Below, piece after piece: positions 1 through 64,000 of a stretch of DNA of 64,000 bases; positions within the stretch are counted from its first letter, which is position 1; each line of letters starts with the position of its first letter. The stretch spans positions 1 to 64,000 of the forward strand of contig DATIJL010000004.1 in the NCBI GenBank assembly GCA_035478595.1. Direction: 5' to 3'. This DNA is from Candidatus Chromulinivoraceae bacterium. GTDB taxonomy: Bacteria; Patescibacteriota; Saccharimonadia; Saccharimonadales; Saccharimonadaceae. The notes beneath the pieces were generated by a model. It saw nothing but the letters and a program-made list of their open reading frames with translations. It ran no database searches and had not been told where the DNA came from. Made by a program: the position numbers and the translations under genes.

Positions 1-77
1 CAGCTCGAAAACCAGGCCAGTCGAATACGAGCCCCATACACTTGGAGTTGTTTTCCGGTCATTGTTCTTGTTCTCAC
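1..77 (-). CDS. 5' end of a gene leaving the window (possible XRE-type HTH protein)
   Basis: An open frame runs from a GTG at 77 off the left edge. An AAAGGAG ribosome-binding site lies 5 nt before the GTG, and a second in-frame ATG sits at 62. Only 25 residues are visible. They contain GKQLQVYGARIRLA, which resembles the first helix of many XRE-family repressors (lysine/glutamine-rich start, then G-x-R-I-R-L-A-R), but the helix-turn-helix itself would lie outside the window. The strong RBS supports a real gene; the family guess is weak. Confidence 0.45.
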   Translation of the reverse strand, partial: MRTRTMTGKQLQVYGARIRLAWFSS

Positions 78-158
78 TTTCACTCCTTTCTAGATTAGAA
101 AGTATATGACGAAGTGTCCAAGATGTATGGGAGCCGGATAACGGTCGACGCGTTCATA

Positions 159-187
159 TTGACAAAAATACACTTTAATTATATAAT
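159..187 (+). promoter_or_regulatory. Consensus promoter of GC-rich cassette 1
   Basis: TTGACA (159-164), a 17-bp AT-rich spacer and TATAAT (182-187) match the sigma-70 consensus exactly. A GGAG Shine-Dalgarno (203-206) follows in the leader, in a GGAGACATA context also found at the start of cassette 2 (39519). The promoter is AT-rich while the gene it drives is strongly GC-rich, a sharp change over about 40 bp. Confidence 0.75.
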
Positions 188-248
188 TATTCTAGTCTCT
201 TTGGAGACATACTGTTGGCAGCCCCCTCGAAGTGAAAGCGAGCCCATC

Positions 249-575
249 ATGCTCCTCTCTGCCTTCCGCCGGTTCCAGAACTTCCAGCGCCGTCACGGCC
301 TCGAGTTCAACGTTGCCGGCGCCGCGACCGGATTGGTCACGGGCACGATCCTTGCCGTCGGATTCCTCACACGCAGCGACGCGACGCCCGCCCCCGCCCC
401 GCACGGCATCGGCTGGTTGACCGGTCCGGTCCTCGCCCTCATACATGACGGCGGGATCTGACACCTGTTGGCCGTCTCATTCCTCGGAGGTGTCGAAGTC
501 GGCGCATTGACACTTTACGTGGCAGTGCAGCTTCGCTACTTCCACACCAACCGCCACCTCGACCGCTGGCGCTGA
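249..575 (+). CDS. GC-rich cassette 1: small multi-TM protein with an in-frame TGA
   Basis: From ATG 249 the frame encodes about 108 codons with an in-frame TGA at 459-461. After it the same frame continues for 37 codons with the same GC-rich codon use and a hydrophobic segment, ending at TGA 573-575. Visible features are an N-terminal basic/aromatic stretch (FRRFQNFQRRH), a first membrane segment (AGAATGLVTGTILAVGFL), a second near GWLTGPVLALI, and a third after the TGA (LLAVSFLGGVEVGALTLYVA), then a basic tail. The TGA is therefore a nonsense mutation, a sequencing error or a recoded codon; elsewhere UGA is a stop. The start is uncertain: the best Shine-Dalgarno (203-206) sits too far upstream of ATG 249. 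No family recognised. Codon use points to transfer from a GC-rich, perhaps actinobacterial, source. Confidence 0.55.
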
Positions 576-588
576 TCCAACAGCACCA

Positions 589-625
589 CCCGATGGGACC
601 CGCAACCGCGCGGAGTCCCATCGGG
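589..625 (+). terminator. Two-tier GC hairpin of cassette 1
   Basis: An 11-bp stem (589-599 with 615-625, CCCGATGGGAC/GTCCCATCGGG) encloses a smaller CCGC/GCGG hairpin. It starts 13 nt after the stop at 575. No T-run follows, unlike the native terminators in this window, so it resembles terminators of high-GC bacteria. The same design ends cassettes 2 and 3. Confidence 0.6.
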
Positions 626-658
626 CAGCTCACTAGGTTCGCATTACCTTATGCTAAT

Positions 659-841
659 CTAGACGGCTGCTACTGCCTTTTTAGATGAATTTATAGCTTG
701 CCTTTTAGCGATTTCGCCGTGATGTTCACTTGATAGGACATCCGACACGTTCATGCCCCTAAGTGCGATAAGACCGACCCGGTGCAGAGTGTTAGCTAAG
801 ACTAACATTTTATGCTTATTAGGCTCTAATTTCGTCAACAT
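659..841 (-). CDS. Small hypothetical protein
   Basis: A 60-codon frame from ATG 841 (GTG 844 also possible), with an AAGG-like ribosome-binding site 4 nt upstream. The product is basic, mostly helical-looking and has no recognised motif. Base composition matches the local AT-richer background, not cassette 1. It lies convergent to cassette 1 and divergent from the Nudix gene at 916. It could be a chance frame. Confidence 0.3.
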   Translation of the reverse strand: MLTKLEPNKHKMLVLANTLHRVGLIALRGMNVSDVLSSEHHGEIAKRQAINSSKKAVAAV

Positions 842-903
842 CACACCTTAAATTGAGGTTATATAACACCCTCCACCAACAAATCCGCTATGTAGGGAAA
901 TGT

Positions 904-909
904 TATAAT
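904..909 (+). promoter_or_regulatory. Leaderless -10 box of the Nudix gene
   Basis: TATAAT ends 6 nt before ATG 916, so transcription should start at or next to the A of the ATG. There is no Shine-Dalgarno. One of a recurrent set in this window. Confidence 0.6.
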
Positions 910-915
910 CGTAAG

Positions 916-1515
916 ATGAATATGGAATCGCCCAAATGGACAATAGATAGCTCCAAATACATCGTTAACGATAGATTTTTAAAACTGCGCGTCGACTCTT
1001 GCACAATACCACAAGGTGGTAAAGTAGGTACCTATTATGTTCTTGAGCTAGATGATTGGGTCAACTGCATCGCTATTGATTCCGATGATAACGTTATCAT
1101 GTTAAGGCACTATAGGCATGGCGTGCAGAAACATCTTATGGAATTCATCGGTGGCGGCATGGAGAAAACAGATGCCTCACCTGAAGCAGCTGCAAAACGT
1201 GAGCTTGAAGAGGAAACGGGCTATACCGGTGGTTCCCTTTACCACGTCGGAACGAGTTATCCTAACCCAGCAAACCACACGAATCAAGTGCATACATTCT
1301 TAGCAGTCGGTGGAAAGATAAGCCAAGATCAAAATCTCGAAGTTGGTGAAACGATTACATTAGAGAAGATCCCCTTCAAGACGGTTATAAAGCAAATGAG
1401 TAAACCTGGTGCAGTATATCCGGCTATCTACCTTGCTGCCTTATTTCATGCTATGAACTTTATCCGAGCTTCAGAGAATCCAGCGTTGGCACATTTGAAG
1501 AAGTACGTTGAATAA
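916..1515 (+). CDS. Nudix hydrolase, ADP-ribose pyrophosphatase-like
   Basis: A 199-residue protein when started at the leaderless ATG 916. The Nudix box spans about residues 80-103, ending AAKRELEEETGY; the catalytic Glu residues of RELEEE are present, although the first Glu of the consensus is Ala (a position that varies). A beta-rich N-terminal half (VGTYYVLELDDWVNCIAI) and the length fit the ADP-ribose/ADP-sugar pyrophosphatase (NudF-like) branch, which cleaves nucleoside diphosphate derivatives to two monophosphates. Substrate cannot be read from the sequence. It stands alone, convergent with the 2H phosphoesterase, another nucleotide-type enzyme. Confidence 0.85.
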   Translation: MNMESPKWTIDSSKYIVNDRFLKLRVDSCTIPQGGKVGTYYVLELDDWVNCIAIDSDDNVIMLRHYRHGVQKHLMEFIGGGMEKTDASPEAAAKRELEEETGYTGGSLYHVGTSYPNPANHTNQVHTFLAVGGKISQDQNLEVGETITLEKIPFKTVIKQMSKPGAVYPAIYLAALFHAMNFIRASENPALAHLKKYVE

Positions 1516-1526
1516 TGTGGCGAGAC

Positions 1527-2180
1527 TTAATTTTTAGATCCTAGATCAAATTCCTCCACTATAGTATGAGGCCTTGAGAAACAAACATCTGCCCTCACGA
1601 TCCCAATCCTATCCACGGTGATTGGAACATCGACTTCAACACTCTTTAACTGTTCGCGCACGTCGCTGACAAGAATTCGTTTTTTATATCTCGCCTGCGT
1701 AGAATGGATGAATCCGGAATCAATAATCCGTCCGCCAAGACGAGGCAAATCCATTAGTTCGTCTCGTATCTTCGAGATCTGTCCTTGATCCTCCCCGCGC
1801 AGGATGATAGCTCCAGACCCAACTTGAAGACGAGTAAGTCTTACCTCGAACGGGTCAAGGCTGCTTGCTATTGCCCTAAGCCTATCTCGATAGAGACCGA
1901 CGTTACTCTCAATGAACTGTATGACGTCATGATCTTCGTAGCCATCGACCACCGAAGTAAGGTTCATAATTGTGATATGTCGTGATCCATAGGGTGAAAG
2001 ATAGAGGACATCTTTCAACCGCTCCTGAATATTTGCGTCCAGAGAGTTAAGTCGATCATTATCCTCTTTCGTGAGTGTGTATGCTATGCCAAAGTATGTA
2101 ATTGGTTCGTTATAATTGTCGAGCGGATTTGTTTCTTGCATAGTAAGTAAAGACCTGAGCTTATAGAGTTTTTCAATCAT
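1527..2180 (-). CDS. 2H phosphoesterase (LigT / 2'-5' RNA ligase-like)
   Basis: 217 residues with two H-x-T/S-x motifs, HITI (in SRHITIMNL, about residue 68) and HSTQ (in GFIHSTQARYKKR, about residue 158). These are the paired catalytic histidines of the 2H superfamily, which hydrolyses 2',3'-cyclic or 2'-5' phosphodiester bonds in RNA or nucleotides. Length is typical. The start is ambiguous: ATG 2180 is preceded almost directly by a TATATA box, whereas ATG 2141 (MQETNPLD) has an AGGT ribosome-binding site and would give a 204-residue product. The substrate is unknown. Confidence 0.75.
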   Translation of the reverse strand: MIEKLYKLRSLLTMQETNPLDNYNEPITYFGIAYTLTKEDNDRLNSLDANIQERLKDVLYLSPYGSRHITIMNLTSVVDGYEDHDVIQFIESNVGLYRDRLRAIASSLDPFEVRLTRLQVGSGAIILRGEDQGQISKIRDELMDLPRLGGRIIDSGFIHSTQARYKKRILVSDVREQLKSVEVDVPITVDRIGIVRADVCFSRPHTIVEEFDLGSKN

Positions 2181-2368
2181 TGTTATATACCAAGTTCATT
2201 GACAAGGCGAGCCCTCGTGCTGTTTAGTTTAAATTAACATATTCCATACCTAATCATACATTACAGACATAATTCCTGTCTTCGTCACCGAAGCTATGAG
2301 TAAAGCAGCTCTCTGTATATTAAAGTTGTATACAACCTTGCGAAAATAGTATATAATTTTATTTTTAC

Positions 2369-3634
2369 ATGCACGAGAAGATTCCCAACACATCACCCGA
2401 CATAGCAGTACATGGAACCGGTTGGCTCGATCAAGTTGACGATCGGTTTCTCGATGAGTTGACAGACAACGAGGAGACCGAGCTCGCCGGTTTACATATC
2501 GAACTTGATGCCATACTGGGCGAACTATTTGCTCCCAGATATTACGTTGATAGCCGCGAAAAGGATATTCAGCTAACATACCTGCGATCTATATTACGGT
2601 TGAAACTTGCACGTATCAGCGAGCTTACCACTGGTTATCCGCAAACCGGTTCGGCTGCATCTGTCATTGCCACCAAAGAGGCAAGCGGACACGATCTCAA
2701 TCCCCACTTTAAACTCGAGCGACGAATCGATTTTTTTAACGCATACGCTGATGAAGTTGCAAGAGGCGAGCAAGCTGCATTCGGAGACAATGCCTTTACG
2801 ACACAACAGCTTAATCACTACACGGCACGAAAACCCGGCAATAACACTTCCGAGAGTCCTATAGTTGTTGGTCATCTACGACGCAATCTCGAGACATATG
2901 AGATTACAGACGAACTTTGTTCCTATATGCTAGTCCTTTGCTCATCTCATCCCGACGGTCCAACCGCATTCGATAGGGACCTGCCAATCGACACAGTCTA
3001 TCTTAATGGAATTTGGGTCAAGCCTGAATACCGCCAAGAACATTTAGGTAGCGAGCTCGGTGACGAACTACTAGCAGATGCGAACAATCGGCCCATATAT
3101 GCTTCTGTCAAGGCAGATAACTTTGGCATGATGCACCTCCTTTCACGCCTTGGCAAAAATTATCGCGACCCTAACTATAAAACAGGGCTTCAGTCTGGAC
3201 GAAGTAGAACGCTCGAGCTACTCTACTGGCATCGTTATTTCGGTGATTCACGGCTCGACAACCGCGTAATGACCGTGTACGACCCTGGCATTTTTATTCC
3301 TGATTCAATCGCGACCGTGCGCCAAGAAGATATCGTTAAACTGCATGAGGTAAAACAAAATCTTGGTCGTGATCGAATTGCAATATATAACGGACCTATA
3401 TATAACTCGGCTGGACTTCCACGAAATTATCGCGTCGATGCCGCAGTTAGCTTGCTACTTGACGACGGAGAATATGTCGGTATTCCCCTTGGTAATTACC
3501 GCTTATACGTTCGTGTCGATTCACTTCCGCTAAGAACTGCCCGCAACATTCGCAGACGTTATGACGAAGTTGACGAACGGCGTGAGCGTGACCATATGAC
3601 TCGTTTTGGCCGGCGAATATTAGCTCTAAACTAA
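2369..3634 (+). CDS. Large protein with a central GNAT acetyltransferase-like domain
   Basis: 421 residues. About residues 205-265 resemble the acetyl-CoA-binding motif A of GNAT enzymes (DTVYLNGIWVKPEYR, then HLGSELGDELL, then a helix and ASVKADNFGMMHLLSRLG). The first 150 residues are charged and helical with no motif I recognise; the C-terminal 130 residues are a separate unassigned region ending in an Arg-rich helix. A TATAAT box (2352-2357) lies 11 nt before the ATG with no Shine-Dalgarno, suggesting a very short or absent leader; a TTGTATACAA palindrome sits just upstream (2326-2335). GNAT activity is inferred, the substrate unknown. Confidence 0.65.
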   Translation: MHEKIPNTSPDIAVHGTGWLDQVDDRFLDELTDNEETELAGLHIELDAILGELFAPRYYVDSREKDIQLTYLRSILRLKLARISELTTGYPQTGSAASVIATKEASGHDLNPHFKLERRIDFFNAYADEVARGEQAAFGDNAFTTQQLNHYTARKPGNNTSESPIVVGHLRRNLETYEITDELCSYMLVLCSSHPDGPTAFDRDLPIDTVYLNGIWVKPEYRQEHLGSELGDELLADANNRPIYASVKADNFGMMHLLSRLGKNYRDPNYKTGLQSGRSRTLELLYWHRYFGDSRLDNRVMTVYDPGIFIPDSIATVRQEDIVKLHEVKQNLGRDRIAIYNGPIYNSAGLPRNYRVDAAVSLLLDDGEYVGIPLGNYRLYVRVDSLPLRTARNIRRRYDEVDERRERDHMTRFGRRILALN

Positions 3635-3687
3635 GGAGTTAACCTAGATTGAATGTTGGAACGGTAAAATACCGCTTCAATATCGTC

Positions 3688-4665
3688 CTATTTCACCAAG
3701 GTTTCTGCCATCCGAAATGCTTCAGATATGATCTTTACCACATCGTGAGTTTCCATGTCAGGATCGTAGAAAATATTATGGTAGTTAGTTGGTGAGATAT
3801 GGAGGGTACGAAGAATTTCCCATACTTTATCCTGCTGAGCTCTCATATAGCTAGGAAGCACTACAAGATGGGTAATTTTCTGATTCTCAGGTTTCAAGAA
3901 GGCTGCTGCATCTAGTGCCTGACATAGCCATCTTCCCTGTTTAGTTCGTAGGGTAATCCGTTGGTAAAGCGGGTTTTCAGCATTGTCATTAACAAAATGT
4001 ATTTCATCATCGTGATAAGCAATGAGACCGTGCGATTCGAGTCGATTCACAAGGTTTTCAGCGTCAATTAATTTAGAGCTTTCTGGAATCAAGAGAAAAT
4101 CTTCGCCGTCAATTGCATCAGCGGATATAACAGATACATCCTGAAACAGAGTGATCAGACTTGCCCGAAAGTCTTTTATGTTTTCTTTCGTAAAATGAGG
4201 TGCTTCCTCATGCCCGTGGGTGTGACCTTTCCGGCTATTATACTCGTCGTATAAAGAAATCAGTCGAGCAGAGGGCAGAAAAGGACGTATTGCACGTGCA
4301 AGACTAAGCCCAACCTTATCTTCAGGGATAAGGTTCGTGATTTTCATCTTCCCATCGAATTGAAGATAGTCTATTAGATACGGACCGAGTGTTTCAAATT
4401 CTATAGGCGCACCTTGATTACGAACAGTGACGAGCGTATCGAGCTGCGCCCGCGAAAAGTCTACTCCGTGGATTTGATATATTTGATCAAGCTTGCTTAG
4501 GCTCTCGGTTAACGCGCGAGACGATCGTTTCGAAAACCCTCCATCCGCTTCTTGAGAATTCAAGATTCTAGCGATGCCACTTACACGCTCACTATGAGAC
4601 CCATGGGCCATAAGCATTTGCAAGTATGCAGGAACTTCCCCTTCGTTATATGTAGGATGAATCAT
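3688..4665 (-). CDS. Hypothetical protein, 325 aa
   Basis: I do not recognise the family. It is a soluble, mixed alpha/beta-looking protein without signal peptide or TM segment. A His-rich stretch (KGHTHGHEE, about residue 150) could bind metal. The C-terminal third (ITHLVVLPSYMRAQQDKVWEILRTL, read in parts) has regular beta/alpha alternation. The start at 4665 has no Shine-Dalgarno but a CATAAT box 9 nt upstream. It stands alone between the GNAT-containing gene and the Clp-like gene. Confidence 0.6.
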   Translation of the reverse strand: MIHPTYNEGEVPAYLQMLMAHGSHSERVSGIARILNSQEADGGFSKRSSRALTESLSKLDQIYQIHGVDFSRAQLDTLVTVRNQGAPIEFETLGPYLIDYLQFDGKMKITNLIPEDKVGLSLARAIRPFLPSARLISLYDEYNSRKGHTHGHEEAPHFTKENIKDFRASLITLFQDVSVISADAIDGEDFLLIPESSKLIDAENLVNRLESHGLIAYHDDEIHFVNDNAENPLYQRITLRTKQGRWLCQALDAAAFLKPENQKITHLVVLPSYMRAQQDKVWEILRTLHISPTNYHNIFYDPDMETHDVVKIISEAFRMAETLVK

Positions 4666-4791
4666 TATATACGTATTATGTCTGTAGTATTTATCTCAAA
4701 ATAGCATTTAAAAACACACCTGTAAAGAAGAACGGATCATATCATAAGTCGAGCTTCCAGCTCAGATCTCAACTCGATTAAAGTGAACAGC

Positions 4792-6507
4792 TCATACATG
4801 CCTCCCCAGCCATGACTCGCTGCCAATGATTGTTATAGGTCCATGCAGTTGCCCGCTTACGATTCGCTCAGCAAGTGGCATCTCAAAGTGTGTTGCTATA
4901 AGACGCCTTACTGGCCTGGCACCAAATAGTGGATCATATTCTTGGTGTAGCAGCTTCGCAAGATATTGGTCTGGCACATCGAACGTAATCCCAAGACGAG
5001 AAAGGCGCACCCCTAATCTAGTGAGTTCTCGTTGCGCGAGAGCAACGAGCTGCAGTTCGCTAAGAGGCTTATATACTAAAATCGCATCGAATCTGTTGAT
5101 AAACTCGGGACGGAATTGGCTGAGCAGCAGCGGCATGAGGGATGTCCGTAAAAAGTTAGTACTGTTTACATCAATCCCATTTACATGAGCGTCCGCAATT
5201 TCTCTACTACCGATATTCGAAGTAGCTAGTAGTAATGTTTGAGTAAAATCAACTGTTTTTCCGCTCGAATCCGTAAGGCGACCATCATCGAGTAATTGCA
5301 AAAAAACATCGAACAACTTGGGGTGAGCCTTCTCGATTTCGTCTAACAACACGAGTGAATACGGCTGACGATCGACAGCACCGGTAAGCTGACCACCCTC
5401 TTCGTAGCCTACATATCCTGGTGGTGAGCCTGTAAGGCGCACTGCACTGTGTGACTCACTATACTCACTCATGTCCAAACGGATCATCGCTTTAGGGTTA
5501 GCATACACTTGTTCGGTAAGTGCCTTGGCCGTTTCTGTTTTACCTACACCAGACGGACCAAGTAGCAAGAATGAGCCACGAGGCCGCGAATCATCACCGA
5601 TGCCAAGCTGTGAGTTGATCATTGTGCGAGCTATAGTTCTCGTAGCCGAATCTTGCCCAATAATGGCGTGGCGGAGCCGTCCCTCAAGGCCCACCAAATA
5701 CGCGGCACCGTTGGCGTCCAAGCTAGCGAGTGGCACTTTCTCACGTTCAGAAATAGCATCACGTACATCGATGAGTTCGACTTGTTGCCGACCTTCAAAA
5801 GCCACCTTCACCGCTACTTCCTCAAACAGCCGAAGCGCCGTATCAGGTAACACTCTCCCGTGTCCATAACGTCTGCTCAAACTGATAGTAAGATCTGTTA
5901 CTTCTGGTGCAATGACCATTGTCTGACCCGAGGCAACATTTTCTAAAATTGCACCAATTGTTTCCGGACTCAGCTCAGCAAGTTCAAGCGGCACAAGTGT
6001 GCGATTAAAAATATAATCTTTATGAAACGTACGCCGAAATGCCGTTTCTGTTGTCGTAACGATAAGTCGAATACCCGAATGAGACGTGATCGCCTGCAGA
6101 AGCTCAAGCGTCTGTTCAAGCCGGCTGGGATCGTCCGTCGCTAACAGCTGTATATCCTCAACAACAATAATTGCCTCCTGAAGTCGCGCCATTTGAACAC
6201 GAAGTGCATCAAAACACGCACGTAAACTGTCCCCCGCAACAAATAGACTCAAGATAGGAGCCGTATCAAGCACATATACCTTAGCGGGTAACTGCGGGAT
6301 AGCGCCTTCAAACACTCCCAGAGTTAGCATTTCGATCAGAGTACTCTTTCCAACTCCAGGTTCACCGATAATAACCGCATGGTGATGAGTAGGACGCAGT
6401 AAGATTTGCACCAAGCGGCGAAGTTCATCGTCTCGACCAATTACCTCTGTGAACGAATCTGTTTTGGTTGTAAGATTACGAAGACGAATGGAAAGCGGCG
6501 TACTCAT
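4792..6507 (-). CDS. Compact Clp/Hsp100-type AAA+ ATPase (ClpA/ClpC-like)
   Basis: 571 residues with two AAA+ modules. D1: Walker A GEPGVGKS (about 48-55) and Walker B-like IIVVEDIQLL (about 113-122). D2: Walker A GPSGVGKT (317-324), pore loop GYVG (364-367), Walker B LVLLDE (385-390) and sensor-1 TSN. It lacks the N-terminal Clp repeat domain and the ClpB M-domain insertion, so it is much shorter than ClpA, ClpB or ClpC (about 750-860). Family knowledge: such ATPases thread substrates through a hexamer pore for unfolding or disassembly. It overlaps the upstream acidic gene by ATGA (6504-6507), implying translational coupling and probably a joint function. Missing N and M domains suggest an unusual adaptor or substrate, plausibly the coupled neighbour. 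Confidence 0.85.
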   Translation of the reverse strand: MSTPLSIRLRNLTTKTDSFTEVIGRDDELRRLVQILLRPTHHHAVIIGEPGVGKSTLIEMLTLGVFEGAIPQLPAKVYVLDTAPILSLFVAGDSLRACFDALRVQMARLQEAIIVVEDIQLLATDDPSRLEQTLELLQAITSHSGIRLIVTTTETAFRRTFHKDYIFNRTLVPLELAELSPETIGAILENVASGQTMVIAPEVTDLTISLSRRYGHGRVLPDTALRLFEEVAVKVAFEGRQQVELIDVRDAISEREKVPLASLDANGAAYLVGLEGRLRHAIIGQDSATRTIARTMINSQLGIGDDSRPRGSFLLLGPSGVGKTETAKALTEQVYANPKAMIRLDMSEYSESHSAVRLTGSPPGYVGYEEGGQLTGAVDRQPYSLVLLDEIEKAHPKLFDVFLQLLDDGRLTDSSGKTVDFTQTLLLATSNIGSREIADAHVNGIDVNSTNFLRTSLMPLLLSQFRPEFINRFDAILVYKPLSELQLVALAQRELTRLGVRLSRLGITFDVPDQYLAKLLHQEYDPLFGARPVRRLIATHFEMPLAERIVSGQLHGPITIIGSESWLGRHV

Positions 6508-8081
6508 ACAGCCAAGCTCTCAGCACGAGCTTTTCGTGCTCGTTGTGTTATACGAGAAGATTCGAACGAAATAACAATATCATCGCCACCCTCCGTAACG
6601 TTAAAGACGCTTGTCTTAGAGATATTAGGCATAACGAAGCTAGCCCTCTCCCACGCTGCTGGTTCGACAGCATGCAGCATCGCTTTTTTAGACTGACGAG
6701 ATGTTATTTCAGGGTTCAATGTTCTGGCAACCTCACCTCTCTTTGACTCTTTACGTAGTGTCGTCGAAGTCTCACGGAGAGTGAATGTTTCCCGTTGACT
6801 CTCCTCCATCCGCTCATCGACACCATCCTCCCGAGTAGTAACCTGTGACACTTGTTCTTCTTGGTCCTCAAGAGGTCGAGTCGTTGCAACTTTACGTTCT
6901 GCCCGAGGAGGCGGCTCTACATAGTGATAAGGTCTCACCACCGTCCGCTCCTCAACTAGAGTCGCGCGAGCAATTACATCAGACTCGAGCAAAACGGGTG
7001 CTTGTTCTCGCACATAAATAGTCTCGTTCGGCTGGAATGTTACAGGAGATGTTTGTGATCGGTCCCCTACCCGCATTTCTGTGCCTTCTATCCGCGGTTC
7101 GTAAGGATCATCTAGTAGTGTCTCGGCCAGAGGCTGCTCCACATCAGCCGCGACATAATCCTTTATTTCAATGGCAGCTACCACCAACTCAACAATAGGT
7201 TCATCTATTTCATCTTGGTCGTCAACAATCGTCGCTGTTTTTTCGAACACTTCGGTTTTAAACACAGAAGGCGCGAGCTTTGCATCAGCATCAACAGATT
7301 TCACCACCCCGTCCGGCTCGACCCTGATACCAGCGCCTTCACCTACCTCCGCCACATAAGCTGTAGTCGGTTTAGCTCGTTCAACCTCACCTTGTGCCAC
7401 AGCCACGACATTCAGCTCCGAGAAGATCTCGACAAGCTGTTCTACAAGACTCACTTCATATGGTGATACGTTCTCTATCTTTGGTTCACCAATACTTATA
7501 TCCAAATCATAACTCTCTGAATTGGTGTCAGCTAGAGCTACGTCACGCCCCGAGACCTCGTAAGATGGGTCGACACTAACCCCCACCCCATCGCCCGATG
7601 ACGACTCGAAACTATCGTAGTCAGAACCTCTGTCAAAGTTGGCTTCTGGCTCTTCTCGTAACTTCGGCCGCTCCTCGGATCTAGCGCTCAGGGTAAATGT
7701 TTGTCTTCCATCAACAACACCATCAAATGTAAATGTCTGGATAGACCATACCTCCATCTCATCTGTACTACTGGGCGCCAAGATCTCCACTATTGCCTCA
7801 CCGCCAAGGAGTGCTATTTGGACAGCCTGCTGCTGCTCATCGTTTAATAGTAGTGGCAAAGTAGAACCCGTCTCTCCACTATCCTCAAGCGGGTAAAAGC
7901 CGTCGTCCTCTACCACATATTTCTGAATTGTAGCTCCATATTCCTGAGTACGTTCGGCTTCAATTAAGTTCGAGGACTCATATATTCCGCCTATAGAAAA
8001 TTCGAGATCACCTTCAATAATAATGTTCACCTCGGGCGTCTCGTATTTGTAATCAGTTTCTTGTTCGACCCCTATTTCCAT
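6504..8081 (-). CDS. Highly acidic, probably disordered protein coupled to the Clp-like ATPase
   Basis: About 525 residues from ATG 8081, chosen because GGGGAG lies 7 nt upstream and because the acidic, Val/Thr-rich composition starts there. The frame stays open to ATG 8294, which would add 71 basic residues. The middle is low-complexity with many Glu/Asp-Val-Val runs; the C-terminus turns basic and ends with a structured-looking segment. No domain recognised, no signal peptide, no TM. Its stop overlaps the start of the AAA+ gene. It may be a scaffold, adaptor or substrate of that ATPase; this is inference from coupling only. Confidence 0.65.
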   Translation of the reverse strand: MEIGVEQETDYKYETPEVNIIIEGDLEFSIGGIYESSNLIEAERTQEYGATIQKYVVEDDGFYPLEDSGETGSTLPLLLNDEQQQAVQIALLGGEAIVEILAPSSTDEMEVWSIQTFTFDGVVDGRQTFTLSARSEERPKLREEPEANFDRGSDYDSFESSSGDGVGVSVDPSYEVSGRDVALADTNSESYDLDISIGEPKIENVSPYEVSLVEQLVEIFSELNVVAVAQGEVERAKPTTAYVAEVGEGAGIRVEPDGVVKSVDADAKLAPSVFKTEVFEKTATIVDDQDEIDEPIVELVVAAIEIKDYVAADVEQPLAETLLDDPYEPRIEGTEMRVGDRSQTSPVTFQPNETIYVREQAPVLLESDVIARATLVEERTVVRPYHYVEPPPRAERKVATTRPLEDQEEQVSQVTTREDGVDERMEESQRETFTLRETSTTLRKESKRGEVARTLNPEITSRQSKKAMLHAVEPAAWERASFVMPNISKTSVFNVTEGGDDIVISFESSRITQRARKARAESLAV

Positions 8082-8335
8082 CTCTCTCCCCTTTTGTGCT
8101 CGGGCCGCTTCTAGAGGGCGATAAAACCTTCCGTTACTCTCTGCGGCGAAGAGCACAGTTTCATCCGAGGACTGGTTTTCTGACTTTACAGTTGCGCGAC
8201 AGTGAGGGAACTTCGCCCTGCTTGCCCAGTTACCTCGGAGTATATATAGTGTGTCTTTATAATACGAATACCGTAGCCCTGGTGTATGTGACATAGGTCA
8301 CAACCTGCCGAAACCTGAATATCACGAGAGTAGAG

Positions 8336-8341
8336 TATACT
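8336..8341 (+). promoter_or_regulatory. Leaderless -10 box of the SRAP-like gene
   Basis: TATACT ends 7 nt before ATG 8349 and no Shine-Dalgarno is present, so the mRNA is predicted to begin at the start codon. Confidence 0.55.
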
Positions 8342-8348
8342 AAACAGT

Positions 8349-9017
8349 ATGATCTCTCGATACAGCCTTTACACCACAGCCGATCTTCGTGACCGCTTTA
8401 CCCTCGCCGACGGTCTGCCAAAGGGCATTAAACCTCGCTACAATATACATCCAACTTTACAGGCGCCGGTTATCCTTAATAAGAACGGCCACGCGGTAGT
8501 AGAACAAATGAGTTGGGGTCTTACTCCTAAGGGTACGAAAAACACCAACTCCGTTTTTCGCTATAAAACCTATAATGTACCCTCTGAAAAAGTACTCACC
8601 AAACATAGTTGGGAAACCGCCGTTCGACATAACCGCTGCCTCATACCCGCCAATGGTTTTTATCAATTAGTCGAACAAGGTAACAAAAAACAGGCATACT
8701 ATATTCAGCTAAAAGATACTCCGATTTTTGCCTTTGCTGGAATATACAGTAGTTGGGATGACGGCAATGAAACACATTCAACATACTCTATTATTACGAG
8801 CGACACGCCTTATGCACTACGCAACATCAGCGATCGCATGCCTATCGTACTAAGCCGGAGTGAAGAAACACGATGGCTTGACACTTCCATCACCGATGCA
8901 AACGCGTTATTTGATATGCTTCGCCCGATATCGAGCGAGCAACTACTTGTTAGCGAAGTGAGCGCAGACATTCATTCGCTCAAAATAGATATGCCTCAAC
9001 TTATCAAACCTCTTTAA
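8349..9017 (+). CDS. SRAP-fold protein (YedK/HMCES family) lacking catalytic residues
   Basis: 222 residues that match the SRAP family along their length: RYNIHPT (usual RYNIAPT), a Trp-Gly-Leu-x-P motif, RCLIPANGFYQ and SDRMPIVL. Active SRAP proteins expose Cys2, which forms a thiazolidine crosslink with abasic DNA, helped by a Glu in GFYEW and a His in HDRMP. Here position 2 is Ile (MISRY instead of MCGRY), the Glu is Gln (Q106) and the His is Ser (S161). The DNA-binding fold is therefore kept while the whole active site is lost. It might bind ssDNA or abasic sites non-covalently. The leaderless ATG makes the N-terminus secure, so the missing Cys is not a start-site artefact. Confidence 0.85.
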   Translation: MISRYSLYTTADLRDRFTLADGLPKGIKPRYNIHPTLQAPVILNKNGHAVVEQMSWGLTPKGTKNTNSVFRYKTYNVPSEKVLTKHSWETAVRHNRCLIPANGFYQLVEQGNKKQAYYIQLKDTPIFAFAGIYSSWDDGNETHSTYSIITSDTPYALRNISDRMPIVLSRSEETRWLDTSITDANALFDMLRPISSEQLLVSEVSADIHSLKIDMPQLIKPL

Positions 9018-9095
9018 ATCTCCCCAGCAAAGTGATCTACACCACAATGCTGCATGTGCTATGCTATAAACATAAGTAATAAGAGGTAATTCATC

Positions 9096-9500
9096 ATGAA
9101 CGAAGAACGCGATCAGAAGACTACCGAAGTACGTGATACAAAAGTACAGCAAGGCAACACAAACATTCGTCGTCAAAGCGTCACGACGGCAACAAAGGTA
9201 GATGCCGGCGTCGTGGCACGGCGTATCGTCTACTACCTGGCCGGCGTTATTATCGCACTACTCGTACTCCGTATTGTGCTGCTCATGCTAGCAGCAAACC
9301 AAGGGTCCGGATTTGTTGATTTTGTTTACGCTCTGAGCGGTCTTTTCGCTATGCCTTTTTATGGCATATTCAACTACCAGCCAAGTTATGGCCAATCTGT
9401 GTTTGAAATCAGCAGCGTCGTTGCGATTGTTGTGTATGCACTCGTAGCTTTCGGCATTGCAAAGTTATTCACACTTACAAAATCAGACGACGAAGTCTAA
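9096..9500 (+). CDS. YggT-family-like membrane protein
   Basis: 134 residues: a polar N-terminal tail of about 45 residues, a first TM helix (YYLAGVIIALLVLRIVLLML), a loop with FVYALSGLFAMPFYGIFNY, and a second TM helix near the C-terminus. The spacing fits the YggT/Ycf19 group, small membrane proteins linked to osmotic tolerance and division-site or membrane organisation. An AGAGGT ribosome-binding site precedes ATG 9096. It lies just upstream of the ABC exporter but has its own start region. Confidence 0.7.
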   Translation: MNEERDQKTTEVRDTKVQQGNTNIRRQSVTTATKVDAGVVARRIVYYLAGVIIALLVLRIVLLMLAANQGSGFVDFVYALSGLFAMPFYGIFNYQPSYGQSVFEISSVVAIVVYALVAFGIAKLFTLTKSDDEV

Positions 9501-9551
9501 ATTCTATACAGGAATTATAATGCTTTCGTAGGGTATAATAAGTAGAGTATT

Positions 9552-11291
9552 ATGCGCCAGTTAATCCGCTATCTTATCCCTTATGTCTTATGGTTTGCCG
9601 TTTTGGTTGTACTTGTCTATGGCCAAACAGCGGTAACATTAAGCCTACCCGACTACATGGCGAGCATTGTCAATAAAGGAATTATTGGCAGTGACACAGG
9701 ATATATTATTAGTACCGGCCTATGGATGCTCTTTATTACCTTGCTCGGTGGGCTTTGTACTATTGGTGTCAGCTTTGTAGCCTCGCGCATAGGAACAGGA
9801 TTTGTTCGTCGCCTGCGTCTTGCGCTCTTTGAAAAAGTAGAGAACTTCTCACTCAACGAATTCAATACATTCTCAACCGCATCACTCATTACTCGCGCGA
9901 CAAACGATATGCAACAGTTGCAACAAACCCTAGTGCTACTTCTACGCATGGCACTTATCGCACCGTTTATGGGTGTAGGCGCTATTATTAAGGCCTACCA
10001 ATTATCGCCGGCTATGTCATGGATTATGGCGGTCGCTATTGGAGTACTTGTCGCAATCATCGTCACACTATTCATTATTGTTGTTCCTAAATTCAAAAAA
10101 ATTCAGCTGCTCGTTGATCGACTCAGTCTTGTCACGCGTGAGATGCTCACAGGCGTACGAGTTATTCGTGCTTTTCATAAAGAAACGTTCGAAGAAAAGA
10201 AATTCGATACCGCCAACAAGCAATCCGTCAAACTCAATCTGTTCGTTAACCGCTCTATGGTGATTTTACAGCCAAGCATGATGCTTATTATGAGTTTCAC
10301 CTCCCTGGCAATCATTTGGATAGGTGCGCACTATATCGAGACGGGCAGCCTTCAGCTCGGCGATATGTTGGCATTCATGCAGTATGCAACACAGGCAATC
10401 ATGGCCTTTCTTATGCTTTCATTTATTTTTATTCTAGCTCCGCGTGCACTCGTATCAGCCAACCGTATTAACGAAGTACTCGGTAGCGAGTCAACTGTTC
10501 GCGACCCTGAAAAGCCTCAAAAATTACCCAAAATCGCTAAAGGCGAGGTCGAGTTCCGTGACGTGAGCTTTGCTTATGCCGACTCAGAGGAACCAGTGCT
10601 TTCACATATCTCTTTTACCGCACAACCTGGCGAGACAACAGCTATCATTGGCGGAACGGGCAGTGGAAAATCGACGCTTGTTAATCTCATTCCGCGACTT
10701 TACGACGTAAAAGACGGTGTAATACTTCTCGACGGCATTGATATTCGTACCGTTACGCAAGCGGATGTTCGAAGTCGAATAGGTTACGCGGCACAAAAAG
10801 CGACGTTATTCTCTGGAACAGTAGCTAGCAACATTAGTTACGGTAGTCGTATATCACAAGAGCAAATCGAAAAAGCTGCTACCATTGCGCAGGCATCAGG
10901 ATTCATTGAGTCACTTCCTAAAAAGTATGACGACCAAGTTGCACGAGGTGGTTCAAATCTCTCTGGTGGACAAAAGCAGCGCCTATCGATTGCCAGGGCA
11001 ATCGCAAAACAGCCAGTCGTCTACCTTTTTGACGATAGCTTCTCAGCCCTTGACCTTAAAACTGATGCCGCTTTGCGGCGCGCCCTCGCTAAGGAAACCT
11101 TAGGAAAAACAGTTATTATTGTTGCTCAACGCATCAGCTCAATCATGCATGCTGATCAAATTATCGTGCTTGATAACGGAAAAATCGTTGACACAGGAAC
11201 TCACAAAACACTCCTTGAGACATCAAAAGTATATCGAGAAATCGCCGAGTCCCAGCTCTCAATTACAGAACTTGAAGGAGTTGCCTCATGA
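9552..11291 (+). CDS. Heterodimeric ABC exporter, degenerate-site half
   Basis: 579 residues: six TM helices (about 1-310) followed by an ATP-binding domain with Walker A GGTGSGKST, signature LSGGQKQR and Walker B YLFDD. The residue after the Walker B Asp is Asp instead of the catalytic Glu. In heterodimeric exporters such as TM287/288 and BmrCD one subunit has exactly this change, leaving one hydrolysis-competent site per dimer. This subunit supplies the canonical LSGGQ to its partner's active site. It overlaps the partner gene by ATGA (11288-11291). A TATAAT box (9534-9539) lies 12 nt before the ATG. The substrate (drug, lipid or peptide) is unknown. Confidence 0.9.
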   Translation: MRQLIRYLIPYVLWFAVLVVLVYGQTAVTLSLPDYMASIVNKGIIGSDTGYIISTGLWMLFITLLGGLCTIGVSFVASRIGTGFVRRLRLALFEKVENFSLNEFNTFSTASLITRATNDMQQLQQTLVLLLRMALIAPFMGVGAIIKAYQLSPAMSWIMAVAIGVLVAIIVTLFIIVVPKFKKIQLLVDRLSLVTREMLTGVRVIRAFHKETFEEKKFDTANKQSVKLNLFVNRSMVILQPSMMLIMSFTSLAIIWIGAHYIETGSLQLGDMLAFMQYATQAIMAFLMLSFIFILAPRALVSANRINEVLGSESTVRDPEKPQKLPKIAKGEVEFRDVSFAYADSEEPVLSHISFTAQPGETTAIIGGTGSGKSTLVNLIPRLYDVKDGVILLDGIDIRTVTQADVRSRIGYAAQKATLFSGTVASNISYGSRISQEQIEKAATIAQASGFIESLPKKYDDQVARGGSNLSGGQKQRLSIARAIAKQPVVYLFDDSFSALDLKTDAALRRALAKETLGKTVIIVAQRISSIMHADQIIVLDNGKIVDTGTHKTLLETSKVYREIAESQLSITELEGVAS

Positions 11292-13303
11292 AACCCGACA
11301 ACGCCAGCTCTAATGCCAGTGCCAGCCCCCGAGGTTTTGCCGGCCGCGGCCCGAGTATGATGATGGGGGCACCTGGAGCAAAACCAAAACATTTTAAAAA
11401 GACACTTAAAACTATTGCTGGATACCTTCGTCCGCACATATTCAGGCTTATTCTTGTTATCGTTTTTGCCATTGCAAGTACCGTGTTTATGATCTTGAGT
11501 CCACGTATTCTAGGTAACATGACCAACAAAGTTGTAGATGGCTTTGTTGCAGGCCAGGCCTACGATAGAGTCATAAACAACCTACCGAAAGGAGCAAAAC
11601 TACCGACAGGAACAACGGGTGCAACAATCCTCAACCATCTATCTGCGAACCAAAAAAAGCAAATTCCGACTGCACAACAAGACACACTGCGAAATATCGA
11701 CTTTTCAAAAGGTCGTCCAGGCATAGACTACGAAGCAATCATGATTATCGGATTATGGCTTGCTGCTCTGTATGTTATCAGTTCGCTATTTTCTTACCTT
11801 ATGGGCTGGATAATGACAGATATTACACAGGATCTCGTGTACCGACTTCGGCAAGATATATCTCTCAAGATTAACCGAATGACGTTAAGCTATTTCGACC
11901 ACCACCCATACGGTGAAGTTATTAGCCGCGTGACGAATGACATCGATACGATTGGTCAAAGCTTAAACCAAAGTGCCACTCAAATCGTAACCTCAGTCGT
12001 CACAATTGTCGGTATTTTAATTATGATGCTTACTATCAGTTGGCAGCTTACGCTCGTAGCTGTCGTTGTACTCCCGCTCAGTCTCGGTATTATATCTCTC
12101 ATCGTCAAACGCTCACAACGTTACTTTATGGGCCAGCAAAATAGTCTAGGTCAACTTGATGGACATGTTGAAGAAATGTTCTCCGGCCATATTGTCATGC
12201 GTACCTATAACGGCGAAAAATCATCTATAAGTGCTTTCTCTAAAGTCAATCAACAGCTCTTTAAGAACGGCTGGAAATCACAATTTATGTCTGGGCTAAT
12301 GATGCCGATTATGCAGTTTATTAGCAACCTTGGATTCGTCGGCGTTGCTGTACTTGGCGGATGGCTCGCTATTAACGGCAAGCTCAGTATTGGCGATATT
12401 CAGGCGTTTATTCAGTATATGAACCAGTTCACCCAACCAATCATGCAAACAGCCAACGTTGCTAACGTCATGCAGGTAACCGTCGCAGCCGCAGAGCGTG
12501 TATTCGATTTCCTGGAAGAACCAGAGGAGTCCCGCGATACGGCGACAACATCGCTCCCTGAACACATTGCCGGAGGCGTAGCATTCGATAATGTGAACTT
12601 TAGTTACTCCAAAGGTACGCCTATTATTAAAAACTTCAATGCTCACATCAAACCAGGTCAAAATGTTGCTATCGTAGGTCCAACCGGTGCTGGAAAAACG
12701 ACAATCGTAAACCTTCTAATGCGTTTTTACGATGTGGATAGTGGCAGCATCTTAATCGACAACATTGACAGCCAACTGCTTAATCGAGCAGATGTGCGAC
12801 AGCTCTTTGGCATGGTACTTCAAGATACATGGTTGTTTAATGGGACAATCGCAGATAATATTTCATATGGTAAAGCTGGTGCGACAAAAGAAGAGGTTAT
12901 AGCTGCCGCAAAAGCCACTCATGCCGATCACTTTATCCGCACACTTCCAAAAGGCTATGACACAATTCTTGGCGAGGAGACGGACAATATATCAGCGGGT
13001 GAAAAACAGCTGCTTACTATTGCTCGCGCTATGCTTGCCAATGCTCCTATGCTTATTCTTGATGAAGCCACGAGTTCAGTCGACACACGAACAGAAGTTC
13101 TTATTCAACAGGCGATGGAAAGACTTATGCATGGCCGAACTAGCTTCGTGATTGCACACCGTCTTTCAACAATCCGTAACGCGGACATGATTCTTGTTAT
13201 GAATGCAGGAAACATCGTTGAGCAGGGCACGCACGATGAACTTGTTAAAAAGGGCGGGTTCTATAATACCCTATACGCTAGCCAATTTGATGCAGCTGAA
13301 TAA
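11288..13303 (+). CDS. Heterodimeric ABC exporter, catalytic half
   Basis: 671 residues. A Gly/Met-rich N-terminal extension precedes the first TM helix, and an extra loop of about 60 residues follows TM1 (near residues 85-150) on the predicted outer side. The ATP-binding domain has Walker A GPTGAGKTT, a diverged signature ISAGEKQ and Walker B MLILDEATS with the catalytic Glu. The diverged signature here and the Asp in the first subunit fall in the same composite site, as expected for an asymmetric exporter. Coupled to the preceding gene and followed 16 nt later by a VOC gene. Confidence 0.9.
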   Translation: MKPDNASSNASASPRGFAGRGPSMMMGAPGAKPKHFKKTLKTIAGYLRPHIFRLILVIVFAIASTVFMILSPRILGNMTNKVVDGFVAGQAYDRVINNLPKGAKLPTGTTGATILNHLSANQKKQIPTAQQDTLRNIDFSKGRPGIDYEAIMIIGLWLAALYVISSLFSYLMGWIMTDITQDLVYRLRQDISLKINRMTLSYFDHHPYGEVISRVTNDIDTIGQSLNQSATQIVTSVVTIVGILIMMLTISWQLTLVAVVVLPLSLGIISLIVKRSQRYFMGQQNSLGQLDGHVEEMFSGHIVMRTYNGEKSSISAFSKVNQQLFKNGWKSQFMSGLMMPIMQFISNLGFVGVAVLGGWLAINGKLSIGDIQAFIQYMNQFTQPIMQTANVANVMQVTVAAAERVFDFLEEPEESRDTATTSLPEHIAGGVAFDNVNFSYSKGTPIIKNFNAHIKPGQNVAIVGPTGAGKTTIVNLLMRFYDVDSGSILIDNIDSQLLNRADVRQLFGMVLQDTWLFNGTIADNISYGKAGATKEEVIAAAKATHADHFIRTLPKGYDTILGEETDNISAGEKQLLTIARAMLANAPMLILDEATSSVDTRTEVLIQQAMERLMHGRTSFVIAHRLSTIRNADMILVMNAGNIVEQGTHDELVKKGGFYNTLYASQFDAAE

Positions 13304-13319
13304 ATAAAAAGGAGTTTTA

Positions 13320-13700
13320 ATGTTTGAACCAATATCAACTTTTAGCGGATTCTCTGTCGATGATCTCGCTAAGGCCAAAGAATTTTACGAAACTAAACTT
13401 GGATTAAAAACAGAAGATGCTATAGGCGGTGCGCATATTTTTCTACCTGGTGGCGCAAAGGCATGGATGTATCCAAAAAAAGATCATACGCCTGCTAGTT
13501 ACACTATGTTAGATTTCGTTGTGGATGATATCGATATTGCAGTCGATGTACTTACTAAGCAAGGTGTCGAATTTGAACGCTATGATCAAGCTCCTCAAGA
13601 CGATAAAGGTATTCTACGTGGCAAAGAAAAGAATATGGGACCAAACATTGCATGGTTTAAAGACCCCGCGGGTAATATACTAGCGGTCTTAGAGCAATAG
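13320..13700 (+). CDS. VOC-family protein (glyoxalase/bleomycin-resistance fold)
   Basis: 126 residues with the two beta-alpha-beta-beta-beta repeats of the VOC fold: FSVDDLAKAKEFYETKLGL at the start and WFKDPAGNILAVLEQ at the end. Family members are metal-dependent lyases, dioxygenases or drug-binding proteins. AAGGAG lies 7 nt before the ATG, and only 16 nt separate it from the ABC exporter, so it is probably the last gene of that transcript; together they could serve detoxification. Function cannot be assigned more closely. Confidence 0.8.
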   Translation: MFEPISTFSGFSVDDLAKAKEFYETKLGLKTEDAIGGAHIFLPGGAKAWMYPKKDHTPASYTMLDFVVDDIDIAVDVLTKQGVEFERYDQAPQDDKGILRGKEKNMGPNIAWFKDPAGNILAVLEQ

Positions 13701-13757
13701 TTTAACCAGTCGGGAACTACTTCGCCTCCTCGCGATGTTGAGGTGAGGCTATATGAT

Positions 13758-13786
13758 TTGACATATCATACTTTTTATGGTAAACT
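13758..13786 (+). promoter_or_regulatory. Promoter of the LPXTG protein gene
   Basis: TTGACA (13758-13763), a 17-bp spacer and TAAACT (13781-13786), about 60 nt before ATG 13848. Here the leader has a Shine-Dalgarno (GGAAGGA). Confidence 0.55.
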
Positions 13787-13847
13787 TAAGCATAATCCAA
13801 AATAGTTTGAGAGACTATCAGGTGTGAACCATAACGGAAGGACTACC

Positions 13848-14534
13848 ATGAAGGTAAGTAAACTCGTACTCTTAGCAGGTATCATTAGTATTGTAGGCAT
13901 TGGAAGTCTCACCTCAACAGCATTCGCCTGGCATCCAAAAGGTGTGATTGTCAAAAAAGTCCAAAACGTAACAACAAATAGCGTCCTGAGCGACGCGGAC
14001 ACGTCCGCTACAGCCATTGCAGCCAAACCTGGCGATACACTTAGGTATGTCATTACTGTTACTAACAATGGCGCCGTTGACAACAGCGGCAATAATGACA
14101 TGGCAAAAACCGTCATGACTGACACTCTTCCTTCTGGAGTAGAGCTCGTCAGTAATCCAGCTCAACGTCAAATTAGTGAAAACCTAGGAACAATTAAGCC
14201 CGGTAAATCAGTCACTAAAGAATACCTCGTAAAGGTAACTTCCAGCACCGATGGCTCAATAACAAATACTGCTTGTTTCACTGGCAATAGTACCGCCAAC
14301 GATAATCCTCAACAGGGCTGTAACCCTGCTGTCGTTACCGTTACCGTACCTGAAATCCCCGTTACGCCAGTAACTCCCGTAACCCCTGAGCAACCTGTCA
14401 CGGAAACTCCTGCGGAGCTACCACATACTGGTATGGCAGAAAATGTTATTATGAGTAGTCTTATTTTGGGCGCAATCGCGTATATTAGCTATCTTTATTT
14501 CAACAGCCGCCGCGAACTTACAAATATCCAATAG
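13848..14534 (+). CDS. Secreted DUF11-like surface protein with LPXTG anchor
   Basis: 228 residues from ATG 13848, preceded by GGAAGGA. A signal peptide ends near STAFA (about residue 24). The middle is a DUF11-like beta-sandwich (GDTLRYVITVTNNG, then TDTLPSGVELV). A Pro-rich linker (repeated PVTPVTP) leads to LPHTG, a hydrophobic helix and a short RRELTN tail, the layout of a sortase-anchored protein. Family knowledge: sortase joins the Thr of LPXTG to a cell-wall or pilus acceptor. No sortase gene is in the window. It probably sits on the cell surface and could take part in contact with the host bacterium. Confidence 0.85.
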   Translation: MKVSKLVLLAGIISIVGIGSLTSTAFAWHPKGVIVKKVQNVTTNSVLSDADTSATAIAAKPGDTLRYVITVTNNGAVDNSGNNDMAKTVMTDTLPSGVELVSNPAQRQISENLGTIKPGKSVTKEYLVKVTSSTDGSITNTACFTGNSTANDNPQQGCNPAVVTVTVPEIPVTPVTPVTPEQPVTETPAELPHTGMAENVIMSSLILGAIAYISYLYFNSRRELTNIQ

Positions 14535-14552
14535 TATATTTTTACCACAAAC

Positions 14553-14584
14553 AAAATGACCGCTTCACAGGAAGCGGTCATTTT
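14553..14584. terminator. Bidirectional intrinsic terminator
   Basis: A 14-bp stem (14553-14566 with 14571-14584, AAAATGACCGCTTC and its complement) with a 4-nt loop. T-runs on both strands end the LPXTG gene (+) and the tailspike-like gene (-). Confidence 0.85.
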
Positions 14585-14590
14585 AAATAT

Positions 14591-16309
14591 TTACAGGAGC
14601 GTCCACTGCCACGTTGGCGCAACAGAGTACGTCAGCGTGATGGTTTTGCCGCTAGGTACGCATACCGTACCAGGAGTAGTTGACAATTGGCTTGTTCCAT
14701 CAACAGCAATGCCTGTCACAGTACCGCCAACGATAGTCACCATCGCATCACGCCAAAATGGATTTTGCAACGCAGTTGTTGAAGTTGGTATAGTTGGTGC
14801 CGTGACCACACCGACTCCCTGATCTTGATTTATAACCTTAGCATGAGCACCACCATTAACTCCATATGATGCACTTAATGCCTGCTCGAGCGTTAGACCT
14901 CCGTCACCACCATTACTTCCAACATAAATTGTTCCATAAGCTGCGTTATGAGAATCATTAACAATAAAATGACCGGACCCCGTCGTCCATTCAATATCGA
15001 GACAGAGAATATCGAGCTTCGTTACGGCCGTACTAGCAAATACGACACACTGTGTACAATTCTCAATTGAAGCATAGGTGACGATGTTACGATGCGGAAA
15101 GCCAGACGATGGCCAAATCACCAATCCGTCGAAACAGTTAATAAGTCGTAGTGAATTAGCTTGGACATGCTCATAAACAATCAAACCGTACACAAGCCCT
15201 TCACATGAGAAGAAGCCGATATTACAGTTGTCATTGTTATTCGTCTGTGGCATCGCTAACCCAAATGCCCAGTTTGGTGAAGGAGGTGTCGGAGCACCTG
15301 TGACGGTAGAACGCGCAAGGACCGAGGCGCTTAGTACATTGGCCTCCGCCATTCCTCTAAAATCAAATCCGCATATATTACCATTCTGTGGTACTTCAAT
15401 AGTGATCCCATCGACGACGACGAGCATATTATTCCACGTGTCAGACGTGCCGTTGCTTGATGTTCCACTTCCACCAAAACCAAAGTGAGGCGTAGGCCCA
15501 CCTAAGACGGAGACTTCACCAGTTGCAGGCACACCAGTACCTGCATTATATGTTGATCGCAGAACAGCGCCAGCCTCTTGTGGTACTGTCTGTTGCCAGT
15601 GATAAAGCGCGCTTGCATCAACGGCACCCTTTAGAACAAGAACGAACTTTTGTTTTGCAGGCGTGAATGCTGGATCGATAACTGGCAACGGAATCTGTGC
15701 ACTTCCGTTTGTAGCTCCTCCTGTTGTTGGGTTACCGGCAATGAGATAGACGGCTGGCGGAAAGTAAATCTCGGCGTAGTATGTTCCATTAGCAACACCA
15801 GCTGCAAATGCGGCATTAATTGCATTTGTGATAGCTACAGTATCGTCAGTCGTACCGTCACCTTTTGCACCATATGCCTGCACGTTAAACACATGCGAAG
15901 GGTTTGCAAGTGGCGTTAGATTAGTCAGACTAAAACTTGCTCCACTTGTGAAGGCTGTCGTAACAGCGTAACACATCCCTGAAAATGCGATAAGATCATT
16001 AATTGCATACGCAGTCGATGCAGCCCAGGCACCCCTAAACGTAAGACGTGCATTAAGATCGGTCGTTAAATTAGCGACCGCGCTCTCAGGGAAAGAATTA
16101 CTTGGCACGACTGGCGCGGTTGAGAATGTTTTTGTGCCGCCAATTGTCTCGTTGCCTGTATTGTGAACAACGGCCGTATTGTCAGCCTTTGTAGATATCG
16201 TACCTGTTGTCTTAAGGGTACCGTCGGCATTATGCTCGACGCTTAAAAAGTCATTGAGAACATTCCCCCAAGTGTCGGTGTCACTGCCAGGGACAGGAAG
16301 TCGAGCCAT
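14591..16309 (-). CDS. Phage tailspike-like protein with pectate-lyase-type beta-helix
   Basis: 572 residues. The N-terminus (MARLPVPGSDTDTWGNVLN, then HNADGTLK) is the kind found at the base of phage tail fibres and other virion proteins. At about residue 140 comes FNVQAYGAKGDGTTDD, the signature opening of the Pectate_lyase_3 right-handed beta-helix used by tailspike depolymerases and receptor-binding proteins; a long repetitive beta-rich part follows, then a small C-terminal beta domain. No signal peptide or TM segment. An AGGGGA sequence lies about 11 nt before the ATG. No other phage gene is nearby, so it is either a lone phage remnant or a domesticated binding or degrading protein. Its place next to pilus and LPXTG genes favours a surface role, but its secretion route is unclear. 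Confidence 0.75.
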   Translation of the reverse strand: MARLPVPGSDTDTWGNVLNDFLSVEHNADGTLKTTGTISTKADNTAVVHNTGNETIGGTKTFSTAPVVPSNSFPESAVANLTTDLNARLTFRGAWAASTAYAINDLIAFSGMCYAVTTAFTSGASFSLTNLTPLANPSHVFNVQAYGAKGDGTTDDTVAITNAINAAFAAGVANGTYYAEIYFPPAVYLIAGNPTTGGATNGSAQIPLPVIDPAFTPAKQKFVLVLKGAVDASALYHWQQTVPQEAGAVLRSTYNAGTGVPATGEVSVLGGPTPHFGFGGSGTSSNGTSDTWNNMLVVVDGITIEVPQNGNICGFDFRGMAEANVLSASVLARSTVTGAPTPPSPNWAFGLAMPQTNNNDNCNIGFFSCEGLVYGLIVYEHVQANSLRLINCFDGLVIWPSSGFPHRNIVTYASIENCTQCVVFASTAVTKLDILCLDIEWTTGSGHFIVNDSHNAAYGTIYVGSNGGDGGLTLEQALSASYGVNGGAHAKVINQDQGVGVVTAPTIPTSTTALQNPFWRDAMVTIVGGTVTGIAVDGTSQLSTTPGTVCVPSGKTITLTYSVAPTWQWTLL

Positions 16310-16413
16310 ATTTTTTATAATCCCCTACAAAGTTAGTACTTATTATGATAGGCTATGCGGTTATGTTTAGTCAATACTATAGTAATGAGCTTTAGCTATT
16401 GTGGCTTCCCGAG

Positions 16414-16653
16414 TTAGAGATTGTGATAATAAAAACTGCACTCGTCACTGCTCGAAAAGAATAGTATCTTTTTACCCTGCGAGCAATTCTTACATTCTTT
16501 TTCTATTTCGTCGAAGTCGACATACATCTCATCTCTTGCAAATGCCAAATCACATATTTGTTTCTTGTCTGCAGATGCCGGTGCCACTGTCTTGTTTACG
16601 GACGGCCACCATAGAAAGTTATCCCAACCAGCGCGGCATTTTAATAAATACAT
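16414..16653 (-). CDS. Small Cys-containing hypothetical protein
   Basis: A 79-codon frame starting just after the hairpin that ends the pilus operon. It contains five Cys, including CKNC (about residue 54), and many aromatic residues; no known family. No clear Shine-Dalgarno at ATG 16653. The opposite strand also has an open frame, so the coding call is tentative. Confidence 0.35.
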   Translation of the reverse strand: MYLLKCRAGWDNFLWWPSVNKTVAPASADKKQICDLAFARDEMYVDFDEIEKECKNCSQGKKILFFSSSDECSFYYHNL

Positions 16654-16664
16654 ATTAACGGCAA

Positions 16665-16692
16665 GATGAGCGCAATTTTACAAGCGCTCATC
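16665..16692 (-). terminator. Hairpin after the pilin operon
   Basis: A 9-bp stem (16665-16673 with 16684-16692, GATGAGCGC and its complement) lies 24 nt past the last pilin stop. It lacks a strong T-run on the minus strand, so it may be a weak terminator or an mRNA-stabilising hairpin. Confidence 0.5.
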
Positions 16693-16715
16693 CTATTATA
16701 TTATCCGTCAACTGG

Positions 16716-17192
16716 CTAGCGATTAACCGAGATAGCTTTGCCGTTCTCTGCCGCTGGCGCTGCTACAACTAGTCGTCCATTAGCGTCTTTGTTAATCTTG
16801 TAGCCAGTACCGTTAGTCGCACAAGTAGTTGCACACTGTGGATCCTTAGGAAGCGAGACAACATACTTGCCTAAAGCCGTAAGAGGTGTGAGATCGATAA
16901 GTCCCGTACAACTAGCTGCGCCCGTCGCACAGATTTCAGTAGCTGCTGTTGTAATGCCAGCTCCACCGCCTGCGGGTGGCAATGAACCGTTATCTATAGA
17001 ATACTGGTAGGTTGCATTAAGAATAGTCGTTACGTCTGCAGATCGCTGCGTGTTACGTGAATCACCCAATTGCTTGGAAGGGTTTACTGCAATGATAACG
17101 ATACCTGCGAGAATCGCGATGATAGCTACGACAAGTAAAACTTCGATGAGGGTGAAGCCTGACTTTTTATTGTTTCTCAATTGTTTAAACAC
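16716..17192 (-). CDS. Type IV pilin, paralogue 2
   Basis: 158 residues with a class III leader (MFKQLRNNKKSG, cut before FTLIE) and the hydrophobic assembly helix [21 protein letters not shown] with Glu5. A soluble beta domain follows with paired Cys, as in major pilins and pseudopilins. It is closely related to the pilin at 17414-17899 over its whole length, with 107 identical bases (17053-17159) covering the helix and the start of the following region. It is the last gene of the pilus operon. It may be a second major pilin or an alternative subunit. Confidence 0.9.
   Translation of the reverse strand: MFKQLRNNKKSGFTLIEVLLVVAIIAILAGIVIIAVNPSKQLGDSRNTQRSADVTTILNATYQYSIDNGSLPPAGGGAGITTAATEICATGAASCTGLIDLTPLTALGKYVVSLPKDPQCATTCATNGTGYKINKDANGRLVVAAPAAENGKAISVNR
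17053..17159. repeat. 107-bp identical block, copy A
   Basis: Matches 17754-17860 without a mismatch by eye, in the same orientation and frame, inside the two pilin genes. Flanking pilin sequence is similar but not identical, which suggests recent duplication or gene conversion confined to the conserved helix. Confidence 0.9.
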
Positions 17193-17227
17193 TTTTATTT
17201 CTACCCTTATAGTTTATTAATCAATGA

Positions 17228-17407
17228 TTAAGAGCCGTAGCGATATAACACAAGTATAGCGAAGAATATACATAATGCAGTGAACAAGAATACTAAAAAC
17301 GTCACCGCCTTACTCTGTGATAATTCTAGCTTGCTGTTGTAGGTTGGAGCTTTAGTGCGAACTTTCGCCTTAGATCGCGTTGTAATTGGTTTTTTTGAGG
17401 TACTCAT
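17228..17407 (-). CDS. 59-residue single-TM protein between the pilins
   Basis: A short gene from ATG 17407 to TAA 17228-17230, 6 nt after the stop of the upstream pilin, with GAGGTAG overlapping that stop as ribosome-binding site. The N-terminal half is basic and Ser/Thr/Lys-rich (KKPITTRSKAKVRTK); the C-terminal half is one TM helix (VTFLVFLFTALCIFFAILVL) ending in YRYGS. It lacks a prepilin leader. Its location, tight spacing and RBS support a real pilus-operon gene, possibly an assembly factor or a small membrane partner of the pilins. No homologue recognised. Confidence 0.7.
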   Translation of the reverse strand: MSTSKKPITTRSKAKVRTKAPTYNSKLELSQSKAVTFLVFLFTALCIFFAILVLYRYGS

Positions 17408-17413
17408 ATAGCA

Positions 17414-17899
17414 CTACCTCGTAACCGAAATAGTTTTACCATTTTCAGCATTTGGTGCAGTAACAGTCACACGGTTGTTAACATCCTTTGATATTTTATA
17501 CCCGTTACCGTTGGCGTTACAGTTAGTAGGACATTGAGGATCGATGGGAATCGATACAAGGTATTTTCCAGCAGTCGTTAGTGACGTACCGAGATCCACA
17601 AGTGTTGTACATGTACCTCCTGTTTTACAGATTTCTGTTGCTGTGGTTGTAATACCGACACCCGTGCCATTGGCCGGGAGTGCACCACTATTATCCAATG
17701 CGTACTGGTAGGTTGCGTTAAGAATAGTCGTTACGTCCGCCTGACGCTGAGCATTACGTGAATCACCCAATTGCTTGGAAGGGTTTACTGCAATGATAAC
17801 GATACCTGCGAGAATCGCGATGATAGCTACGACAAGTAAAACTTCGATGAGGGTGAAGCCCACTTGTTTATTAGATTTTATATGCTTGAACAATTTCAT
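17414..17899 (-). CDS. Type IV pilin, paralogue 1
   Basis: 161 residues: leader [14 protein letters not shown], then [21 protein letters not shown] and a short C-terminal domain with several Cys (CKTGGTC, CPTNC). Nearly the same layout as paralogue 2. It is the first of the two pilins in transcription order and the likelier major subunit, though this cannot be decided from sequence. The conserved Glu5 of the mature protein is present. Confidence 0.9.
17754..17860. repeat. 107-bp identical block, copy B
   Basis: Partner of 17053-17159; see that entry. Direct repeats about 700 bp apart could recombine and delete or exchange one pilin. Confidence 0.9.
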
Positions 17900-17939
17900 T
17901 TTTCCGCACCCCTTTTACTTTTATAGTTCAAGCACTAGC

Positions 17940-18338
17940 CTAACTTACTTCTTGCCATGATGTAACGCTTATGCTTGTTGATCCAATTGTAACATATGCT
18001 TGTATCTTTCTTACAACAATACCGACAGTCGCCGATATAGCGATACTCCGTGTTGTTCCCGTGAGCACTGTCGTCACATACGTACAGCTTCCCGCACCGA
18101 GAGAGAGTGTGTTAGTTCCTGCAAAAGCGATGTTATCGTGTGTGACCTGTAGCGCTTCTTCGGTACATGCGTTTGCGAGATCCCTCGCCTGCATAGACTG
18201 CTGCTCAGCTAGAGTGTTTCGCTGGCTATCTGTTCCTGTGAGAAGCACTGTCAGTCCAATTGCCGTTGCTGCTGCGCCAACAATCAGCACAGCCAGTAGT
18301 GCAATATATCCTGATTCTTGAAAACGTCGTCTCACCAC
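17940..18338 (-). CDS. PilX-like minor pilus protein
   Basis: 132 residues with a single N-terminal hydrophobic helix after RRRFQESGYIALLAVLIVGAAATAIG. This resembles PilX/GspK-type minor components in which the Phe-Glu motif is not standard (here SGYIALL), followed by a small domain with Cys at about 58 and 83. It overlaps the PilW-like gene by 7 nt. Family knowledge: minor pilins prime pilus assembly and sit at the tip. Confidence 0.7.
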   Translation of the reverse strand: MVRRRFQESGYIALLAVLIVGAAATAIGLTVLLTGTDSQRNTLAEQQSMQARDLANACTEEALQVTHDNIAFAGTNTLSLGAGSCTYVTTVLTGTTRSIAISATVGIVVRKIQAYVTIGSTSISVTSWQEVS

Positions 18339-19342
18339 TGCACCTCCGCCGACCCCGTAAAGGTCTTCTGATAATCATACTCATTTTTGGAGCTTGGATT
18401 AAAACGAGTCAGAGTAAAGCTAATCTGAACAACCCCTGGCGTTCCCGCTGGTGAGAGATTCTTGAAGGTAAGTCCGTTAATCTGTACTTTACTATTCGTG
18501 AGTGACACAGGGGATCCAGCGCCCTCCGTGACCCTCAGTGAGCTGACACTGCTTATACTATTAATTGGCGCATACATTGAGTTCAAGTCAGAACTTGTTG
18601 TCCCCCCAGACCAAGTAGCTGGCCACGTTCCGAACGTCTGTGCCAGGTATATACCCGTACCCGTGGTACTGAACCGAAGATTGTTGTCGGCAGCAAGTAA
18701 CCCATTATTGTTGTAGACAAGCCAGTATGTCTGTCCACTCGTCACCGCCGTCGGGGCTATAATAAACGCGTTCCACGCGCTCGGGGTGAGTATCGTTGAA
18801 GGACTACTTGCGATCAGTGTTGTCGGAGCTGACGTGCCACTATAGATAGCCATCTGTCCCATATTGTTTGGACTCGCCGCCACTGTCGGACCAAGAAGAG
18901 CATAGAGAGTTGTTATAGTCCCTGTTGCCGACGCAGTGAACCTTGTCGCATTCATTGAGTTCTTATCCGCATTATCTGTCGTTCCACCATCCGTACTAAC
19001 GCCCAGAATTGTGTTGCTTGTTGTATCAAATAGCGTCGGACTTAGCGTACCAGTCGGCACAACAAGTTTCAGATTAGCTGCCATACCAGCTCGTGTTGGT
19101 ATCGAGATAGATGTCGAATTGCGGATCGTTTGAGTGATATAATCCATTACCGCCGCACCCTGCTGGTTGATCTCCGAAATGGTTTGATTCTTCAGTCTCG
19201 AGTCGGCAGCCATCGCAAAAAAGTACGATACAGATAGAAGCAAACCACCGACAATTGCAACGTAGAGCAGTAGTTCTATAAGCGTAAAGCCAGAACTTCT
19301 CTTCTGCGTACTTTTGGTTGTAGAAAAATAAAACCTATTCAT
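18332..19342 (-). CDS. PilW-like minor pilin with inserted beta-sandwich region
   Basis: 336 residues: prepilin leader ending KRSSG, helix FTLIELLLYVAIVGGLLLSVSYF, then a pilin-like domain with GAAVMDYITQTIRN. About residues 115-245 form a Gly/Ser/Thr-rich region with YWLVYNNNGL and LRFSTTGTG motifs, as in carbohydrate-binding or choice-of-anchor beta-sandwich domains, before the pilin domain resumes (SSLRVTEGAG onward). This suggests an adhesive domain inserted in a tip minor pilin. The inserted domain is inferred from composition and motif style only. Confidence 0.75.
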   Translation of the reverse strand: MNRFYFSTTKSTQKRSSGFTLIELLLYVAIVGGLLLSVSYFFAMAADSRLKNQTISEINQQGAAVMDYITQTIRNSTSISIPTRAGMAANLKLVVPTGTLSPTLFDTTSNTILGVSTDGGTTDNADKNSMNATRFTASATGTITTLYALLGPTVAASPNNMGQMAIYSGTSAPTTLIASSPSTILTPSAWNAFIIAPTAVTSGQTYWLVYNNNGLLAADNNLRFSTTGTGIYLAQTFGTWPATWSGGTTSSDLNSMYAPINSISSVSSLRVTEGAGSPVSLTNSKVQINGLTFKNLSPAGTPGVVQISFTLTRFNPSSKNEYDYQKTFTGSAEVQW

Positions 19343-19345
19343 AGA

Positions 19346-20785
19346 TTAGTTCCTCGTAAAGACGATGGACTCTAATGTTGTTGAAGCACTAGCACCAGCA
19401 GCAACGTCAAGCGATTTATCATAACTAATACCGTTAACACCAGCAGTTGTTGTTGCTGATTTAGAGAGCGCCATTGCTGCCAGGTTCGCTATATTTACCA
19501 CCTGGAGACCCGTCGATGTACTAGCATTCGCCGCAAAAGCAAACTGGTTTGTGATATCAACGTCTAAGTCAGTAATCGTTGCGATCACAGTAAACGACCC
19601 TGTAACTGACGGCGCAGTGGGAGTTGTCACGCTAATAGCATAGAGCGTCGTCGCACTCCCGACCAACACGTTCGTGCCAAATCCCGTTACCGACGTACCA
19701 CCAAGAACATTAGGAAGCTGAAATGCGCTCGCAAGCGTCGGGCTACTTGGCGTCGTGATATTCACGACGATTAACCCCTTATTTGTCGCACTTGTTGCAA
19801 GGTAGGCGTAGTTACCCGACACATATATTTGGAATATCGTGACGTTAGGACCATAAGAGCCAATCAGCGTTGGAGCAGCTGGATTGGAGACATTGAGAAT
19901 GCTTAGTTCGGCCACACCAGCATTGGATGTTCTGCCAAAGTAGGCCGTCGTGCCACTCACAAATATCGCTTTACCGTCAGCTGTACCCGCAGGAGTATAC
20001 GACCCGACTTGCGTCGGTGCTGCAGGGTTGGTGATATCCACAATAACAAGCTCTGCCGTTGCGTGTGTGCACGTAACATAAGCCTTGGTCCCGCTCACAA
20101 ATATATTTGTCGGTACTTCACTAGAAGGTAACGTAATCGCACTGACGATAGTTGGGGCGGCTGGATTAGAGATATTCGTCACGGCAAAGTTAGCAGTACC
20201 GGCGGTACTAACAACAGTGTATGCGTAGTTCCCTTGGGTACGAACCTTAACTGCTGCGTTCCCTCCTGTAATTGCAATACCCCCTGCTTGAATAGCATTT
20301 GACCATAATTTTATATTGGGCAGCCAGTTGCTGAGTTGATCCGTTGCAGTTACCGTCCCGGTGACCCCATTCTGCTCCGTCCAAGTAACCGTGCTTGTCA
20401 CCGACTTGCGGTTTGTGCCCGCAGCAGCAATGACAATCTGACGCGTGTATATTCCGTTGGTGTCAGATGTACCCGAAAATGCCCATAGCCCAGATGTTTG
20501 CGTTAGACCATACGTACCAACAACAAGGTTAGCATACGTAACATCACGCATATCCTTCACCGCCTGAAGACCTTCGTCCGCCATCTGTAGGGCACGTACT
20601 CGATCTCCTGCGCCACCCGTTGCGGTGCGACCGTAGACAATTGCACCAATAAGTCCTGTTGTTAAGAATCCAAAAATAACCGCAGCAAGTAGCACCTCAA
20701 CAAGAGAAAAACCGCCCTGAGATCTCAAGGGAGATGCTAGAGTACGTCGGATAAACGCCTTAATAATTAACCATCCCTTTGGCAT
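19346..20785 (-). CDS. PilV-like minor pilin fused to an LVIVD beta-propeller
   Basis: 479 residues. The leader ends in SQGG and is followed by FSLVEVLLAAVIFGFLTTGLIGAIV with Glu5, then a pilin-type segment (GLQAVKDMRDVTYANLVVGTYG). From about residue 190 come at least six repeats with the pattern Y-A-Y-x-x, then L-x-I-V-N/D-I-S/T-N-P-A-A-P-T-x-V-G-S-Y, including AELVIVDITNPAAPTQVGSY. These are LVIVD repeats, which fold as beta-propeller blades. A propeller carried on a minor pilin would sit at the pilus tip, a natural position for an adhesin, perhaps for the host bacterium. It overlaps the GspH-like gene by 26 nt. Confidence 0.85.
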   Translation of the reverse strand: MPKGWLIIKAFIRRTLASPLRSQGGFSLVEVLLAAVIFGFLTTGLIGAIVYGRTATGGAGDRVRALQMADEGLQAVKDMRDVTYANLVVGTYGLTQTSGLWAFSGTSDTNGIYTRQIVIAAAGTNRKSVTSTVTWTEQNGVTGTVTATDQLSNWLPNIKLWSNAIQAGGIAITGGNAAVKVRTQGNYAYTVVSTAGTANFAVTNISNPAAPTIVSAITLPSSEVPTNIFVSGTKAYVTCTHATAELVIVDITNPAAPTQVGSYTPAGTADGKAIFVSGTTAYFGRTSNAGVAELSILNVSNPAAPTLIGSYGPNVTIFQIYVSGNYAYLATSATNKGLIVVNITTPSSPTLASAFQLPNVLGGTSVTGFGTNVLVGSATTLYAISVTTPTAPSVTGSFTVIATITDLDVDITNQFAFAANASTSTGLQVVNIANLAAMALSKSATTTAGVNGISYDKSLDVAAGASASTTLESIVFTRN

Positions 20786-21215
20786 TGATGGTTATTGTCC
20801 TCGTATCGACAGGGGTAGCTGACAGAGTTATTGTTCCTGTCGTTCCTGGGGCTGCGGTGAATTTCGTGAAGAGCACCTCTGTTAGGCCACTAATTGTCGT
20901 CGAATTATCGATCGGCTGTGTTTCATCAAACGCTGTATTACGCCCCGCAAAACTAGATCCCTTAAAAAGAGTCGCGACTGTTGGTTGTATCTCGACCCCC
21001 CATGGACTGTCTCCTGTCACGCTTCGAGAATAGACCTGTGCACGCCGTAGCATATCTGCAATTGACTGCGTCGATATATCAAGATTATTCCGATTTTGAA
21101 ACGATATATAGATTGGCAATGATAGGCCGGCGAGCATAGTAACAATTGCAACTGACAGCAGAAGCTCAATGACCGTAAATCCACGCTCTTTATGTCTAAT
21201 TGCCACCCTGCTCAT
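20760..21215 (-). CDS. GspH/FimT-type pseudopilin
   Basis: 151 residues: leader MSRVAIRHKERG, helix FTVIELLLSVAIVTMLAGLSLPIYISF with Glu5, then a beta-rich domain with ADMLRRAQVYSRSVTGDSPWGV, characteristic of the GspH/FimT family that helps start pilus or pseudopilus assembly. It overlaps pilC by 4 nt (ATGA-type coupling) and the next minor pilin by 26 nt. Confidence 0.85.
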   Translation of the reverse strand: MSRVAIRHKERGFTVIELLLSVAIVTMLAGLSLPIYISFQNRNNLDISTQSIADMLRRAQVYSRSVTGDSPWGVEIQPTVATLFKGSSFAGRNTAFDETQPIDNSTTISGLTEVLFTKFTAAPGTTGTITLSATPVDTRTITINAKGMVNY

Positions 21216-22300
21216 GTTCCGAGACCACCTACAAGACTATAGATAGGAAGAATGACCGCGACAGCAACCATAAGGACGCCTCCTGCAACCAGAACGAGAA
21301 GGATCGGCTCCAGCACCACCTCCAAGCTCTGAGTAGATACATCGGCTCTTTCCTCATAGATATTGCCAATTTCAGTCAACGTCTCAGGTAAGGCAGCTGA
21401 TCGTTCACCGGCGATGATCATTTGTTGAATTGCCGGAGGAAGAAGTTTCTTTGCTTCCTTGTATTTCATCAGGCTTTCTTTGAAACTATACCCATCTTCA
21501 AATGCGCCTTTTAGATAAAGATAAAATTTCCTATACCGAACCGATGAACTGGCATCATAAAGCAACTGGAGAGCCTGTGTAACAGACAAACCCGCGCTAA
21601 GTAACGTACCAAGAAGATAGCCGAATCGAGCAATTTCCACCTCGTATAACAATTTCGAAACACCTGGGATACGGTACATCAGGCGCTGGCCAAGCCCTTT
21701 TGTCTTCGGATTTGCAAATAAAAGATAACATAGAAGTATGATTATCACCAATCCGCCAGGAACAGCCCAAATGCCGTTATTCTGCAAGAAGGTACCAAAA
21801 CCAATCAATATTTGTGAGATTAGCGGAAGGTTAAGTTTTAATTGAGAAAATGTCTGCGCAAGGCGAGGGAGCAAGAACCATGATACGCCGATACCAACAA
21901 GTCCAGTGACGCTTAGCACGAACGTAGGATAAAGAAGCGCCGAGCGAATCTTGGATTTAAAAACACGTTGTTTTTCTTCCTGTTTAGCTGCCACCCTTAA
22001 ATTATCGACAAGCCTCCCCGCTTGTTCACCAAGTTGAACAAGCGCGAGTGTCTGACCCGACACAATACCACTTCGATCAAGTGACTTCCAGAGTTGCATA
22101 CCCTCTTCAACATCCGCTTGCATTTGCGTCAACGCCTGGTTAAGCGGCTTCGAACCGCTCACTTCACGCATTGATTGAAACGCTTCACCAATTGGAACGC
22201 CTGCCCTTAGCAATAGGGCAAGGTTAGAAGTAAACGATTCGCGATCTTTTGACCTAATATGGAATCGCTGTATCTTTCTCGAACGCGGAGCTTTAGACAT
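21212..22300 (-). CDS. pilC: PilC/GspF inner-membrane platform protein
   Basis: 362 residues with two repeated GspF domains: the first near FTSNLALLLRAGVPIGEAFQSM, the second near RFGYLLGTLLSAGLSVTQALQLL. TM helices lie between them and at the C-terminus. This is the usual architecture of the platform protein that passes motor rotation to the growing pilus. It lies 2 nt after pilB and overlaps the GspH gene. No PilM, PilN or PilO genes occur in the window; they may be elsewhere. Confidence 0.92.
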   Translation of the reverse strand: MSKAPRSRKIQRFHIRSKDRESFTSNLALLLRAGVPIGEAFQSMREVSGSKPLNQALTQMQADVEEGMQLWKSLDRSGIVSGQTLALVQLGEQAGRLVDNLRVAAKQEEKQRVFKSKIRSALLYPTFVLSVTGLVGIGVSWFLLPRLAQTFSQLKLNLPLISQILIGFGTFLQNNGIWAVPGGLVIIILLCYLLFANPKTKGLGQRLMYRIPGVSKLLYEVEIARFGYLLGTLLSAGLSVTQALQLLYDASSSVRYRKFYLYLKGAFEDGYSFKESLMKYKEAKKLLPPAIQQMIIAGERSAALPETLTEIGNIYEERADVSTQSLEVVLEPILLVLVAGGVLMVAVAVILPIYSLVGGLGT

Positions 22301-22302
22301 AA

Positions 22303-23964
22303 TTACTTCATCTCGCGTGGCGGTTCGACCACTCGCACAACTTCTTCAAGGGAGGTGACGCCGCTCTTCACCTTTGAAATACCATCTTCAAACATTGGTT
22401 TGCCACCCTGCATACGCGCGAGTGCCTCGATCTCGCGAGTAGATGGACTCTTAATAATGAGGTCCTGCATCTCGGGAGTTACTTCAATAAATTCGAAAAG
22501 TGCACTGCGACCAGCGTACCCGGTATCATTACACACACCACAACCCTTGCCGGCGTAAACACTATCCTCTTTTGAGAAGTATCGCTCAACAAGGCCAATA
22601 TTCTTAATCTTTAAGCCGGCCAAAGCCTCGGCAACGGGAAGACTATAGCGACAATGTTCACATATTTTACGAACCAGACGCTGTGCAATGACGACTTCAA
22701 GGGTTGAGGCAAGAAGAAATGGCTCTATTCCCATCTCGACGAGACGAGGAATAGCCGTCGCCGCATCATTAGAGTGAAATGTTGAAAGTAGCAGATGACC
22801 GGTCAACGCAGCATTAACGGATATCTCTGCTGTTTCCCTATCGCGAATCTCACCAACAAGTATAATATTTGGATCTTGACGAACAATTGCTCGTAGACCT
22901 TTTGCAAATGTGAGCTCGGACTGCTCGCGTACCTGAATTTGGTTTACGCCAGTCATTTTATACTCAACCGGATCTTCAATACTCGTAATATTAACATTAG
23001 GTTTGTTTAAGAGCTTTACGATCGCATAGAGTGTCGTCGACTTGCCCGATCCCGTTGGCCCAACCGTAAGAATCATCCCGAAAGGTTTTGTTGCATATGA
23101 CTGCAACGCATCTCGATGTGCCTCATCCAAACCAATATCCGCAAGCGTATAGTCTTGGACATACGATCCAAGAATACGCATCACTACTTTTTCACCCTCT
23201 ACTGTTGGTACAAGGGAGACTCGAAGATCTACCTTAAAATTATCATAGACGCGCTGCAATGCGCCGTCCTGAGCTGTATAGTGCTCATCGATGCGCATGC
23301 CACTCTCAACTTTTACTCGATTAAGGATGTTATCGTAATACTCTTTCGGCACCCTTCCTGCTTCACGCAGACTCCCGTCTACACGAAAACGAACGTTGAC
23401 TATATCCACCTGCGGCTCAAAGTGAATATCTGATGCCCTATAAGAGATCGCGTCTTTAATAATCTCATCAACAATTTCAGGAGCTACCCGCTGACCCGTC
23501 CCAATAATCTGAGAAAACCTTGTTTCAAGAGGTTGTTCATAGAGACTGAAACTATTCTCAATATATTCGGGTAGCGTAAACGCCAGACCAATCTTCTTTC
23601 CAGGAAAGAGGGGCGAAAGTTTACCTATATCTACCTTATCCGGCGTATCTGTTGCAAGAACAGCCATTGTATCTGTCGCTTTAACAAACACGACACGATT
23701 CTCACGGGCAACGTCTTCAGTAATGTTCGCGACGTCCTCTTTAGATAAAGGATTGATACTCAAATCAGCGAATGGAAGTTTATAGCCCTCAGCGAGTGCT
23801 TGACCAAGTAATGCTTTACTTAAGAGTTCAGCACGAATCAAATAATCAACATACCCCGCACTATCGTGTGCTGTTGCTTCAGCGGCCTTACTATCTTCTT
23901 CAGAAATATAACTTTCCTGAAGCAAGACTGACTTTATTTTATCGATACTCGGATACACACCCAC
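22303..23964 (-). CDS. pilB: PilB/GspE pilus assembly ATPase
   Basis: 553 residues. Walker A GPTGSGKST (302-310), Asp box near 325-332, Walker B with GEIRDRETAE (371-380), His box near 389-398 (GHLLLSTFHS), and two CxxC pairs (CEHC, CGVC) that bind zinc in GspE/PilB proteins. The N-terminal MshEN-like part is shorter than in Gammaproteobacteria. It powers pilus extension. The start is a GTG after AGGGG. No PilT-type retraction ATPase is encoded nearby. It follows a response-regulator gene by 14 nt, linking the operon to the signalling cluster upstream. Confidence 0.93.
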   Translation of the reverse strand: MGVYPSIDKIKSVLLQESYISEEDSKAAEATAHDSAGYVDYLIRAELLSKALLGQALAEGYKLPFADLSINPLSKEDVANITEDVARENRVVFVKATDTMAVLATDTPDKVDIGKLSPLFPGKKIGLAFTLPEYIENSFSLYEQPLETRFSQIIGTGQRVAPEIVDEIIKDAISYRASDIHFEPQVDIVNVRFRVDGSLREAGRVPKEYYDNILNRVKVESGMRIDEHYTAQDGALQRVYDNFKVDLRVSLVPTVEGEKVVMRILGSYVQDYTLADIGLDEAHRDALQSYATKPFGMILTVGPTGSGKSTTLYAIVKLLNKPNVNITSIEDPVEYKMTGVNQIQVREQSELTFAKGLRAIVRQDPNIILVGEIRDRETAEISVNAALTGHLLLSTFHSNDAATAIPRLVEMGIEPFLLASTLEVVIAQRLVRKICEHCRYSLPVAEALAGLKIKNIGLVERYFSKEDSVYAGKGCGVCNDTGYAGRSALFEFIEVTPEMQDLIIKSPSTREIEALARMQGGKPMFEDGISKVKSGVTSLEEVVRVVEPPREMK

Positions 23965-23978
23965 CCCTAAATTTTGTT

Positions 23979-24347
23979 TTAGATCTTCCGCACCTCATCA
24001 ATAATAGTCGTTAGCGGCGTATCAGACTTAATAAAGAATTTCTTGGCGCCAAGCGCAACTACACGCGCCTCATCTTCATGTTGGCTCAAATTAGATAGCA
24101 CGAACACCGCCGATGGAGCATTCTTTTTCGCCTTTAACGCCTCGAGCACCTGAAATCCATCCATGACGGGCATAATAAGATCAAGAAGTAAGACGTCGAA
24201 CTTTTCTTTATCAACAAGATCGAGACACTCCTGGCCGTTCGTTGCAACGACAACAGTAAATCCCTCATGCTGCAGTTTAAGTTCAAGCGCATGCGAGAGA
24301 GGTCGTTCATCCTCGACAATTAAGATGTGTTTCTGACTATCAGCCAT
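23979..24347 (-). CDS. Single-domain response regulator (CheY/PilG/PilH type)
   Basis: 122 residues, a lone receiver: VEDERPLSHA with acidic pocket residues, phosphoacceptor Asp in DVLLLDLIMPVMDGF, the switch Ser/Thr in FVLSNLS and the conserved Lys in GAKKFFIKSD. No output domain, so it acts by protein contact. It has a GAGGAATAAT ribosome-binding site and a TAGAAT -10 box upstream. It sits between the kinase cluster and pilB, and pilus control is the simplest inference. Confidence 0.9.
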   Translation of the reverse strand: MADSQKHILIVEDERPLSHALELKLQHEGFTVVVATNGQECLDLVDKEKFDVLLLDLIMPVMDGFQVLEALKAKKNAPSAVFVLSNLSQHEDEARVVALGAKKFFIKSDTPLTTIIDEVRKI

Positions 24348-24419
24348 ATTATTCCTCGGTCCTTATGTTGTATTCTAGCACGGCCATCACTGACCGTCTA
24401 TTCACCATTTGCCACTTCA

Positions 24420-24851
24420 TCACACTTTTGACACAGTACTTGCAGCTAAAGACTCTTCGTCACTCGTACCGTCGATAAAACTACGAATCATTTGGATGAT
24501 CTCGTCTAATCGATAATCAGCCTTTAAAATATACTTCTTTGCACCAAGCGCCAACATATGGTGTACCTTGTCAGGACTGGCCGAGTTACTGACGACAAGA
24601 ACGGGAAGGTGTTCCCATTTTGGATTTTGTTTAAGTTCCAACATAAACGCAAGACCATTCATATCTTTTAGATAGTAGTCGAGCCAAATAGCATCAGGAA
24701 GCTCGTCGAGACTTTCTAGATAATCGACTGCTTGTCTACCGCTCGCACACGAGATAACATCGAGGCCGGAGTTTTTAAGCTTTTTACTAATCGCTTGTAG
24801 TAAAAGTGTTTCATCTTCAACTACCATAATCGTTGGATTTTCTTTAGACAT
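24420..24851 (-). CDS. Single-domain response regulator, second copy
   Basis: 143 residues from the leaderless ATG 24851 (TACAAT at 24858-24863, 6 nt upstream). Receiver features: VVEDETLLLQA, Asp in DAIWLDYYLKDMNGL, VVSNSAS and the Lys of GAKKYILKADYRLDE. A short polar tail follows (TSDEESLAAS). Paralogous to the regulator at 23979. Two receivers beside two kinases suggest one per kinase or a phosphate-sink arrangement. An in-frame extension upstream to 24932 has no start signal and was not used. Confidence 0.88.
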   Translation of the reverse strand: MSKENPTIMVVEDETLLLQAISKKLKNSGLDVISCASGRQAVDYLESLDELPDAIWLDYYLKDMNGLAFMLELKQNPKWEHLPVLVVSNSASPDKVHHMLALGAKKYILKADYRLDEIIQMIRSFIDGTSDEESLAASTVSKV

Positions 24852-24931
24852 AAGCTCATTGTAGCATATGATCTCGTGTAGCATTTGATTTGGTAAGATG
24901 CGAGACTCAGATGACAGCCTGAACAGCCCCA

Positions 24932-25738
24932 CTAATAACCGGTGGTTCTATAGAACTCGTATCCAGCTTTCATAAAGAGCAAACCAGCAATAATAATTAG
25001 CATATCGCTGAGATCCGTAACTGGATCCTGTGTTGCAGTCGTAAATAGCCCATCGGTGAGTAGTATAGTAATAATCAGGAAGGAGATAAGAAATCCTAGG
25101 CTTAGCCAGGCCATCGTACGGATATAATGTGCGCCAATACGATCTTTTACTCGCAACATAACAAGCCCGGCAACAAGGTAGAGCAGACCACTCCATACAA
25201 GAACTGCGTTTGAGAGATCGTAGGCAAATTCAGTTGTTCCTGCCAGCAATGTAACATGAGGCAGGAGCGTGCTTAGAATCATCAGGACTACAACACTCGA
25301 TATAACAGCCCACGCCCGAGTGAGCAGTGTTTCGGTACCCACAATCTTGGCGAGACTACGAGTACCTATGTATGCTGCAAGTCCACCGAAGATAAACGGA
25401 ATACCCAAGCCACCATAGACAACCCATGGCGCATTCCACAGACTAAACCCGTTAACAACAGGAAGTTGTGCAGTTCCTATCGCTGTCATGATAATACTAA
25501 TAACGATTGCTGTATATGCACGACGCACACGAATCTTATACGAATTCAAACTCATAACGAAGAGAATGGTCGCTCCTAGGAGCAGTACCGCTGATATAGA
25601 AGTCATTCCAAGAGGTGCGTGAAACGTGACTGGCGTATCTTTCCAGTCAGAAGGCGTCTGTACGTAAAAGTATGTCCCTAACCCACAGAGAATTGCGACA
25701 ATTATTGTTGCTACAACGACCTTATTCGCCAACTTCAT
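24932..25738 (-). CDS. 8-TM protein, member A of a local paralogous family
   Basis: 268 residues with eight predicted TM helices and short loops, ending in a conserved tail KAGYEFYRTTGY. The proteins at 26165 (SAYAFNKISLY) and 31087 (RAGYAFNKVSRY) share the fold, helix count and tail. No known transporter or sensor motif. AAGGGGAAC precedes the ATG. It lies between the soluble partner gene and a response regulator. A membrane sensor or a partner of the kinases is the best guess; the family is not recognised. Confidence 0.75.
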   Translation of the reverse strand: MKLANKVVVATIIVAILCGLGTYFYVQTPSDWKDTPVTFHAPLGMTSISAVLLLGATILFVMSLNSYKIRVRRAYTAIVISIIMTAIGTAQLPVVNGFSLWNAPWVVYGGLGIPFIFGGLAAYIGTRSLAKIVGTETLLTRAWAVISSVVVLMILSTLLPHVTLLAGTTEFAYDLSNAVLVWSGLLYLVAGLVMLRVKDRIGAHYIRTMAWLSLGFLISFLIITILLTDGLFTTATQDPVTDLSDMLIIIAGLLFMKAGYEFYRTTGY

Positions 25739-25800
25739 TATGTTCCCCTTCCAAATATGTAGTCATTATTCGCGACACCTTCCATGTACTATCAAACCGA

Positions 25801-26154
25801 TCATATTTTTGCCAATTCGTCCCAGAAAACTTTATTTGCTACTTTCTCTGACGTAAAAGTAGCACGGACTCTTGCCTCAAGACCTTCCTTTGTAAAAATC
25901 TGAGCTGGTTCATTAGTAATAAGGTGCTGAACTAGCTTTATGTAGACGCCTGCCAATAACACTTGATCCTGCTCCGAAAGTATCCTCTCGGGTCCAAGGC
26001 GAGACGTAATGTTACGAAGTGGATCGAGTATAGGATCTATCGACTGAGGGTTTGACGCCAGAGATGCAAGATAGACAACAACATCTATAGGCGAGGCACT
26101 CACCATACTTACTGTCTTCTGCTGACTTCCGAAAAAAGATTTTATCCACGACAT
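25801..26154 (-). CDS. Soluble partner domain of the 8-TM family
   Basis: 117 residues, helical, no TM. Residues about 20-100 (DVVVYLASLASNPQSID, then PLRNITSRLG, then QHLITNEPAQIFTKEGLE) align with the N-terminal domain of the protein at 31087 (DRIIYIASLVTNPAEVD, TLRSVTARID, AYLVTREPLRQFTPDSLQ). Here it is a separate gene between two 8-TM genes; there it is fused to one. It begins 10 nt after the 26165-26962 gene with an AGGAG ribosome-binding site. The fusion predicts physical association with the 8-TM proteins. Confidence 0.75.
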   Translation of the reverse strand: MSWIKSFFGSQQKTVSMVSASPIDVVVYLASLASNPQSIDPILDPLRNITSRLGPERILSEQDQVLLAGVYIKLVQHLITNEPAQIFTKEGLEARVRATFTSEKVANKVFWDELAKI

Positions 26155-26164
26155 GTGAGTACTC

Positions 26165-26962
26165 CTAGTATAAACTTATCTTATTAAACGCGTATGCTGA
26201 TTTGATCCAAAGTATGCCTAACACAATTGGAAGAAGCAAAAGCGGCAGAACTTTGGTTTGACCAGCAAAATCGAATGATGCAAGTAGCACTACGCCCGCA
26301 GCGGAACTTAATAATGTCACAAAGAACCAGGCAAGCGCATTTGCAAATGCAGGTCCCGATGACTGCTTAATCTTCAGTACACCGAATACTGTAAGTGAGA
26401 AGGGCACGATAGGCATAGTGGTCAACGTAAGATGCATGTCGAATACTGACTGCTCTAGGTGGAGTAGTCTAACCATCACGAAGGTGATGACTCCAACAAG
26501 CAGTGCAAGAGAGACCATGAGTTTTACTGATAAAGTGCGGGGCGTCAAGCCAAGAACGCGTGCAAATAGTCTCACCCCAAGAAATATCAATACGCTAGCA
26601 ACAAAGTATGACACATCCGCACCACCCTGAAGAAACCATTGACTCGTCCATAGGTTAAACACTCCAAAAATCGGATATTGCAGGCTATTGAATCCAATAA
26701 AGGCTATACCTAGGCATATAACTTTGTACGCTTGGCGCAGTTGAGGTTTGAACGTTTCAAGACCCTCTAGGTATATAACGGCAGAACCAGCATAGAGAAT
26801 CGAAAACATAAAAGTCCCAATGAGTGTTTCATAGTACGCCTGAGCGCCACCATACACGTATCCTGCAGGCATTGGAATTAGAAGCGACAGTAGCGGAAGT
26901 ACGACTGTAGCCACAATTACGCATATCAACGTAAGTCTTAACCTTCGCATCGTATCTGTCAT
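26165..26962 (-). CDS. 8-TM protein, member B
   Basis: 265 residues, eight predicted TM helices from LTLICVIVATVVLPLLSLLI to LPIVLGILWIKSAYAF, ending KISLY. Same layout as members A and C, with a loop after helix 2 that mimics member C (FKPQLRQAYKVICLG here, FKSDLRQAFLLICAG there). GGAGAAG lies before ATG 26962. Transcribed after the two kinase genes. Role unknown, probably membrane sensing. Confidence 0.75.
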   Translation of the reverse strand: MTDTMRRLRLTLICVIVATVVLPLLSLLIPMPAGYVYGGAQAYYETLIGTFMFSILYAGSAVIYLEGLETFKPQLRQAYKVICLGIAFIGFNSLQYPIFGVFNLWTSQWFLQGGADVSYFVASVLIFLGVRLFARVLGLTPRTLSVKLMVSLALLVGVITFVMVRLLHLEQSVFDMHLTLTTMPIVPFSLTVFGVLKIKQSSGPAFANALAWFFVTLLSSAAGVVLLASFDFAGQTKVLPLLLLPIVLGILWIKSAYAFNKISLY

Positions 26963-27015
26963 ATTACTTCTCCACCCAATTATTATTTATGTCACATAGC
27001 CGTATACGAATGGTA

Positions 27016-28950
27016 CTAGTTGTCAAGGGTCACCTCACCTTCTTTAGCCTTCATACCACTTAGTGGCATACTAAACCAAAACGACGTTCCTTTTCCTTCT
27101 TCACTTTCAAACCATATTTTTCCACCTGAAGATTCAACGATAGATTTAATTAGGTAGAGACCAAGCCCAGTACCGTCAGTCTCAACCTTTACGGCATTAC
27201 TCGCCCTAAAGAACTTCTGAAACAATCTCCCTTGCTGGTCTTTAGGGATGCCGTATCCGTTATCAGTCACCTGAGAAACAACCTGATCGTCTTTCTTTGA
27301 TATAAAGACTGATATCTCACCCCCTTTTTGCGTATACTTAAGCGCATTTGTCAGCAAGTTAAGATACACTTGCCCGATAAGTCTGGGATCAAGATTAATC
27401 TTAGGTAGTTCCTCGTGAATACTAATGATCAGCGTCTGTTGTTTTTCCTCGATCTTTGCTTTCAAGTCATTTGTGATACCCGTTACAAGTTCCCGAAGAT
27501 CCGTAGGTTTAGGATCGACCATAATGCGACCAGATTCCATACGTGATATGTTGAGTAGCGCATTAACAAGAGCAATCATTCGCTCCGTAGAGTCGGATAT
27601 GTTCTTAGCAAACTCCATCTGGTCCGCCTTTAGCTCACCAGCATCGCCGGCAATAAGCATCTCAGTAAACCATTTAATAGCAGAGAGCGGTGTGCGTAAC
27701 TGATGCGATGCGAGCGAAATAAACTCAGTCTTCATACGATCCACTTCTTTTTCTTTAGTAACATCTCGAAGCATCACGATAGCACCTATCACCTTATCGT
27801 CAAGTTCGATTGGATAGGCGCCTACATTCATGAGATGTTTTTTGGTGTCCACTCCATGAATAACAAGAAGTTCTTCAATAGACTCGCCAGAAGCAAGCGC
27901 CTTAGTACTAGGACGCTCAGATTCAGCTATAGGCATATCTGACTTGTCATCTTGACTATATAGTTTAAAGACATCCGTAATAGACTGTCCTACAGCTGCA
28001 GCCTTGTCTTCAACTCCTATGAAACTGGCCGCAACCTGATTGATGAGCACGATTGCACCTTTTTCGTCAATTGCAATTAGACCCTCGCCCATACTCTGCA
28101 TAATCGCTTCGTCACGTTGCTTCTCAACAGCAAGTCTTCGATATGATTCCCGTAGGCGCGTTGACATTTGGTTAAAGGTTGCTGCCAGTTGCCCTATCTC
28201 GTCGTGAGACGTGACCTGCACCATCTCAGAGAAGTCTCCGTTTGCAACCCGTTGAGCACCTACTTTCAACTTTGCGATGGACCTCCCAAGACGATTAGCA
28301 ATTAGCGATCCAGCTACGACGAGAAAGACTACCGCGATGATCGTAGCAATGACGGTCGTGTGCAACTCATTACTAGCAAATGTGTTAATTACGCTATTGT
28401 TGATGTCGACGCGTTGACGAGCACTCGTGCCGATATCACTCACAGTCTGGCTTGCCGTATCGACGTCGCTCAATAACTGGTCTTCCTGGGTTTTATACTG
28501 CGCTGCGGACAACTGATTACCTGTAGAATGTAGTGCAAGCGCATCCGTCACGAGACGGTTGACGTAACCTGAGATTATCGCAATAGACAAGGCACCTTGA
28601 GCTTTATCGGATGAGTCTAGATTATCCTGGTATGTTTTTCCAGACGCTTTGATTTGATTTTGGATAGTCTGTAGAGAATTATTGATCTCAGGCAATGTCG
28701 TTTGTTGCTTACGAAGCGCCGTACCTTCGATCTCTAGAAGTGAGACCTTAATCTGATCCAATGCTCCTATTTGCGCAAAATCATGGCTAATAAGACTAGC
28801 GAAGCTGCTCTCAATCGTGTTTACGGATTGTATCTGGAAATAGACGATTGCAACACCAGTTATTGAACCAAAGAATAGCAACGCAAGCGTTAGCTTAGCT
28901 CCGATTGAGAGTTTCTTGTACACGCCCACGGCATTACTACTCATGTGCAA
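27016..28950 (-). CDS. Membrane histidine kinase (4-helix sensor-HAMP-PAS-HisKA-HATPase)
   Basis: 644 residues: TM1 (about 20-40), an extracytoplasmic helical region (about 42-190) like four-helix-bundle sensors, TM2 (about 198-219), HAMP (to about 270), PAS (about 280-395), HisKA with His416 in ASHQLRTPLSAIKW, and HATPase motifs (NALKYT, DNGYGIP, GTGLGLY). All residues for autophosphorylation are present. No receiver is attached, so the lone receivers at 24420 and 23979 are likely targets. It overlaps the other kinase by 14 nt. Confidence 0.92.
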   Translation of the reverse strand: MHMSSNAVGVYKKLSIGAKLTLALLFFGSITGVAIVYFQIQSVNTIESSFASLISHDFAQIGALDQIKVSLLEIEGTALRKQQTTLPEINNSLQTIQNQIKASGKTYQDNLDSSDKAQGALSIAIISGYVNRLVTDALALHSTGNQLSAAQYKTQEDQLLSDVDTASQTVSDIGTSARQRVDINNSVINTFASNELHTTVIATIIAVVFLVVAGSLIANRLGRSIAKLKVGAQRVANGDFSEMVQVTSHDEIGQLAATFNQMSTRLRESYRRLAVEKQRDEAIMQSMGEGLIAIDEKGAIVLINQVAASFIGVEDKAAAVGQSITDVFKLYSQDDKSDMPIAESERPSTKALASGESIEELLVIHGVDTKKHLMNVGAYPIELDDKVIGAIVMLRDVTKEKEVDRMKTEFISLASHQLRTPLSAIKWFTEMLIAGDAGELKADQMEFAKNISDSTERMIALVNALLNISRMESGRIMVDPKPTDLRELVTGITNDLKAKIEEKQQTLIISIHEELPKINLDPRLIGQVYLNLLTNALKYTQKGGEISVFISKKDDQVVSQVTDNGYGIPKDQQGRLFQKFFRASNAVKVETDGTGLGLYLIKSIVESSGGKIWFESEEGKGTSFWFSMPLSGMKAKEGEVTLDN

Positions 28951-30667
28951 CCATACCTTCTAGGGGAAGTGTAATCGTAAACGTACTACCCTCGTTTTCT
29001 CTTGATTCAAAATGAATCTGCCCGCCAACTTGTTTTATAATCATATTCGCCACGTGCAGCCCTAATCCAGTACCATCGGTATCTCTTGTTTTTATATTAG
29101 TTGCTCGAAATAACTTTGCAAAGACCTTTTTTTGTTGATCCTTGGGAATACCATAACCAGTATCTGTTATAGAGATCGAGACACTACCCTTACTCTTTGG
29201 TGATATCTTCATATCGCTCCTTATGATAGTCACAGATATCTTGCCACGGTTAGGGGTGTACTTAATTGCATTCGTAAGTATCGCCTCGAGTATTGTTCTC
29301 ATCAACTCGGGATCTAGATCTATTTTTGGCAAATTGTGAGGGTAGTGCTCGCTCACGTGTTGCCCTTTAACTGCAGCGAAAATTTGCGTCAGCCAATCAA
29401 CAAGATCATGTGTGAGATTAATGAGGTTAACAGGCTCAGGACGAACGCTTATTGCTCCGATTTCCATTGTAGAAGCAAGCAACAGAGAGTCGACTATAGA
29501 AACAGAACGTTGGTTGCTTGTGTATATCTGATTAACATAATCCCATTGCTCTTGACTGAGAACACCGACGTCACCAGATAGAAGCATCTCGCTTACCCAT
29601 CTAATAGTTGAGATTGGCGTACGCAGCTGGTGAGAGGCAAGGGTAACGAACTCGCTTTTCGTTGCCTCAAGTTCCTGTTCCTCGCTAATATCGCGAAATG
29701 TTCCTATAACGCCTAGAACTTTACCATTAACAACAATCGATCGACCAAACATCGATACAGGGAATGTCGTGCCGTTTCTTCGCCGATAGATCATTGTCTG
29801 TGAAAGACCAGATGAACTATTGAGCATCTTATGTACAGGTCGCTTATTTGATTGAATGACATTACCCGCCTCATCTAATGCGGGTACAATCTCCGTAAAG
29901 TCTTTCCCAGCCACCTCATCAAATGTCCAGCCTAACATATCCTGGGACGCTTTGTTCATGAGAATGATACGTTTTTTCGAATCAATAGCAATAACGCCTT
30001 CACTTACGTTTTCGAGTACAGTCTCAGCACGAATCTTTTGCTCTAGTAGAGCTTCCCGCCCCTTGTCCGTCTGTATCTTTACTTTCCTCTGAAAATACTG
30101 ATATGTGGATATTCCTACGACCGCAACAGGTAGCGTCACAAGAATCTGCCTAGTATCAATAAACGAATATGGAGTTGAGATAATACCAAAACGACGCATC
30201 ACGAGTATCAATATAGTCGTGAGAAAAAATCCTACAATCCACCATATCCCCTGCCTTCTACTTGTAAGAATGAACGCACTCGCGACGTAGAGTATGAGCC
30301 AAAATAATCCCGTTGCCTGGGTATCTCCGCTTAGATGTGTCAACATGATTACGGCAAGAGTAATGATTAAAAAAGCACTGCGAGCAATCACATAACGATG
30401 TTGCGTTCGTAGCCCGAATATATTCATGATAAAAGCACATGCACCTGCAAGCTCTGACAGCCCAGTTAACATATTATTTTCGATAATTATATGGGTTAAA
30501 CCAAAAACAACGAGGCACAGAGTGCCTAAGAGTGAATAGATATTCAACAGATATACGCGTTCGCGAAGCATCGTTTCATTAGACGCAAAGCCGCTATAAA
30601 AGAGATCGTTCAACCATTTAAAAATAGGAGGTTTTCTACTAGGCATACGTCGTCTTTGGCTTAACAC
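28937..30667 (-). CDS. Membrane histidine kinase (multi-TM sensor-PAS-HisKA-HATPase)
   Basis: 576 residues. About six TM helices between residues 40 and 195, then a short coiled-coil, a PAS domain (about 210-330, GVIAIDSKKRIILMNKASQ), HisKA with His346 in ASHQLRTPISTIRW, and HATPase (NAIKYT, DTGYGIP, GTGLGLH). The input domain is intramembrane, without a large outer loop. Start is GTG 30667 or ATG 30646; neither has a strong ribosome-binding site. First gene of the long signalling-pilus array. Confidence 0.9.
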   Translation of the reverse strand: MLSQRRRMPSRKPPIFKWLNDLFYSGFASNETMLRERVYLLNIYSLLGTLCLVVFGLTHIIIENNMLTGLSELAGACAFIMNIFGLRTQHRYVIARSAFLIITLAVIMLTHLSGDTQATGLFWLILYVASAFILTSRRQGIWWIVGFFLTTILILVMRRFGIISTPYSFIDTRQILVTLPVAVVGISTYQYFQRKVKIQTDKGREALLEQKIRAETVLENVSEGVIAIDSKKRIILMNKASQDMLGWTFDEVAGKDFTEIVPALDEAGNVIQSNKRPVHKMLNSSSGLSQTMIYRRRNGTTFPVSMFGRSIVVNGKVLGVIGTFRDISEEQELEATKSEFVTLASHQLRTPISTIRWVSEMLLSGDVGVLSQEQWDYVNQIYTSNQRSVSIVDSLLLASTMEIGAISVRPEPVNLINLTHDLVDWLTQIFAAVKGQHVSEHYPHNLPKIDLDPELMRTILEAILTNAIKYTPNRGKISVTIIRSDMKISPKSKGSVSISITDTGYGIPKDQQKKVFAKLFRATNIKTRDTDGTGLGLHVANMIIKQVGGQIHFESRENEGSTFTITLPLEGMVAHE

Positions 30668-31086
30668 ATGAAGAGCATCTTGATAAATCTCTTATAAACA
30701 TAACCTTATTGTACAGCATCGCCCTCACAATCTTGAGCATTAGTTTCATACTTACATTGAACCTCAAGACAGCCGTATCGTTATTTCATGAATTTTATTT
30801 TCATATAGCTATCGGAAGAAGATTCAATAAAAAGAAATTGTCGAATCTTTCCTAGTAGGAAATAGTTTTAGCTAACTTAAGAATGACTTAGATCGAGACT
30901 CTCTTAAGTGAGCTAGAGTACATCGAAGTACGATTAAAAGGAAAGCATTTTGGCATGTCGCGTACGGATATGCCATCTTATTTAATACTGTTCCACGTCC
31001 ACAAAACTATCATCTTTGAGACGTTAAAAATAGGTGTCTCGAAAAAATCCCACAGTTTGCCAGCTATTTATGAGTATACTGGATAT
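30668..31086. other. Divergent intergenic region, 419 bp
   Basis: It separates the kinase array (minus) from the 8-TM fusion gene (plus). I see likely -10 boxes for the kinase (TACAAT/TATAAG-like on the minus strand near 30690-30715), a 15-bp palindrome TTTCCTAGTAGGAAA (30848-30862), and the leaderless TATACT (31075-31080) of the 31087 gene. An in-frame extension of that gene runs back to 30955 without start signals. No RNA gene recognised. Confidence 0.5.
31075..31080 (+). promoter_or_regulatory. Leaderless -10 box of the 8-TM fusion gene
   Basis: TATACT ends 6 nt before ATG 31087, the same spacing as at other leaderless starts here. The start is supported independently because it is where similarity to the 117-residue partner protein begins. 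Confidence 0.6.
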
Positions 31087-32136
31087 ATGGAACCAGCTAA
31101 TCTCCTTATTGATCGGATCATCTATATTGCGTCTTTAGTAACAAACCCTGCTGAAGTGGACACCGAGCTAGACACTCTCCGTAGTGTCACGGCAAGAATT
31201 GATGATGTTTCGCAGCCCTTGAAGTCGCAGGATCGGTCAGCCCTCCTCCGAGTGCAAGAACAACTTGAAGCGTACCTTGTAACTCGCGAGCCCCTACGAC
31301 AATTCACTCCCGATTCTTTACAACTTCAGATTGAGCAACACATGGACGGAGGATTTGGCAGGAAAAGTCGAACTCAACTTCTGATCGTCATCGCAACAGC
31401 GACAACACTTGCCATAGGAGCCTCTGTACTGCCGCTAGCGACCATTGCAGATCGTATTATGGCAGGCGGTGCAACAGAATTTAGCCTTCTGACAGTCGGT
31501 GCAGCTTGGCTCTTTTGGACTGCACTTCCAGCCTTTAAATCAGATCTACGCCAGGCTTTTCTGCTAATCTGTGCGGGAGTCACACTTCTTGGGATAAGTA
31601 TGCTCGAGCAACCAATTCTTATCCTATTGAATTTGCGCCATTATCCTATCACGGGTATCTTATTTCCATTACCTATTCTCTTTGGTGCACTCCTATTCCA
31701 TGTTGGCAATCTTACCTACGTTCACATATTAGGGATACACAACCGTTGGACAACAATCACTCCCCTTATCGTCGGGATGGTCATTATGTCCCTCTTCACA
31801 TTAGTCATTCCCTATTCAGCAACAAGCGAGTCGGTAGCTATGCACGTTATAGCAGCCACACTTTGGTCATGGATACTTGTCACTCCGATTGCTTCAATGC
31901 TTATCTTACCGACAGCGATAGCACGTGTGCCTGAGATCTATAAGCCATCAATACGACTTCTATTTCAAAGTATGTTCCCGATTGCTGTCGTTATACTATA
32001 TCAGTACCTAGTGTGGCTGGTAGGTGATCCCTATTCCACTGGAATTATCACATATGGATTATTCGCTTTAGTCGTCATCATGGGTCTTTCTCTCCTCCGT
32101 GCTGGGTATGCATTTAATAAAGTGAGCCGTTACTAG
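31087..32136 (+). CDS. 8-TM protein, member C, fused to the soluble partner domain
   Basis: About 349 residues from the leaderless ATG 31087. Residues 1-90 match the separate protein at 25801-26154; after a short linker come eight TM helices like those of members A and B, ending RAGYAFNKVSRY. It thus joins in one chain what is two genes across the kinase cluster. It is transcribed divergently from the kinases. The fusion is good evidence that domain and membrane part act together. Function unknown; sensing or relaying to the two kinases is the contextual guess. Confidence 0.8.
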   Translation: MEPANLLIDRIIYIASLVTNPAEVDTELDTLRSVTARIDDVSQPLKSQDRSALLRVQEQLEAYLVTREPLRQFTPDSLQLQIEQHMDGGFGRKSRTQLLIVIATATTLAIGASVLPLATIADRIMAGGATEFSLLTVGAAWLFWTALPAFKSDLRQAFLLICAGVTLLGISMLEQPILILLNLRHYPITGILFPLPILFGALLFHVGNLTYVHILGIHNRWTTITPLIVGMVIMSLFTLVIPYSATSESVAMHVIAATLWSWILVTPIASMLILPTAIARVPEIYKPSIRLLFQSMFPIAVVILYQYLVWLVGDPYSTGIITYGLFALVVIMGLSLLRAGYAFNKVSRY

Positions 32137-32470
32137 CTGTATTTAAAGTTAAAGCTGTCTCATTCATCTCAAAGTACTTAGCTTGGAAGCGAAAGGCGTT
32201 TTAGGAATTGTGTCTGTGAAGGCTTAATTTCATGGTAGTAGATTATTGAGACCACACAACCTATACACCAATCAAACCCCCAAGGAATAAACTACAGTAT
32301 AAGAAGTCACCTTAAAACAACATCTCGATACTTGGCCGTACCTATGAGTTTTGAGACATTATTCCTATAGTATATTTATACACCGTAACGCACCAGGACC
32401 TAGAGGAGAAAGGTATTCGAACTTTTTCGTAGCAAAAACAATTTGAATCTGTGACTTCCTTATAATCTCA

Positions 32471-32510
32471 TGGCTGGGGAAACAAGATTCGAACCAATCC
32501 GTCTCCGTTG
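32471..32510 (-). other. tRNA-Gln-like 3' remnant
   Basis: On the minus strand the segment reads GGTTCGAATC, then TTGTTTCCCCAGCCA. It matches the end of bacterial tRNA-Gln genes (T loop, acceptor strand CCCCA, discriminator G and encoded CCA). The 5' acceptor strand (TGGGGAA expected) and a paired T-stem are missing, so it is not a working tRNA. It may be a remnant left by an element that integrates at tRNA 3' ends, or the start of a plus-strand small transcript. Confidence 0.4.
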
Positions 32511-32533
32511 GGCATTTTGAGCATAAAAGAAAA

Positions 32534-32556
32534 CGAGCACCGAAAAGTGCTTTTTT
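32534..32556 (+). terminator. Intrinsic terminator (+)
   Basis: AGCAC, a short loop, GTGCT, then a T-run. Nothing coding ends just upstream on the plus strand. Combined with TATAAT at 32461 it could bound a plus-strand RNA of roughly 80 nt. Confidence 0.5.
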
Positions 32557-32633
32557 CTTCTTCAGAACCCTACAAAAAGATGACGATAACAGATACAAAG
32601 ACAACTCCGAAGGACTACATGATCAAACTTACA

Positions 32634-33581
32634 TCAACGTGCGATTATGTGCGTTCCTTTTTCACCAACAACGGCCGCAGCTGCTTCAGTTGGTGAGGTT
32701 ATGATTGCCCTTTTTGCCTCACCAAGCTCAGCAAACATCATTGCTGCCTGTACTTTAGGAAGCATACTCCCCGGCGCAAATTGTCCCGCATCACAGTAAC
32801 TCTGCATTTCTTCAACTGATACAGCTCCAAGATTTTGCTCGCCCGGCTGGCGATAATTAATAGACACGGCTTCTACTGTCGTAAGAATTAACAGTATATC
32901 TGCATCAATAAGCTCGGCTAGTTTTTCAGCGCTAAAGTCCTTGTCTATTACCGCTTCTACACCTGATAGTTCTATTCCTTTTTTAACAACGGGCACGCCG
33001 CCGCCACCGGCTGTTATGACAATATGCCCAGCTTCAAGCATATCGATAACGATTTGTTTTTCAACAACATCAAGTGGCTTTGGTGACGGTACGACACGAC
33101 GCCAACCCCGCCCTGCATCTTCTTTTACGACAAATCCATGAGTAGCCGCCATTTCACGAGCTATCTTCTCGTCGTAAAAGACGCCGATTGGTTTGGTCGG
33201 ATCATGGAAAGCTTGGTCATTTTCATCCACGACAACCTGCGTTACAACCGTTGCAACATGTCGATTACTGCCCTGCTGGGTCAGCTCGTTCTGCAGTGCC
33301 TGCTGGAGCCAATATCCAATCTCGCCCTGACTCATGCCAACGCAGGTATCAAGAGGTATGGATATACCCTGACTTGCACCCTGCTCATTCAGATATATAC
33401 TACCCACCTGTGGGCCGTTGCCGTGAACTATAGCTATTCTATGACCTTCACGCGCAAGAGAGATAAGCTGACGTGCCGTCTCTCTTGCAACTTGTTGTTG
33501 TGATGCTACACTTGTTTCACCGTCACGCTGGAGAGCATTGCCGCCGAGTGCCACAACAACCGTTTTTTGTTCACTATTCAT
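32634..33581 (-). CDS. arcC: Carbamate kinase
   Basis: 315 residues. N-terminal VVVALGGNALQRDGE, substrate-binding GNGPQVG, ITAGGGGVPV and C-terminal PKVQAAMMF are standard for carbamate kinase, which converts carbamoyl phosphate and ADP to ATP, CO2 and NH3, the energy-yielding last step of arginine deimination. The start ATG 33581 is chosen because TATAAT (33588-33593 on the minus strand) ends 6 nt upstream: a leaderless promoter overlapping the end of arcD. arcC may therefore be expressed both from the operon and on its own. Confidence 0.95.
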   Translation of the reverse strand: MNSEQKTVVVALGGNALQRDGETSVASQQQVARETARQLISLAREGHRIAIVHGNGPQVGSIYLNEQGASQGISIPLDTCVGMSQGEIGYWLQQALQNELTQQGSNRHVATVVTQVVVDENDQAFHDPTKPIGVFYDEKIAREMAATHGFVVKEDAGRGWRRVVPSPKPLDVVEKQIVIDMLEAGHIVITAGGGGVPVVKKGIELSGVEAVIDKDFSAEKLAELIDADILLILTTVEAVSINYRQPGEQNLGAVSVEEMQSYCDAGQFAPGSMLPKVQAAMMFAELGEAKRAIITSPTEAAAAVVGEKGTHIIAR

Positions 33582-33588
33582 TCGTCTA

Positions 33589-35031
33589 TTATACAATAGT
33601 GAGTTGTCCGGTCATTACGCGGTAGAGACAGAATGCGCATAGCGCAACAAGAACCGTAGCAGCAGCTAGCTCTTTGACAGTGAAAATCTTTTCACGGTTT
33701 TTAATTTGCATCATCACATAGATAACGATTGCTGGCGTATACAACAGGACCGTCAATAACAAGTAGTCGACACCCGCCGCGTAGACCAACCATATTGCAT
33801 ACAGGCTAGCAACAGCACCAATAATAACATTACGCATGCGTCCCGGCGTAGTACGTTTTTCTTGCATAGAAAGTTTAAGCTGGTAAAAGGCCGTGAAAGC
33901 GTACGGCAACAGAATAGTGGATGTAGCTAGAGAGTACATAAAACTATATGCCTTAATTGGCGTCAAGAAAAGCAGCAAAAAAGCCTGAATAAGTATATTA
34001 GTGACGAGCAATGATACGACAGGCACACCTTTGGCATTTACTTTTGCAAAGTAACTTGGGAATGTTTTAGTCTTAGCAGCCTGATATGGAAGCTCAGTTG
34101 CGTACATTGTCCAAGCAAGCCATGCGCCAGTAATCGAAATGACAACGCCAATGTTAATTAACACGGCACCCCATGATCCTACGACAGATTCCAGCAGTGC
34201 AGCCATAGCAGGCTGACCCAGTGCAGCAAGTTCAGGACGAGTCTTAAGACCAAGTGAAAGCGCGGTAACTAAGAAATAAACAGCTGTAACGGTCAGAAGA
34301 CCGAGGAAGGTAGCACGTGCCACGTTAGCCTTGTTTTTAGCACGACCAGAGAAGACCACGGCACCTTCGATACCAATGAATACCCATACAGTTACGAGCA
34401 TCGTGCTCTTTACTTGCGCTAGTATATCGTTAAATTCAAAACCACCCGATGCCGTGCCCCAAATGTCCTTCGTAAAAATGTTAAGCTTAAAAGCAACAAA
34501 TGCAGCAAGTAGAAAGATCCCTATTGGAATAAGTTTTGCCGCCGTAATCAGCATATTAACAATACTTGCTGATTTAACTCCTCGCATAACGAGATAATTA
34601 ACCAGCCATAGCATAGCTGAAGCGCCAATAACTGATGGTAGATTCTGTCCATCGCCAAATACCTTAAAGAAATAGCCGACCGAACTGAACAGCAGTGTTG
34701 CATACGCAACATTACCTATCCAAGCCGATATCCAGTATCCCCAGGCAGAGTTAAAGCCCATGTATTTACCAAAGCCTGCTTTGGCATAGCTATAGATGCC
34801 CGCATCGAGATCTGGTCGTTTTTTAGTAAGGTTCTGAAAACAGAGTGCCAAAAACAGCATACCCAGACCAGTAATAGTCCAGCCAATGGTAATCGCAACA
34901 AGTGATGCCCCTTGGGACATATTGCTCATAAGGTTAAATACACCAGCACCAATGATAGAGCCTACCACGAGACCGGTGAGTTGCAATAACCCGAGCGTCC
35001 CCTTCTTTTCGTTAGTTTTTGTTGTTGCCAT
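33589..35031 (-). CDS. arcD: Arginine:ornithine antiporter (APC family)
   Basis: 480 residues, about 12-13 TM helices, opening GLLQLTGLVVGSIIGAGVFNL with the Gly-rich APC helix-1 motif. Length and context match ArcD, which exchanges external arginine for ornithine made inside, so that import costs no ATP. AGGAGG lies before ATG 35031. Third gene of the arc operon. Other basic amino-acid antiporters look alike, but operon context decides. Confidence 0.93.
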   Translation of the reverse strand: MATTKTNEKKGTLGLLQLTGLVVGSIIGAGVFNLMSNMSQGASLVAITIGWTITGLGMLFLALCFQNLTKKRPDLDAGIYSYAKAGFGKYMGFNSAWGYWISAWIGNVAYATLLFSSVGYFFKVFGDGQNLPSVIGASAMLWLVNYLVMRGVKSASIVNMLITAAKLIPIGIFLLAAFVAFKLNIFTKDIWGTASGGFEFNDILAQVKSTMLVTVWVFIGIEGAVVFSGRAKNKANVARATFLGLLTVTAVYFLVTALSLGLKTRPELAALGQPAMAALLESVVGSWGAVLINIGVVISITGAWLAWTMYATELPYQAAKTKTFPSYFAKVNAKGVPVVSLLVTNILIQAFLLLFLTPIKAYSFMYSLATSTILLPYAFTAFYQLKLSMQEKRTTPGRMRNVIIGAVASLYAIWLVYAAGVDYLLLTVLLYTPAIVIYVMMQIKNREKIFTVKELAAATVLVALCAFCLYRVMTGQLTIV

Positions 35032-35063
35032 AGCAGGACCTCCTTGATCCTGGTTGTGTTAGG

Positions 35064-36056
35064 TTATACCGTTAAAGCAATGACCGCCTTGATAGTGTGC
35101 AAACGGTTCTCTGCTTGATCGAATACGATGCTATGTTCACTACGAAATACCTCATCTGTTACTTCCATGCTATCAAGACCATATTGTTGATAAACTTGCT
35201 CACCCGTTACTGTAAGGCGATCATGAAATGCGGGTAGACAGTGCATAAACATCACGTTTGCGTTGCCAGTCGCTTGAATAACATCCATCGTCACTTGGTA
35301 ATCCTTCAAAAGCTTAATTCGTTCGGCAAATTGAGCCTCTTCACCCATAGATACCCATACATCAGTGTAAATAATATCCGCGTCTGCCACTGCTTCCTTA
35401 AGGTTGTCGGTAATTGTAATCGTAGCCCCCGTATCTTTTGCATACTCCTTTGCTTTGGTTACTAACCCATCATCAGGAAAAAGTTCTCTAGGAGCAGCAA
35501 TGCGAAAATCCATACCCATTTTTGCAGCACCTTCCATCAGACTATTCGCCATATTATTACGGCCATCACCCACAAACACAAACTTTACGCCTTTAAGACG
35601 TTGTAAGCGCTCTTGAATAGTCAGAAAATCAGCTAAAACTTGTGTGGGATGAGCGGCGTCGGTGAGGCCATTCCACACCGGAACGCCTGCATGACGTGCC
35701 AATTCTACAACCGTCTCGTGAGCAAAACCGCGAAATTCAATGCCATCGAACATTCGTCCAAGGACCTTGGCGGTATCTTCAACGGTCTCTTTTTTACCTA
35801 ACTGGATATCATCTTTGCCCAAATATTCGGGATGAATCCCAAGATCAGCCGCCGCAACTACGAACGCACAACGTGTTCTGGTAGATGCTTTTTCAAATAA
35901 CAGTGCGATGCTTTTGCCCTCATGTTCCCAGTGAAGTGTACCTGCTCTTTTAAGCTCTTTATACTTTTTAGCCATATCGAGCATGTACTGAATCTCCTCT
36001 GGCGAATAGTCAGCGAGTGTTAAAAGTGAACGACCCTTAAAACTTGTTTCTTGCAT
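35064..36056 (-). CDS. argF: Ornithine carbamoyltransferase (catabolic role by context)
   Basis: 330 residues with the carbamoyl-phosphate motif STRTR (in [10 protein letters not shown]), HPTQ, the ornithine-site HCLP (in [11 protein letters not shown]) and the C-terminal [15 protein letters not shown]. In this operon it should run phosphorolysis of citrulline to ornithine and carbamoyl phosphate (ArcB role). No biosynthetic arginine genes are in the window. It starts right after arcA with AGAGGAC as ribosome-binding site. The symbol arcB is equally valid. Confidence 0.94.
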
Positions 36057-36057
36057 T

Positions 36058-37293
36058 TTATATGTCCTCTCTTACTAATGGCATACTCATACAACGTGGG
36101 CCTCCGCGACCGCGACCAAGCTCCGAACCCGACACCTCAATAACTTCAAGACCATGGTCACGTAATGCTTGATTGGAAGCATAATTGCGATCGTAGGTAA
36201 CAACCACACCTGGCGCAATCGCCAGCGTATTTGAGCCATCATTCCATTGCTCACGGGCAGCAGCGATCTCATCTCCACCGCCACAAGGAATAAGCTCGAT
36301 GTGATCCTTATGGAGTGCTTGTTGTAAAGCATCGGTAATGTTCGTCACGTGCTGAATCGTCATTTCACCTTCATTTTCATTCTTCTCTAGAACGAAGACA
36401 CTCAGATTGCCGCCGGCATCTTGTATAGCTGGATGAATAGTAAACTTATCGTGGTCTATCATCGTAAAGACTGTGTCGAGATGCATAAATGCATGACTTT
36501 TGGGAATCTCAATTGCCAAAATCTTTTTAAAAGTTGAGCCTGCGAATAGCTTAATAGCCATGCGTTCAATAGCTTCCGCCGTCGTACGTTCACTAATGCC
36601 GATTGCCATAACCTCGCTACTAAGAATGAGCTCATCGCCACCTTCCATAGAAAAGCGATTATCTCGGTCATACCATACAGGAATATTATGACCCGCAAAT
36701 CGTGGATGATGTTTAATAATATATTCCATAAACATAGATTCACGTCGTCGCGCCGTCCAATGCATATGGTTAATTGTTAGACCTTGCCCAATCACCGCCG
36801 ATGGATCGCGTGTAAAATAGAGATTCGGCATAGGATCTAGGTAGAACGGATACCTATTAACTAGCACCTCGTGAAGCTGTTTGGGGCCAGTATAGTGTAC
36901 GACGAGTTCATTCTTACGAACACCTGCCATAATTTTGCGTACCATATCAAGAGTGTTCATTTCTAAAAGGTATTTTTTAAGCGCATCAGTGATGCGCGTG
37001 TCGCCTTGCTTTGAAGCATGGAGCATAACTTCTACAAACTCTTCTTTAATCGTCTGATCTACAAGTGCTTCTGCCGCTAGTTGATCTAGATATAATACCT
37101 CAACGTCTCTATCACGTAACACCTGCGTAAAAGCATCATGCTCGGCTTGAGCTTTTTTCAGATAGGGAATGTCATCAAACAAAAGCTCCGTCAGATAGTC
37201 TGGTGTTAGGTTTTCTAGCTCGCCCCCTGGTCGATGCACAAGAACTGTCTTTAAGCGCCCGATCTCAGAAGTAACGTGAAGCGGTGAATCCAT
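36058..37293 (-). CDS. arcA: Arginine deiminase
   Basis: 411 residues from ATG 37293 (AGAGGT 5-6 nt upstream). N-terminal [36 protein letters not shown], the catalytic [10 protein letters not shown] and the nucleophile Cys near the C-terminus ([14 protein letters not shown]) are all present. It hydrolyses arginine to citrulline and NH3. First gene of arcA-argF-arcD-arcC. Reports on oral Saccharibacteria link this pathway to ATP supply, acid tolerance and host fitness; that is published background, not seen here. Confidence 0.95.
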
Positions 37294-37398
37294 AGATACC
37301 TCTTTTTTATCTTTATTTATGATACATGTACACAATGCTGTTAAATTTTAAACATAAGCATGACTAATCTTTAGTATAATACAAATCTGTTTTTAATG

Positions 37399-37414
37399 TG
37401 TGATTTACATCACA
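37399..37414. promoter_or_regulatory. CRP/FNR-type palindrome upstream of the arc operon
   Basis: TGTGATTTACATCACA matches the CRP/FNR-family consensus TGTGA-N6-TCACA in both half-sites. It lies about 105 bp before the arcA start. In Firmicutes the arc operon is often controlled by ArcR, a CRP/FNR-family protein binding such sites. No gene for such a regulator is in this window. Confidence 0.5.
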
Positions 37415-37416
37415 TA

Positions 37417-37450
37417 CAAGAGAGCGGCACTAGGAAGTGCCGCTCTCTTG
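37417..37450 (-). terminator. Strong hairpin between the membrane-protein gene and arcA
   Basis: A perfect 15-bp stem (37417-37431 with 37436-37450, CAAGAGAGCGGCACT and its complement) and 4-nt loop, 46 nt after the stop of the 37496 gene. No clean T-run follows on either strand, but it is the obvious end for that minus-strand transcript. It abuts the CRP-like site. Confidence 0.6.
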
Positions 37451-37495
37451 TCTATAGATAATCCCTAGATTCTCACAGTTCTACTGCGGCTAGAC

Positions 37496-38032
37496 CTATC
37501 CTTCGTGCACCTTACTTACTTTTGCTGTTTTAGCGTGACGATGTGATTTTACTGCTACAAAGTAGTCGTGAATCTCATATAAAAAGTAAAGACCGACCGC
37601 AATCCAGAGCAATCCCCAGATAAGTCCAAACAGTTCAAAGTGAAACAAGAAACTTACAACGAGTGATGCTGTGTTCACTAGTGCCATCAAAAACAATAGT
37701 GACCAACCTTTTTGCTGCATGCTCTTTAGAGGCATAATCGCCGTTGCACCAATAAGTACGTCGATGACCGCGAAAGCAAGTGTTACGAGTACTGCTATAA
37801 GAGCAAGGCCACCAACAGCCGCTCCAACAACCCCTCCAAACCCGACAAGCGCGACACCAGCGAGCATTGTGACGAAGAGCGTGCTTATAATCCCGAGTGC
37901 TCCAAGGATAACTCCAACGAGTGTCAGCCACCAAATGTTTTCCGCAAGCCACTTTTGGCCGCTCTTTGGTAGATGCGGCACATTCTTATACCACGATGCA
38001 ACCGTAACCTCAAGACTGCGTACTGTTTCCAT
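37496..38032 (-). CDS. 4-TM membrane protein
   Basis: 178 residues. Four TM segments, the first two Gly/Val/Ala-rich (WLTLVGVILGALGIISTLFV, then GGVVGAAVGGLALIAVLVTLAF), and a basic His/Lys-rich C-terminal tail. No family recognised. GGAGGGGAAATG gives a strong ribosome-binding site. Next upstream is another small membrane-protein gene, possibly the same transcript. Confidence 0.7.
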   Translation of the reverse strand: METVRSLEVTVASWYKNVPHLPKSGQKWLAENIWWLTLVGVILGALGIISTLFVTMLAGVALVGFGGVVGAAVGGLALIAVLVTLAFAVIDVLIGATAIMPLKSMQQKGWSLLFLMALVNTASLVVSFLFHFELFGLIWGLLWIAVGLYFLYEIHDYFVAVKSHRHAKTAKVSKVHEG

Positions 38033-38088
38033 TTCCCCTCCTTACCTTAAATTACCTTTATCATACGCTTAAGCTAGCGTACACACAA

Positions 38089-38568
38089 CTAGCTGTGTTT
38101 TTGACGGAGTGGCCACATACCCCACGATGCCCATCCGGTAAGCACTCCAAGAGCAATAATCAAGAAGACACTCCACCATCCGTTTGGCAAACGAGCTGTA
38201 GCGCCAAGTAAGCCACTATTTGAGACAACATCACCGGATAAGTTTTCCCAGAGGGTCGCGAATAACCAGCCCGCAATAGCAAACCAGCCCAATACCATAC
38301 TGCAGATACGCATAAGAGGGCTTAGCTGCATACGGAGTAAAAACGGTACGGCAAATACTTCAAATATCACAATTAAAGCCGCGCGCACGGGAGCCCATTG
38401 GTCCCCACCTGGTAACCACATATTCGTAATAACTGCAGAAAACTTTTCAAAGGTAAATAACTGGGCGACTGCCATCACGACAAAAACTCCGGCAACAACA
38501 AGTGCTATCGTCTGTGCGTTTTTAGTCTGAGGCTGTGACGCTTTTGTAGCTTGAACAAAAATACTCAT
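38089..38568 (-). CDS. 4-TM membrane protein
   Basis: 159 residues from the leaderless ATG 38568 (TATACT at 38575-38580, 6 nt upstream). Four hydrophobic segments; the loop after the first has FEKFSAVITNMWLPGGDQW and the third is followed by ATLWENLSG. No family recognised. Probably heads a two-gene unit with the 37496 gene. Confidence 0.65.
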   Translation of the reverse strand: MSIFVQATKASQPQTKNAQTIALVVAGVFVVMAVAQLFTFEKFSAVITNMWLPGGDQWAPVRAALIVIFEVFAVPFLLRMQLSPLMRICSMVLGWFAIAGWLFATLWENLSGDVVSNSGLLGATARLPNGWWSVFLIIALGVLTGWASWGMWPLRQKHS

Positions 38569-38663
38569 GCTTGTAGTATACGGCATAGCCTTTACCTAAG
38601 GAAAGTGTTGTTATTTTAAACATTTCGCTTGCGCTTTTCTTTTAACTCCCGTATTGTACTAAA

Positions 38664-38777
38664 CAGCGAAGGTTACGAAAACAAACACGACTCCAAAAAA
38701 AATCGTTGTGACTGATCGCTCTACGATAATCCACCACAACATAAAAAACACTCCGGTCTATTCCGGAGTGTTTTTTT
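38664..38777 (+). ncRNA. Candidate small RNA
   Basis: TTGCGC (38629-38634), a 17-bp spacer and TATTGT (38652-38657) form a plausible plus-strand promoter, and a strong T-run terminator stands at 38743-38777. The roughly 114 nt between have no RBS-led frame. It may be a small RNA, or the terminator may serve only trmD on the other strand. Confidence 0.25.
38743..38777. terminator. Bidirectional intrinsic terminator after trmD
   Basis: AAAAAACACTCCGG and its complement enclose a 6-nt loop, with T-runs on both strands. It overlaps the trmD stop codon. Confidence 0.85.
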
Positions 38778-39429
38778 ATTCTGCCTTAAAAGAGTTATCA
38801 TCTCGCCATTTAGCGATCAGGCCGTGGTTACCACTTAGCAACACCTCTGGTACTTTCATGCCTCGAAATTCTTCAGGTCGTGTATATTGTGGAAACTCGA
38901 GTGTTTCACCATCGGAAAAGCTTTCAATCGCTGCGCTCGTTTCACCACCAAGTACGCCTGGAATGAGCCGTACGATACTATCAATAATAGTCATAGCTGG
39001 AAGTTCGCCACCCGTCAATACGTAGTCGCCGACGCTCACTTGCTCATCGACAAGCGCAAGAATTCGCTCGTCATAGCCTTCATAGCGGCCACAAATAAAA
39101 ATCAGACCCCTATCCTCGTCCGCCCACTCTTGAGCAACTGCCTGTTTCCAGCGAAAGCCACGCGGCGTCATAAGAACCACTTTGGCACTCGGATCGTTGT
39201 CTTTAGCCTTTTCGACGGCTGCAAAGAGGGGTTCTGGCTTGAGGAGCATGCCGTCTCCACCACCATATGGCGCGTCATCAACCTGTTTTCGAGGGCCCAA
39301 GCCAAAATCACGCAGATTAATACAGGTAAACTCTGCGGCATTTTCCTTCTGTGCCTTCCACATCATCGAGGTGTTAAAAACACCGTCAAACATTTCAGGA
39401 AACAGGGTTATGACTTGGATTTTTTTCAT
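38776..39429 (-). CDS. trmD: tRNA (guanine37-N1)-methyltransferase
   Basis: 217 residues. Opening IQVITLFPEMFDGVF, then DDAPYGGGDGM, CGRYEGYDERI, VSVGDYVLTGGELPAMTIID and PQYTRPEEFRGMKVPEVLLSG cover the trefoil-knot SAM site and catalytic elements of TrmD. It methylates G37 of tRNAs for Leu, Pro and Arg to keep the reading frame. In many bacteria it follows rpsP, khpA and rimM; here rimM is absent and GC-rich cassette 2 plus a small TM gene lie between khpA and trmD. Confidence 0.95.
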   Translation of the reverse strand: MKKIQVITLFPEMFDGVFNTSMMWKAQKENAAEFTCINLRDFGLGPRKQVDDAPYGGGDGMLLKPEPLFAAVEKAKDNDPSAKVVLMTPRGFRWKQAVAQEWADEDRGLIFICGRYEGYDERILALVDEQVSVGDYVLTGGELPAMTIIDSIVRLIPGVLGGETSAAIESFSDGETLEFPQYTRPEEFRGMKVPEVLLSGNHGLIAKWRDDNSFKAE

Positions 39430-39458
39430 CTCTCCTAGTTTACCACCTCTGGACTATA

Positions 39459-39485
39459 TTGACAATATATAGTTTTTATTATAAT
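39459..39485 (+). promoter_or_regulatory. Promoter of GC-rich cassette 2
   Basis: TTGACA (39459-39464) with TATAAT at 39480-39485 (15-bp spacer) or TAATAT at 39482-39487 (17-bp spacer), in a very AT-rich stretch. A TATAGTT core upstream of the -10 also occurs before cassette 3. AGGAG lies 7 nt before the ATG at 39530. Confidence 0.65.
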
Positions 39486-39529
39486 ATTACAAATATATTC
39501 GTCCGCGAATATCCGTCAGGAGACATAGC

Positions 39530-39772
39530 ATGAAAACCTCCAAGATCGCCGCCCTCGCCTACGACCCCGCCTATCTGGGCAAGATCAAGGATCGGGCCAA
39601 AGCCGCGCAGGACCACGAGAGCCCCTCCGAACAAGACCAGGCCGCGCTTGAACTCGTGGAACTGTCCCAAGCTCTGACAGACTCACGAGGCATCTTGAAG
39701 CGCTTCAACGCTCAGATGGCCTTCACGGAGGCTTTCCGTGCCTACACCGAGCGCTTCAGCGACAATCCTTGA
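39530..39772 (+). CDS. GC-rich cassette 2: small helical protein
   Basis: 80 residues, charged and helical throughout, for example YLGKIKDRAKAAQ and QAALELVELSQAL. No membrane segment and no Cys or Trp. Codon third positions are mostly G or C, in contrast to trmD and khpA on either side. AGGAGACATAGC before the ATG is a good ribosome-binding site, with the GGAGACATA string shared by cassette 1. No family recognised. It stands alone on the plus strand between minus-strand housekeeping genes. Confidence 0.75.
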   Translation: MKTSKIAALAYDPAYLGKIKDRAKAAQDHESPSEQDQAALELVELSQALTDSRGILKRFNAQMAFTEAFRAYTERFSDNP

Positions 39773-39779
39773 CGAACAA

Positions 39780-39826
39780 CCCGAGCGGCACCCTCCGAAA
39801 CCTTCGGATACGAGGTGCCGCTCGGG
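39780..39826 (+). terminator. Two-tier GC hairpin of cassette 2
   Basis: A 13-bp stem (39780-39792 with 39814-39826, CCCGAGCGGCACC and its complement) encloses a second hairpin TCCGAA/TTCGGA. It starts 8 nt after the stop. No T-run. Same architecture as the hairpins of cassettes 1 and 3. Confidence 0.7.
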
Positions 39827-39911
39827 GCACCACCAAAGCTATCGATCCTATTGGATAGTTCTGGCGGTGAAAATTTGTTATAATCACCCTAGATACAAGT
39901 GAGGGATTTTT

Positions 39912-40241
39912 ATGGAGTTTGATAATAACTCGCCAGTAAGTGACGACCAGAGACGCTTGACTGAAACAAAGAGAATAACATTGCAACCGATGCACTTTGA
40001 TGTAACGCCAGAATCTATTCCTGAGTCTGAGATTGCCGCAAATTATGCCGCTAGACCTATAGCTGCCAACATTGACATAGATACCGAGCAGAACATTAGC
40101 CTTATTCAACCTTCTAAGGGCCTTGCAGGCAGTGCAGAGCGTTATAGCAATCGACATACAGCTACAAAGATAGTTGCTGCTATAAGCGCCGTAACACTTA
40201 TATGCGTTGGCGCTGCGACGCTACTTCTCGTACAGAAATAA
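39912..40241 (+). CDS. Small tail-anchored membrane protein
   Basis: 109 residues: a polar, acidic N-terminal region of about 80 residues and one C-terminal TM helix (IVAAISAVTLICVGAATLLLV) with a two-residue tail, suggesting a tail-anchored protein facing the cytoplasm. An extended -10 (TGTTATAAT, 39876-39884) and GAGGGA precede the ATG. Composition is native, not GC-rich. Unknown function. Confidence 0.65.
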   Translation: MEFDNNSPVSDDQRRLTETKRITLQPMHFDVTPESIPESEIAANYAARPIAANIDIDTEQNISLIQPSKGLAGSAERYSNRHTATKIVAAISAVTLICVGAATLLLVQK

Positions 40242-40249
40242 TTTAAGAA

Positions 40250-40285
40250 TCACGAAACCCACCGTTTTCAGGTGGGTTATCGTGA
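40250..40285 (+). terminator. Hairpin after the tail-anchored protein gene
   Basis: AACCCACC (40256-40263) pairs with GGTGGGTT (40271-40278); TCACGA/TCGTGA extend the stem. It begins 9 nt after the stop. Confidence 0.55.
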
Positions 40286-40368
40286 CACATACAAGGCTCT
40301 CAACAAATATGTTTTTGTTGCTCGCATAGAGCTTTCTCGTAGTTCAAGTGTCTTTGAACTGTTTATGA

Positions 40369-40752
40369 TTATATATCTAGATCGTCGAGTTCTGCAAGCT
40401 CTTTTCGAGTGTTTTTTGCTAAGACCGACTCGTTTTCCACACCCTCATCTGTTAAGTTTTTCACAGGCTCTTCATCAGATGTAGCAGAATAGTTTTCACG
40501 GTCTTCATCGTTGTTGACGATCTTAAGATTGTACCTGGCATCATTTTTAGTACCAAGTGCCCGTAGTAGCGTGCGTAAACTCTGTGCAGTTACACCTCGT
40601 TTGCCAATAACTCGCCCAAGATCATCTGGATTTACTGTAAGGGTTAAAAGGACGCCCTTCTCGTCTATCAGCCGTTCGACAACGACATCATCAGGATTGC
40701 TGACGAGTGATTTCACGATATACTCTACAAATTGCTGGTCTATTGTGGACAT
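40369..40752 (-). CDS. khpA: KH-domain RNA-binding protein
   Basis: 127 residues. The first 75 form the single KH domain of KhpA (DDLGRVIGKRGVTAQSLRTLL with the GxxG loop GKRG). A C-terminal acidic tail of about 45 residues is an addition to the usual 75-80 residue protein. KhpA, often with KhpB, binds RNA and affects cell size and division in Gram-positive bacteria. It follows rpsP as usual but with a terminator between, so transcription may be partly separate. Confidence 0.88.
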   Translation of the reverse strand: MSTIDQQFVEYIVKSLVSNPDDVVVERLIDEKGVLLTLTVNPDDLGRVIGKRGVTAQSLRTLLRALGTKNDARYNLKIVNNDEDRENYSATSDEEPVKNLTDEGVENESVLAKNTRKELAELDDLDI

Positions 40753-40815
40753 ATTACCCTCCGCGTTTTGTCTCGGTCCTTCCTCGAACTTCTAACTATT
40801 ATTTATTGTAGCATG

Positions 40816-40847
40816 AAAAACACCCGCATATACAAGCGGGTGTTTTT
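40816..40847. terminator. Bidirectional terminator between rpsP and khpA
   Basis: AAAAACACCCGC (40816-40827) pairs with GCGGGTGTTTTT (40836-40847), followed by T residues on both strands. It lies directly after rpsP, so khpA depends on readthrough or its own promoter. Confidence 0.8.
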
Positions 40848-40864
40848 CTTTATAGAATAAAGGG

Positions 40865-41224
40865 TTATTCTGCAGATTCTGCTACTGGTTCTTCAGCAAC
40901 TTCTTCTTTTGGCTGGTTTTTGCGAAGCTTTTCAGCGTTGCGGATAGCTTTTTGCTTAGTAACATCAGCTTTTTTAACCCAGCTAGGAAGTTTTACACCA
41001 GCTGCATCAAGAAGCTTTACGACACGGGGCGTTGGCTGAGCTCCGTTAGCAAGGTACTTTTGAGCAGTCTCAACCTGTACATTGGCTTCTTTGGTGTGTG
41101 GGTTGTAGGTACCGACATAAGCAACAACACGACCACTTGATGGGTGACGTTGTGCCTCTTGTACGGCCAAGCGATAGACTGGGTAGCCCTTGCGGCCGAG
41201 ACGTTGCAAACGAATTGCGAGCAT
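40865..41224 (-). CDS. rpsP: 30S ribosomal protein S16
   Basis: 119 residues opening MLAIRLQRLGRKGYPVYRLAVQ, then GRVVAYVGTYNPHTK and YLANGAQPTPRVVKLL, all S16 hallmarks. A Lys/Glu-rich C-terminal extension of about 35 residues exceeds the usual 80-90. S16 binds the 5' domain of 16S rRNA. AAGGAAG serves as ribosome-binding site. Confidence 0.96.
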   Translation of the reverse strand: MLAIRLQRLGRKGYPVYRLAVQEAQRHPSSGRVVAYVGTYNPHTKEANVQVETAQKYLANGAQPTPRVVKLLDAAGVKLPSWVKKADVTKQKAIRNAEKLRKNQPKEEVAEEPVAESAE

Positions 41225-41302
41225 AAAACTAAAACTTCCTTTTCTTAAACTCTAGACTTTTTATTAGTTCTTGACCAAGTTTACACTGTTTTCCTCAGTT
41301 AG

Positions 41303-42022
41303 TCAATCTGTTTTAGACCGTTCCTCGTAGTTTTTGATAGCTGCTCGTGCTGCTTCCTGCTGAGCGGCTTGCTTACTTGGACCTGTACCCTCACCCATTA
41401 GCTTGTCACCGACAAAGACACCAAGCGTGAATATCTTATCATGATCGGGGCCAACCTCTTCTAGGACGCGATATAGAGGGGTCTGATTATCAATCCGCTG
41501 GGATACCTCTTGCAAATGAGATTTAGGGTCCCTCCAGCTACCACTCTTAATAATGCCGTCTAGTTTCGAAAGAATGTGCTTAGAAATGAACGCTTCAGCA
41601 TCTGCGTAACCGCGCTCCATATAAACAGAGCCGATGACTGCCTCAAACGCGTTTGCAAGGATTTGCTGGCGAGCACGTAAGCTACCATTCTTCTCGCCGC
41701 GGCTCATGCGAATAAGTGGTTCGTAGCCAAGCTTATCACCCGCTTCACCGATACTTTCGGTACGAACAAGTGCTGCGCGCCATGATGTTAAAATACCTTC
41801 TGGCTCCGAGAAGTTTCGAAAGAGATAGTCGGTTACAACCAGCTCGAGAACAGCATCACCGAGGAATTCTAGACGTTCATTGTGCTCGGAAACACTTTTC
41901 TTGTGCTCGTTCACATAGCTGCGATGTGTTAAGGCAGTTATGAGATAGTCGATATTTTTATATTCAAACCCAATCTTTTCGCGTGCGAATTCTTGGTAGG
42001 GGACTGTTTGCATTCCACTCAT
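41303..42022 (-). CDS. rnc: Ribonuclease III
   Basis: 239 residues: endonuclease domain with ERLEFLGDAVLELVVTDYLF (catalytic Glu/Asp), later EAVIGSVYMERG, and a C-terminal double-stranded RNA-binding domain (DPKSHLQEVSQ to GPSKQAAQQEAARAAIKNY). It processes rRNA precursors and structured mRNAs. Last gene of a group nusB-nudix-rnc with 3-nt spacing to the Nudix gene. Confidence 0.95.
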   Translation of the reverse strand: MSGMQTVPYQEFAREKIGFEYKNIDYLITALTHRSYVNEHKKSVSEHNERLEFLGDAVLELVVTDYLFRNFSEPEGILTSWRAALVRTESIGEAGDKLGYEPLIRMSRGEKNGSLRARQQILANAFEAVIGSVYMERGYADAEAFISKHILSKLDGIIKSGSWRDPKSHLQEVSQRIDNQTPLYRVLEEVGPDHDKIFTLGVFVGDKLMGEGTGPSKQAAQQEAARAAIKNYEERSKTD

Positions 42023-42025
42023 TTT

Positions 42026-42520
42026 TTATAGGTTCTCCTGTCGGATTTTTTTCATAGCAAGCAGCATGAGCTTGCCTATATCTTCGTATTCTATCACGTC
42101 AAGTGCATCGTGAAACTTAAACCACTTGATGCCATTCATCCAATCTTCTTTCTGAATAGCGTTTGTGTCACCTTTAGCGCGTACGAGATATATCTGGGTA
42201 GTCATCAGAACAAGGCGATCAACACGTCGGTAGCGAAAATGGATTTTTCCGAGCCACCCGAGTACTTCCGTATCATGCAGTCCAGCCTCTTCGCCGATTT
42301 CGCGTTTTGCTGTCTGCTGAGCCGTCTCACCTTCTTCTATATGGCCCTTCGGTATCGTCCAGCGGTCTTTTGTATCCTGAATAAGAAGTATTTCAACTTC
42401 CTTATCCTGATTACGACGGAAGACTATGCCGCCGGCGGTCGGTTCACGGACAATCTCTTGGATTGAGCCACCCGATCGTTTGAAGTATTTTTTGAATCGT
42501 TCAAACTGTGGATTCTGCAT
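42026..42520 (-). CDS. Nudix hydrolase, Ap4A/MutT-like
   Basis: 164 residues from ATG 42520, inside the end of nusB (20-nt overlap). Nudix box [25 protein letters not shown] is complete, with the catalytic Glu pair. The N-terminal AGGIVFRR and WTIPKGH are typical of dinucleoside polyphosphate or MutT-like enzymes. Lies between nusB and rnc, a place suggesting an RNA or nucleotide clean-up role; substrate not readable. Confidence 0.85.
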
Positions 42521-42962
42521 TATCTGACGTCCCTTCAACAAGTGTACGGTATGCCGTTCCGAGCACGCCGTTTACAAACTTGCTTGAGTTATCAGAACCA
42601 AACGCTTTGGCAAGCTCTACCGCCTCATTGATAGCAACTTTGGGTGGCACAACTGTAGAGAGTTTCAAGAGCTCATAAAGACCTATGCGAAGAATCGCAC
42701 GGTCAACTCGAGCAATTTGCTCGATCGGCCAGTCAGGAGCAATCGGCTGGATTTTTTCATCCAATTCTGGTTGACTCGCAATAACGCCTTTTACGAGGTC
42801 TGTGACGAACCCTTTATCCTCAATGGCCGTATCGTATCGCTCCAAATTACGCCCGAGGATTTCATCAATATTTGCCGTACTATCGCCCGATCCCGTACGA
42901 AATTCATATTCATAAAGGCTCTGTAGTACAACGATGCGTCCAAGGTGGCGATTTGATGCCAT
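42501..42962 (-). CDS. nusB: Transcription antitermination factor NusB
   Basis: 153 residues, all-helical, with [13 protein letters not shown], then [22 protein letters not shown] and [30 protein letters not shown], which are NusB signatures. It works with NusE (S10) on boxA in rRNA transcription. Ends in TGA, showing UGA is a stop here. Native length. Confidence 0.95.
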
Positions 42963-43023
42963 ATATTTGGTTCTTTCTTCTGTATAAAGGTTTGTTTCAT
43001 TTCCCCTACTTTAGGGGAGTAGG

Positions 43024-43251
43024 CTACTTTGAAGCGGCTTTTTTAGGTGCAGTTTTTGCAGCTGGCTTTTTAGCAGCTACTTTTGGTTCGCTAACAGCGG
43101 TTTTTTTAGCAAGTGCTTTACCTGTTTCGCGCTTAGTAGTGCGGACTTTAATTGGTGAAGTACCGTTAACGCGGCGAGCAAGCTTAAGCAATAGGTGGCT
43201 GCGACGCAAGCCTGTCTTGCGAGGGCTACTTTGCTTTTTAGGTTGTCCCAT
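43024..43251 (-). CDS. rpmF: 50S ribosomal protein L32
   Basis: 75 residues. The first 40 (PKKQSSPRKTGLRRSHLLL) resemble L32, which usually begins with a Pro-Lys-rich segment then RRSH. The last 35 are an Ala/Lys-rich tail like those on other CPR ribosomal proteins. AAGGAG lies before the ATG. The zinc-binding Cys residues of some L32 forms are absent. L32 is the best match; confidence is moderate because the protein is short. Confidence 0.75.
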   Translation of the reverse strand: MGQPKKQSSPRKTGLRRSHLLLKLARRVNGTSPIKVRTTKRETGKALAKKTAVSEPKVAAKKPAAKTAPKKAASK

Positions 43252-43337
43252 GAAAAGATCTCCTTATCGGTTTGATGTATTAAAACTTAGAGATATTATA
43301 CCTAACTTATTGAATTTTCTCAAGTAGGTCGTGCATA

Positions 43338-46256
43338 TTAGCGCACCACAATATTTACAAGGCGTCCAGGAACGTAAATAATCTTAACGATTTCTTTTTG
43401 CTCGATGTACTTTCGAACATTCTCTTCGTTCTGCGCCAGGTCTTTGGCATCAGTTTCTGAAATATCTTTTGGAGTAACTAACTTGGCTCGAACTTTGCCA
43501 TTTACTTGCACGACGATCGTTACCTCGTCCTGCACAAGATATGCGTTATCCCATTTTGGCCATGTGTCGACATGGATGGTCTCAGTGTGACCTATTTGAT
43601 ACCAGAGCTCCTCAGTTATATGAGGGGCAAACGGTGCTAACACTTCGAGGAGACTCTCGACTGCGAACGTCCACTCTGGTGACCTGACAATACAGTCTGC
43701 GTCTTTTAGCTTATAGTACGCATTAACCGCTTCCATCATACTTGAGACAGCTGTATTAAACTTCTCGTTCTCTATGTCTTCCGTTACTTTTTTGACCGTC
43801 TTGTGCGCGATCGTAAGTATTTCGTTCTTCTGTGCCGGGTTCGTTTCGCCAGCTTCGGCTTCAGCATATTCCTGCGTAAGATTCCATACCCTACTCAAAA
43901 ACCTATAGGTGCCAGGCACGCCACGAACATCCCATGGGGCTTCAATGTCATAGGGAGCAATGAACATTTCGTAAACACGAAGTGAATCCGCGCCATAACC
44001 ACTATCCATAATCTCGAGCGGATCAATCACGTTACCCTTTGATTTACTCATCTTCAGGCCATCCGGCGCCATAATATAACCGTTATACATCATGCGTTTA
44101 AACGGTTCAGGATCGGCAACCAGGCCTTGCTTATAGAAGAAACGTGTCCAGAAGCGGGCATAAAGGAGGTGCGCAATGGCATGGTCGGCACCATTATAAA
44201 AGTCAACCGGACCCCAGTAAGATTCGATCTTAGGATCCCAAGCCTGTGTATCATTAAACGGATCCATATAGCGTAGGAAATACCAACTGCTACAAGCATA
44301 ACCATCCATTGTGTCAGTTTCGCGTTTCGCTGGACCGCCACAGGTTGGGCAGGTTGTATTCACCCAATCCGTCACACCTGCAAGAACAGATGTTGCTCCG
44401 CCCGTTGGTTTATAGTTTTCAACTTCTGGCAAGATAACCGGTAGTTGGTCATCGGGTACGGCAACCGCACCATCTTTTTCACAGTGGATAATAGGGATAG
44501 GCGCACCCCAATAGCGTTGACGACTGATAAGCCAATCGCGCATTTTATATGTAATAGTACTCTTGCCAACACCCCGCTGTTCAAGCCAGGCCACGATCTC
44601 TTCACGCGCCTGTTCGGTGCGCATACCATCAAATGCACCAGAATTAATCAGAATACCTTCACTGGTATAGAGCGGTGCCCGGTAGTCCTCACCCTTTTCA
44701 TAGGCTTTTGCCGCCTGAATGGCGCGCTCGATACCTTCTTGCCAGTGGTCGGCACCACCATCAGGGTTCGTACTAGCCTTGAGCGCTTCACCCTCACTCC
44801 AATACACCTCGTAATCCTCATGTGATTCAAGAGCTTGCTCGCCTTGCATAGTAGAGTCGATGATAGCTAAAAAGTTATAACCTTTCGAACGACGATTGCT
44901 TTGCTTGTTACTATTGTAATAATACGAATAGACAGGCGCACCGAGTGGGATCATGGCCTCGACATCGACAAAACCAGCCTCTTCGCGTAGCTCGCGGTAG
45001 GCAGTCTGCTCAAACGTCTCACCTTCTTCGTGACCACCAGCAACGAGCCAGCCACGACCATTACGCTTGTTTTTAAGTGCCATGAACTGCTTTGTTTTAG
45101 GATCATAGCCAATAACAACCACACCCTCGATTTCTTTAGGGTCGGGCAATTCTTCGCCGAAATCTTGTGCAATTACGTTACGAATAGGAATGTTAAATTT
45201 CTCTGCAAATGCAAAGTCGCGATCATCATGTGCTGGAACTGCCATAATCGCACCGGTTCCATAGCCCGCCAAAACATAGTCAGCCAGCCAAATAGGAATC
45301 TTCTCACCGTTTACCGGGTTAATGGCGTAGCTGCCAGTAAAGACTCCTGTTTTTTCGCGTGTGTCATTCATACGCTCAATCTCAGACTTGCGTACTGCCT
45401 CGTCACGGTATGCCGTCACCATATCAGCAGTCTCACTTGTAGCCAGCTTAGAAGCTAGCTTGTGTTCCGGAGCTACGACCAATACCGTCGCACCAAACAA
45501 TGTATCAGGACGAGTAGTAAAGATAGTAATGACATCATCACGACCATCAATTTTAAACTCAACCTCGGCGCCTTGTGATTTACCGATCCAGTTTTTCTGC
45601 ATCACCTTAACTGATTCTGTCCAATCCAGGTCATCTGTTGCCGCTAAGATCTCATCAGCGTACTCAGTAATTTTGAAAAACCACTGTTTCAGATTCTTTT
45701 TAACGACTGGGTTACCACAGCGCCAGCATTTGCCACCTTCTACTTGCTCATTTGCGAGTACCGTCTGGTCGGTTTCACACCACCACTGCGGGCTCTCCTT
45801 CTGGTAGGCTAGATCCTTCTTGTAAAGCTGATTAAAAATCCACTGTGTCCATTTGTAATACGAAGGGTCGGCCGTGCTAATTTCTTTAGACCAATCGTAG
45901 CTATAGCCAAGCCGTTTCAATTGACGCTTAAAGTTCACCTTAGCGTCATCGTGAGCTTCACGTGGTTTTTTGCCAACTTTAATGGCATAGTTTTCAACTG
46001 GTAATCCAAAGGAGTCCCAACCAATGGGGTGGTAGGCATTATAGCCTTGCTGACGCTTGGCACGAACCTTAATATCACTAAACTGGTAGGTTCGACCGTG
46101 GCCGATGTGGATACCGGCACCCGTAATGCCTGGTAGCATACTAAAACCGAAGTATTTAGGACGTGAGTGATCTAGGAGGTCAACTTTGTATGTACCATCC
46201 TTTTCCCACTTTTCTTGCCATTTTTGTTCGATTTCAGTAGGGTTGTAGCGTTTCAT
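43338..46256 (-). CDS. leuS: Leucyl-tRNA synthetase with an internal Nudix domain
   Basis: 972 residues, about 110 longer than usual. HIGH motif at 50-53, zinc knuckle CWRCGNP near 177-183, editing CP1 domain with TTRPDTLFGA (about 247-256) and AHDDRDFAFA (about 342-351), KMSKS in GLKMSKSKGNV, and C-terminal anticodon-binding parts are all present. Between the first part of CP1 (ending DPKEIEG, about 377) and its resumption (EGILINSGAFDGM, about 533) lies a full Nudix domain, about 378-522. Its box (407-429) reads from GGHEEGE to RELREEAGF with catalytic residues intact. Leaderless start: TATACT 46264-46269, 7 nt before the ATG. The synthetase charges tRNA-Leu; the Nudix role is unknown, perhaps hydrolysis of a nucleotide by-product. 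Confidence 0.96.
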   Translation of the reverse strand: MKRYNPTEIEQKWQEKWEKDGTYKVDLLDHSRPKYFGFSMLPGITGAGIHIGHGRTYQFSDIKVRAKRQQGYNAYHPIGWDSFGLPVENYAIKVGKKPREAHDDAKVNFKRQLKRLGYSYDWSKEISTADPSYYKWTQWIFNQLYKKDLAYQKESPQWWCETDQTVLANEQVEGGKCWRCGNPVVKKNLKQWFFKITEYADEILAATDDLDWTESVKVMQKNWIGKSQGAEVEFKIDGRDDVITIFTTRPDTLFGATVLVVAPEHKLASKLATSETADMVTAYRDEAVRKSEIERMNDTREKTGVFTGSYAINPVNGEKIPIWLADYVLAGYGTGAIMAVPAHDDRDFAFAEKFNIPIRNVIAQDFGEELPDPKEIEGVVVIGYDPKTKQFMALKNKRNGRGWLVAGGHEEGETFEQTAYRELREEAGFVDVEAMIPLGAPVYSYYYNSNKQSNRRSKGYNFLAIIDSTMQGEQALESHEDYEVYWSEGEALKASTNPDGGADHWQEGIERAIQAAKAYEKGEDYRAPLYTSEGILINSGAFDGMRTEQAREEIVAWLEQRGVGKSTITYKMRDWLISRQRYWGAPIPIIHCEKDGAVAVPDDQLPVILPEVENYKPTGGATSVLAGVTDWVNTTCPTCGGPAKRETDTMDGYACSSWYFLRYMDPFNDTQAWDPKIESYWGPVDFYNGADHAIAHLLYARFWTRFFYKQGLVADPEPFKRMMYNGYIMAPDGLKMSKSKGNVIDPLEIMDSGYGADSLRVYEMFIAPYDIEAPWDVRGVPGTYRFLSRVWNLTQEYAEAEAGETNPAQKNEILTIAHKTVKKVTEDIENEKFNTAVSSMMEAVNAYYKLKDADCIVRSPEWTFAVESLLEVLAPFAPHITEELWYQIGHTETIHVDTWPKWDNAYLVQDEVTIVVQVNGKVRAKLVTPKDISETDAKDLAQNEENVRKYIEQKEIVKIIYVPGRLVNIVVR
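44691..45125 (-). other. Nudix domain insertion within leuS
   Basis: DNA encoding leuS residues about 378-522. It starts VVVIGYDPKTKQFMALKNK, with the Nudix box at 407-429, a YSYYYNSNKQSNRRSKG loop, and ends with an Ala/Glu-rich helix that may act as a linker. Base composition is like the rest of leuS, with no sign of recent insertion. The boundaries are set by where the canonical synthetase sequence stops and resumes. Confidence 0.85.
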
Positions 46257-46312
46257 GAGGTTAAGTATAACAAATTTTCTCCTCTGTTACACTCTCTATG
46301 CGTCGCCGAGAC

Positions 46313-47536
46313 TTAAACCTGAGTCGAAAATAGATCGGTCGACTGTGTATTTAGAGTCCCACTGCTAAAGCTTGCTTGCACAATAGCCGTCTCTAGATCT
46401 TGAAGGTCCTTCATTAACTCGTCGGCACCAATACTCTTGCTCGGTGTCTGAATTGTTGGGTGCGAGTTAAACTGTGGCTCAAATGAGATTGTTTCCGCAT
46501 CACCATTATCTGCTTTGTCACTTGTCGATATCTTTGTCAGTTGGTGAGTCCAACGACTTACCCAAACCTGCATCGTTTGCGCACTGGACGCTGCCGTACC
46601 ACTAGTGTCAGACGAGAAGGAGATACTGTTGTCGCAGTCGTGCAGCATCTTAAAGAACTTGGTATTCTGCATTCCATCCGAAAACGCTTTTTCCTCACCC
46701 GGATTGTTGGCTACTTCATAGCCCAGGCTACCATTCTGACTACCAAGGTGTTTTGTGATTTTTAGAATCGGATGAGTCTTGTATAGCGTGACGATCTCAC
46801 TCGAGTAGCTACCGTCCGATTGCACCTTGCTTACCGCTGATTGAAAGCAGGTCTGAGCTGAAGAAACTGACGCGTTAATGTCCTTGGACTGGTCGGGTGT
46901 AACTTTAACCCATTGGTTATTTACCTTCGAAACAAAATCATCAAATGCAGATTGCGCCTGCACAGGGACGCCAGTACGAAATGACTTCGCTAGCTCATCG
47001 GCATTCGCAACCTTAACATAGAGAGATTTATCGGTAGCAAAAACAGCACTTCCCTTTACGGTATAGTTCGTTCCCTGTGATGCAAACGTAGCACTAACAT
47101 CGGCGCTTAGACTGTTGCCAGTAAATGCACCCGTCATAGTAAGAGAACCTGGTTCTTTACCGTCTCGCTTGTAATTGATCGCATACGAGAGGTCTTTGGC
47201 TTTTACGGCATTTAATAAGGCATCCGTCATCACTTTCTCAGGATTTTGATACCAAAAATTATAGGCAAGGGCTGTCCCAGCTCCTAAAATAACGAATACG
47301 CCAGCAATAATAGCGGGAATGAACCACTTTTTACGTGATTTTTTAACAGGTGCAAACGGAGGTACTGTTGGTTGCATCGATGGTGCATCTGTTAGATCAG
47401 GCTGTACGAACGATGGTTGAGGAACAATTGGCGCCTGTACAGGCTCGCTCGTCGGTGCCATCTCTAACGGAGTGTCTGTTTTATCTTGTTGCGGGTCTGG
47501 TTGGGATGAAAAATCGGTTTGATTATTTGGATTCAT
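46313..47536 (-). CDS. Single-TM surface protein with Pro-rich cytoplasmic head
   Basis: 407 residues: a Pro/Gln-rich N-terminal 65 residues, a basic stop (KKSRKKW), one TM helix (FIPAIIAGVFVILGAGTALAY) and a large extracytoplasmic domain with two Cys (about 225 and 300). The outer domain (EKVMTDALLNAVKAKDLSYAI, then TMTGAFTG and VKGSAVFATDKSLYVKV) is reminiscent of LppX/LprG-like lipid carriers in layout, but this is a weak analogy. TATAAG and AGAGAG both lie just before the ATG. It pairs with the similar small protein at 47610. Confidence 0.7.
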   Translation of the reverse strand: MNPNNQTDFSSQPDPQQDKTDTPLEMAPTSEPVQAPIVPQPSFVQPDLTDAPSMQPTVPPFAPVKKSRKKWFIPAIIAGVFVILGAGTALAYNFWYQNPEKVMTDALLNAVKAKDLSYAINYKRDGKEPGSLTMTGAFTGNSLSADVSATFASQGTNYTVKGSAVFATDKSLYVKVANADELAKSFRTGVPVQAQSAFDDFVSKVNNQWVKVTPDQSKDINASVSSAQTCFQSAVSKVQSDGSYSSEIVTLYKTHPILKITKHLGSQNGSLGYEVANNPGEEKAFSDGMQNTKFFKMLHDCDNSISFSSDTSGTAASSAQTMQVWVSRWTHQLTKISTSDKADNGDAETISFEPQFNSHPTIQTPSKSIGADELMKDLQDLETAIVQASFSSGTLNTQSTDLFSTQV

Positions 47537-47609
47537 AACTCTCTTATATCTTTTAAGTGCCTCCAGTACTATAAAGCTGAAGGCACTCCATTACTATTGA
47601 CTTAATTTC

Positions 47610-47975
47610 TTATGGATAAAGCGTCTTGTACACCATGTAGCCCAAAAAACCGAGAGCAATAACAAGTACGACAGCAATGAGAGCAATGTACATGCTATTC
47701 TTCTTTTTTGGCGCTTCAAGAAGGCCTTCCGGCTTTTCTGGAGCTGGAAGAGGTGTCGGTGCCGATGACGACATAGTTGACTGCTGAGGCATGCTCGGCA
47801 TATCCGGCTTGTCCATAGGTGGCATACTAGAAGTATTGCTTGAAGTCTGTGAGACGGGAGGTGTAGAACTTTGAGTTTCCGGTTCCATCTCTACCGGTGC
47901 CGATGACGTAACATCCTGTTCGTCCTTCTTCGGCTGATCATTTAATTGGCTGTTTGGTTGGTTTTGGTCGTCCAT
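47610..47975 (-). CDS. Small Pro/Ser-rich single-TM protein
   Basis: 121 residues: a polar Gln/Ser/Pro/Met-rich region of about 90 residues, KKK, then a TM helix (MYIALIAVVLVIALGFLGYMV) and a short tail. AAGGGGG precedes ATG 47975. The N-terminal head resembles that of the 46313 protein in composition, but the outer domain is missing. Probably membrane-anchored; orientation is not certain. Confidence 0.7.
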   Translation of the reverse strand: MDDQNQPNSQLNDQPKKDEQDVTSSAPVEMEPETQSSTPPVSQTSSNTSSMPPMDKPDMPSMPQQSTMSSSAPTPLPAPEKPEGLLEAPKKKNSMYIALIAVVLVIALGFLGYMVYKTLYP

Positions 47976-48030
47976 ACGCCCCCTTGATTATGCAACTTAT
48001 GGTTTACTTTACCATCAGCTTAGCATATTC

Positions 48031-49312
48031 TTAGGCAAATTTAGAAAAGAATTCGTCTTTGATCTGTACCCACTCTGGCGACTGGCGCACTAGCTTAGTG
48101 TCGTCATCCATATTACATAGAACCTTCACAGCCTCTTCGGCATAAATATTTCCTTGAGATCCCTTCACTAATACCGCCGCGCCCTCAGCCATAACACTGT
48201 GTACAAAACCACCAGCTTCGATAGCGCTTTTAAAGCTCTTCACCTGACAGCCGCGTTGCCTTGCGGCAGGCGCCAGATATTTCTCAGCCTCATCACCAAT
48301 GGTAATAACCCAGGCAAGCATCGAAGGATCACACATCATACCAAGTTTTCCATGCTCCGCCGCTGAAGTGACACCGAGCTCGTTCATGCTTCCTAAAATC
48401 GCAATACGCTGCGGAACTTGAAGACTATAGAGTGCTTGGAGCGCTGAACTTGCCGCGATTGGGCTCGAGTTGTAGGTGTCATCAATGATAATTGAGTTCT
48501 CAAGACCATGAAGTACGTTCATGCGACCAGGCACGGCGCGAATCAAGGAAAGACCCGAAGAGATTTCGGCTGGCGTCAAACCCATTTTGACTGCAACTGC
48601 TACACCGCCCATAACCGGTCGAAGACTATGCTCGCCGACAACTTTAATACTTGCAGGAATCTGCTGGTCAAATTCCGGCACAATAACATTACCTTTGTAA
48701 CCGTCATCTACCGTAAAATCCTGAACTTCAAAGCGATATTCAGCCGCACCACTCGTACCATAAGTATCTATATTCGGGTTGGTAACAAAGTTCGCAAATC
48801 GACCTTCAATATCATCACGGTTGATAATCGCGAGTTGTGAGAAGTTTGCCGTCGCCAGCTCTTCTTGCGCAACTGCCTCTATACTACTAAAAAACTCCAT
48901 GTGTTCTGGCGTAACTGCAGTCACAACACCAATATAGGGCTTAAGATATTTGCCAAAATACGCAATATCACCTGGGTGATCCGCACCAATTTCCGCAATA
49001 ACTATGTCCGTTACCGATGGCTGTTTAATGCGCTGACGTGCAGCACGAAAGACTGATATCCAGGCCCCTATACTGTGAACATTGGTGGGATACTCGATTC
49101 CGAGCACCGCAACTGGCACACTCATAGGTGTATTGTGATTGCCTTCGTGGAGCAAAACACGGTAGCGCTGAGATAGTAGAGTTGCAATCGCGCGCTTAGT
49201 ACTCGTCTTACCTACACTACCAGCAACAACAACTAGTTTTACTTCTGGATGCTTATGGAAGTATTTGATAACGTATTTTTCGAGCTTTTTTTGGACGTAC
49301 TTTTTAAACATG
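48031..49312 (-). CDS. MurF-like Mur ligase
   Basis: 427 residues from ATG 49312, chosen for AAAGGTAAGC upstream. Mur ligase features: ATP loop VVVAGSVGKTSTK, HNTPMSVPVAVLG, EIGADHPGDIAYFGKYLKPYIGVVTAVTPEHMEFF, and DDTYNSSPIAASSALQAL. These fit UDP-MurNAc-tripeptide:D-Ala-D-Ala ligase (MurF), but a few positions (GSVGKTS instead of GSxGKTT) differ, so a MurF paralogue that adds another residue is possible. It would act in peptidoglycan precursor synthesis in the cytoplasm. Follows the membrane-protein gene at 49370. Confidence 0.8.
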
Positions 49313-49369
49313 CTTACCTTTACTATATACGATTTAGGTAAACTGTAAAACGCCTCAGCGGATTTGATG

Positions 49370-49921
49370 TCATTTAGAGCGGCGCGAACGAGTTCGGTTT
49401 TTGCCAACTTCTACCACAAATGCCAAGATAGTGATGAGGAACGCTATGACTCCCCCTGTCAGACTTAGTTGTAGTGTTTTAGTCTCGTTTTTCTCGACTT
49501 CAGCTAGTGAACGACCGCTAACTACATAGTAGTTATCAGCCCTCACTGCAATCGCGGCTATACGCACGCCACTTTTAGGTTGCCAGGTTACTGCGTTGTA
49601 CACTTGTCCGTCCGCAGCTGTCAGTACACCTTTTGGAATAGTAGGTATCGAGCTATCAAGAAGACCCGAGCCATCAACCACTCTGCCTGATTTGTCATAC
49701 ACAATGATAAATGGCGCGAGACTTGCATTCATATCAACAGGAGCCGTAAGGACAGATGAAGGATGTGCACCCTTATTAATTGCAACGGCAATATCTTCAG
49801 CAAGCTGAATCTGCGGCAGGTTAGCCCCGCTACGCTGCGCCTGCTGAAGTACACCATAAATGGTTCCAAAAATAGTTACAAGAATTAAAACTGCACTTGC
49901 CCATGGTACTAATTTCTTCAT
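49370..49921 (-). CDS. Membrane protein with an extracytoplasmic sensor-like domain
   Basis: 183 residues: TM1 (VPWASAVLILVTIFGTIYGVL), an outer domain of about 120 residues, TM2 (LSLTGGVIAFLITILAFVV) and a basic tail (KNRTRSRRSK). The outer domain (FIIVYDKSGRVVDGSGLLDSS, read in two parts) resembles single-Cache/PAS-like sensor domains, without any attached signalling domain. Leaderless start: TATAAT (49929-49934) 7 nt before ATG, with TAGACA 16 bp further upstream. Confidence 0.7.
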   Translation of the reverse strand: MKKLVPWASAVLILVTIFGTIYGVLQQAQRSGANLPQIQLAEDIAVAINKGAHPSSVLTAPVDMNASLAPFIIVYDKSGRVVDGSGLLDSSIPTIPKGVLTAADGQVYNAVTWQPKSGVRIAAIAVRADNYYVVSGRSLAEVEKNETKTLQLSLTGGVIAFLITILAFVVEVGKNRTRSRRSK

Positions 49922-50037
49922 GATCCCTATTATAGTTTGTTATATAAACTTGTCTAGCAATACACCATTTCTGACCTATAAACTATTCAATTTCACACAC
50001 TGCAAACGAGGATGGGCTTATCGCTGCTGCTGATATA

Positions 50038-50066
50038 TTTACTTTTTATAGTTAAAATTGTATAAT
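50038..50066 (+). promoter_or_regulatory. Promoter of GC-rich cassette 3
   Basis: TTTACT (50038-50043), a 17-bp AT-rich spacer and TATAAT (50061-50066). The spacer contains TATAGTT, as in cassette 2. GGAGGG follows 8-10 nt before the ATG at 50102. Confidence 0.65.
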
Positions 50067-50101
50067 ATCATCGGTTCTAGAGACGCTCGGAGGGAGCAAC
50101 C

Positions 50102-51133
50102 ATGACCGGAACACCAGTCACCTGGCAATCCAAGGAGGCCGCACTTCGCGACCTCATCCTGCTCGCGCTGTACCGGCAAGACAGCATCGTCATCGACGAC
50201 ACGGGCCGAGTGGCAAGCAAGCTGCGCGGCTTCATCGGCATCCCCGAGTCCAAGCGCAACAGCACCTACTTGTCTTCTGTCATGCAGAAGATGGAGCTGG
50301 CGCGCCTGATCACCCGACGGATGAACGACCAGCGAACGCGGACGTACAACGTCGCTCTAGTGGGCACGCTCACCGACACCCAAGTCCAGCAGTTCGAAGC
50401 GCTGGAGGAAGGCAACAAGTCTCGCTTCCAGTGCGACACACCGACCAACGAGGACAGCACGTCCGACTTGGATCGGCTCGTTCAGGAGTGTCAAGACGCC
50501 TACGCTGCACTGCAACGTGCAGCCAAGGAGTCGAGGCGGGTCACCTCGGGCGGCTGCGTGGCGCTCAACGTCACTGGCGTATTCCTCGCCATCGGCATCT
50601 CGCGTCAGCGGAGCAAGCGCATCAAGCACTACTTGCGTCTGCTCGGCCTGGCCATCTCGCAGTCGCGGGTGGCTGGCGAAGAGCAGCTCTGGTGGTGGAC
50701 GGTCAGCGACAAATCGCTCAACTGCGAACAGCTTCGGCAGTTCGCTACGGGCGACAAGTCGTACGAGACCGTCCAGGCACGTCACCACGGAACTCCCGAA
50801 GCTGGACCGGTCACGGTCCGACAGGTGGAGCCCACCATGGCACGCCCTACGGTCACGCCCGCCGTCCTGGACCGGAGGCACACGACTCCCGTCGCGCCGC
50901 CGGTCATCGAGGAAGACCCGTTGGAGGCACTCACCGCCATCGTGGAACGCCTCGACGAGGAGAACGGCACGCTCCGCGAGCAGCTCAGCTCCCAAGAGGC
51001 TCGCCACCAGGAAAAGGTGGCCGGCCTGGAGGAGCTGATCCGCACGCTAGAGGGGCAGCTCGGCACACGCCAGCAAGCCAGTCAGAGGGCCAACGAGCTC
51101 ATCGCTCGCCTGGGTCACGTCGCTACGTCCTGA
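50102..51133 (+). CDS. GC-rich cassette 3: winged-helix and coiled-coil protein
   Basis: 343 residues with G/C at nearly all third codon positions, while genes on both sides are AT-richer. Residues about 10-85 look like a winged-helix domain (ALRDLILLALYRQDSIVIDD, later YLSSVMQKMELARLITRR). About 150-200 (SGGCVALNVTGVFLAIGIS, later LRLLGLAISQSRV and LWWWTVS) may be a second one. A Pro/Thr-rich linker precedes a C-terminal coiled coil (about 275-340, LEALTAIVERLDEENGTLREQ). This suggests a DNA-binding, dimerising regulator or partition-type protein, but no family is recognised. Strong GGAGGG ribosome-binding site. Probably acquired from a GC-rich organism. Confidence 0.8.
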   Translation: MTGTPVTWQSKEAALRDLILLALYRQDSIVIDDTGRVASKLRGFIGIPESKRNSTYLSSVMQKMELARLITRRMNDQRTRTYNVALVGTLTDTQVQQFEALEEGNKSRFQCDTPTNEDSTSDLDRLVQECQDAYAALQRAAKESRRVTSGGCVALNVTGVFLAIGISRQRSKRIKHYLRLLGLAISQSRVAGEEQLWWWTVSDKSLNCEQLRQFATGDKSYETVQARHHGTPEAGPVTVRQVEPTMARPTVTPAVLDRRHTTPVAPPVIEEDPLEALTAIVERLDEENGTLREQLSSQEARHQEKVAGLEELIRTLEGQLGTRQQASQRANELIARLGHVATS

Positions 51134-51140
51134 ACCATCC

Positions 51141-51180
51141 GTCCTCCCCGCCCCGACATTCGTCGGTCAGCGGGGAGGAC
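51141..51180 (+). terminator. Two-tier GC hairpin of cassette 3
   Basis: An 11-bp stem (51141-51151 with 51170-51180, GTCCTCCCCGC and its complement) encloses CCGAC/GTCGG. It starts 8 nt after the stop; no T-run. Third example of this architecture. Confidence 0.7.
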
Positions 51181-51201
51181 CTGTCCCTGTTTTGAAATTA
51201 T

Positions 51202-51248
51202 ACCCATATAAAAAAGAGGCCGATTCGCAGCCTCTTTTTTATATGGGT
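51202..51248. terminator. Bidirectional intrinsic terminator
   Basis: A 19-bp stem (51202-51220 with 51230-51248) containing A/T-runs, placed between cassette 3 and the ABC permease gene. Native type, unlike the GC hairpin 20 nt before it. Confidence 0.85.
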
Positions 51249-51249
51249 T

Positions 51250-52005
51250 TTACACAGTCCGGGTTCGATAAATACGAAGTGCCAAAATGTATGAAACGAT
51301 CAGAAGTACAACACACCACACTAACGCCAACCAGACATCGCTTCCGGCCATACCGTTAACGAGTAGCGAGCGCATCGTTTGGATGATTGGTGTCATTGGC
51401 TGGTGATCGGCAAACGCCCGCAATACAGAGTTCATTGACCCTGTAGGAATAAACGCCGAACTGATAAAGATTAGGAAGATCAGAATATAGCTAAATGATC
51501 CTGCCCCTTCAGCCGTTTTTGCTAGCAGCCCAAACACAATCGCGAGCCAGGTCATAGCCGCAGTAAATAACAGTAGAATTCCACCAAATCCTAGCCATGC
51601 CCCTATACTCGCCGGTGAACGAAAACCGATCGCTAATGCAACTAGCATCACCATAAGTACTGAAAACAGGTTAGAAAGTATAGACGACACTGCATGCCCA
51701 CCTAAAATAGAAGATGGTGCAATTGGCATACATTTAAACCGGCTTATAATCCCTTTATTGATATCGTTATTCAACCGTAGCGCAGCGTAGGCGATGCCAC
51801 TCACGACAGTCATAATTACTACCCCTGGAACAACAAAATCGATATAGCTGATTGAACCGGTATTAATAGCCCCACCAAATACGTATACCATCATTAGCAT
51901 GGTTGCAATCGGCATTGCTGCAACAGTAATAATCGTATCTATACTTCGAGTGGTGTGGCGCAAGCTTCGCTTTGCCATTACCCACGTGTCGCGTAAGACA
52001 TTCAT
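51250..52005 (-). CDS. ABC transporter permease, DrrB/ABC-2 type
   Basis: 251 residues, six TM helices, with the ABC-2 permease look (DFVVPGVVIMTVVSGIAYAAL, then SRFKCMPIAPSSILGGHAVS with the conserved cytoplasmic loop). It pairs with the ATPase upstream (1-nt stop/start overlap at 52005). Likely exports drugs, antibiotics or lipids. Last gene of the padR operon. Confidence 0.88.
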   Translation of the reverse strand: MNVLRDTWVMAKRSLRHTTRSIDTIITVAAMPIATMLMMVYVFGGAINTGSISYIDFVVPGVVIMTVVSGIAYAALRLNNDINKGIISRFKCMPIAPSSILGGHAVSSILSNLFSVLMVMLVALAIGFRSPASIGAWLGFGGILLLFTAAMTWLAIVFGLLAKTAEGAGSFSYILIFLIFISSAFIPTGSMNSVLRAFADHQPMTPIIQTMRSLLVNGMAGSDVWLALVWCVVLLIVSYILALRIYRTRTV

Positions 52006-52940
52006 TATTTTTTCTCCTTGTTGTTAATGATCTTCAAAAAGACATCGTCGAGTGTCGGTAGTTTCTGTGTAAACTCAATAGGTTCGAGATGTGCTCGCTG
52101 TAATACGCTAAATAGTTGGGCGATATCCGCCACCTTACCTTCCGTAGAAACTGTCAAAAGTAGTTCTTCGTTGTTTATTGCGGCATTTGTAAAAATCTGG
52201 GCGGCTTCACTAAGTTGCTTTCTTGTTTGAAAGCGGAGTTCAACTTTGCCGCCCGAAAGCAAGCTTTTCAGTTCGTTTGGTGTACCGCTTGCCGCGATTT
52301 TTCCGTCATGCAAAATAGCAATCGTATTTGCAAGCTGGTCGGCTTCTTCAAGATATTGAGTTGTTAAAAATACCGTTACGCCAGCACTCGCGAGCGCTTT
52401 TATTTTCTGCCACATCATCGTACGACTCTGCGGATCAAGACCTGTTGTTGGTTCGTCTAAAAATATGACGTCCGGTTTACCGATAAGACTCATTGCAATG
52501 TCGAGTCGACGACGCATACCACCTGAAAAGGTTGCAACGCGCCTATCAGCAGCATCCACAAGATCAAACTGCTCAAGTAGTTCACTCGCCACGACTTTTG
52601 GCTTTTTCTCCTGACGAAGTTCGGCAACCATAACAAGGTTTTCACGAGCTGTTAGAATATCATCAACTGCTGCGAACTGACCTGTCAAACTAATACGCTT
52701 CCGCACGTCGTCACCTTGACTTCCGACATCATACCCACAAACTGCCGATTTACCGCCATCAGCCTTAAGCAGCGTCGTTAAAATATTAATCGTCGTCGTT
52801 TTGCCTGCACCATTTGCACCAAGAAGAGCAAATACCTCACCGTGCCCTACCGTAAACGAAACATCGCTTAGTACCGGTACATTTTTGTATGTCTTTTGTA
52901 AGCGCCATGCTTCTATGGCGTAGGTTTGTTTAGTACTCAT
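52005..52940 (-). CDS. ABC transporter ATPase, DrrA type
   Basis: 311 residues. Walker A GANGAGKTT, signature FSGGMRRRLDIAM, Walker B VIFLDEPTTGLDPQSR, plus the C-terminal domain (about 230-311) of DrrA-type subunits. FSGGMRRRLD is typical of drug-resistance ABC-2 ATPases. AAGGAG precedes ATG 52940. Its neighbours, a PadR regulator and the HAAS-pentapeptide protein, suggest inducible export. Confidence 0.92.
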   Translation of the reverse strand: MSTKQTYAIEAWRLQKTYKNVPVLSDVSFTVGHGEVFALLGANGAGKTTTINILTTLLKADGGKSAVCGYDVGSQGDDVRKRISLTGQFAAVDDILTARENLVMVAELRQEKKPKVVASELLEQFDLVDAADRRVATFSGGMRRRLDIAMSLIGKPDVIFLDEPTTGLDPQSRTMMWQKIKALASAGVTVFLTTQYLEEADQLANTIAILHDGKIAASGTPNELKSLLSGGKVELRFQTRKQLSEAAQIFTNAAINNEELLLTVSTEGKVADIAQLFSVLQRAHLEPIEFTQKLPTLDDVFLKIINNKEKK

Positions 52941-52950
52941 TCCAGCTCCT

Positions 52951-53775
52951 TTAAATTATTGTGACGCTATCGACGTTGGCTTTTGCGCTTTTTAGAATGG
53001 CATAGGTAATCTTATCCATAGATGCACCTTCAAAAATAGCGTGTTTGACCGCAGAATGATGAAATGATACATCGCGTAAAATCGCTTTTTTAAACGAGGT
53101 ATTTTTAAGTGATGCACTATTGAAAATAACTGCGTCTAATGTTTGGCCATCAAACGACACGTTACTTAAATCTGAACCACTGAACTCTGTACCCTTTAAA
53201 GTTGCCCCGTCAAATATCGCACCACCAAGAGCAGATGATTTAAGTGTCACGCCGGTTAAGTTAGCTTTGCTAAAATTGACATTTTGCAAATCAGCACTCG
53301 TAAAATTTGCGGCCGTCAGATTAGCACCCCTAAAAGAAGATTTTTTAAGAGCAGCAGCTTTGAATTTAGCGCCAGTCAGGTTAGCCTCGTCAAAAACAGT
53401 GTCCATAAGGGCGCTGCTGGTAAAATCTGCACCCTTTAAGTCAGTACCGGCGAGGTCGGCTTTCATGAGCGCCGAATATTTAAATTTGCCCCTATTAGCC
53501 TTTGCCTTAAAACCGAGCATCTCGCGGATATCATCGCCGAGTGTTGTCTTGGTTTCAGCATCAGCATGAGGTACTTGTTCCATAATTTCTGTCACATCAC
53601 CAAATGAGTCCACTGTCGTTTGGTATGCTTCGTCGTTGGTTTTACCCTGACTTTTAAGGTCTTCGTATTTTTCCATCATGTTGGCAAGTAGTTCCTGAAT
53701 CACGTCTTCGCGCGCTGGGAACTCACCGTATGGCTTAAACGCCTCGTCCAAAAATGTTCGTAATTTCTTTTCCAT
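52951..53775 (-). CDS. HAAS-like N-terminus fused to pentapeptide repeats
   Basis: 274 residues. The first 75 (KLRTFLDEAFKPYGEFP, then DEAYQTTVDSFGDVTEIM) match the HAAS/DUF1700-like helical domain commonly encoded next to PadR regulators. From about 105 on there are 25-30 pentapeptide units of A-x-L/F-x-x type (ADLAGTDLKGADFTSSAL), which fold as a right-handed quadrilateral beta-helix. HAAS is normally attached to membrane permeases; a soluble repeat fusion is unusual. AAAGGAAA precedes the ATG. Role unknown, maybe a ligand or DNA-mimic module reporting to the transporter system. Confidence 0.85.
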   Translation of the reverse strand: MEKKLRTFLDEAFKPYGEFPAREDVIQELLANMMEKYEDLKSQGKTNDEAYQTTVDSFGDVTEIMEQVPHADAETKTTLGDDIREMLGFKAKANRGKFKYSALMKADLAGTDLKGADFTSSALMDTVFDEANLTGAKFKAAALKKSSFRGANLTAANFTSADLQNVNFSKANLTGVTLKSSALGGAIFDGATLKGTEFSGSDLSNVSFDGQTLDAVIFNSASLKNTSFKKAILRDVSFHHSAVKHAIFEGASMDKITYAILKSAKANVDSVTII

Positions 53776-53788
53776 TTCTTTTCCTTTC

Positions 53789-54119
53789 TTAAAGTAGTTC
53801 GTCTAAAATCTTCTTTGCGTAATCCCAATTTTGCTTGTTGCCCTCGTACTGCGAACGACCACTTTCCGTAACATGGTAGTATTTTCGCCTACCACCCTGC
53901 GTTTCATCGCCCCAATATGAGGTAATGTGGCCGTCGTTTTCAAGACGCTTCAAACTAGAGTACATAGTCGCCTCTTTCAGCTCGTAAAGCTGCTCGGAAC
54001 GTTCATGTACTAGCTTGGTGATTTCGTAGCCGTACTTATCACCATCCAGCAACATGCGCAGGATGATCGTATCGGTATGGCCGCGAAGCAAATCTGATGA
54101 TAACTTTTTATCAATCATG
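53789..54119 (-). CDS. PadR-family transcriptional regulator
   Basis: 109 residues from the leaderless ATG 54119. Winged helix of PadR type: LRGHTDTIILRMLLDGDKYGYEI, then EATMYSSLKRLENDGHITSYW and GGRRKYYHVTESG. PadR proteins repress nearby transporter or detoxification genes and release DNA when they bind a ligand. First gene of the padR-HAAS-ABC operon. TTGACT-17 bp-TATGAT-6 nt-ATG forms the promoter, overlapped by an inverted repeat (54144-54171), so self-repression is likely. Confidence 0.93.
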
Positions 54120-54125
54120 TTTACA

Positions 54126-54171
54126 TCATACACCACATTACTATGACAGTCAATGTACTTTTACTGACATA
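54126..54171 (-). promoter_or_regulatory. padR promoter and probable PadR operator
   Basis: On the minus strand: -35 TTGACT (54149-54154), -10 TATGAT (54126-54131), 6 nt to the ATG. An inverted repeat ATGACAGT (54144-54151) / ACTGACAT (54164-54171), with one mismatch and a 12-bp gap, overlaps the -35. PadR proteins often bind such ATGT/ACAT repeats. Confidence 0.6.
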
Positions 54172-54190
54172 CTAAAGAATTTGCTATAAA

Positions 54191-54228
54191 AAACAAAAAT
54201 CACTCCTGTTATGGAGCGATTTTTGTTT
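54191..54228. terminator. Bidirectional intrinsic terminator
   Basis: AAACAAAAATC with CTCC pairs with GGAG and GATTTTTGTTT, one mismatch near the middle. It ends the secreted coiled-coil gene on the minus strand. Confidence 0.75.
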
Positions 54229-54241
54229 AAGACTTATTTGC

Positions 54242-54985
54242 CTATTTCATTGTTTTTAGTGATGCAACGATTGTTTTTGCATCGCTATAGGCGGCCTGAT
54301 TATCGTCATGTGCGGTTTTAAGCTGATCCCTATCTCCGCTTAAGAGAGCATGATCACTATTATAGTCGGTTGGCTGCAAGTTAATGACCTTCGACTGAAT
54401 TTGGCTCGAAATAGCCTGCGCTGCTGTCGTTTTACCAGTCATGTCATTAAGCGACGCCTGGAGTGATGAAACATCCTTACCCGCCTGCTGTAATACCGTA
54501 ATACGAGCCTGTAGCTTTTGTGCAAGAGCCGCTAGTTTAGACTCAACAACTTGTTGGTCGTCCGCTACTTTTATAAGCCCAATCTTGGGCGCTACGAGTG
54601 CATACACGCGGTATTCAGTGTAGATGCTTTGTACATCAGTTCGAGCAGCCGTAAGTGTGGTTTCAGCATCAAGCGTTGTCTTGAGACTCGTCAGTCCACT
54701 GATAGTGGTATTAACCTCGTTGCTTAAAGCCGCCTTGTCGCTCGCCGTCAGTCGAGTGGCCGCATTTATTTTGCCCATTAACGTGTTAAGCGTAGTGAGA
54801 CGGCGTGTTATTTCTTGGTCGCCCTTTGAGATGATAGTTTGGAGACGCTGTTGTTGAGTCGCGGTAAGTGACGTACCCGTTTGGGCATTCACAATCCCGG
54901 TCACTCCCATTGATCCCACGATCGCCGAGATGCTCACCAAAGCACTCGCCAAAAGGCCTTTACGTGTAAATAGTATAAATTTCAT
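54242..54985 (-). CDS. Secreted coiled-coil protein of the ECF sigma operon
   Basis: 247 residues from ATG 54985 (GAGGAAC upstream). A signal peptide (about 1-31, LLASALVSISAIVGSMGVTGIVNAQ, read in parts) is followed by an all-helical Ala/Thr/Gln-rich domain (LTATQQQRLQTIISKGDQEITRR onward) that should form coiled coils in the wall space. Downstream of sigma and anti-sigma genes and with its own copy of the sigma gene's promoter motif at 55038-55050, so it is a likely regulon output. Unknown family. Confidence 0.8.
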   Translation of the reverse strand: MKFILFTRKGLLASALVSISAIVGSMGVTGIVNAQTGTSLTATQQQRLQTIISKGDQEITRRLTTLNTLMGKINAATRLTASDKAALSNEVNTTISGLTSLKTTLDAETTLTAARTDVQSIYTEYRVYALVAPKIGLIKVADDQQVVESKLAALAQKLQARITVLQQAGKDVSSLQASLNDMTGKTTAAQAISSQIQSKVINLQPTDYNSDHALLSGDRDQLKTAHDDNQAAYSDAKTIVASLKTMK

Positions 54986-55016
54986 CTTTGTTCCTCTCAT
55001 AGTTTTCTTACCTTCC

Positions 55017-55050
55017 TACTTTATAGTCAACAAGGTATCAAAAAGTTTCA
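55017..55050 (-). promoter_or_regulatory. ECF-type promoter of the coiled-coil gene
   Basis: On the minus strand TGAAACTTTTTGA (55050-55038), then TACCTTGTTG, then ACTATAAAG. Aligned without gaps to the sequence before the sigma gene, the 13-base -35-like block is identical and the CTTG-x-TG and ATAA blocks are conserved. GAAAC is the common -35 core of ECF sigma factors. Confidence 0.6.
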
Positions 55051-55461
55051 TTATTCTTGTGGAACTGCAATCTGCTGCTGGTTGTCGTTAAGTGCAGAGT
55101 TAGCATTCGACTGATCACTCGATTCTTGGTTCATCGATCCACTAATATTACCTAAGTCACTCTGGAGATCAGTATTACTCACCGCTGTAGCTGGCGTCTG
55201 CTGGGCTGTCGTATCTGGCTGAGTCGTAACTTGCGTGTTCTCTGTCGTTGGTGTGTTAGTCTGCCATAATTTTGGAACAAAGACAAACCCAAGTATTAGC
55301 ACAGCAAAACCGCCGGCTATAATCGGGGTCCAAAGTTTTAGGTTCCATGCTTTACGGCTTGATTGCGGTTTTATTTGTGTCATAGTTTTCTCCACAAAGT
55401 TAGTATTTTTAGGTTGATAGATCGGCTTTGATTTCTTAATCATTTCATCAAACTTGTCCAT
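55051..55461 (-). CDS. Membrane-bound anti-sigma-like protein
   Basis: 136 residues: a cytoplasmic N-terminal part of about 40 residues (DKFDEMIKKSKPIYQPKNTNFVEKT, read in parts), one TM helix (LWTPIIAGGFAVLILGFVFVP) and a Thr/Gln/Ser-rich outer tail. It overlaps the sigma gene by 14 nt. Position and topology fit an anti-sigma factor, but no HxxxCxxC zinc motif is present. Confidence 0.7.
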   Translation of the reverse strand: MDKFDEMIKKSKPIYQPKNTNFVEKTMTQIKPQSSRKAWNLKLWTPIIAGGFAVLILGFVFVPKLWQTNTPTTENTQVTTQPDTTAQQTPATAVSNTDLQSDLGNISGSMNQESSDQSNANSALNDNQQQIAVPQE

Positions 55462-55990
55462 ATAACTCCTTTCGTAATTGCTCCTTTGCCCTATAAAGCC
55501 AGGTACGGACCGTACCGATGGGATGCTCGGTAATGGTTGCTATATCTTCGTAACTAAACCCATCCCAGTAATACAACGTAACTACCTGTCGATACTCAGT
55601 TGATAATTTCGCAACCGCATCAGCCACTCTCTGGCGAGCAAGTGCGGAATCCGTAATCTCGTTCAGCATGGGTTTATCATCAGCTAAAACCTCTGCAAAC
55701 TCATCAACATCCACCGTTCGCTTAATTTGTTTGAGATGTCTATAAGCAATCGAATCGGCAATTTTATACAGCCACGTCGAGAACGCATAAGTACTGTCAT
55801 ACTGAGAGAGTTTATCGTATGCCCGAATAAACGCCTCTTGTGCCACATCCTCGGCGTCATCCACATCATGCATAAAATTATAAAGGTGCTGAATAAGGCC
55901 TCGGTGATACCGCTCAACCAAATAGCGATATTGCTCGTGGTTGCCGTCTTGAATCGCCGTGATAACTGCTTGTTCTTGAATATTGGTCAT
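55448..55990 (-). CDS. ECF-type RNA polymerase sigma factor
   Basis: 180 residues: sigma region 2 (YNFMHDVDDAEDVAQEAFIRAYDKL, read in parts, and STWLYKIADSIAYRHLKQIKR) and region 4 (STEYRQVVTLYYWDGFSYEDIA, read in parts, then IGTVRTWLYRAKEQLRKEL). No region 1.1 or 3, hence the ECF group. It directs RNA polymerase to the GAAAC-type motif found before its own gene and before 54242. Likely responds to an envelope signal through the anti-sigma partner. Confidence 0.93.
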   Translation of the reverse strand: MTNIQEQAVITAIQDGNHEQYRYLVERYHRGLIQHLYNFMHDVDDAEDVAQEAFIRAYDKLSQYDSTYAFSTWLYKIADSIAYRHLKQIKRTVDVDEFAEVLADDKPMLNEITDSALARQRVADAVAKLSTEYRQVVTLYYWDGFSYEDIATITEHPIGTVRTWLYRAKEQLRKELYGQV

Positions 55991-56007
55991 GCTTTGTTTG
56001 GTTTACT

Positions 56008-56041
56008 CTCATTATATACAGCAAGCACTCAAAAAGTTTCA
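56008..56041 (-). promoter_or_regulatory. ECF-type promoter of the sigma gene
   Basis: On the minus strand TGAAACTTTTTGA (56041-56029), then GTGCTTGCTG, then TATATAATG, about 20-30 nt before ATG 55990. Matches the motif at 55038. Supports autoregulation. Confidence 0.6.
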
Positions 56042-56190
56042 TCATTTTTAACTAAATATAATAGTCAAAAGTTAAGCACTGATTCGCAAAAATGCGTGAT
56101 ACCGATCGCTACCGCTCCAGACCCCGTGTGGATAAAATTGGCGTCAGAAACAGCGGATACTAAGACGCGCAAGATCATGTGTTTATGACA

Positions 56191-56221
56191 AAAAATGGAC
56201 AGCGTGACGCTGTCCATTTTT
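56191..56221. terminator. Intrinsic terminator of the 29-residue peptide gene
   Basis: AAAAATGGACAGCG (56191-56204) pairs with its complement at 56208-56221 around a 3-nt loop; T-runs on both strands. It lies 21 nt past the peptide stop. Confidence 0.85.
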
Positions 56222-56242
56222 ACATAGAACCCTATTTAATTT

Positions 56243-56332
56243 TTAAAGCAATCCGCCGTTTTGTGCTAAAGCGATTGCAACTTGAAGGCTAACTACGAAA
56301 CCGATGCCTACGCCTACTTGACCCATATTCAT
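56243..56332 (-). CDS. 29-residue hydrophobic Gly-rich peptide
   Basis: A short gene from ATG 56332 (second ATG 56326) to TAA 56243. GAGGGAGAATTAAT is a strong ribosome-binding site and a terminator follows at once, so it forms a complete single-gene unit. The peptide has GVGIGF and alternating Gly/Val residues, one hydrophobic helix (GFVVSLQVAIALA) and a GGLL end. It could be a membrane-active peptide, a bacteriocin-like product, a toxin or a small membrane-protein partner. No immunity or processing gene is adjacent. A 14-bp palindrome lies 38 bp upstream. Confidence 0.65.
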   Translation of the reverse strand: MNMGQVGVGIGFVVSLQVAIALAQNGGLL

Positions 56333-56369
56333 ATTAATTCTCCCTCTATATACTTAGTTGGATTTATTT

Positions 56370-56383
56370 TGCAGTGCACTGCA
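56370..56383. promoter_or_regulatory. 14-bp perfect palindrome upstream of the peptide gene
   Basis: TGCAGTGCACTGCA, a perfect palindrome 38 bp before the peptide start, near a TATATA box (56347-56352 region, minus strand). It looks like an operator for a dimeric repressor; the regulator is not identifiable. Confidence 0.45.
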
Positions 56384-56539
56384 TGTTTGATTATTAAACA
56401 GCGAGCCGTTATATACTGTAAAATATGTCACAAACGCAGTAAATCGCATGAAGGATTTTTCACTTAACACCTTAAGATTTTGTTATTTCTAATGTATGAA
56501 TATCAACTAAGGTTATGGTTTTACAGCACATCTCTAACA

Positions 56540-56905
56540 CTAGCGAACAATCTGCTGAAGCGCCCAGGTATTACCGTCTGGGTCAGCAAAATATGCAAAA
56601 TGACCCCATGGAAGCTCATTTACGTCGCTTACATTCACCCCACGCGAAATCAGCTCTTGACGGATGGAACGAACATCATCAACAACCATTTGCAAATTCT
56701 TTTGAGTACCGGGCTTCATCTCTGTCGTACCGTCACCGATGACAATCGAACAAGCCGAACCCGGAGGCGTCAGTTGTACAAAACGTAATCCGAGTTTAAC
56801 AGCGTGATCGTGATCTGCATTAAACCCTATTTTATTAACATAAAAGTCTTTTGCGATATCCGTATTACTTACTGGTACCGGTACTAGTTCAAGCTTCATT
56901 TTCAT
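56540..56905 (-). CDS. VOC-family protein
   Basis: 121 residues with paired VOC modules: LELVPVPVSNTDIAKDFYVNK at the start and FAYFADPDGNTWALQQI at the end. Similar to glyoxalase/dioxygenase-like proteins of unknown substrate. An AGGAGTTGAATT segment precedes the ATG. Lies next to the AraC-type regulator. Confidence 0.85.
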   Translation of the reverse strand: MKMKLELVPVPVSNTDIAKDFYVNKIGFNADHDHAVKLGLRFVQLTPPGSACSIVIGDGTTEMKPGTQKNLQMVVDDVRSIRQELISRGVNVSDVNELPWGHFAYFADPDGNTWALQQIVR

Positions 56906-56985
56906 AATTCAACTCCTTATTACATATTGTTTGTACTCTTATTTAACCAATTGGATCAATACAAGTTTTGTACAAAAACGACAAC

Positions 56986-57663
56986 CTAGAGTTTGTGAAT
57001 TTCATCCACACCAGATGGCTTCCGATGCATGATTTTTTTGAGTGATTTAGACAAATGCGCCTGATCGGCAAAACCCGTCGTCATAGCCACGTCAACCGGG
57101 CGTACACCATCCTGAAGCTGGCGAACCGCCTCTTGCGCACGACGAATTTGCTCCAACGACTTGCGAGTAAGACCTGTAACATCAGAAAAATGGCGCTGTT
57201 TTACACGGTCAGAGAGTGCTTTTGGGTCACCATTTAATATTGAAGCAACCACATCATCCATCTTAAGGACTCCCTGCCCTATCATTGCCTCAACTAATTG
57301 CTCTGCCGCATCATAAATTGGAATTACGAATTCCTTCCCGGCAAGTTCAAAATGATCCTCATCAGGACACGACAACATCTCGACAAGATCACGCATCTTT
57401 TTACCAGGGTAACTCGGTAGATAAGCCCCAGCTGCGAGAGATATGACAACCGAGCTAGTGCCAGCTTGATACGGTACATTCATCGACTCCGTTGCCTGAC
57501 CTGTTAGCATTATGCTGCGGGGCTTGCCTGGACTAATAAGTACAATGATATCCCAGGATCCGTCAGGAGTTGCCAAGTAAATACCGTCGGAAACATTATG
57601 GCTTTGCCATACACGATCTATAAAAGGATGTTCAGAAAAACGGCTTTGGTGAGTTTGCGACAT
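56986..57663 (-). CDS. AraC-family transcriptional regulator
   Basis: 225 residues. An N-terminal sensing part (DGSWDIIVLISPGKPRSIMLTGQ, read in parts, as in DUF6597-type AraC proteins) and a C-terminal double HTH (FSDVTGLTRKSLEQIRRAQEA, read in parts, and PVDVAMTTGFADQAHLSKSLK with the conserved Gly-Phe-x-Asp-Gln-x-His). It starts just after the methyltransferase gene and is followed by a VOC gene. It probably controls these neighbours. Confidence 0.88.
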   Translation of the reverse strand: MSQTHQSRFSEHPFIDRVWQSHNVSDGIYLATPDGSWDIIVLISPGKPRSIMLTGQATESMNVPYQAGTSSVVISLAAGAYLPSYPGKKMRDLVEMLSCPDEDHFELAGKEFVIPIYDAAEQLVEAMIGQGVLKMDDVVASILNGDPKALSDRVKQRHFSDVTGLTRKSLEQIRRAQEAVRQLQDGVRPVDVAMTTGFADQAHLSKSLKKIMHRKPSGVDEIHKL

Positions 57664-57671
57664 AGCACTTA

Positions 57672-58313
57672 TTATTTGACGACAAGCGAAGGATCTTCTT
57701 GCTTAGTGCCGATATACCTAATTAAGTTATGGATACCCTTTGCACGATCCTTATATGTCTCACCATTGTTATCGACGAGAAGCGGTTTAAATTTTTGAGC
57801 AAAGTTCTTGGCCGCCTCCACATCAAAATAACGCTTTGCTACACCATCAATCTCAAAGTAGCTATCCTCAAGCTTTTTACCGGTATTATATTCAGGGTCA
57901 TCCTTTGAGTTCGTGAAAAAGGCAAACACTCCTCCAGTTTTTAGCACTCGATAGATCTCGTCGAATATCTGTTCCGTAGTCTTCTCATCGAAATAGTGCA
58001 GAGAAAGGTGCGCATATATAACATCAAAGCTCTCATCAACGTACGGTAGTGGGTATCGTAGGTCTACCGTCTCCACCTGAAACTTCCCGCCGCTCAATTC
58101 GGCCAAACGGCTTGTATTCAGGTCCGTAGAAATCACCTCATAGCCAAGCTCAGCAAAATATGCGCCGTCTTGTCCAAGTCCTGCACCCAAATCAAGTAAT
58201 CTTCCCGTTGCAGGAAGGTACGATTTAACCGTTTCAGCGAAAAGAGAGGGTTTGGAAATCCAGTCCTTATCGCTATAGAGATCGTGTAATTTTGCCCAAA
58301 AGTCATCAGCCAT
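57672..58313 (-). CDS. SAM-dependent methyltransferase
   Basis: 213 residues, class I fold: motif I LLDLGAGLGQDGAYFAELGY, motif II STDLNTSRLAEL, then FDVIYAHLSLHYF and VLKTGGVFAFFTNS. Substrate unknown; similar proteins methylate small molecules. Leaderless start: TACTAT (58320-58325), 6 nt before ATG 58313. Confidence 0.87.
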   Translation of the reverse strand: MADDFWAKLHDLYSDKDWISKPSLFAETVKSYLPATGRLLDLGAGLGQDGAYFAELGYEVISTDLNTSRLAELSGGKFQVETVDLRYPLPYVDESFDVIYAHLSLHYFDEKTTEQIFDEIYRVLKTGGVFAFFTNSKDDPEYNTGKKLEDSYFEIDGVAKRYFDVEAAKNFAQKFKPLLVDNNGETYKDRAKGIHNLIRYIGTKQEDPSLVVK

Positions 58314-58367
58314 ATATCTATAGTATCATTCGAGCCGTACTGGGATAACCATGCGAATAGAATCTCA

Positions 58368-58715
58368 CTATTTAATGTACTTATGCTGATTAGGGTCAAA
58401 GGCAGGGCTGCACGGCATGATCATCTCAAGATTTTCGCCCTTCCAATAATATCTCTCACCTGGCTGAATCATAACCGCATCTCCAAGCCGTAACTCTCGC
58501 GACTCTTCATCAGCCACAGTGAGCGTGCCACTTCCGCTCAGTATATAAGCAACTTCTTTGCAAACTTCGTTCAAGGCCCATCCCTCTTCTGGATAGCGGC
58601 CATTTACCGTCACGACCGCGATATCGATAGCCTTATCGCCAAACGGAAAGCCGTAACCCTTGCAGGTAGGACCGTTCACGAAGTTCTCTGTCTCAGATTT
58701 TTTAATAACCCTCAT
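58368..58715 (-). CDS. Small cupin-domain protein
   Basis: 115 residues, cupin motifs GWALNEVCKEVAYILSGSGTL and GDAVMIQPGERYYWKGE. The usual metal His residues are mostly replaced, so it may bind a ligand without a metal. Stands alone 54 bp upstream of the methyltransferase gene on the same strand. Confidence 0.75.
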   Translation of the reverse strand: MRVIKKSETENFVNGPTCKGYGFPFGDKAIDIAVVTVNGRYPEEGWALNEVCKEVAYILSGSGTLTVADEESRELRLGDAVMIQPGERYYWKGENLEMIMPCSPAFDPNQHKYIK

Positions 58716-58915
58716 CTACTCATACTCCATAGTAATTTCTAGGCAAATGAACTTGTCTGAACGCCAGATCTTTTTTACAAGCAACCGAAACAAGACGATA
58801 GCCTTTACTATCTATGATAGCAAAAACAGTCATCACCAGATATGGCTCGCAATAATACTCGTTGACTATTAATTACCCTTGACTATCTATCTGTAGATGC
58901 TTACGCTTAGAGCAT

Positions 58916-59440
58916 ATGATTCAAGCAGCTAAAAACATAAGTACCAAAACATTATCCAAGCACACCGCACTACTACGAATAGCTTTTGGCTTCGTATGGC
59001 TCATTAATGCTGCTTTTAAGTGGAATCCTTCGTTTCGAGACAACTTCCTCGACCAAGCTACCTCCGCCGCGCAGGGACAGCCTGATTGGCTCAGCCCTTG
59101 GTTCCAGTTTTGGACACACATACTGAGCTATAATCCGCACCTATTCGCTATTTCTATTGCTGTGATTGAAACCCTCTTAGCACTCGCACTAATATTCGGT
59201 TTTGCTCGACGAACCGTCTATTTACTAGCAGCCGTATTCTGTTTACTAATTTGGGCCATCCCTGAAGGTTTTGGAGGTCCGTACACAAATACGTCAACCG
59301 ACGTTGGAGCTGGAATCATTTACGTCGTTGTCTTCCTCGCATTATACGGTTTAGACAGGTTGGCCCACACAGCCGCATGGTCTATTGACCAATATATTAC
59401 TAAGCGACTCACTTGGTGGGCGATTATAGCAAACCCTTAA
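58916..59440 (+). CDS. DoxX/DoxD-like membrane protein
   Basis: 174 residues, four TM helices, opening ALLRIAFGFVWLINAAFKWNP, then AISIAVIETLLALALIFGFARR, typical of the DoxX-like family (thiosulfate:quinone oxidoreductase subunit-related and redox/stress proteins). TTGACT (58879-58884), 17 bp, TACGCT (58902-58907) and an 8-nt gap to the ATG suggest another short or missing leader. Convergent with 59609. Confidence 0.75.
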   Translation: MIQAAKNISTKTLSKHTALLRIAFGFVWLINAAFKWNPSFRDNFLDQATSAAQGQPDWLSPWFQFWTHILSYNPHLFAISIAVIETLLALALIFGFARRTVYLLAAVFCLLIWAIPEGFGGPYTNTSTDVGAGIIYVVVFLALYGLDRLAHTAAWSIDQYITKRLTWWAIIANP

Positions 59441-59505
59441 GCGCCAAAAACAAAGCGATGACCAAGAAATTCTAGTTCCTTAACGGACGACGCTACAATG
59501 AATCG

Positions 59506-59541
59506 AAAATAAAGATACGCCGTACGGCGTATCTTTATTTT
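59506..59541. terminator. Palindromic bidirectional terminator
   Basis: A 36-nt perfect palindrome (AAAATAAAGATACGCC next to its complement) between the convergent DoxX-like and DHFR-like genes, with T-runs on both strands. Confidence 0.85.
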
Positions 59542-59608
59542 ACCTAGATGAGAGCTTACTCGTGGATCTTTACAAGAATATCCGCTAGGTAGCAAGATCA
59601 GAGCTACA

Positions 59609-60226
59609 CTAAGCCCCGACCGTGCCCGTTTTAACTTCTCCTGCCCGCTCATAGTAGGCGAGAATCACACCATTTGGCGTAATCTGGCTGTCAGTCATTG
59701 TAAAGGCTACAGGAATAGTCCCCTCACCGAACAAACGCTTACCCGTACCAAGCGTAATAGGGAAAGTCATCAAACACAACTCATCAACTAGATCATGCTT
59801 GAATAGCGTCTGAGCTAGGTTACCGCTGCCGTGAACTTTTATAGCAGGGCCTTCCGAATCCTTAAGTTTTTTGATGTCATCAACATTTTTTAGTAGCATC
59901 GAGTTGTCCCAGCCCATCTTATTAACATCTGATTGGCTCATGGTGTCGCTCGCTACATATTTGGTAACATCCATAATGCCCGGCCACATATCGGCGTGTT
60001 TAGGCCAGTACTCAGCAAAAATCTCAAAGGTTCTTTGACCTAAAAGAATGTCCGTTGATTCCATCCATCTTTTCATGAATTCCCCGGCCGCTTCGTCGGC
60101 TTCGGTGAAATATGGCGCAGTCCAGCCACCGTATTTAAAATCACTCGATGTATCTTCTTCAGGCCCACCTGGTGCCTGCATAACCCCATCTAATGTAATG
60201 AACTCTTGGACAATTATTTTTCTCAT
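59609..60226 (-). CDS. Dihydrofolate reductase / RibD C-terminal-like protein
   Basis: 205 residues: RKIIVQEFITLDGVMQAPGG at the start, then DILLGQRTFEIFAEYWP and IKVHGSGNLAQTLFKHDLVDEL, which match the RibD_C/DHFR-like fold (NADPH-dependent reductases). These lone proteins are common, and their substrate is usually unknown. AAGGATGGG precedes the ATG. Confidence 0.88.
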   Translation of the reverse strand: MRKIIVQEFITLDGVMQAPGGPEEDTSSDFKYGGWTAPYFTEADEAAGEFMKRWMESTDILLGQRTFEIFAEYWPKHADMWPGIMDVTKYVASDTMSQSDVNKMGWDNSMLLKNVDDIKKLKDSEGPAIKVHGSGNLAQTLFKHDLVDELCLMTFPITLGTGKRLFGEGTIPVAFTMTDSQITPNGVILAYYERAGEVKTGTVGA

Positions 60227-60283
60227 AGTTTCATACCCATCCTTTTAGATTGCTGATCTTAGTGTAGCAAATCTACTAACAGA

Positions 60284-60712
60284 CTACCTGTCTTTTTGAT
60301 CACCAAAATATATGGCCGTCGTAGAATAAAGGTCAGACTTATAGCGCGGTATATGTACTATCTTAGTCCCCTGTTTGTCTAAGAGAGCTTCCAGCTCTCT
60401 ATTCCACGAACTTGTTTGGTCTCCTCCAAAACAGTAAACATCAGGAGCGAACTCAAGTGTCGTCTTGATGTTCTCGATTTGGTCTGGCCCGCCCTCCATC
60501 ACGGCGTCGACTAGCCCTGTATTAAGTAGATTTCGCTTTCGAGCAGATTGTGGAAAAATTGGATTCCTAGACTTCTGTCGATATATACCGTCGTCGTCAA
60601 GTAGGAATACGACCACTTTGCCATATTGTTTGCATGTTTCTAGGAAATGGATATGACCAGGGTGCAATTCACCATCAAAGGTACCCCAGGTTGCGACTGA
60701 TTTATTTGACAT
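60284..60712 (-). CDS. Cytidylyltransferase-like nucleotidyltransferase
   Basis: 142 residues from ATG 60712. ATWGTFDGELHPGHIHFLE carries the HxGH motif of the nucleotidyltransferase superfamily (NMN/pantetheine-phosphate adenylyltransferases, glycerol-3-phosphate cytidylyltransferase), followed by VVVFLLDDDGIYRQK and CFGGDQTSSW in place of the usual ISSTxxR end. Divergent from the Nudix-type regulator 75 bp away, which suggests shared control. Substrate not clear; an extended frame to 60835 has no start support. Confidence 0.8.
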   Translation of the reverse strand: MSNKSVATWGTFDGELHPGHIHFLETCKQYGKVVVFLLDDDGIYRQKSRNPIFPQSARKRNLLNTGLVDAVMEGGPDQIENIKTTLEFAPDVYCFGGDQTSSWNRELEALLDKQGTKIVHIPRYKSDLYSTTAIYFGDQKDR

Positions 60713-60787
60713 GCTACTATTGTTATAGAAATTAACACTTATCGTCCAGGGTAGATAACTACCGTAACTTATTAGAAAAGAGTCCTT

Positions 60788-61486
60788 GTGCATAGAGCTC
60801 AGATAGCCGTCCTCTACAAGCTTCGCCATAGTCAATCAGCCAGTTTCAGCGAGCTGATGCATGAGACAGATCTCGAAAGTGATGTCTTTAAATTTCATAT
60901 TCAGAAGCTCGTAAAACTTGCTTATATACACAAACTTACAAACGGTGAATACGAGTTGACTCCATATGGCAAGGAGTTTGCCAACAACCTGGATGAAGAA
61001 AAGCAAACTGCACAGAAACAACCAAAACTTTCAATGCTGCTTATAGTACCTCGCCCGGATCATCTAGACGTGCCGGAGTATCTTATGCAAAAAAGAATGC
61101 GACACCCTTATTACGGTTTCTGGGGTTGCATAAGCGGACCAGTGCAATGGGGAGAGGACGTTGAAGAGACCGCAGCTCGCGAGCTTGAAAAACAGACTGG
61201 ACTCCGTGCTTCGTTCGAGGTGAGATCATTCTATCGTATGCGCGATTATAATGAAGAAACAGACTCCTTACTCGAAGATAAATTATTTATGGTTCTCAGA
61301 GCATACAACGTAAAAGGTCTTTTGAATGAATCTCTATGGCCACACGGCATAAACAGATGGATGACACAGGATAAGCTCAAAGAACAGCGACACTATTTTA
61401 CTGCTTCAGATCAAGCAATTAATATGATTAATCAAGATAAGACATACAACTCTCAGAGAAAGGAGTACAAGGTTACAAACTATTGA
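60788..61486 (+). CDS. Winged-helix protein with degenerate Nudix domain (possible regulator)
   Basis: 232 residues from GTG 60788. Residues 1-70 form a winged helix (LYKLRHSQSASFSELMHETD, later GEYELTPYGKEFANNL). Residues about 80-225 are a Nudix fold with box GPVQWGEDVEETAARELEKQTGL, in which the catalytic Glu pair of REL-x-EE is Lys135-Gln136. Nudix domains without that pair usually bind rather than hydrolyse, as in NrtR-type repressors, though there the wing helix is C-terminal. Divergent from the nucleotidyltransferase gene. Best read as a nucleotide-sensing regulator of that gene. Confidence 0.82.
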   Translation: MHRAQIAVLYKLRHSQSASFSELMHETDLESDVFKFHIQKLVKLAYIHKLTNGEYELTPYGKEFANNLDEEKQTAQKQPKLSMLLIVPRPDHLDVPEYLMQKRMRHPYYGFWGCISGPVQWGEDVEETAARELEKQTGLRASFEVRSFYRMRDYNEETDSLLEDKLFMVLRAYNVKGLLNESLWPHGINRWMTQDKLKEQRHYFTASDQAINMINQDKTYNSQRKEYKVTNY

Positions 61487-61533
61487 CTCCAATAGAATCT
61501 TTACCCGCTGTATAAAACTTGGTTGAACGATAA

Positions 61534-61555
61534 AAAAGACGCCAAAGCGTCTTTT
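61534..61555. terminator. Intrinsic terminator
   Basis: AAAAGACGC pairs with GCGTCTTTT around a 4-nt loop, 48 nt after the stop of the wHTH-Nudix gene. The rest of the 61487-61685 interval shows no feature. Confidence 0.75.
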
Positions 61556-61685
61556 AAATTTCAATATGGTGCAACATCTTGAATTATTTTTACACGAAGT
61601 CAGGGAGGAAACGGCTAAATGGAGAATTATTTTAGCGGTCGCATATCGAGAGCATTTACTAGCTAGATAAGGTCTGCGACTCTCA

Positions 61686-62489
61686 CTACTTGCCCGCGTT
61701 TATGGGAAAGCGTATCATTAACGACTTATTAAACATCAACTCAAGCTTTATAGTCGCCGATTGGTCATACTGATACCGCGTGAGCCACGGAGTAATATCT
61801 GCGCAATTATTTAAGCCTAATGTTTTAGTTTCCTTATCACCAGAATAGTAGAATGCTACCAGTTCGTTTTCTATACCAGCATATGCCTGTGTGATATACC
61901 TATCGCCGATATTCATCAAAGCAGCAATTGTGCCGTAGTATGCACTGTTACCCACGTGTAGGCTCATATAAAGCGCGAAATCATCAGTATTCGGTATATA
62001 GTTTTTATCTAGAATAGCTTTTCTAATTTCAGGATGCCTATCCGTTAAGCCAGGATGTTCAACAGAACAAAATGAAACCAGCATACGCTTGGCAATATTG
62101 AACGGCTTTATATCGTCAAGCACTATGGTTACGATCTCACCTTCAAGGTAGCTTTCCATAGTCTGACCTTCTGGAATATCAATTGAAGTGGTGAGGATGT
62201 GATGTATACCGTTATGAAATCTCGCAAACTCTTTATCATAAAGTACGCCCGACAACTCATTACACTCTTTGCATAATGTATATTCAGCCAAACCATTCTG
62301 TTTTATCTTGCCACGGGGCTTGTAGTCGTTACCGTTTTCGTCTTTGTGGAGCGTTTTTATCAGTTCATCACCACTATATAGTGTGATTTTTGTGCCACCA
62401 CCAGCTGCACGAGGGATATAGTGTTCTTGAGTGAGTTGCTTTTCTTCACCGCAAATCCTACATTGTCCGTATATCTTTTTCTTAGCCAT
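61686..62489 (-). CDS. HNH-type endonuclease-like protein
   Basis: 267 residues. N-terminal zinc/HNH-type region: C10-x2-C13, then EHYIPRAAGG (His23) and C73-x2-C76-N77 (LCKECNELSG), the layout of HNH_5-like nucleases. The remaining 190 residues form an unassigned mixed domain. No signal peptide. Leaderless start: TATAAT 62496-62501 on the minus strand, 6 nt from the ATG. Divergent from a two-gene AlbA operon through a shared palindrome. Putative nuclease of a defence locus; activity not shown. Confidence 0.75.
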   Translation of the reverse strand: MAKKKIYGQCRICGEEKQLTQEHYIPRAAGGGTKITLYSGDELIKTLHKDENGNDYKPRGKIKQNGLAEYTLCKECNELSGVLYDKEFARFHNGIHHILTTSIDIPEGQTMESYLEGEIVTIVLDDIKPFNIAKRMLVSFCSVEHPGLTDRHPEIRKAILDKNYIPNTDDFALYMSLHVGNSAYYGTIAALMNIGDRYITQAYAGIENELVAFYYSGDKETKTLGLNNCADITPWLTRYQYDQSATIKLELMFNKSLMIRFPINAGK

Positions 62490-62495
62490 AACACG

Positions 62496-62519
62496 ATTAT
62501 AGTCCTATAGGGCTATAAT
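62496..62519. promoter_or_regulatory. 24-bp palindrome containing both divergent -10 boxes
   Basis: ATTATAG, T, CCTATAGG, G, CTATAAT: the two halves match except one position in each arm. Each end forms a TATAAT box, one for the HNH gene (6 nt before its ATG) and one for the AlbA gene (8 nt before its ATG). A dimeric repressor here would control both transcripts. Confidence 0.55.
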
Positions 62520-62527
62520 AGAGGGAT

Positions 62528-63091
62528 ATGGATTTAGCCGATTTTGAACGACTGGTTGAGGGTAGTGAGGAAAGCCAATCACTTGACTTCAAAGGACCCT
62601 GTTCTTGGGACGTAAAAAGTCTTGCTAAAGATATCTTGGCATTTTCCAACGTTCAGGACGGCGGGTACATAGTGATAGGCTTTGACGATAAGACTTTTAA
62701 GCGAGTCGGTATTAGCGAGAAACAGGAGGAAACGTTTAGTCAAGAAACAATGCAGGATCAGATGACCAAGTTCGCTGACCCATTTGTTACATTTACAGTA
62801 CACAAGATAATTGATAATAAAGGTCTAAGGTTTGTTGTTATAAGGATCATGGAGTTCCCCGAAGTTCCTGTTGTTTGCAAAGCTGACAGTGCTGACACTC
62901 ATCAGGGGAAAGTTTACTATCGTAGTCGACGACGGCGTCCAGAAAGCGAAGCGGTTTCCAACTCATTCGATATGAGGGATATTCTAGATCGTGCGGCTGT
63001 TAAAATGATGACTAAGCGCAAATCTCAGGGCTATACAGCCGAAACAGCAGAGCTGAAGAATTACTATGATGAGGAGTTGGGCGGATTATGA
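62528..63091 (+). CDS. AlbA_2/Schlafen-like domain protein
   Basis: 187 residues. QSLDFKGPCSWDVKSLAKDILAFSNVQDGGYIVIG (read in parts) is the AlbA_2 (Schlafen AAA_4) opening with the E/Q-x-L-x-F-K and AFSN-x-x-GG-x-hhhG motifs; YYRSRRRRPESEA follows. AlbA_2 domains occur in DNA-binding or nuclease-type proteins, including defence genes. Here it ends without the usual HTH regulator part. TATAAT ends 8 nt before the ATG; GAGGG overlaps. Its stop overlaps the next start by ATGA (63088-63091). Confidence 0.82.
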   Translation: MDLADFERLVEGSEESQSLDFKGPCSWDVKSLAKDILAFSNVQDGGYIVIGFDDKTFKRVGISEKQEETFSQETMQDQMTKFADPFVTFTVHKIIDNKGLRFVVIRIMEFPEVPVVCKADSADTHQGKVYYRSRRRRPESEAVSNSFDMRDILDRAAVKMMTKRKSQGYTAETAELKNYYDEELGGL

Positions 63092-63810
63092 AAGAAGATT
63101 TCATCGATACTATCAAAAGCCGTGGCTACTGGCGTATTAACTTTCAGCCAACTGGTAAGCCCGCAAACCTTAGCCTCAAAGAGTGTGAAGAACTGGTAGA
63201 TAAAAATAGTGTGAAACTAAGAGGTTGGTACTACCCATTCTATGGACATGGCGGTGCTGATAATCACGGGATCAGTAATTACAATAATTATGTCGGTGGT
63301 TGGATTGATGCAGGTGAATATAAAGAGTTTTGGCGAATGTATCGAAGTGGACAATTTTTGCATTACAGCGCAGTTCAGGAAGATTGGCTTACACAAGAAA
63401 CTAGAACAACTCGGTTTAACCCGAATGAAGTTGAGCCAGGTAAGTATCTGAACTTTGTAGGTTCGTTAACTATGCACATTACCGAAATCTTGGAGTTCTT
63501 AACTCGTTTGCATCGTTCTGGTTTGTACAGTGATGGAGTATCTGTGAGTATTTCTCTTCATAACACCAGGGGGCGAGAATTAACTAGCTTCGAGTTTATG
63601 AGACACCTATCGACAACAAAGATGAGTAATGAAGACACTATTGTTTTTGACCGCACATATACGCCAAATGAACTTACCCAACCTGCAAGAGATTTGGCGA
63701 TTGAACCAATACAACGATACTTTGAGCTTTTTAATTTTGCCGACGTTTCGATTGAGCAAGTCATCAAAAAGGATCAAGATCAGCTATACGGCTTTAACTC
63801 CAATAGCTAG
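63088..63810 (+). CDS. Hypothetical partner of the AlbA-domain protein
   Basis: 240 residues, translationally coupled to the AlbA gene. Rich in Trp and Tyr near the N-terminus (RGYWRINFQP, WYYPFYGHGG). No recognised domain or TM segment. Its tight coupling suggests a two-component system with the AlbA protein. A TAG stop at 63808-63810 ends it; a new gene seems to start about 110 bp later. Confidence 0.65.
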   Translation: MKEDFIDTIKSRGYWRINFQPTGKPANLSLKECEELVDKNSVKLRGWYYPFYGHGGADNHGISNYNNYVGGWIDAGEYKEFWRMYRSGQFLHYSAVQEDWLTQETRTTRFNPNEVEPGKYLNFVGSLTMHITEILEFLTRLHRSGLYSDGVSVSISLHNTRGRELTSFEFMRHLSTTKMSNEDTIVFDRTYTPNELTQPARDLAIEPIQRYFELFNFADVSIEQVIKKDQDQLYGFNSNS

Positions 63811-63918
63811 ACTGATAGACTTTGGTATTCCCCAATTAGCAATGAACAAGCAGTGTTCAGAATACCTTTTTGTACGGTATATAATTCAACTTTTACATAA
63901 TGGTACACTATTAGTACT

Positions 63919-64000
63919 ATGTGCAATGTTGTCGACGGAAAATGTGAGTTAGCTGGAAAATATCCAAATAACCTTTATCATAATAAACCTGATCTCTATC
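63919..64000 (+). CDS. 5' end of a gene leaving the window
   Basis: From ATG 63919 the frame is open to the right edge (27 codons), beginning MCNVVDGKCELAGKYPNN. A TACACT box (63904-63909) 9 nt upstream fits the leaderless pattern. Two Cys in the first nine residues could bind a metal. Too short to assign. Confidence 0.4.
   Translation, partial: MCNVVDGKCELAGKYPNNLYHNKPDLY

Follow-up and report, generated by a model that had tools for sequence, protein, structure and literature searches.

An exchangeable slot in the leucyl-tRNA synthetase editing domain of CPR bacteria and some DPANN archaea, occupied by a Nudix domain

The window, a stretch of 64,000 nucleotides, contains a leuS gene on the minus strand (43338..46256) encoding a bacterial-type leucyl-tRNA synthetase (LeuRS) of 972 amino acids, in agreement with the length of about 972 residues given in the initial annotation. 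The protein scored 969.4 bits against the NCBIfam model TIGR00396 (leuS_bact; cut-off 548.4). The signatures of the synthetic site, HIGH (aa 50–53; 46098..46109, minus strand, like all LeuRS features below) and KMSKS (aa 735–739; 44040..44054), are intact and lie in conserved columns. The N-terminal part of the CP1 editing domain (aa 221–368; 45153..45596) was recognized by Pfam PF13603 (E = 7.7e-66) and contains the threonine-rich editing motif FTTRPDT, also in conserved columns (aa 246–252; 45501..45521), and the HDxRD motif of the editing site (aa 343–347; 45216..45230), which is near-invariant in relatives and is located directly N-terminal of an insert. The C-terminal part of CP1 beyond the insert (aa 530–566; 44559..44669) was delimited from an AlphaFold2 model and the alignment to Thermus thermophilus LeuRS. 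The synthetase and editing motifs had been called intact before, and this reading of the sequence concurs. A search with the C-terminal half of LeuRS gave one single match in the genome, a Saccharimonadia-like CPR genome of 1.14 Mb whose closest named relatives are MAGs of Saccharimonadia/Saccharibacteria; with no second match, the window LeuRS is presumably the working copy. Downstream of leuS, past a nusB-like ORF (42501-42962), lies a free-standing Nudix gene, identified by Pfam and in the Nudix tree (42026..42541, minus strand); the same gene order is also found in relatives.

The insert consists of a Nudix domain with its linkers, comprising approximately residues 371–526 (44679..45146), as defined by the alignment break and the AlphaFold2 model. 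The alignment to T. thermophilus LeuRS stops at residue 375 (T. thermophilus 374) and restarts at residue 530 (T. thermophilus 377); a short surface loop of CP1 has therefore been replaced, with a gain of about 155 residues. Pfam NUDIX (PF00293) matched residues 378–487 (44796..45125) with E = 1.9e-10 and 41.3 bits, against a cut-off of 21.1. The Nudix box (aa 407–429; 44970..45038), read from the sequence, is G407-GHEEG-E413-TFEQTAY-R421-E422-L-R-E425-E426-A-G-F429, matching the consensus G-x5-E-x7-REUxEExGU, with catalytic residues E422, E425 and E426. In the alignment it is followed by the X-loop region (aa 443–456; 44889..44930), which has Tyr at positions +14, +16, +17 and +18 after the box and then a K..NR motif. 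The complete Nudix domain with an intact box that the initial annotation had placed in CP1 is thus present, and in the place indicated; the extent of the insert is slightly greater than the proposed residues 378–522.

AlphaFold2 modelled the whole 972-residue protein with a mean pLDDT of 90.6, and no block within the insert fell below 84. The insert modelled alone reached a pLDDT of 95.4 and a pTM of 0.89. With this model, Foldseek returned Nudix enzymes with E-values down to 1.9e-9: RppH, which gave the best fold matches, ADP-ribose pyrophosphatase and Ap4A hydrolase, including the Aquifex Ap4A hydrolase (TM 0.68/0.78). A Nudix fold at residues 378–522, on which the earlier reading had been made to depend, is borne out by these models. 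The best 50 matches to the whole model were all LeuRS structures, none of them described with a Nudix domain. An assembly artefact, the other objection foreseen, was excluded because the same layout recurs in many independent genomes, single-contig ones included.

The search of CPR genomes for LeuRS insertions that had been suggested with the initial annotation was carried out, the query being the C-terminal half of the synthetase. In the class to which the window genome belongs, 150 of 152 genomes gave a LeuRS match, one each, which for most genomes rules out a second, resistance-type LeuRS beside the normal one. At 41 of these loci the open frame reached 890 aa or more, and all except one (G099) had domain-sized inserts. 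Together with an insert-bearing but broken LeuRS in G175, which adds to the 40 complete ones, domain-sized inserts were present in 41 of the 150 genomes and undetected in 109. In the rest of the phylum they were found in 30 of 130 matched genomes, and in DPANN archaea at three loci (L041, L044 and L045). These counts are lower bounds, being based on open-frame length; the LeuRS of G276, on a short contig and with 867 aa, falls below the length threshold and yet carries a serine hydrolase insert. About one quarter of the sampled CPR genomes have a LeuRS with an inserted module. No recognizable enzyme insert was seen in about 55 non-CPR LeuRS, mostly from Clostridia, among which the single long insert, of 67 aa in L109, occupies a different site. 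The initial annotation knew of no characterized LeuRS with this layout; likewise, in the open-access literature that we searched, neither a LeuRS with a Nudix domain or any other enzyme inside CP1 nor the swapping of such enzymes was described.

Insertions in LeuRS recur at four sites, denoted A to D. Site A precedes the T-rich motif (core approximately 235–241), site B follows HDxRD and is the one occupied in the window LeuRS, and sites C and D are at core positions of approximately 437–446 and 513–523, respectively. Nudix inserts were identified with Pfam at sites A and B, the B-site Nudix being the commonest occupant of all. The other Pfam-identified occupants are Ser_hydrolase domains (RBBP9-like α/β hydrolases) and HAD domains, both at sites A and B, ASCH domains at site A, HAM1/ITPase domains at sites A and C, and nucleotidyltransferase-fold domains at sites B and D; a weaker α/β-hydrolase match was found at site C. 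By inspection, the serine-hydrolase inserts have a GxSxG motif and a C-terminal His, as working enzymes would. The most elaborate arrangement is found in a LeuRS of 1795 aa (L188, from G191), which contains HAD, two HAM1-like, Nudix and nucleotidyltransferase domains. In the window LeuRS, the site A loop (aa 236–241; 45534..45551), where relatives have enzyme domains, is empty. The lone Nudix insertion originally noticed is real, but it is one state of a slot that in relatives is also emptied, refilled and swapped, with unrelated enzymes among its occupants.

Two other synthetases were compared within the class on the basis of open-frame lengths and broken profile matches, which revealed IleRS inserts in 6 of 147 genomes and no clear case of a ValRS insert among 145 genomes. 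All of the IleRS inserts interrupt the region before the IleRS T-rich motif, and they contain Nudix, LMW phosphatase or YunG domains, a weak transglutaminase-like match, or unknown domains. In one IleRS (L199), the N-terminus matches GNAT.

Several comparisons show that the window Nudix belongs to a LeuRS-specific Nudix subfamily. In a search of the 152 genomes with the window Nudix, the nearest relatives were in LeuRS-length ORFs, followed by weaker free-standing matches, several of which are close to leuS. A profile of the LeuRS-Nudix domains scored 50–205 bits on other LeuRS inserts, with the exception of the site-A insert L185 (31 bits), and 20–53 bits on free-standing Nudix genes, with the exceptions of L238 (104 bits) and L243 (64 bits). 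The Nudix tree requires five changes between the LeuRS-insert and free-standing states. The K at +22 after the box is present in 62 of 65 site-B inserts, and the K..NR motif is specific to LeuRS-Nudix. The ASCH and serine-hydrolase inserts likewise have their best matches in LeuRS. Derivation of the insert by copying of the free-standing Nudix gene downstream of leuS is unsupported, since that gene falls in a separate clade of the tree.

The Nudix domain and the synthetase that carries it have separate histories. Over 2080 pairs, identity in the core and identity in the Nudix domain were correlated with r = 0.14 only. The cores of L128 and L013 are 88% identical and their Nudix domains 22%, while those of L011 and L012 are 60% identical with Nudix domains at 77%. 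Keeping L009, L010, L039 and L011 together on the Nudix tree was rejected in an AU test (p = 3e-49), as was keeping L013, L132 and L128 together (p = 2e-4), both groups having been chosen after inspection. On the core tree, the presence of a site-B Nudix requires 34 changes, compared with 43.7 for shuffled labels; supported branches make at least 25 of the 34 unavoidable. The site-A Nudix domains of L027 and L151 are nested among site-B Nudix domains, and the module has therefore also moved between sites. In an archaeal pair with 90% DNA identity, L041 has the insert and L115 lacks it; the native loop was replaced, with no target duplication. Among LeuRS genes, the Nudix domain has evidently been gained, lost and swapped much faster than the synthetase itself has evolved, and we regard it with high confidence as an exchangeable module. 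In CPR bacteria, as in some archaea of the DPANN group, the CP1 loop is an exchangeable slot for small enzymes. In searches for a phage or plasmid carrier there was no phage match and no viral contig, and one weak plasmid match had 29.5% identity.

The 65 site-B Nudix inserts have a median pairwise identity of 26%, yet the box Gly is present in all 65, the three catalytic Glu in 65, 65 and 63, and the Arg in 59. In a close pair (L022/L131), dN/dS was 0.006 in the Nudix domain versus 0.03–0.05 in the flanking synthetase. In the group of the window LeuRS itself, saturation affects dS, and dN in the Nudix domain (0.08–0.13) is about at the level of the core (0.10–0.19). The conservation pattern indicates that selection has maintained the catalytic residues. 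Conservation of the catalytic Glu across such divergent inserts, together with the low dN/dS, makes it almost certain that the inserted domain is an active Nudix hydrolase, and rules out a decayed, non-functional insert. One decaying or broken copy of an insert was encountered (L154).

ApnA hydrolases have a specificity Tyr in the X-loop, approximately 17 residues after the Nudix box (PMC5389931). In the LeuRS-Nudix domains (n = 65), Tyr or Phe is found at +17 in 88% and at +18 in 80%, which suggests an adenine-containing pyrophosphate as substrate. This is no proof, because the free-standing neighbours also have the +17 Tyr (Tyr or Phe in 89% of free-standing Nudix). For the Ap4A-type hydrolysis proposed in the initial annotation, the +17/+18 residues are one weak support from sequence. 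The nearest solved structure by sequence, 2azw, led to no substrate assignment: it is an uncharacterized MutT/nudix protein, and the best fold matches were to RppH and not to ApnA hydrolases.

Ap4A is a known side product of synthetases, and a Nudix domain built into LeuRS might serve as housekeeping by clearing the diadenosine polyphosphates that the enzyme makes from leucyl-AMP and ATP, so that these alarmones are kept low. The aromatic residues at +17/+18, as in ApnA hydrolases (PMC5389931), and the structural match to the Aquifex Ap4A hydrolase are consistent with this account. Such a function predicts stable inheritance, however, whereas the insert goes undetected in most genomes of the class and is swapped between congeners. 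Nor does it explain the serine hydrolase, ASCH and nucleotidyltransferase domains at the same sites, and the window genome already has 24 other Nudix matches, 25 with the insert. A slot that is emptied, refilled, swapped and filled by unrelated enzymes does not look like the seat of a fixed housekeeping partner of editing, and we consider this account unlikely. Another account is a tolerated landing pad, in which the peripheral CP1 loops accept insertions and recombination in the leuS flanks swaps generic nucleotide house-cleaning enzymes unrelated to LeuRS. In its favour, the genome has 25 Nudix matches, the occupants come from common small-enzyme families, and the L041/L115 pair displays a recent, clean loop replacement without target duplication; loop tolerance plus recombination between conserved flanks could also give fast turnover. 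Repeated random capture would not, however, yield the LeuRS-specific subfamilies seen for Nudix, ASCH and serine hydrolase; moreover, ValRS, which has a homologous CP1, shows no inserts in its 145 genomes, and the approximately 55 non-CPR LeuRS have no recognizable enzyme insert. We give a passive landing pad the same low probability as Ap4A housekeeping.

Non-enzymatic Nudix sensors exist, and the insert could instead be a regulatory or structural domain whose binding of a nucleotide or of tRNA controls editing or aminoacylation, with hydrolysis as a mere by-product. The location favours such a role, as site B lies in the CP1 region of I4ae, adjoining the editing pocket (PMC7229842; mapped by sequence reading). 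Retention of the three catalytic Glu in nearly all inserts, unlike in many sensor Nudix domains, the very different folds that occupy the same site and the insert-free LeuRS of close relatives all argue against it, and we think it improbable.

The best explanation at present, which we hold tentatively and rate just short of probable, is that the Nudix domain is an on-site protective or cleaning module that hydrolyses adenylate-type ligands of the synthetase. Protection or cleaning at LeuRS is favoured by the fast turnover, by the unrelated hydrolases at the same sites and by the strong preference for LeuRS over IleRS, with none in ValRS; an on-site module is favoured because constitutive housekeeping and a passive landing pad both fit badly. 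The modules are probably situated around the editing pocket, since site B follows HDxRD, in the I4ae region, and site A precedes the T-rich strand. The substrate of the Nudix domain would be a small molecule that contains an adenylate and is either lodged in LeuRS or departing from it: an adenylate-mimic inhibitor from competitors or dinucleoside polyphosphates from the synthetase. Which module is favoured would depend on the setting. That its role is tied to the synthetase in some way seems fairly probable to us. Removal of an inhibitor is a possible, somewhat doubtful role, and removal of ApnA an unlikely one; we infer that the former is slightly ahead. For the LeuRS inserts, neither an inhibitor nor a producer nor a context of resistance came to light.

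A broader conjecture, which we regard as rather unlikely, is that LeuRS of CPR bacteria and some DPANN archaea, and more rarely IleRS, have a cassette slot in the editing domain in which swapped enzymes act as on-target antidotes. If so, each module would destroy or modify one type of toxic adenylate or of inhibitor directed at the synthetase, and the synthetase would be a polymorphic, self-protecting drug target. More generally, LeuRS seems to be a socket for interchangeable catalytic modules: a single-copy, essential synthetase whose proofreading domain houses enzymes that are catalytically intact and quickly swapped. Should the modules act on ligands of the synthetase, a translation enzyme would be coupled in a new way to an accessory chemistry, possibly the removal of inhibitors, and the little-known biology of CPR and DPANN organisms would become accessible to direct tests; if they do not, LeuRS is still an unusual essential-gene carrier of exchangeable enzyme cassettes.

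Few proteins are as conserved as the aminoacyl-tRNA synthetases, whose extra domains are usually lineage-wide and often non-catalytic. CP1 insertions and appended synthetase domains are already known; the chance that LeuRS behaves as a cassette slot in a way that is new is considerable. One of the closest counterparts is I4ae, the sole insertion in CP1 of archaeal and eukaryotic LeuRS that adjoins the editing pocket (PMC7229842). Like I4ae of human LRS, the Nudix insert is lineage-specific, C-terminal to the editing Asp and probably near the editing pocket; its position in bacterial numbering is T. thermophilus 374–377, and a putative correspondence to human I4ae, between the editing Asp helix and the end of CP1, was taken from the text of PMC7229842 and from sequence reading. 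I4ae is, however, a small, lineage-wide part of CP1 without an active site of its own, whereas the insert is an enzyme domain swapped among relatives. The NCBIfam family NF040702 (ileS_w_GNAT) also combines a class I synthetase of the LeuRS/IleRS/ValRS group with an extra enzyme domain, but it is a separate family, an IleRS with an N-acetyltransferase domain, whose cut-off of 1999 bits the window protein, with 79 bits, does not reach. Repeated insertion of extra domains is also reported for a different essential enzyme of information processing. With free-standing Nudix enzymes such as RppH, Ap4A hydrolase and ADP-ribose pyrophosphatase the insert shares the fold and an intact Nudix box; it differs from them in being embedded in LeuRS and in forming its own subfamily with the K..NR motif.

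The longest LeuRS seen in this analysis, at 1795 amino acids (locus L188, G191:C23:4600-10100; ORF 77-5461, plus strand), carries inserts at four sites, comprising a HAD domain, two HAM1-like domains, a Nudix domain and a nucleotidyltransferase. At L154 (G175:C4:343900-347400), two overlapping ORFs make up the LeuRS, the split being due to a deletion and a change of frame within the Nudix insert. The insert may be decaying, this may be a LeuRS in two pieces, or the contig may have been misassembled here. The inserts of three other LeuRSs, located in the CP1 loop before the T-rich motif in L150 and after the HDxRD motif in L178 and L184, look related (SYLMGAxxISDxDL...). A Pfam scan of the L178 insert, the one scanned among the three, gave no match. 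The three inserts would represent an uncharacterised domain.

Inserts were also observed in IleRS, at the start of CP1, in L199-L204 (genomes G160, G118, G133, G162, G094 and G096). These included Nudix, LMW phosphatase, YunG, transglutaminase-like (a weak match) and unknown types. The congeners G094 and G096 carry different domains at the same site, and the L199 IleRS has a GNAT domain at its N-terminus besides its insert. A second, truncated ValRS-like ORF of 625 amino acids lies just beyond the window (L207, G000:C4:75060-76937) and begins past the ValRS N-terminal part; the full valS of this genome is on contig C1.

A free-standing Nudix gene is found downstream of leuS (42026-42541), with nusB-like and rnc-like neighbours, and several other Saccharimonadia have Nudix genes of a single clade near leuS. 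Two more Nudix matches occur in the window (1060-1371 and 61079-61384), and the whole 1.14 Mb genome has 25. A free-standing Nudix gene of 189 amino acids in G182 (L238, G182:C18:6900-8000; ORF 236-802, plus strand) gave an insert-like score of 104 bits with the LeuRS-insert profile; the same genome also encodes a LeuRS containing Nudix.

Three loci from records titled Aenigmatarchaeota or Nanoarchaeota (L041, L044 and L045) encode LeuRSs near the CPR type, whose inserts after the HDxRD motif are an unknown domain, an alpha/beta hydrolase and a Nudix domain. These may reflect transfer between CPR and DPANN, or else misbinning. The L041 LeuRS scored 1005 bits with the bacterial LeuRS profile leuS_bact, compared to 306 bits with the archaeal profile leuS_arch.
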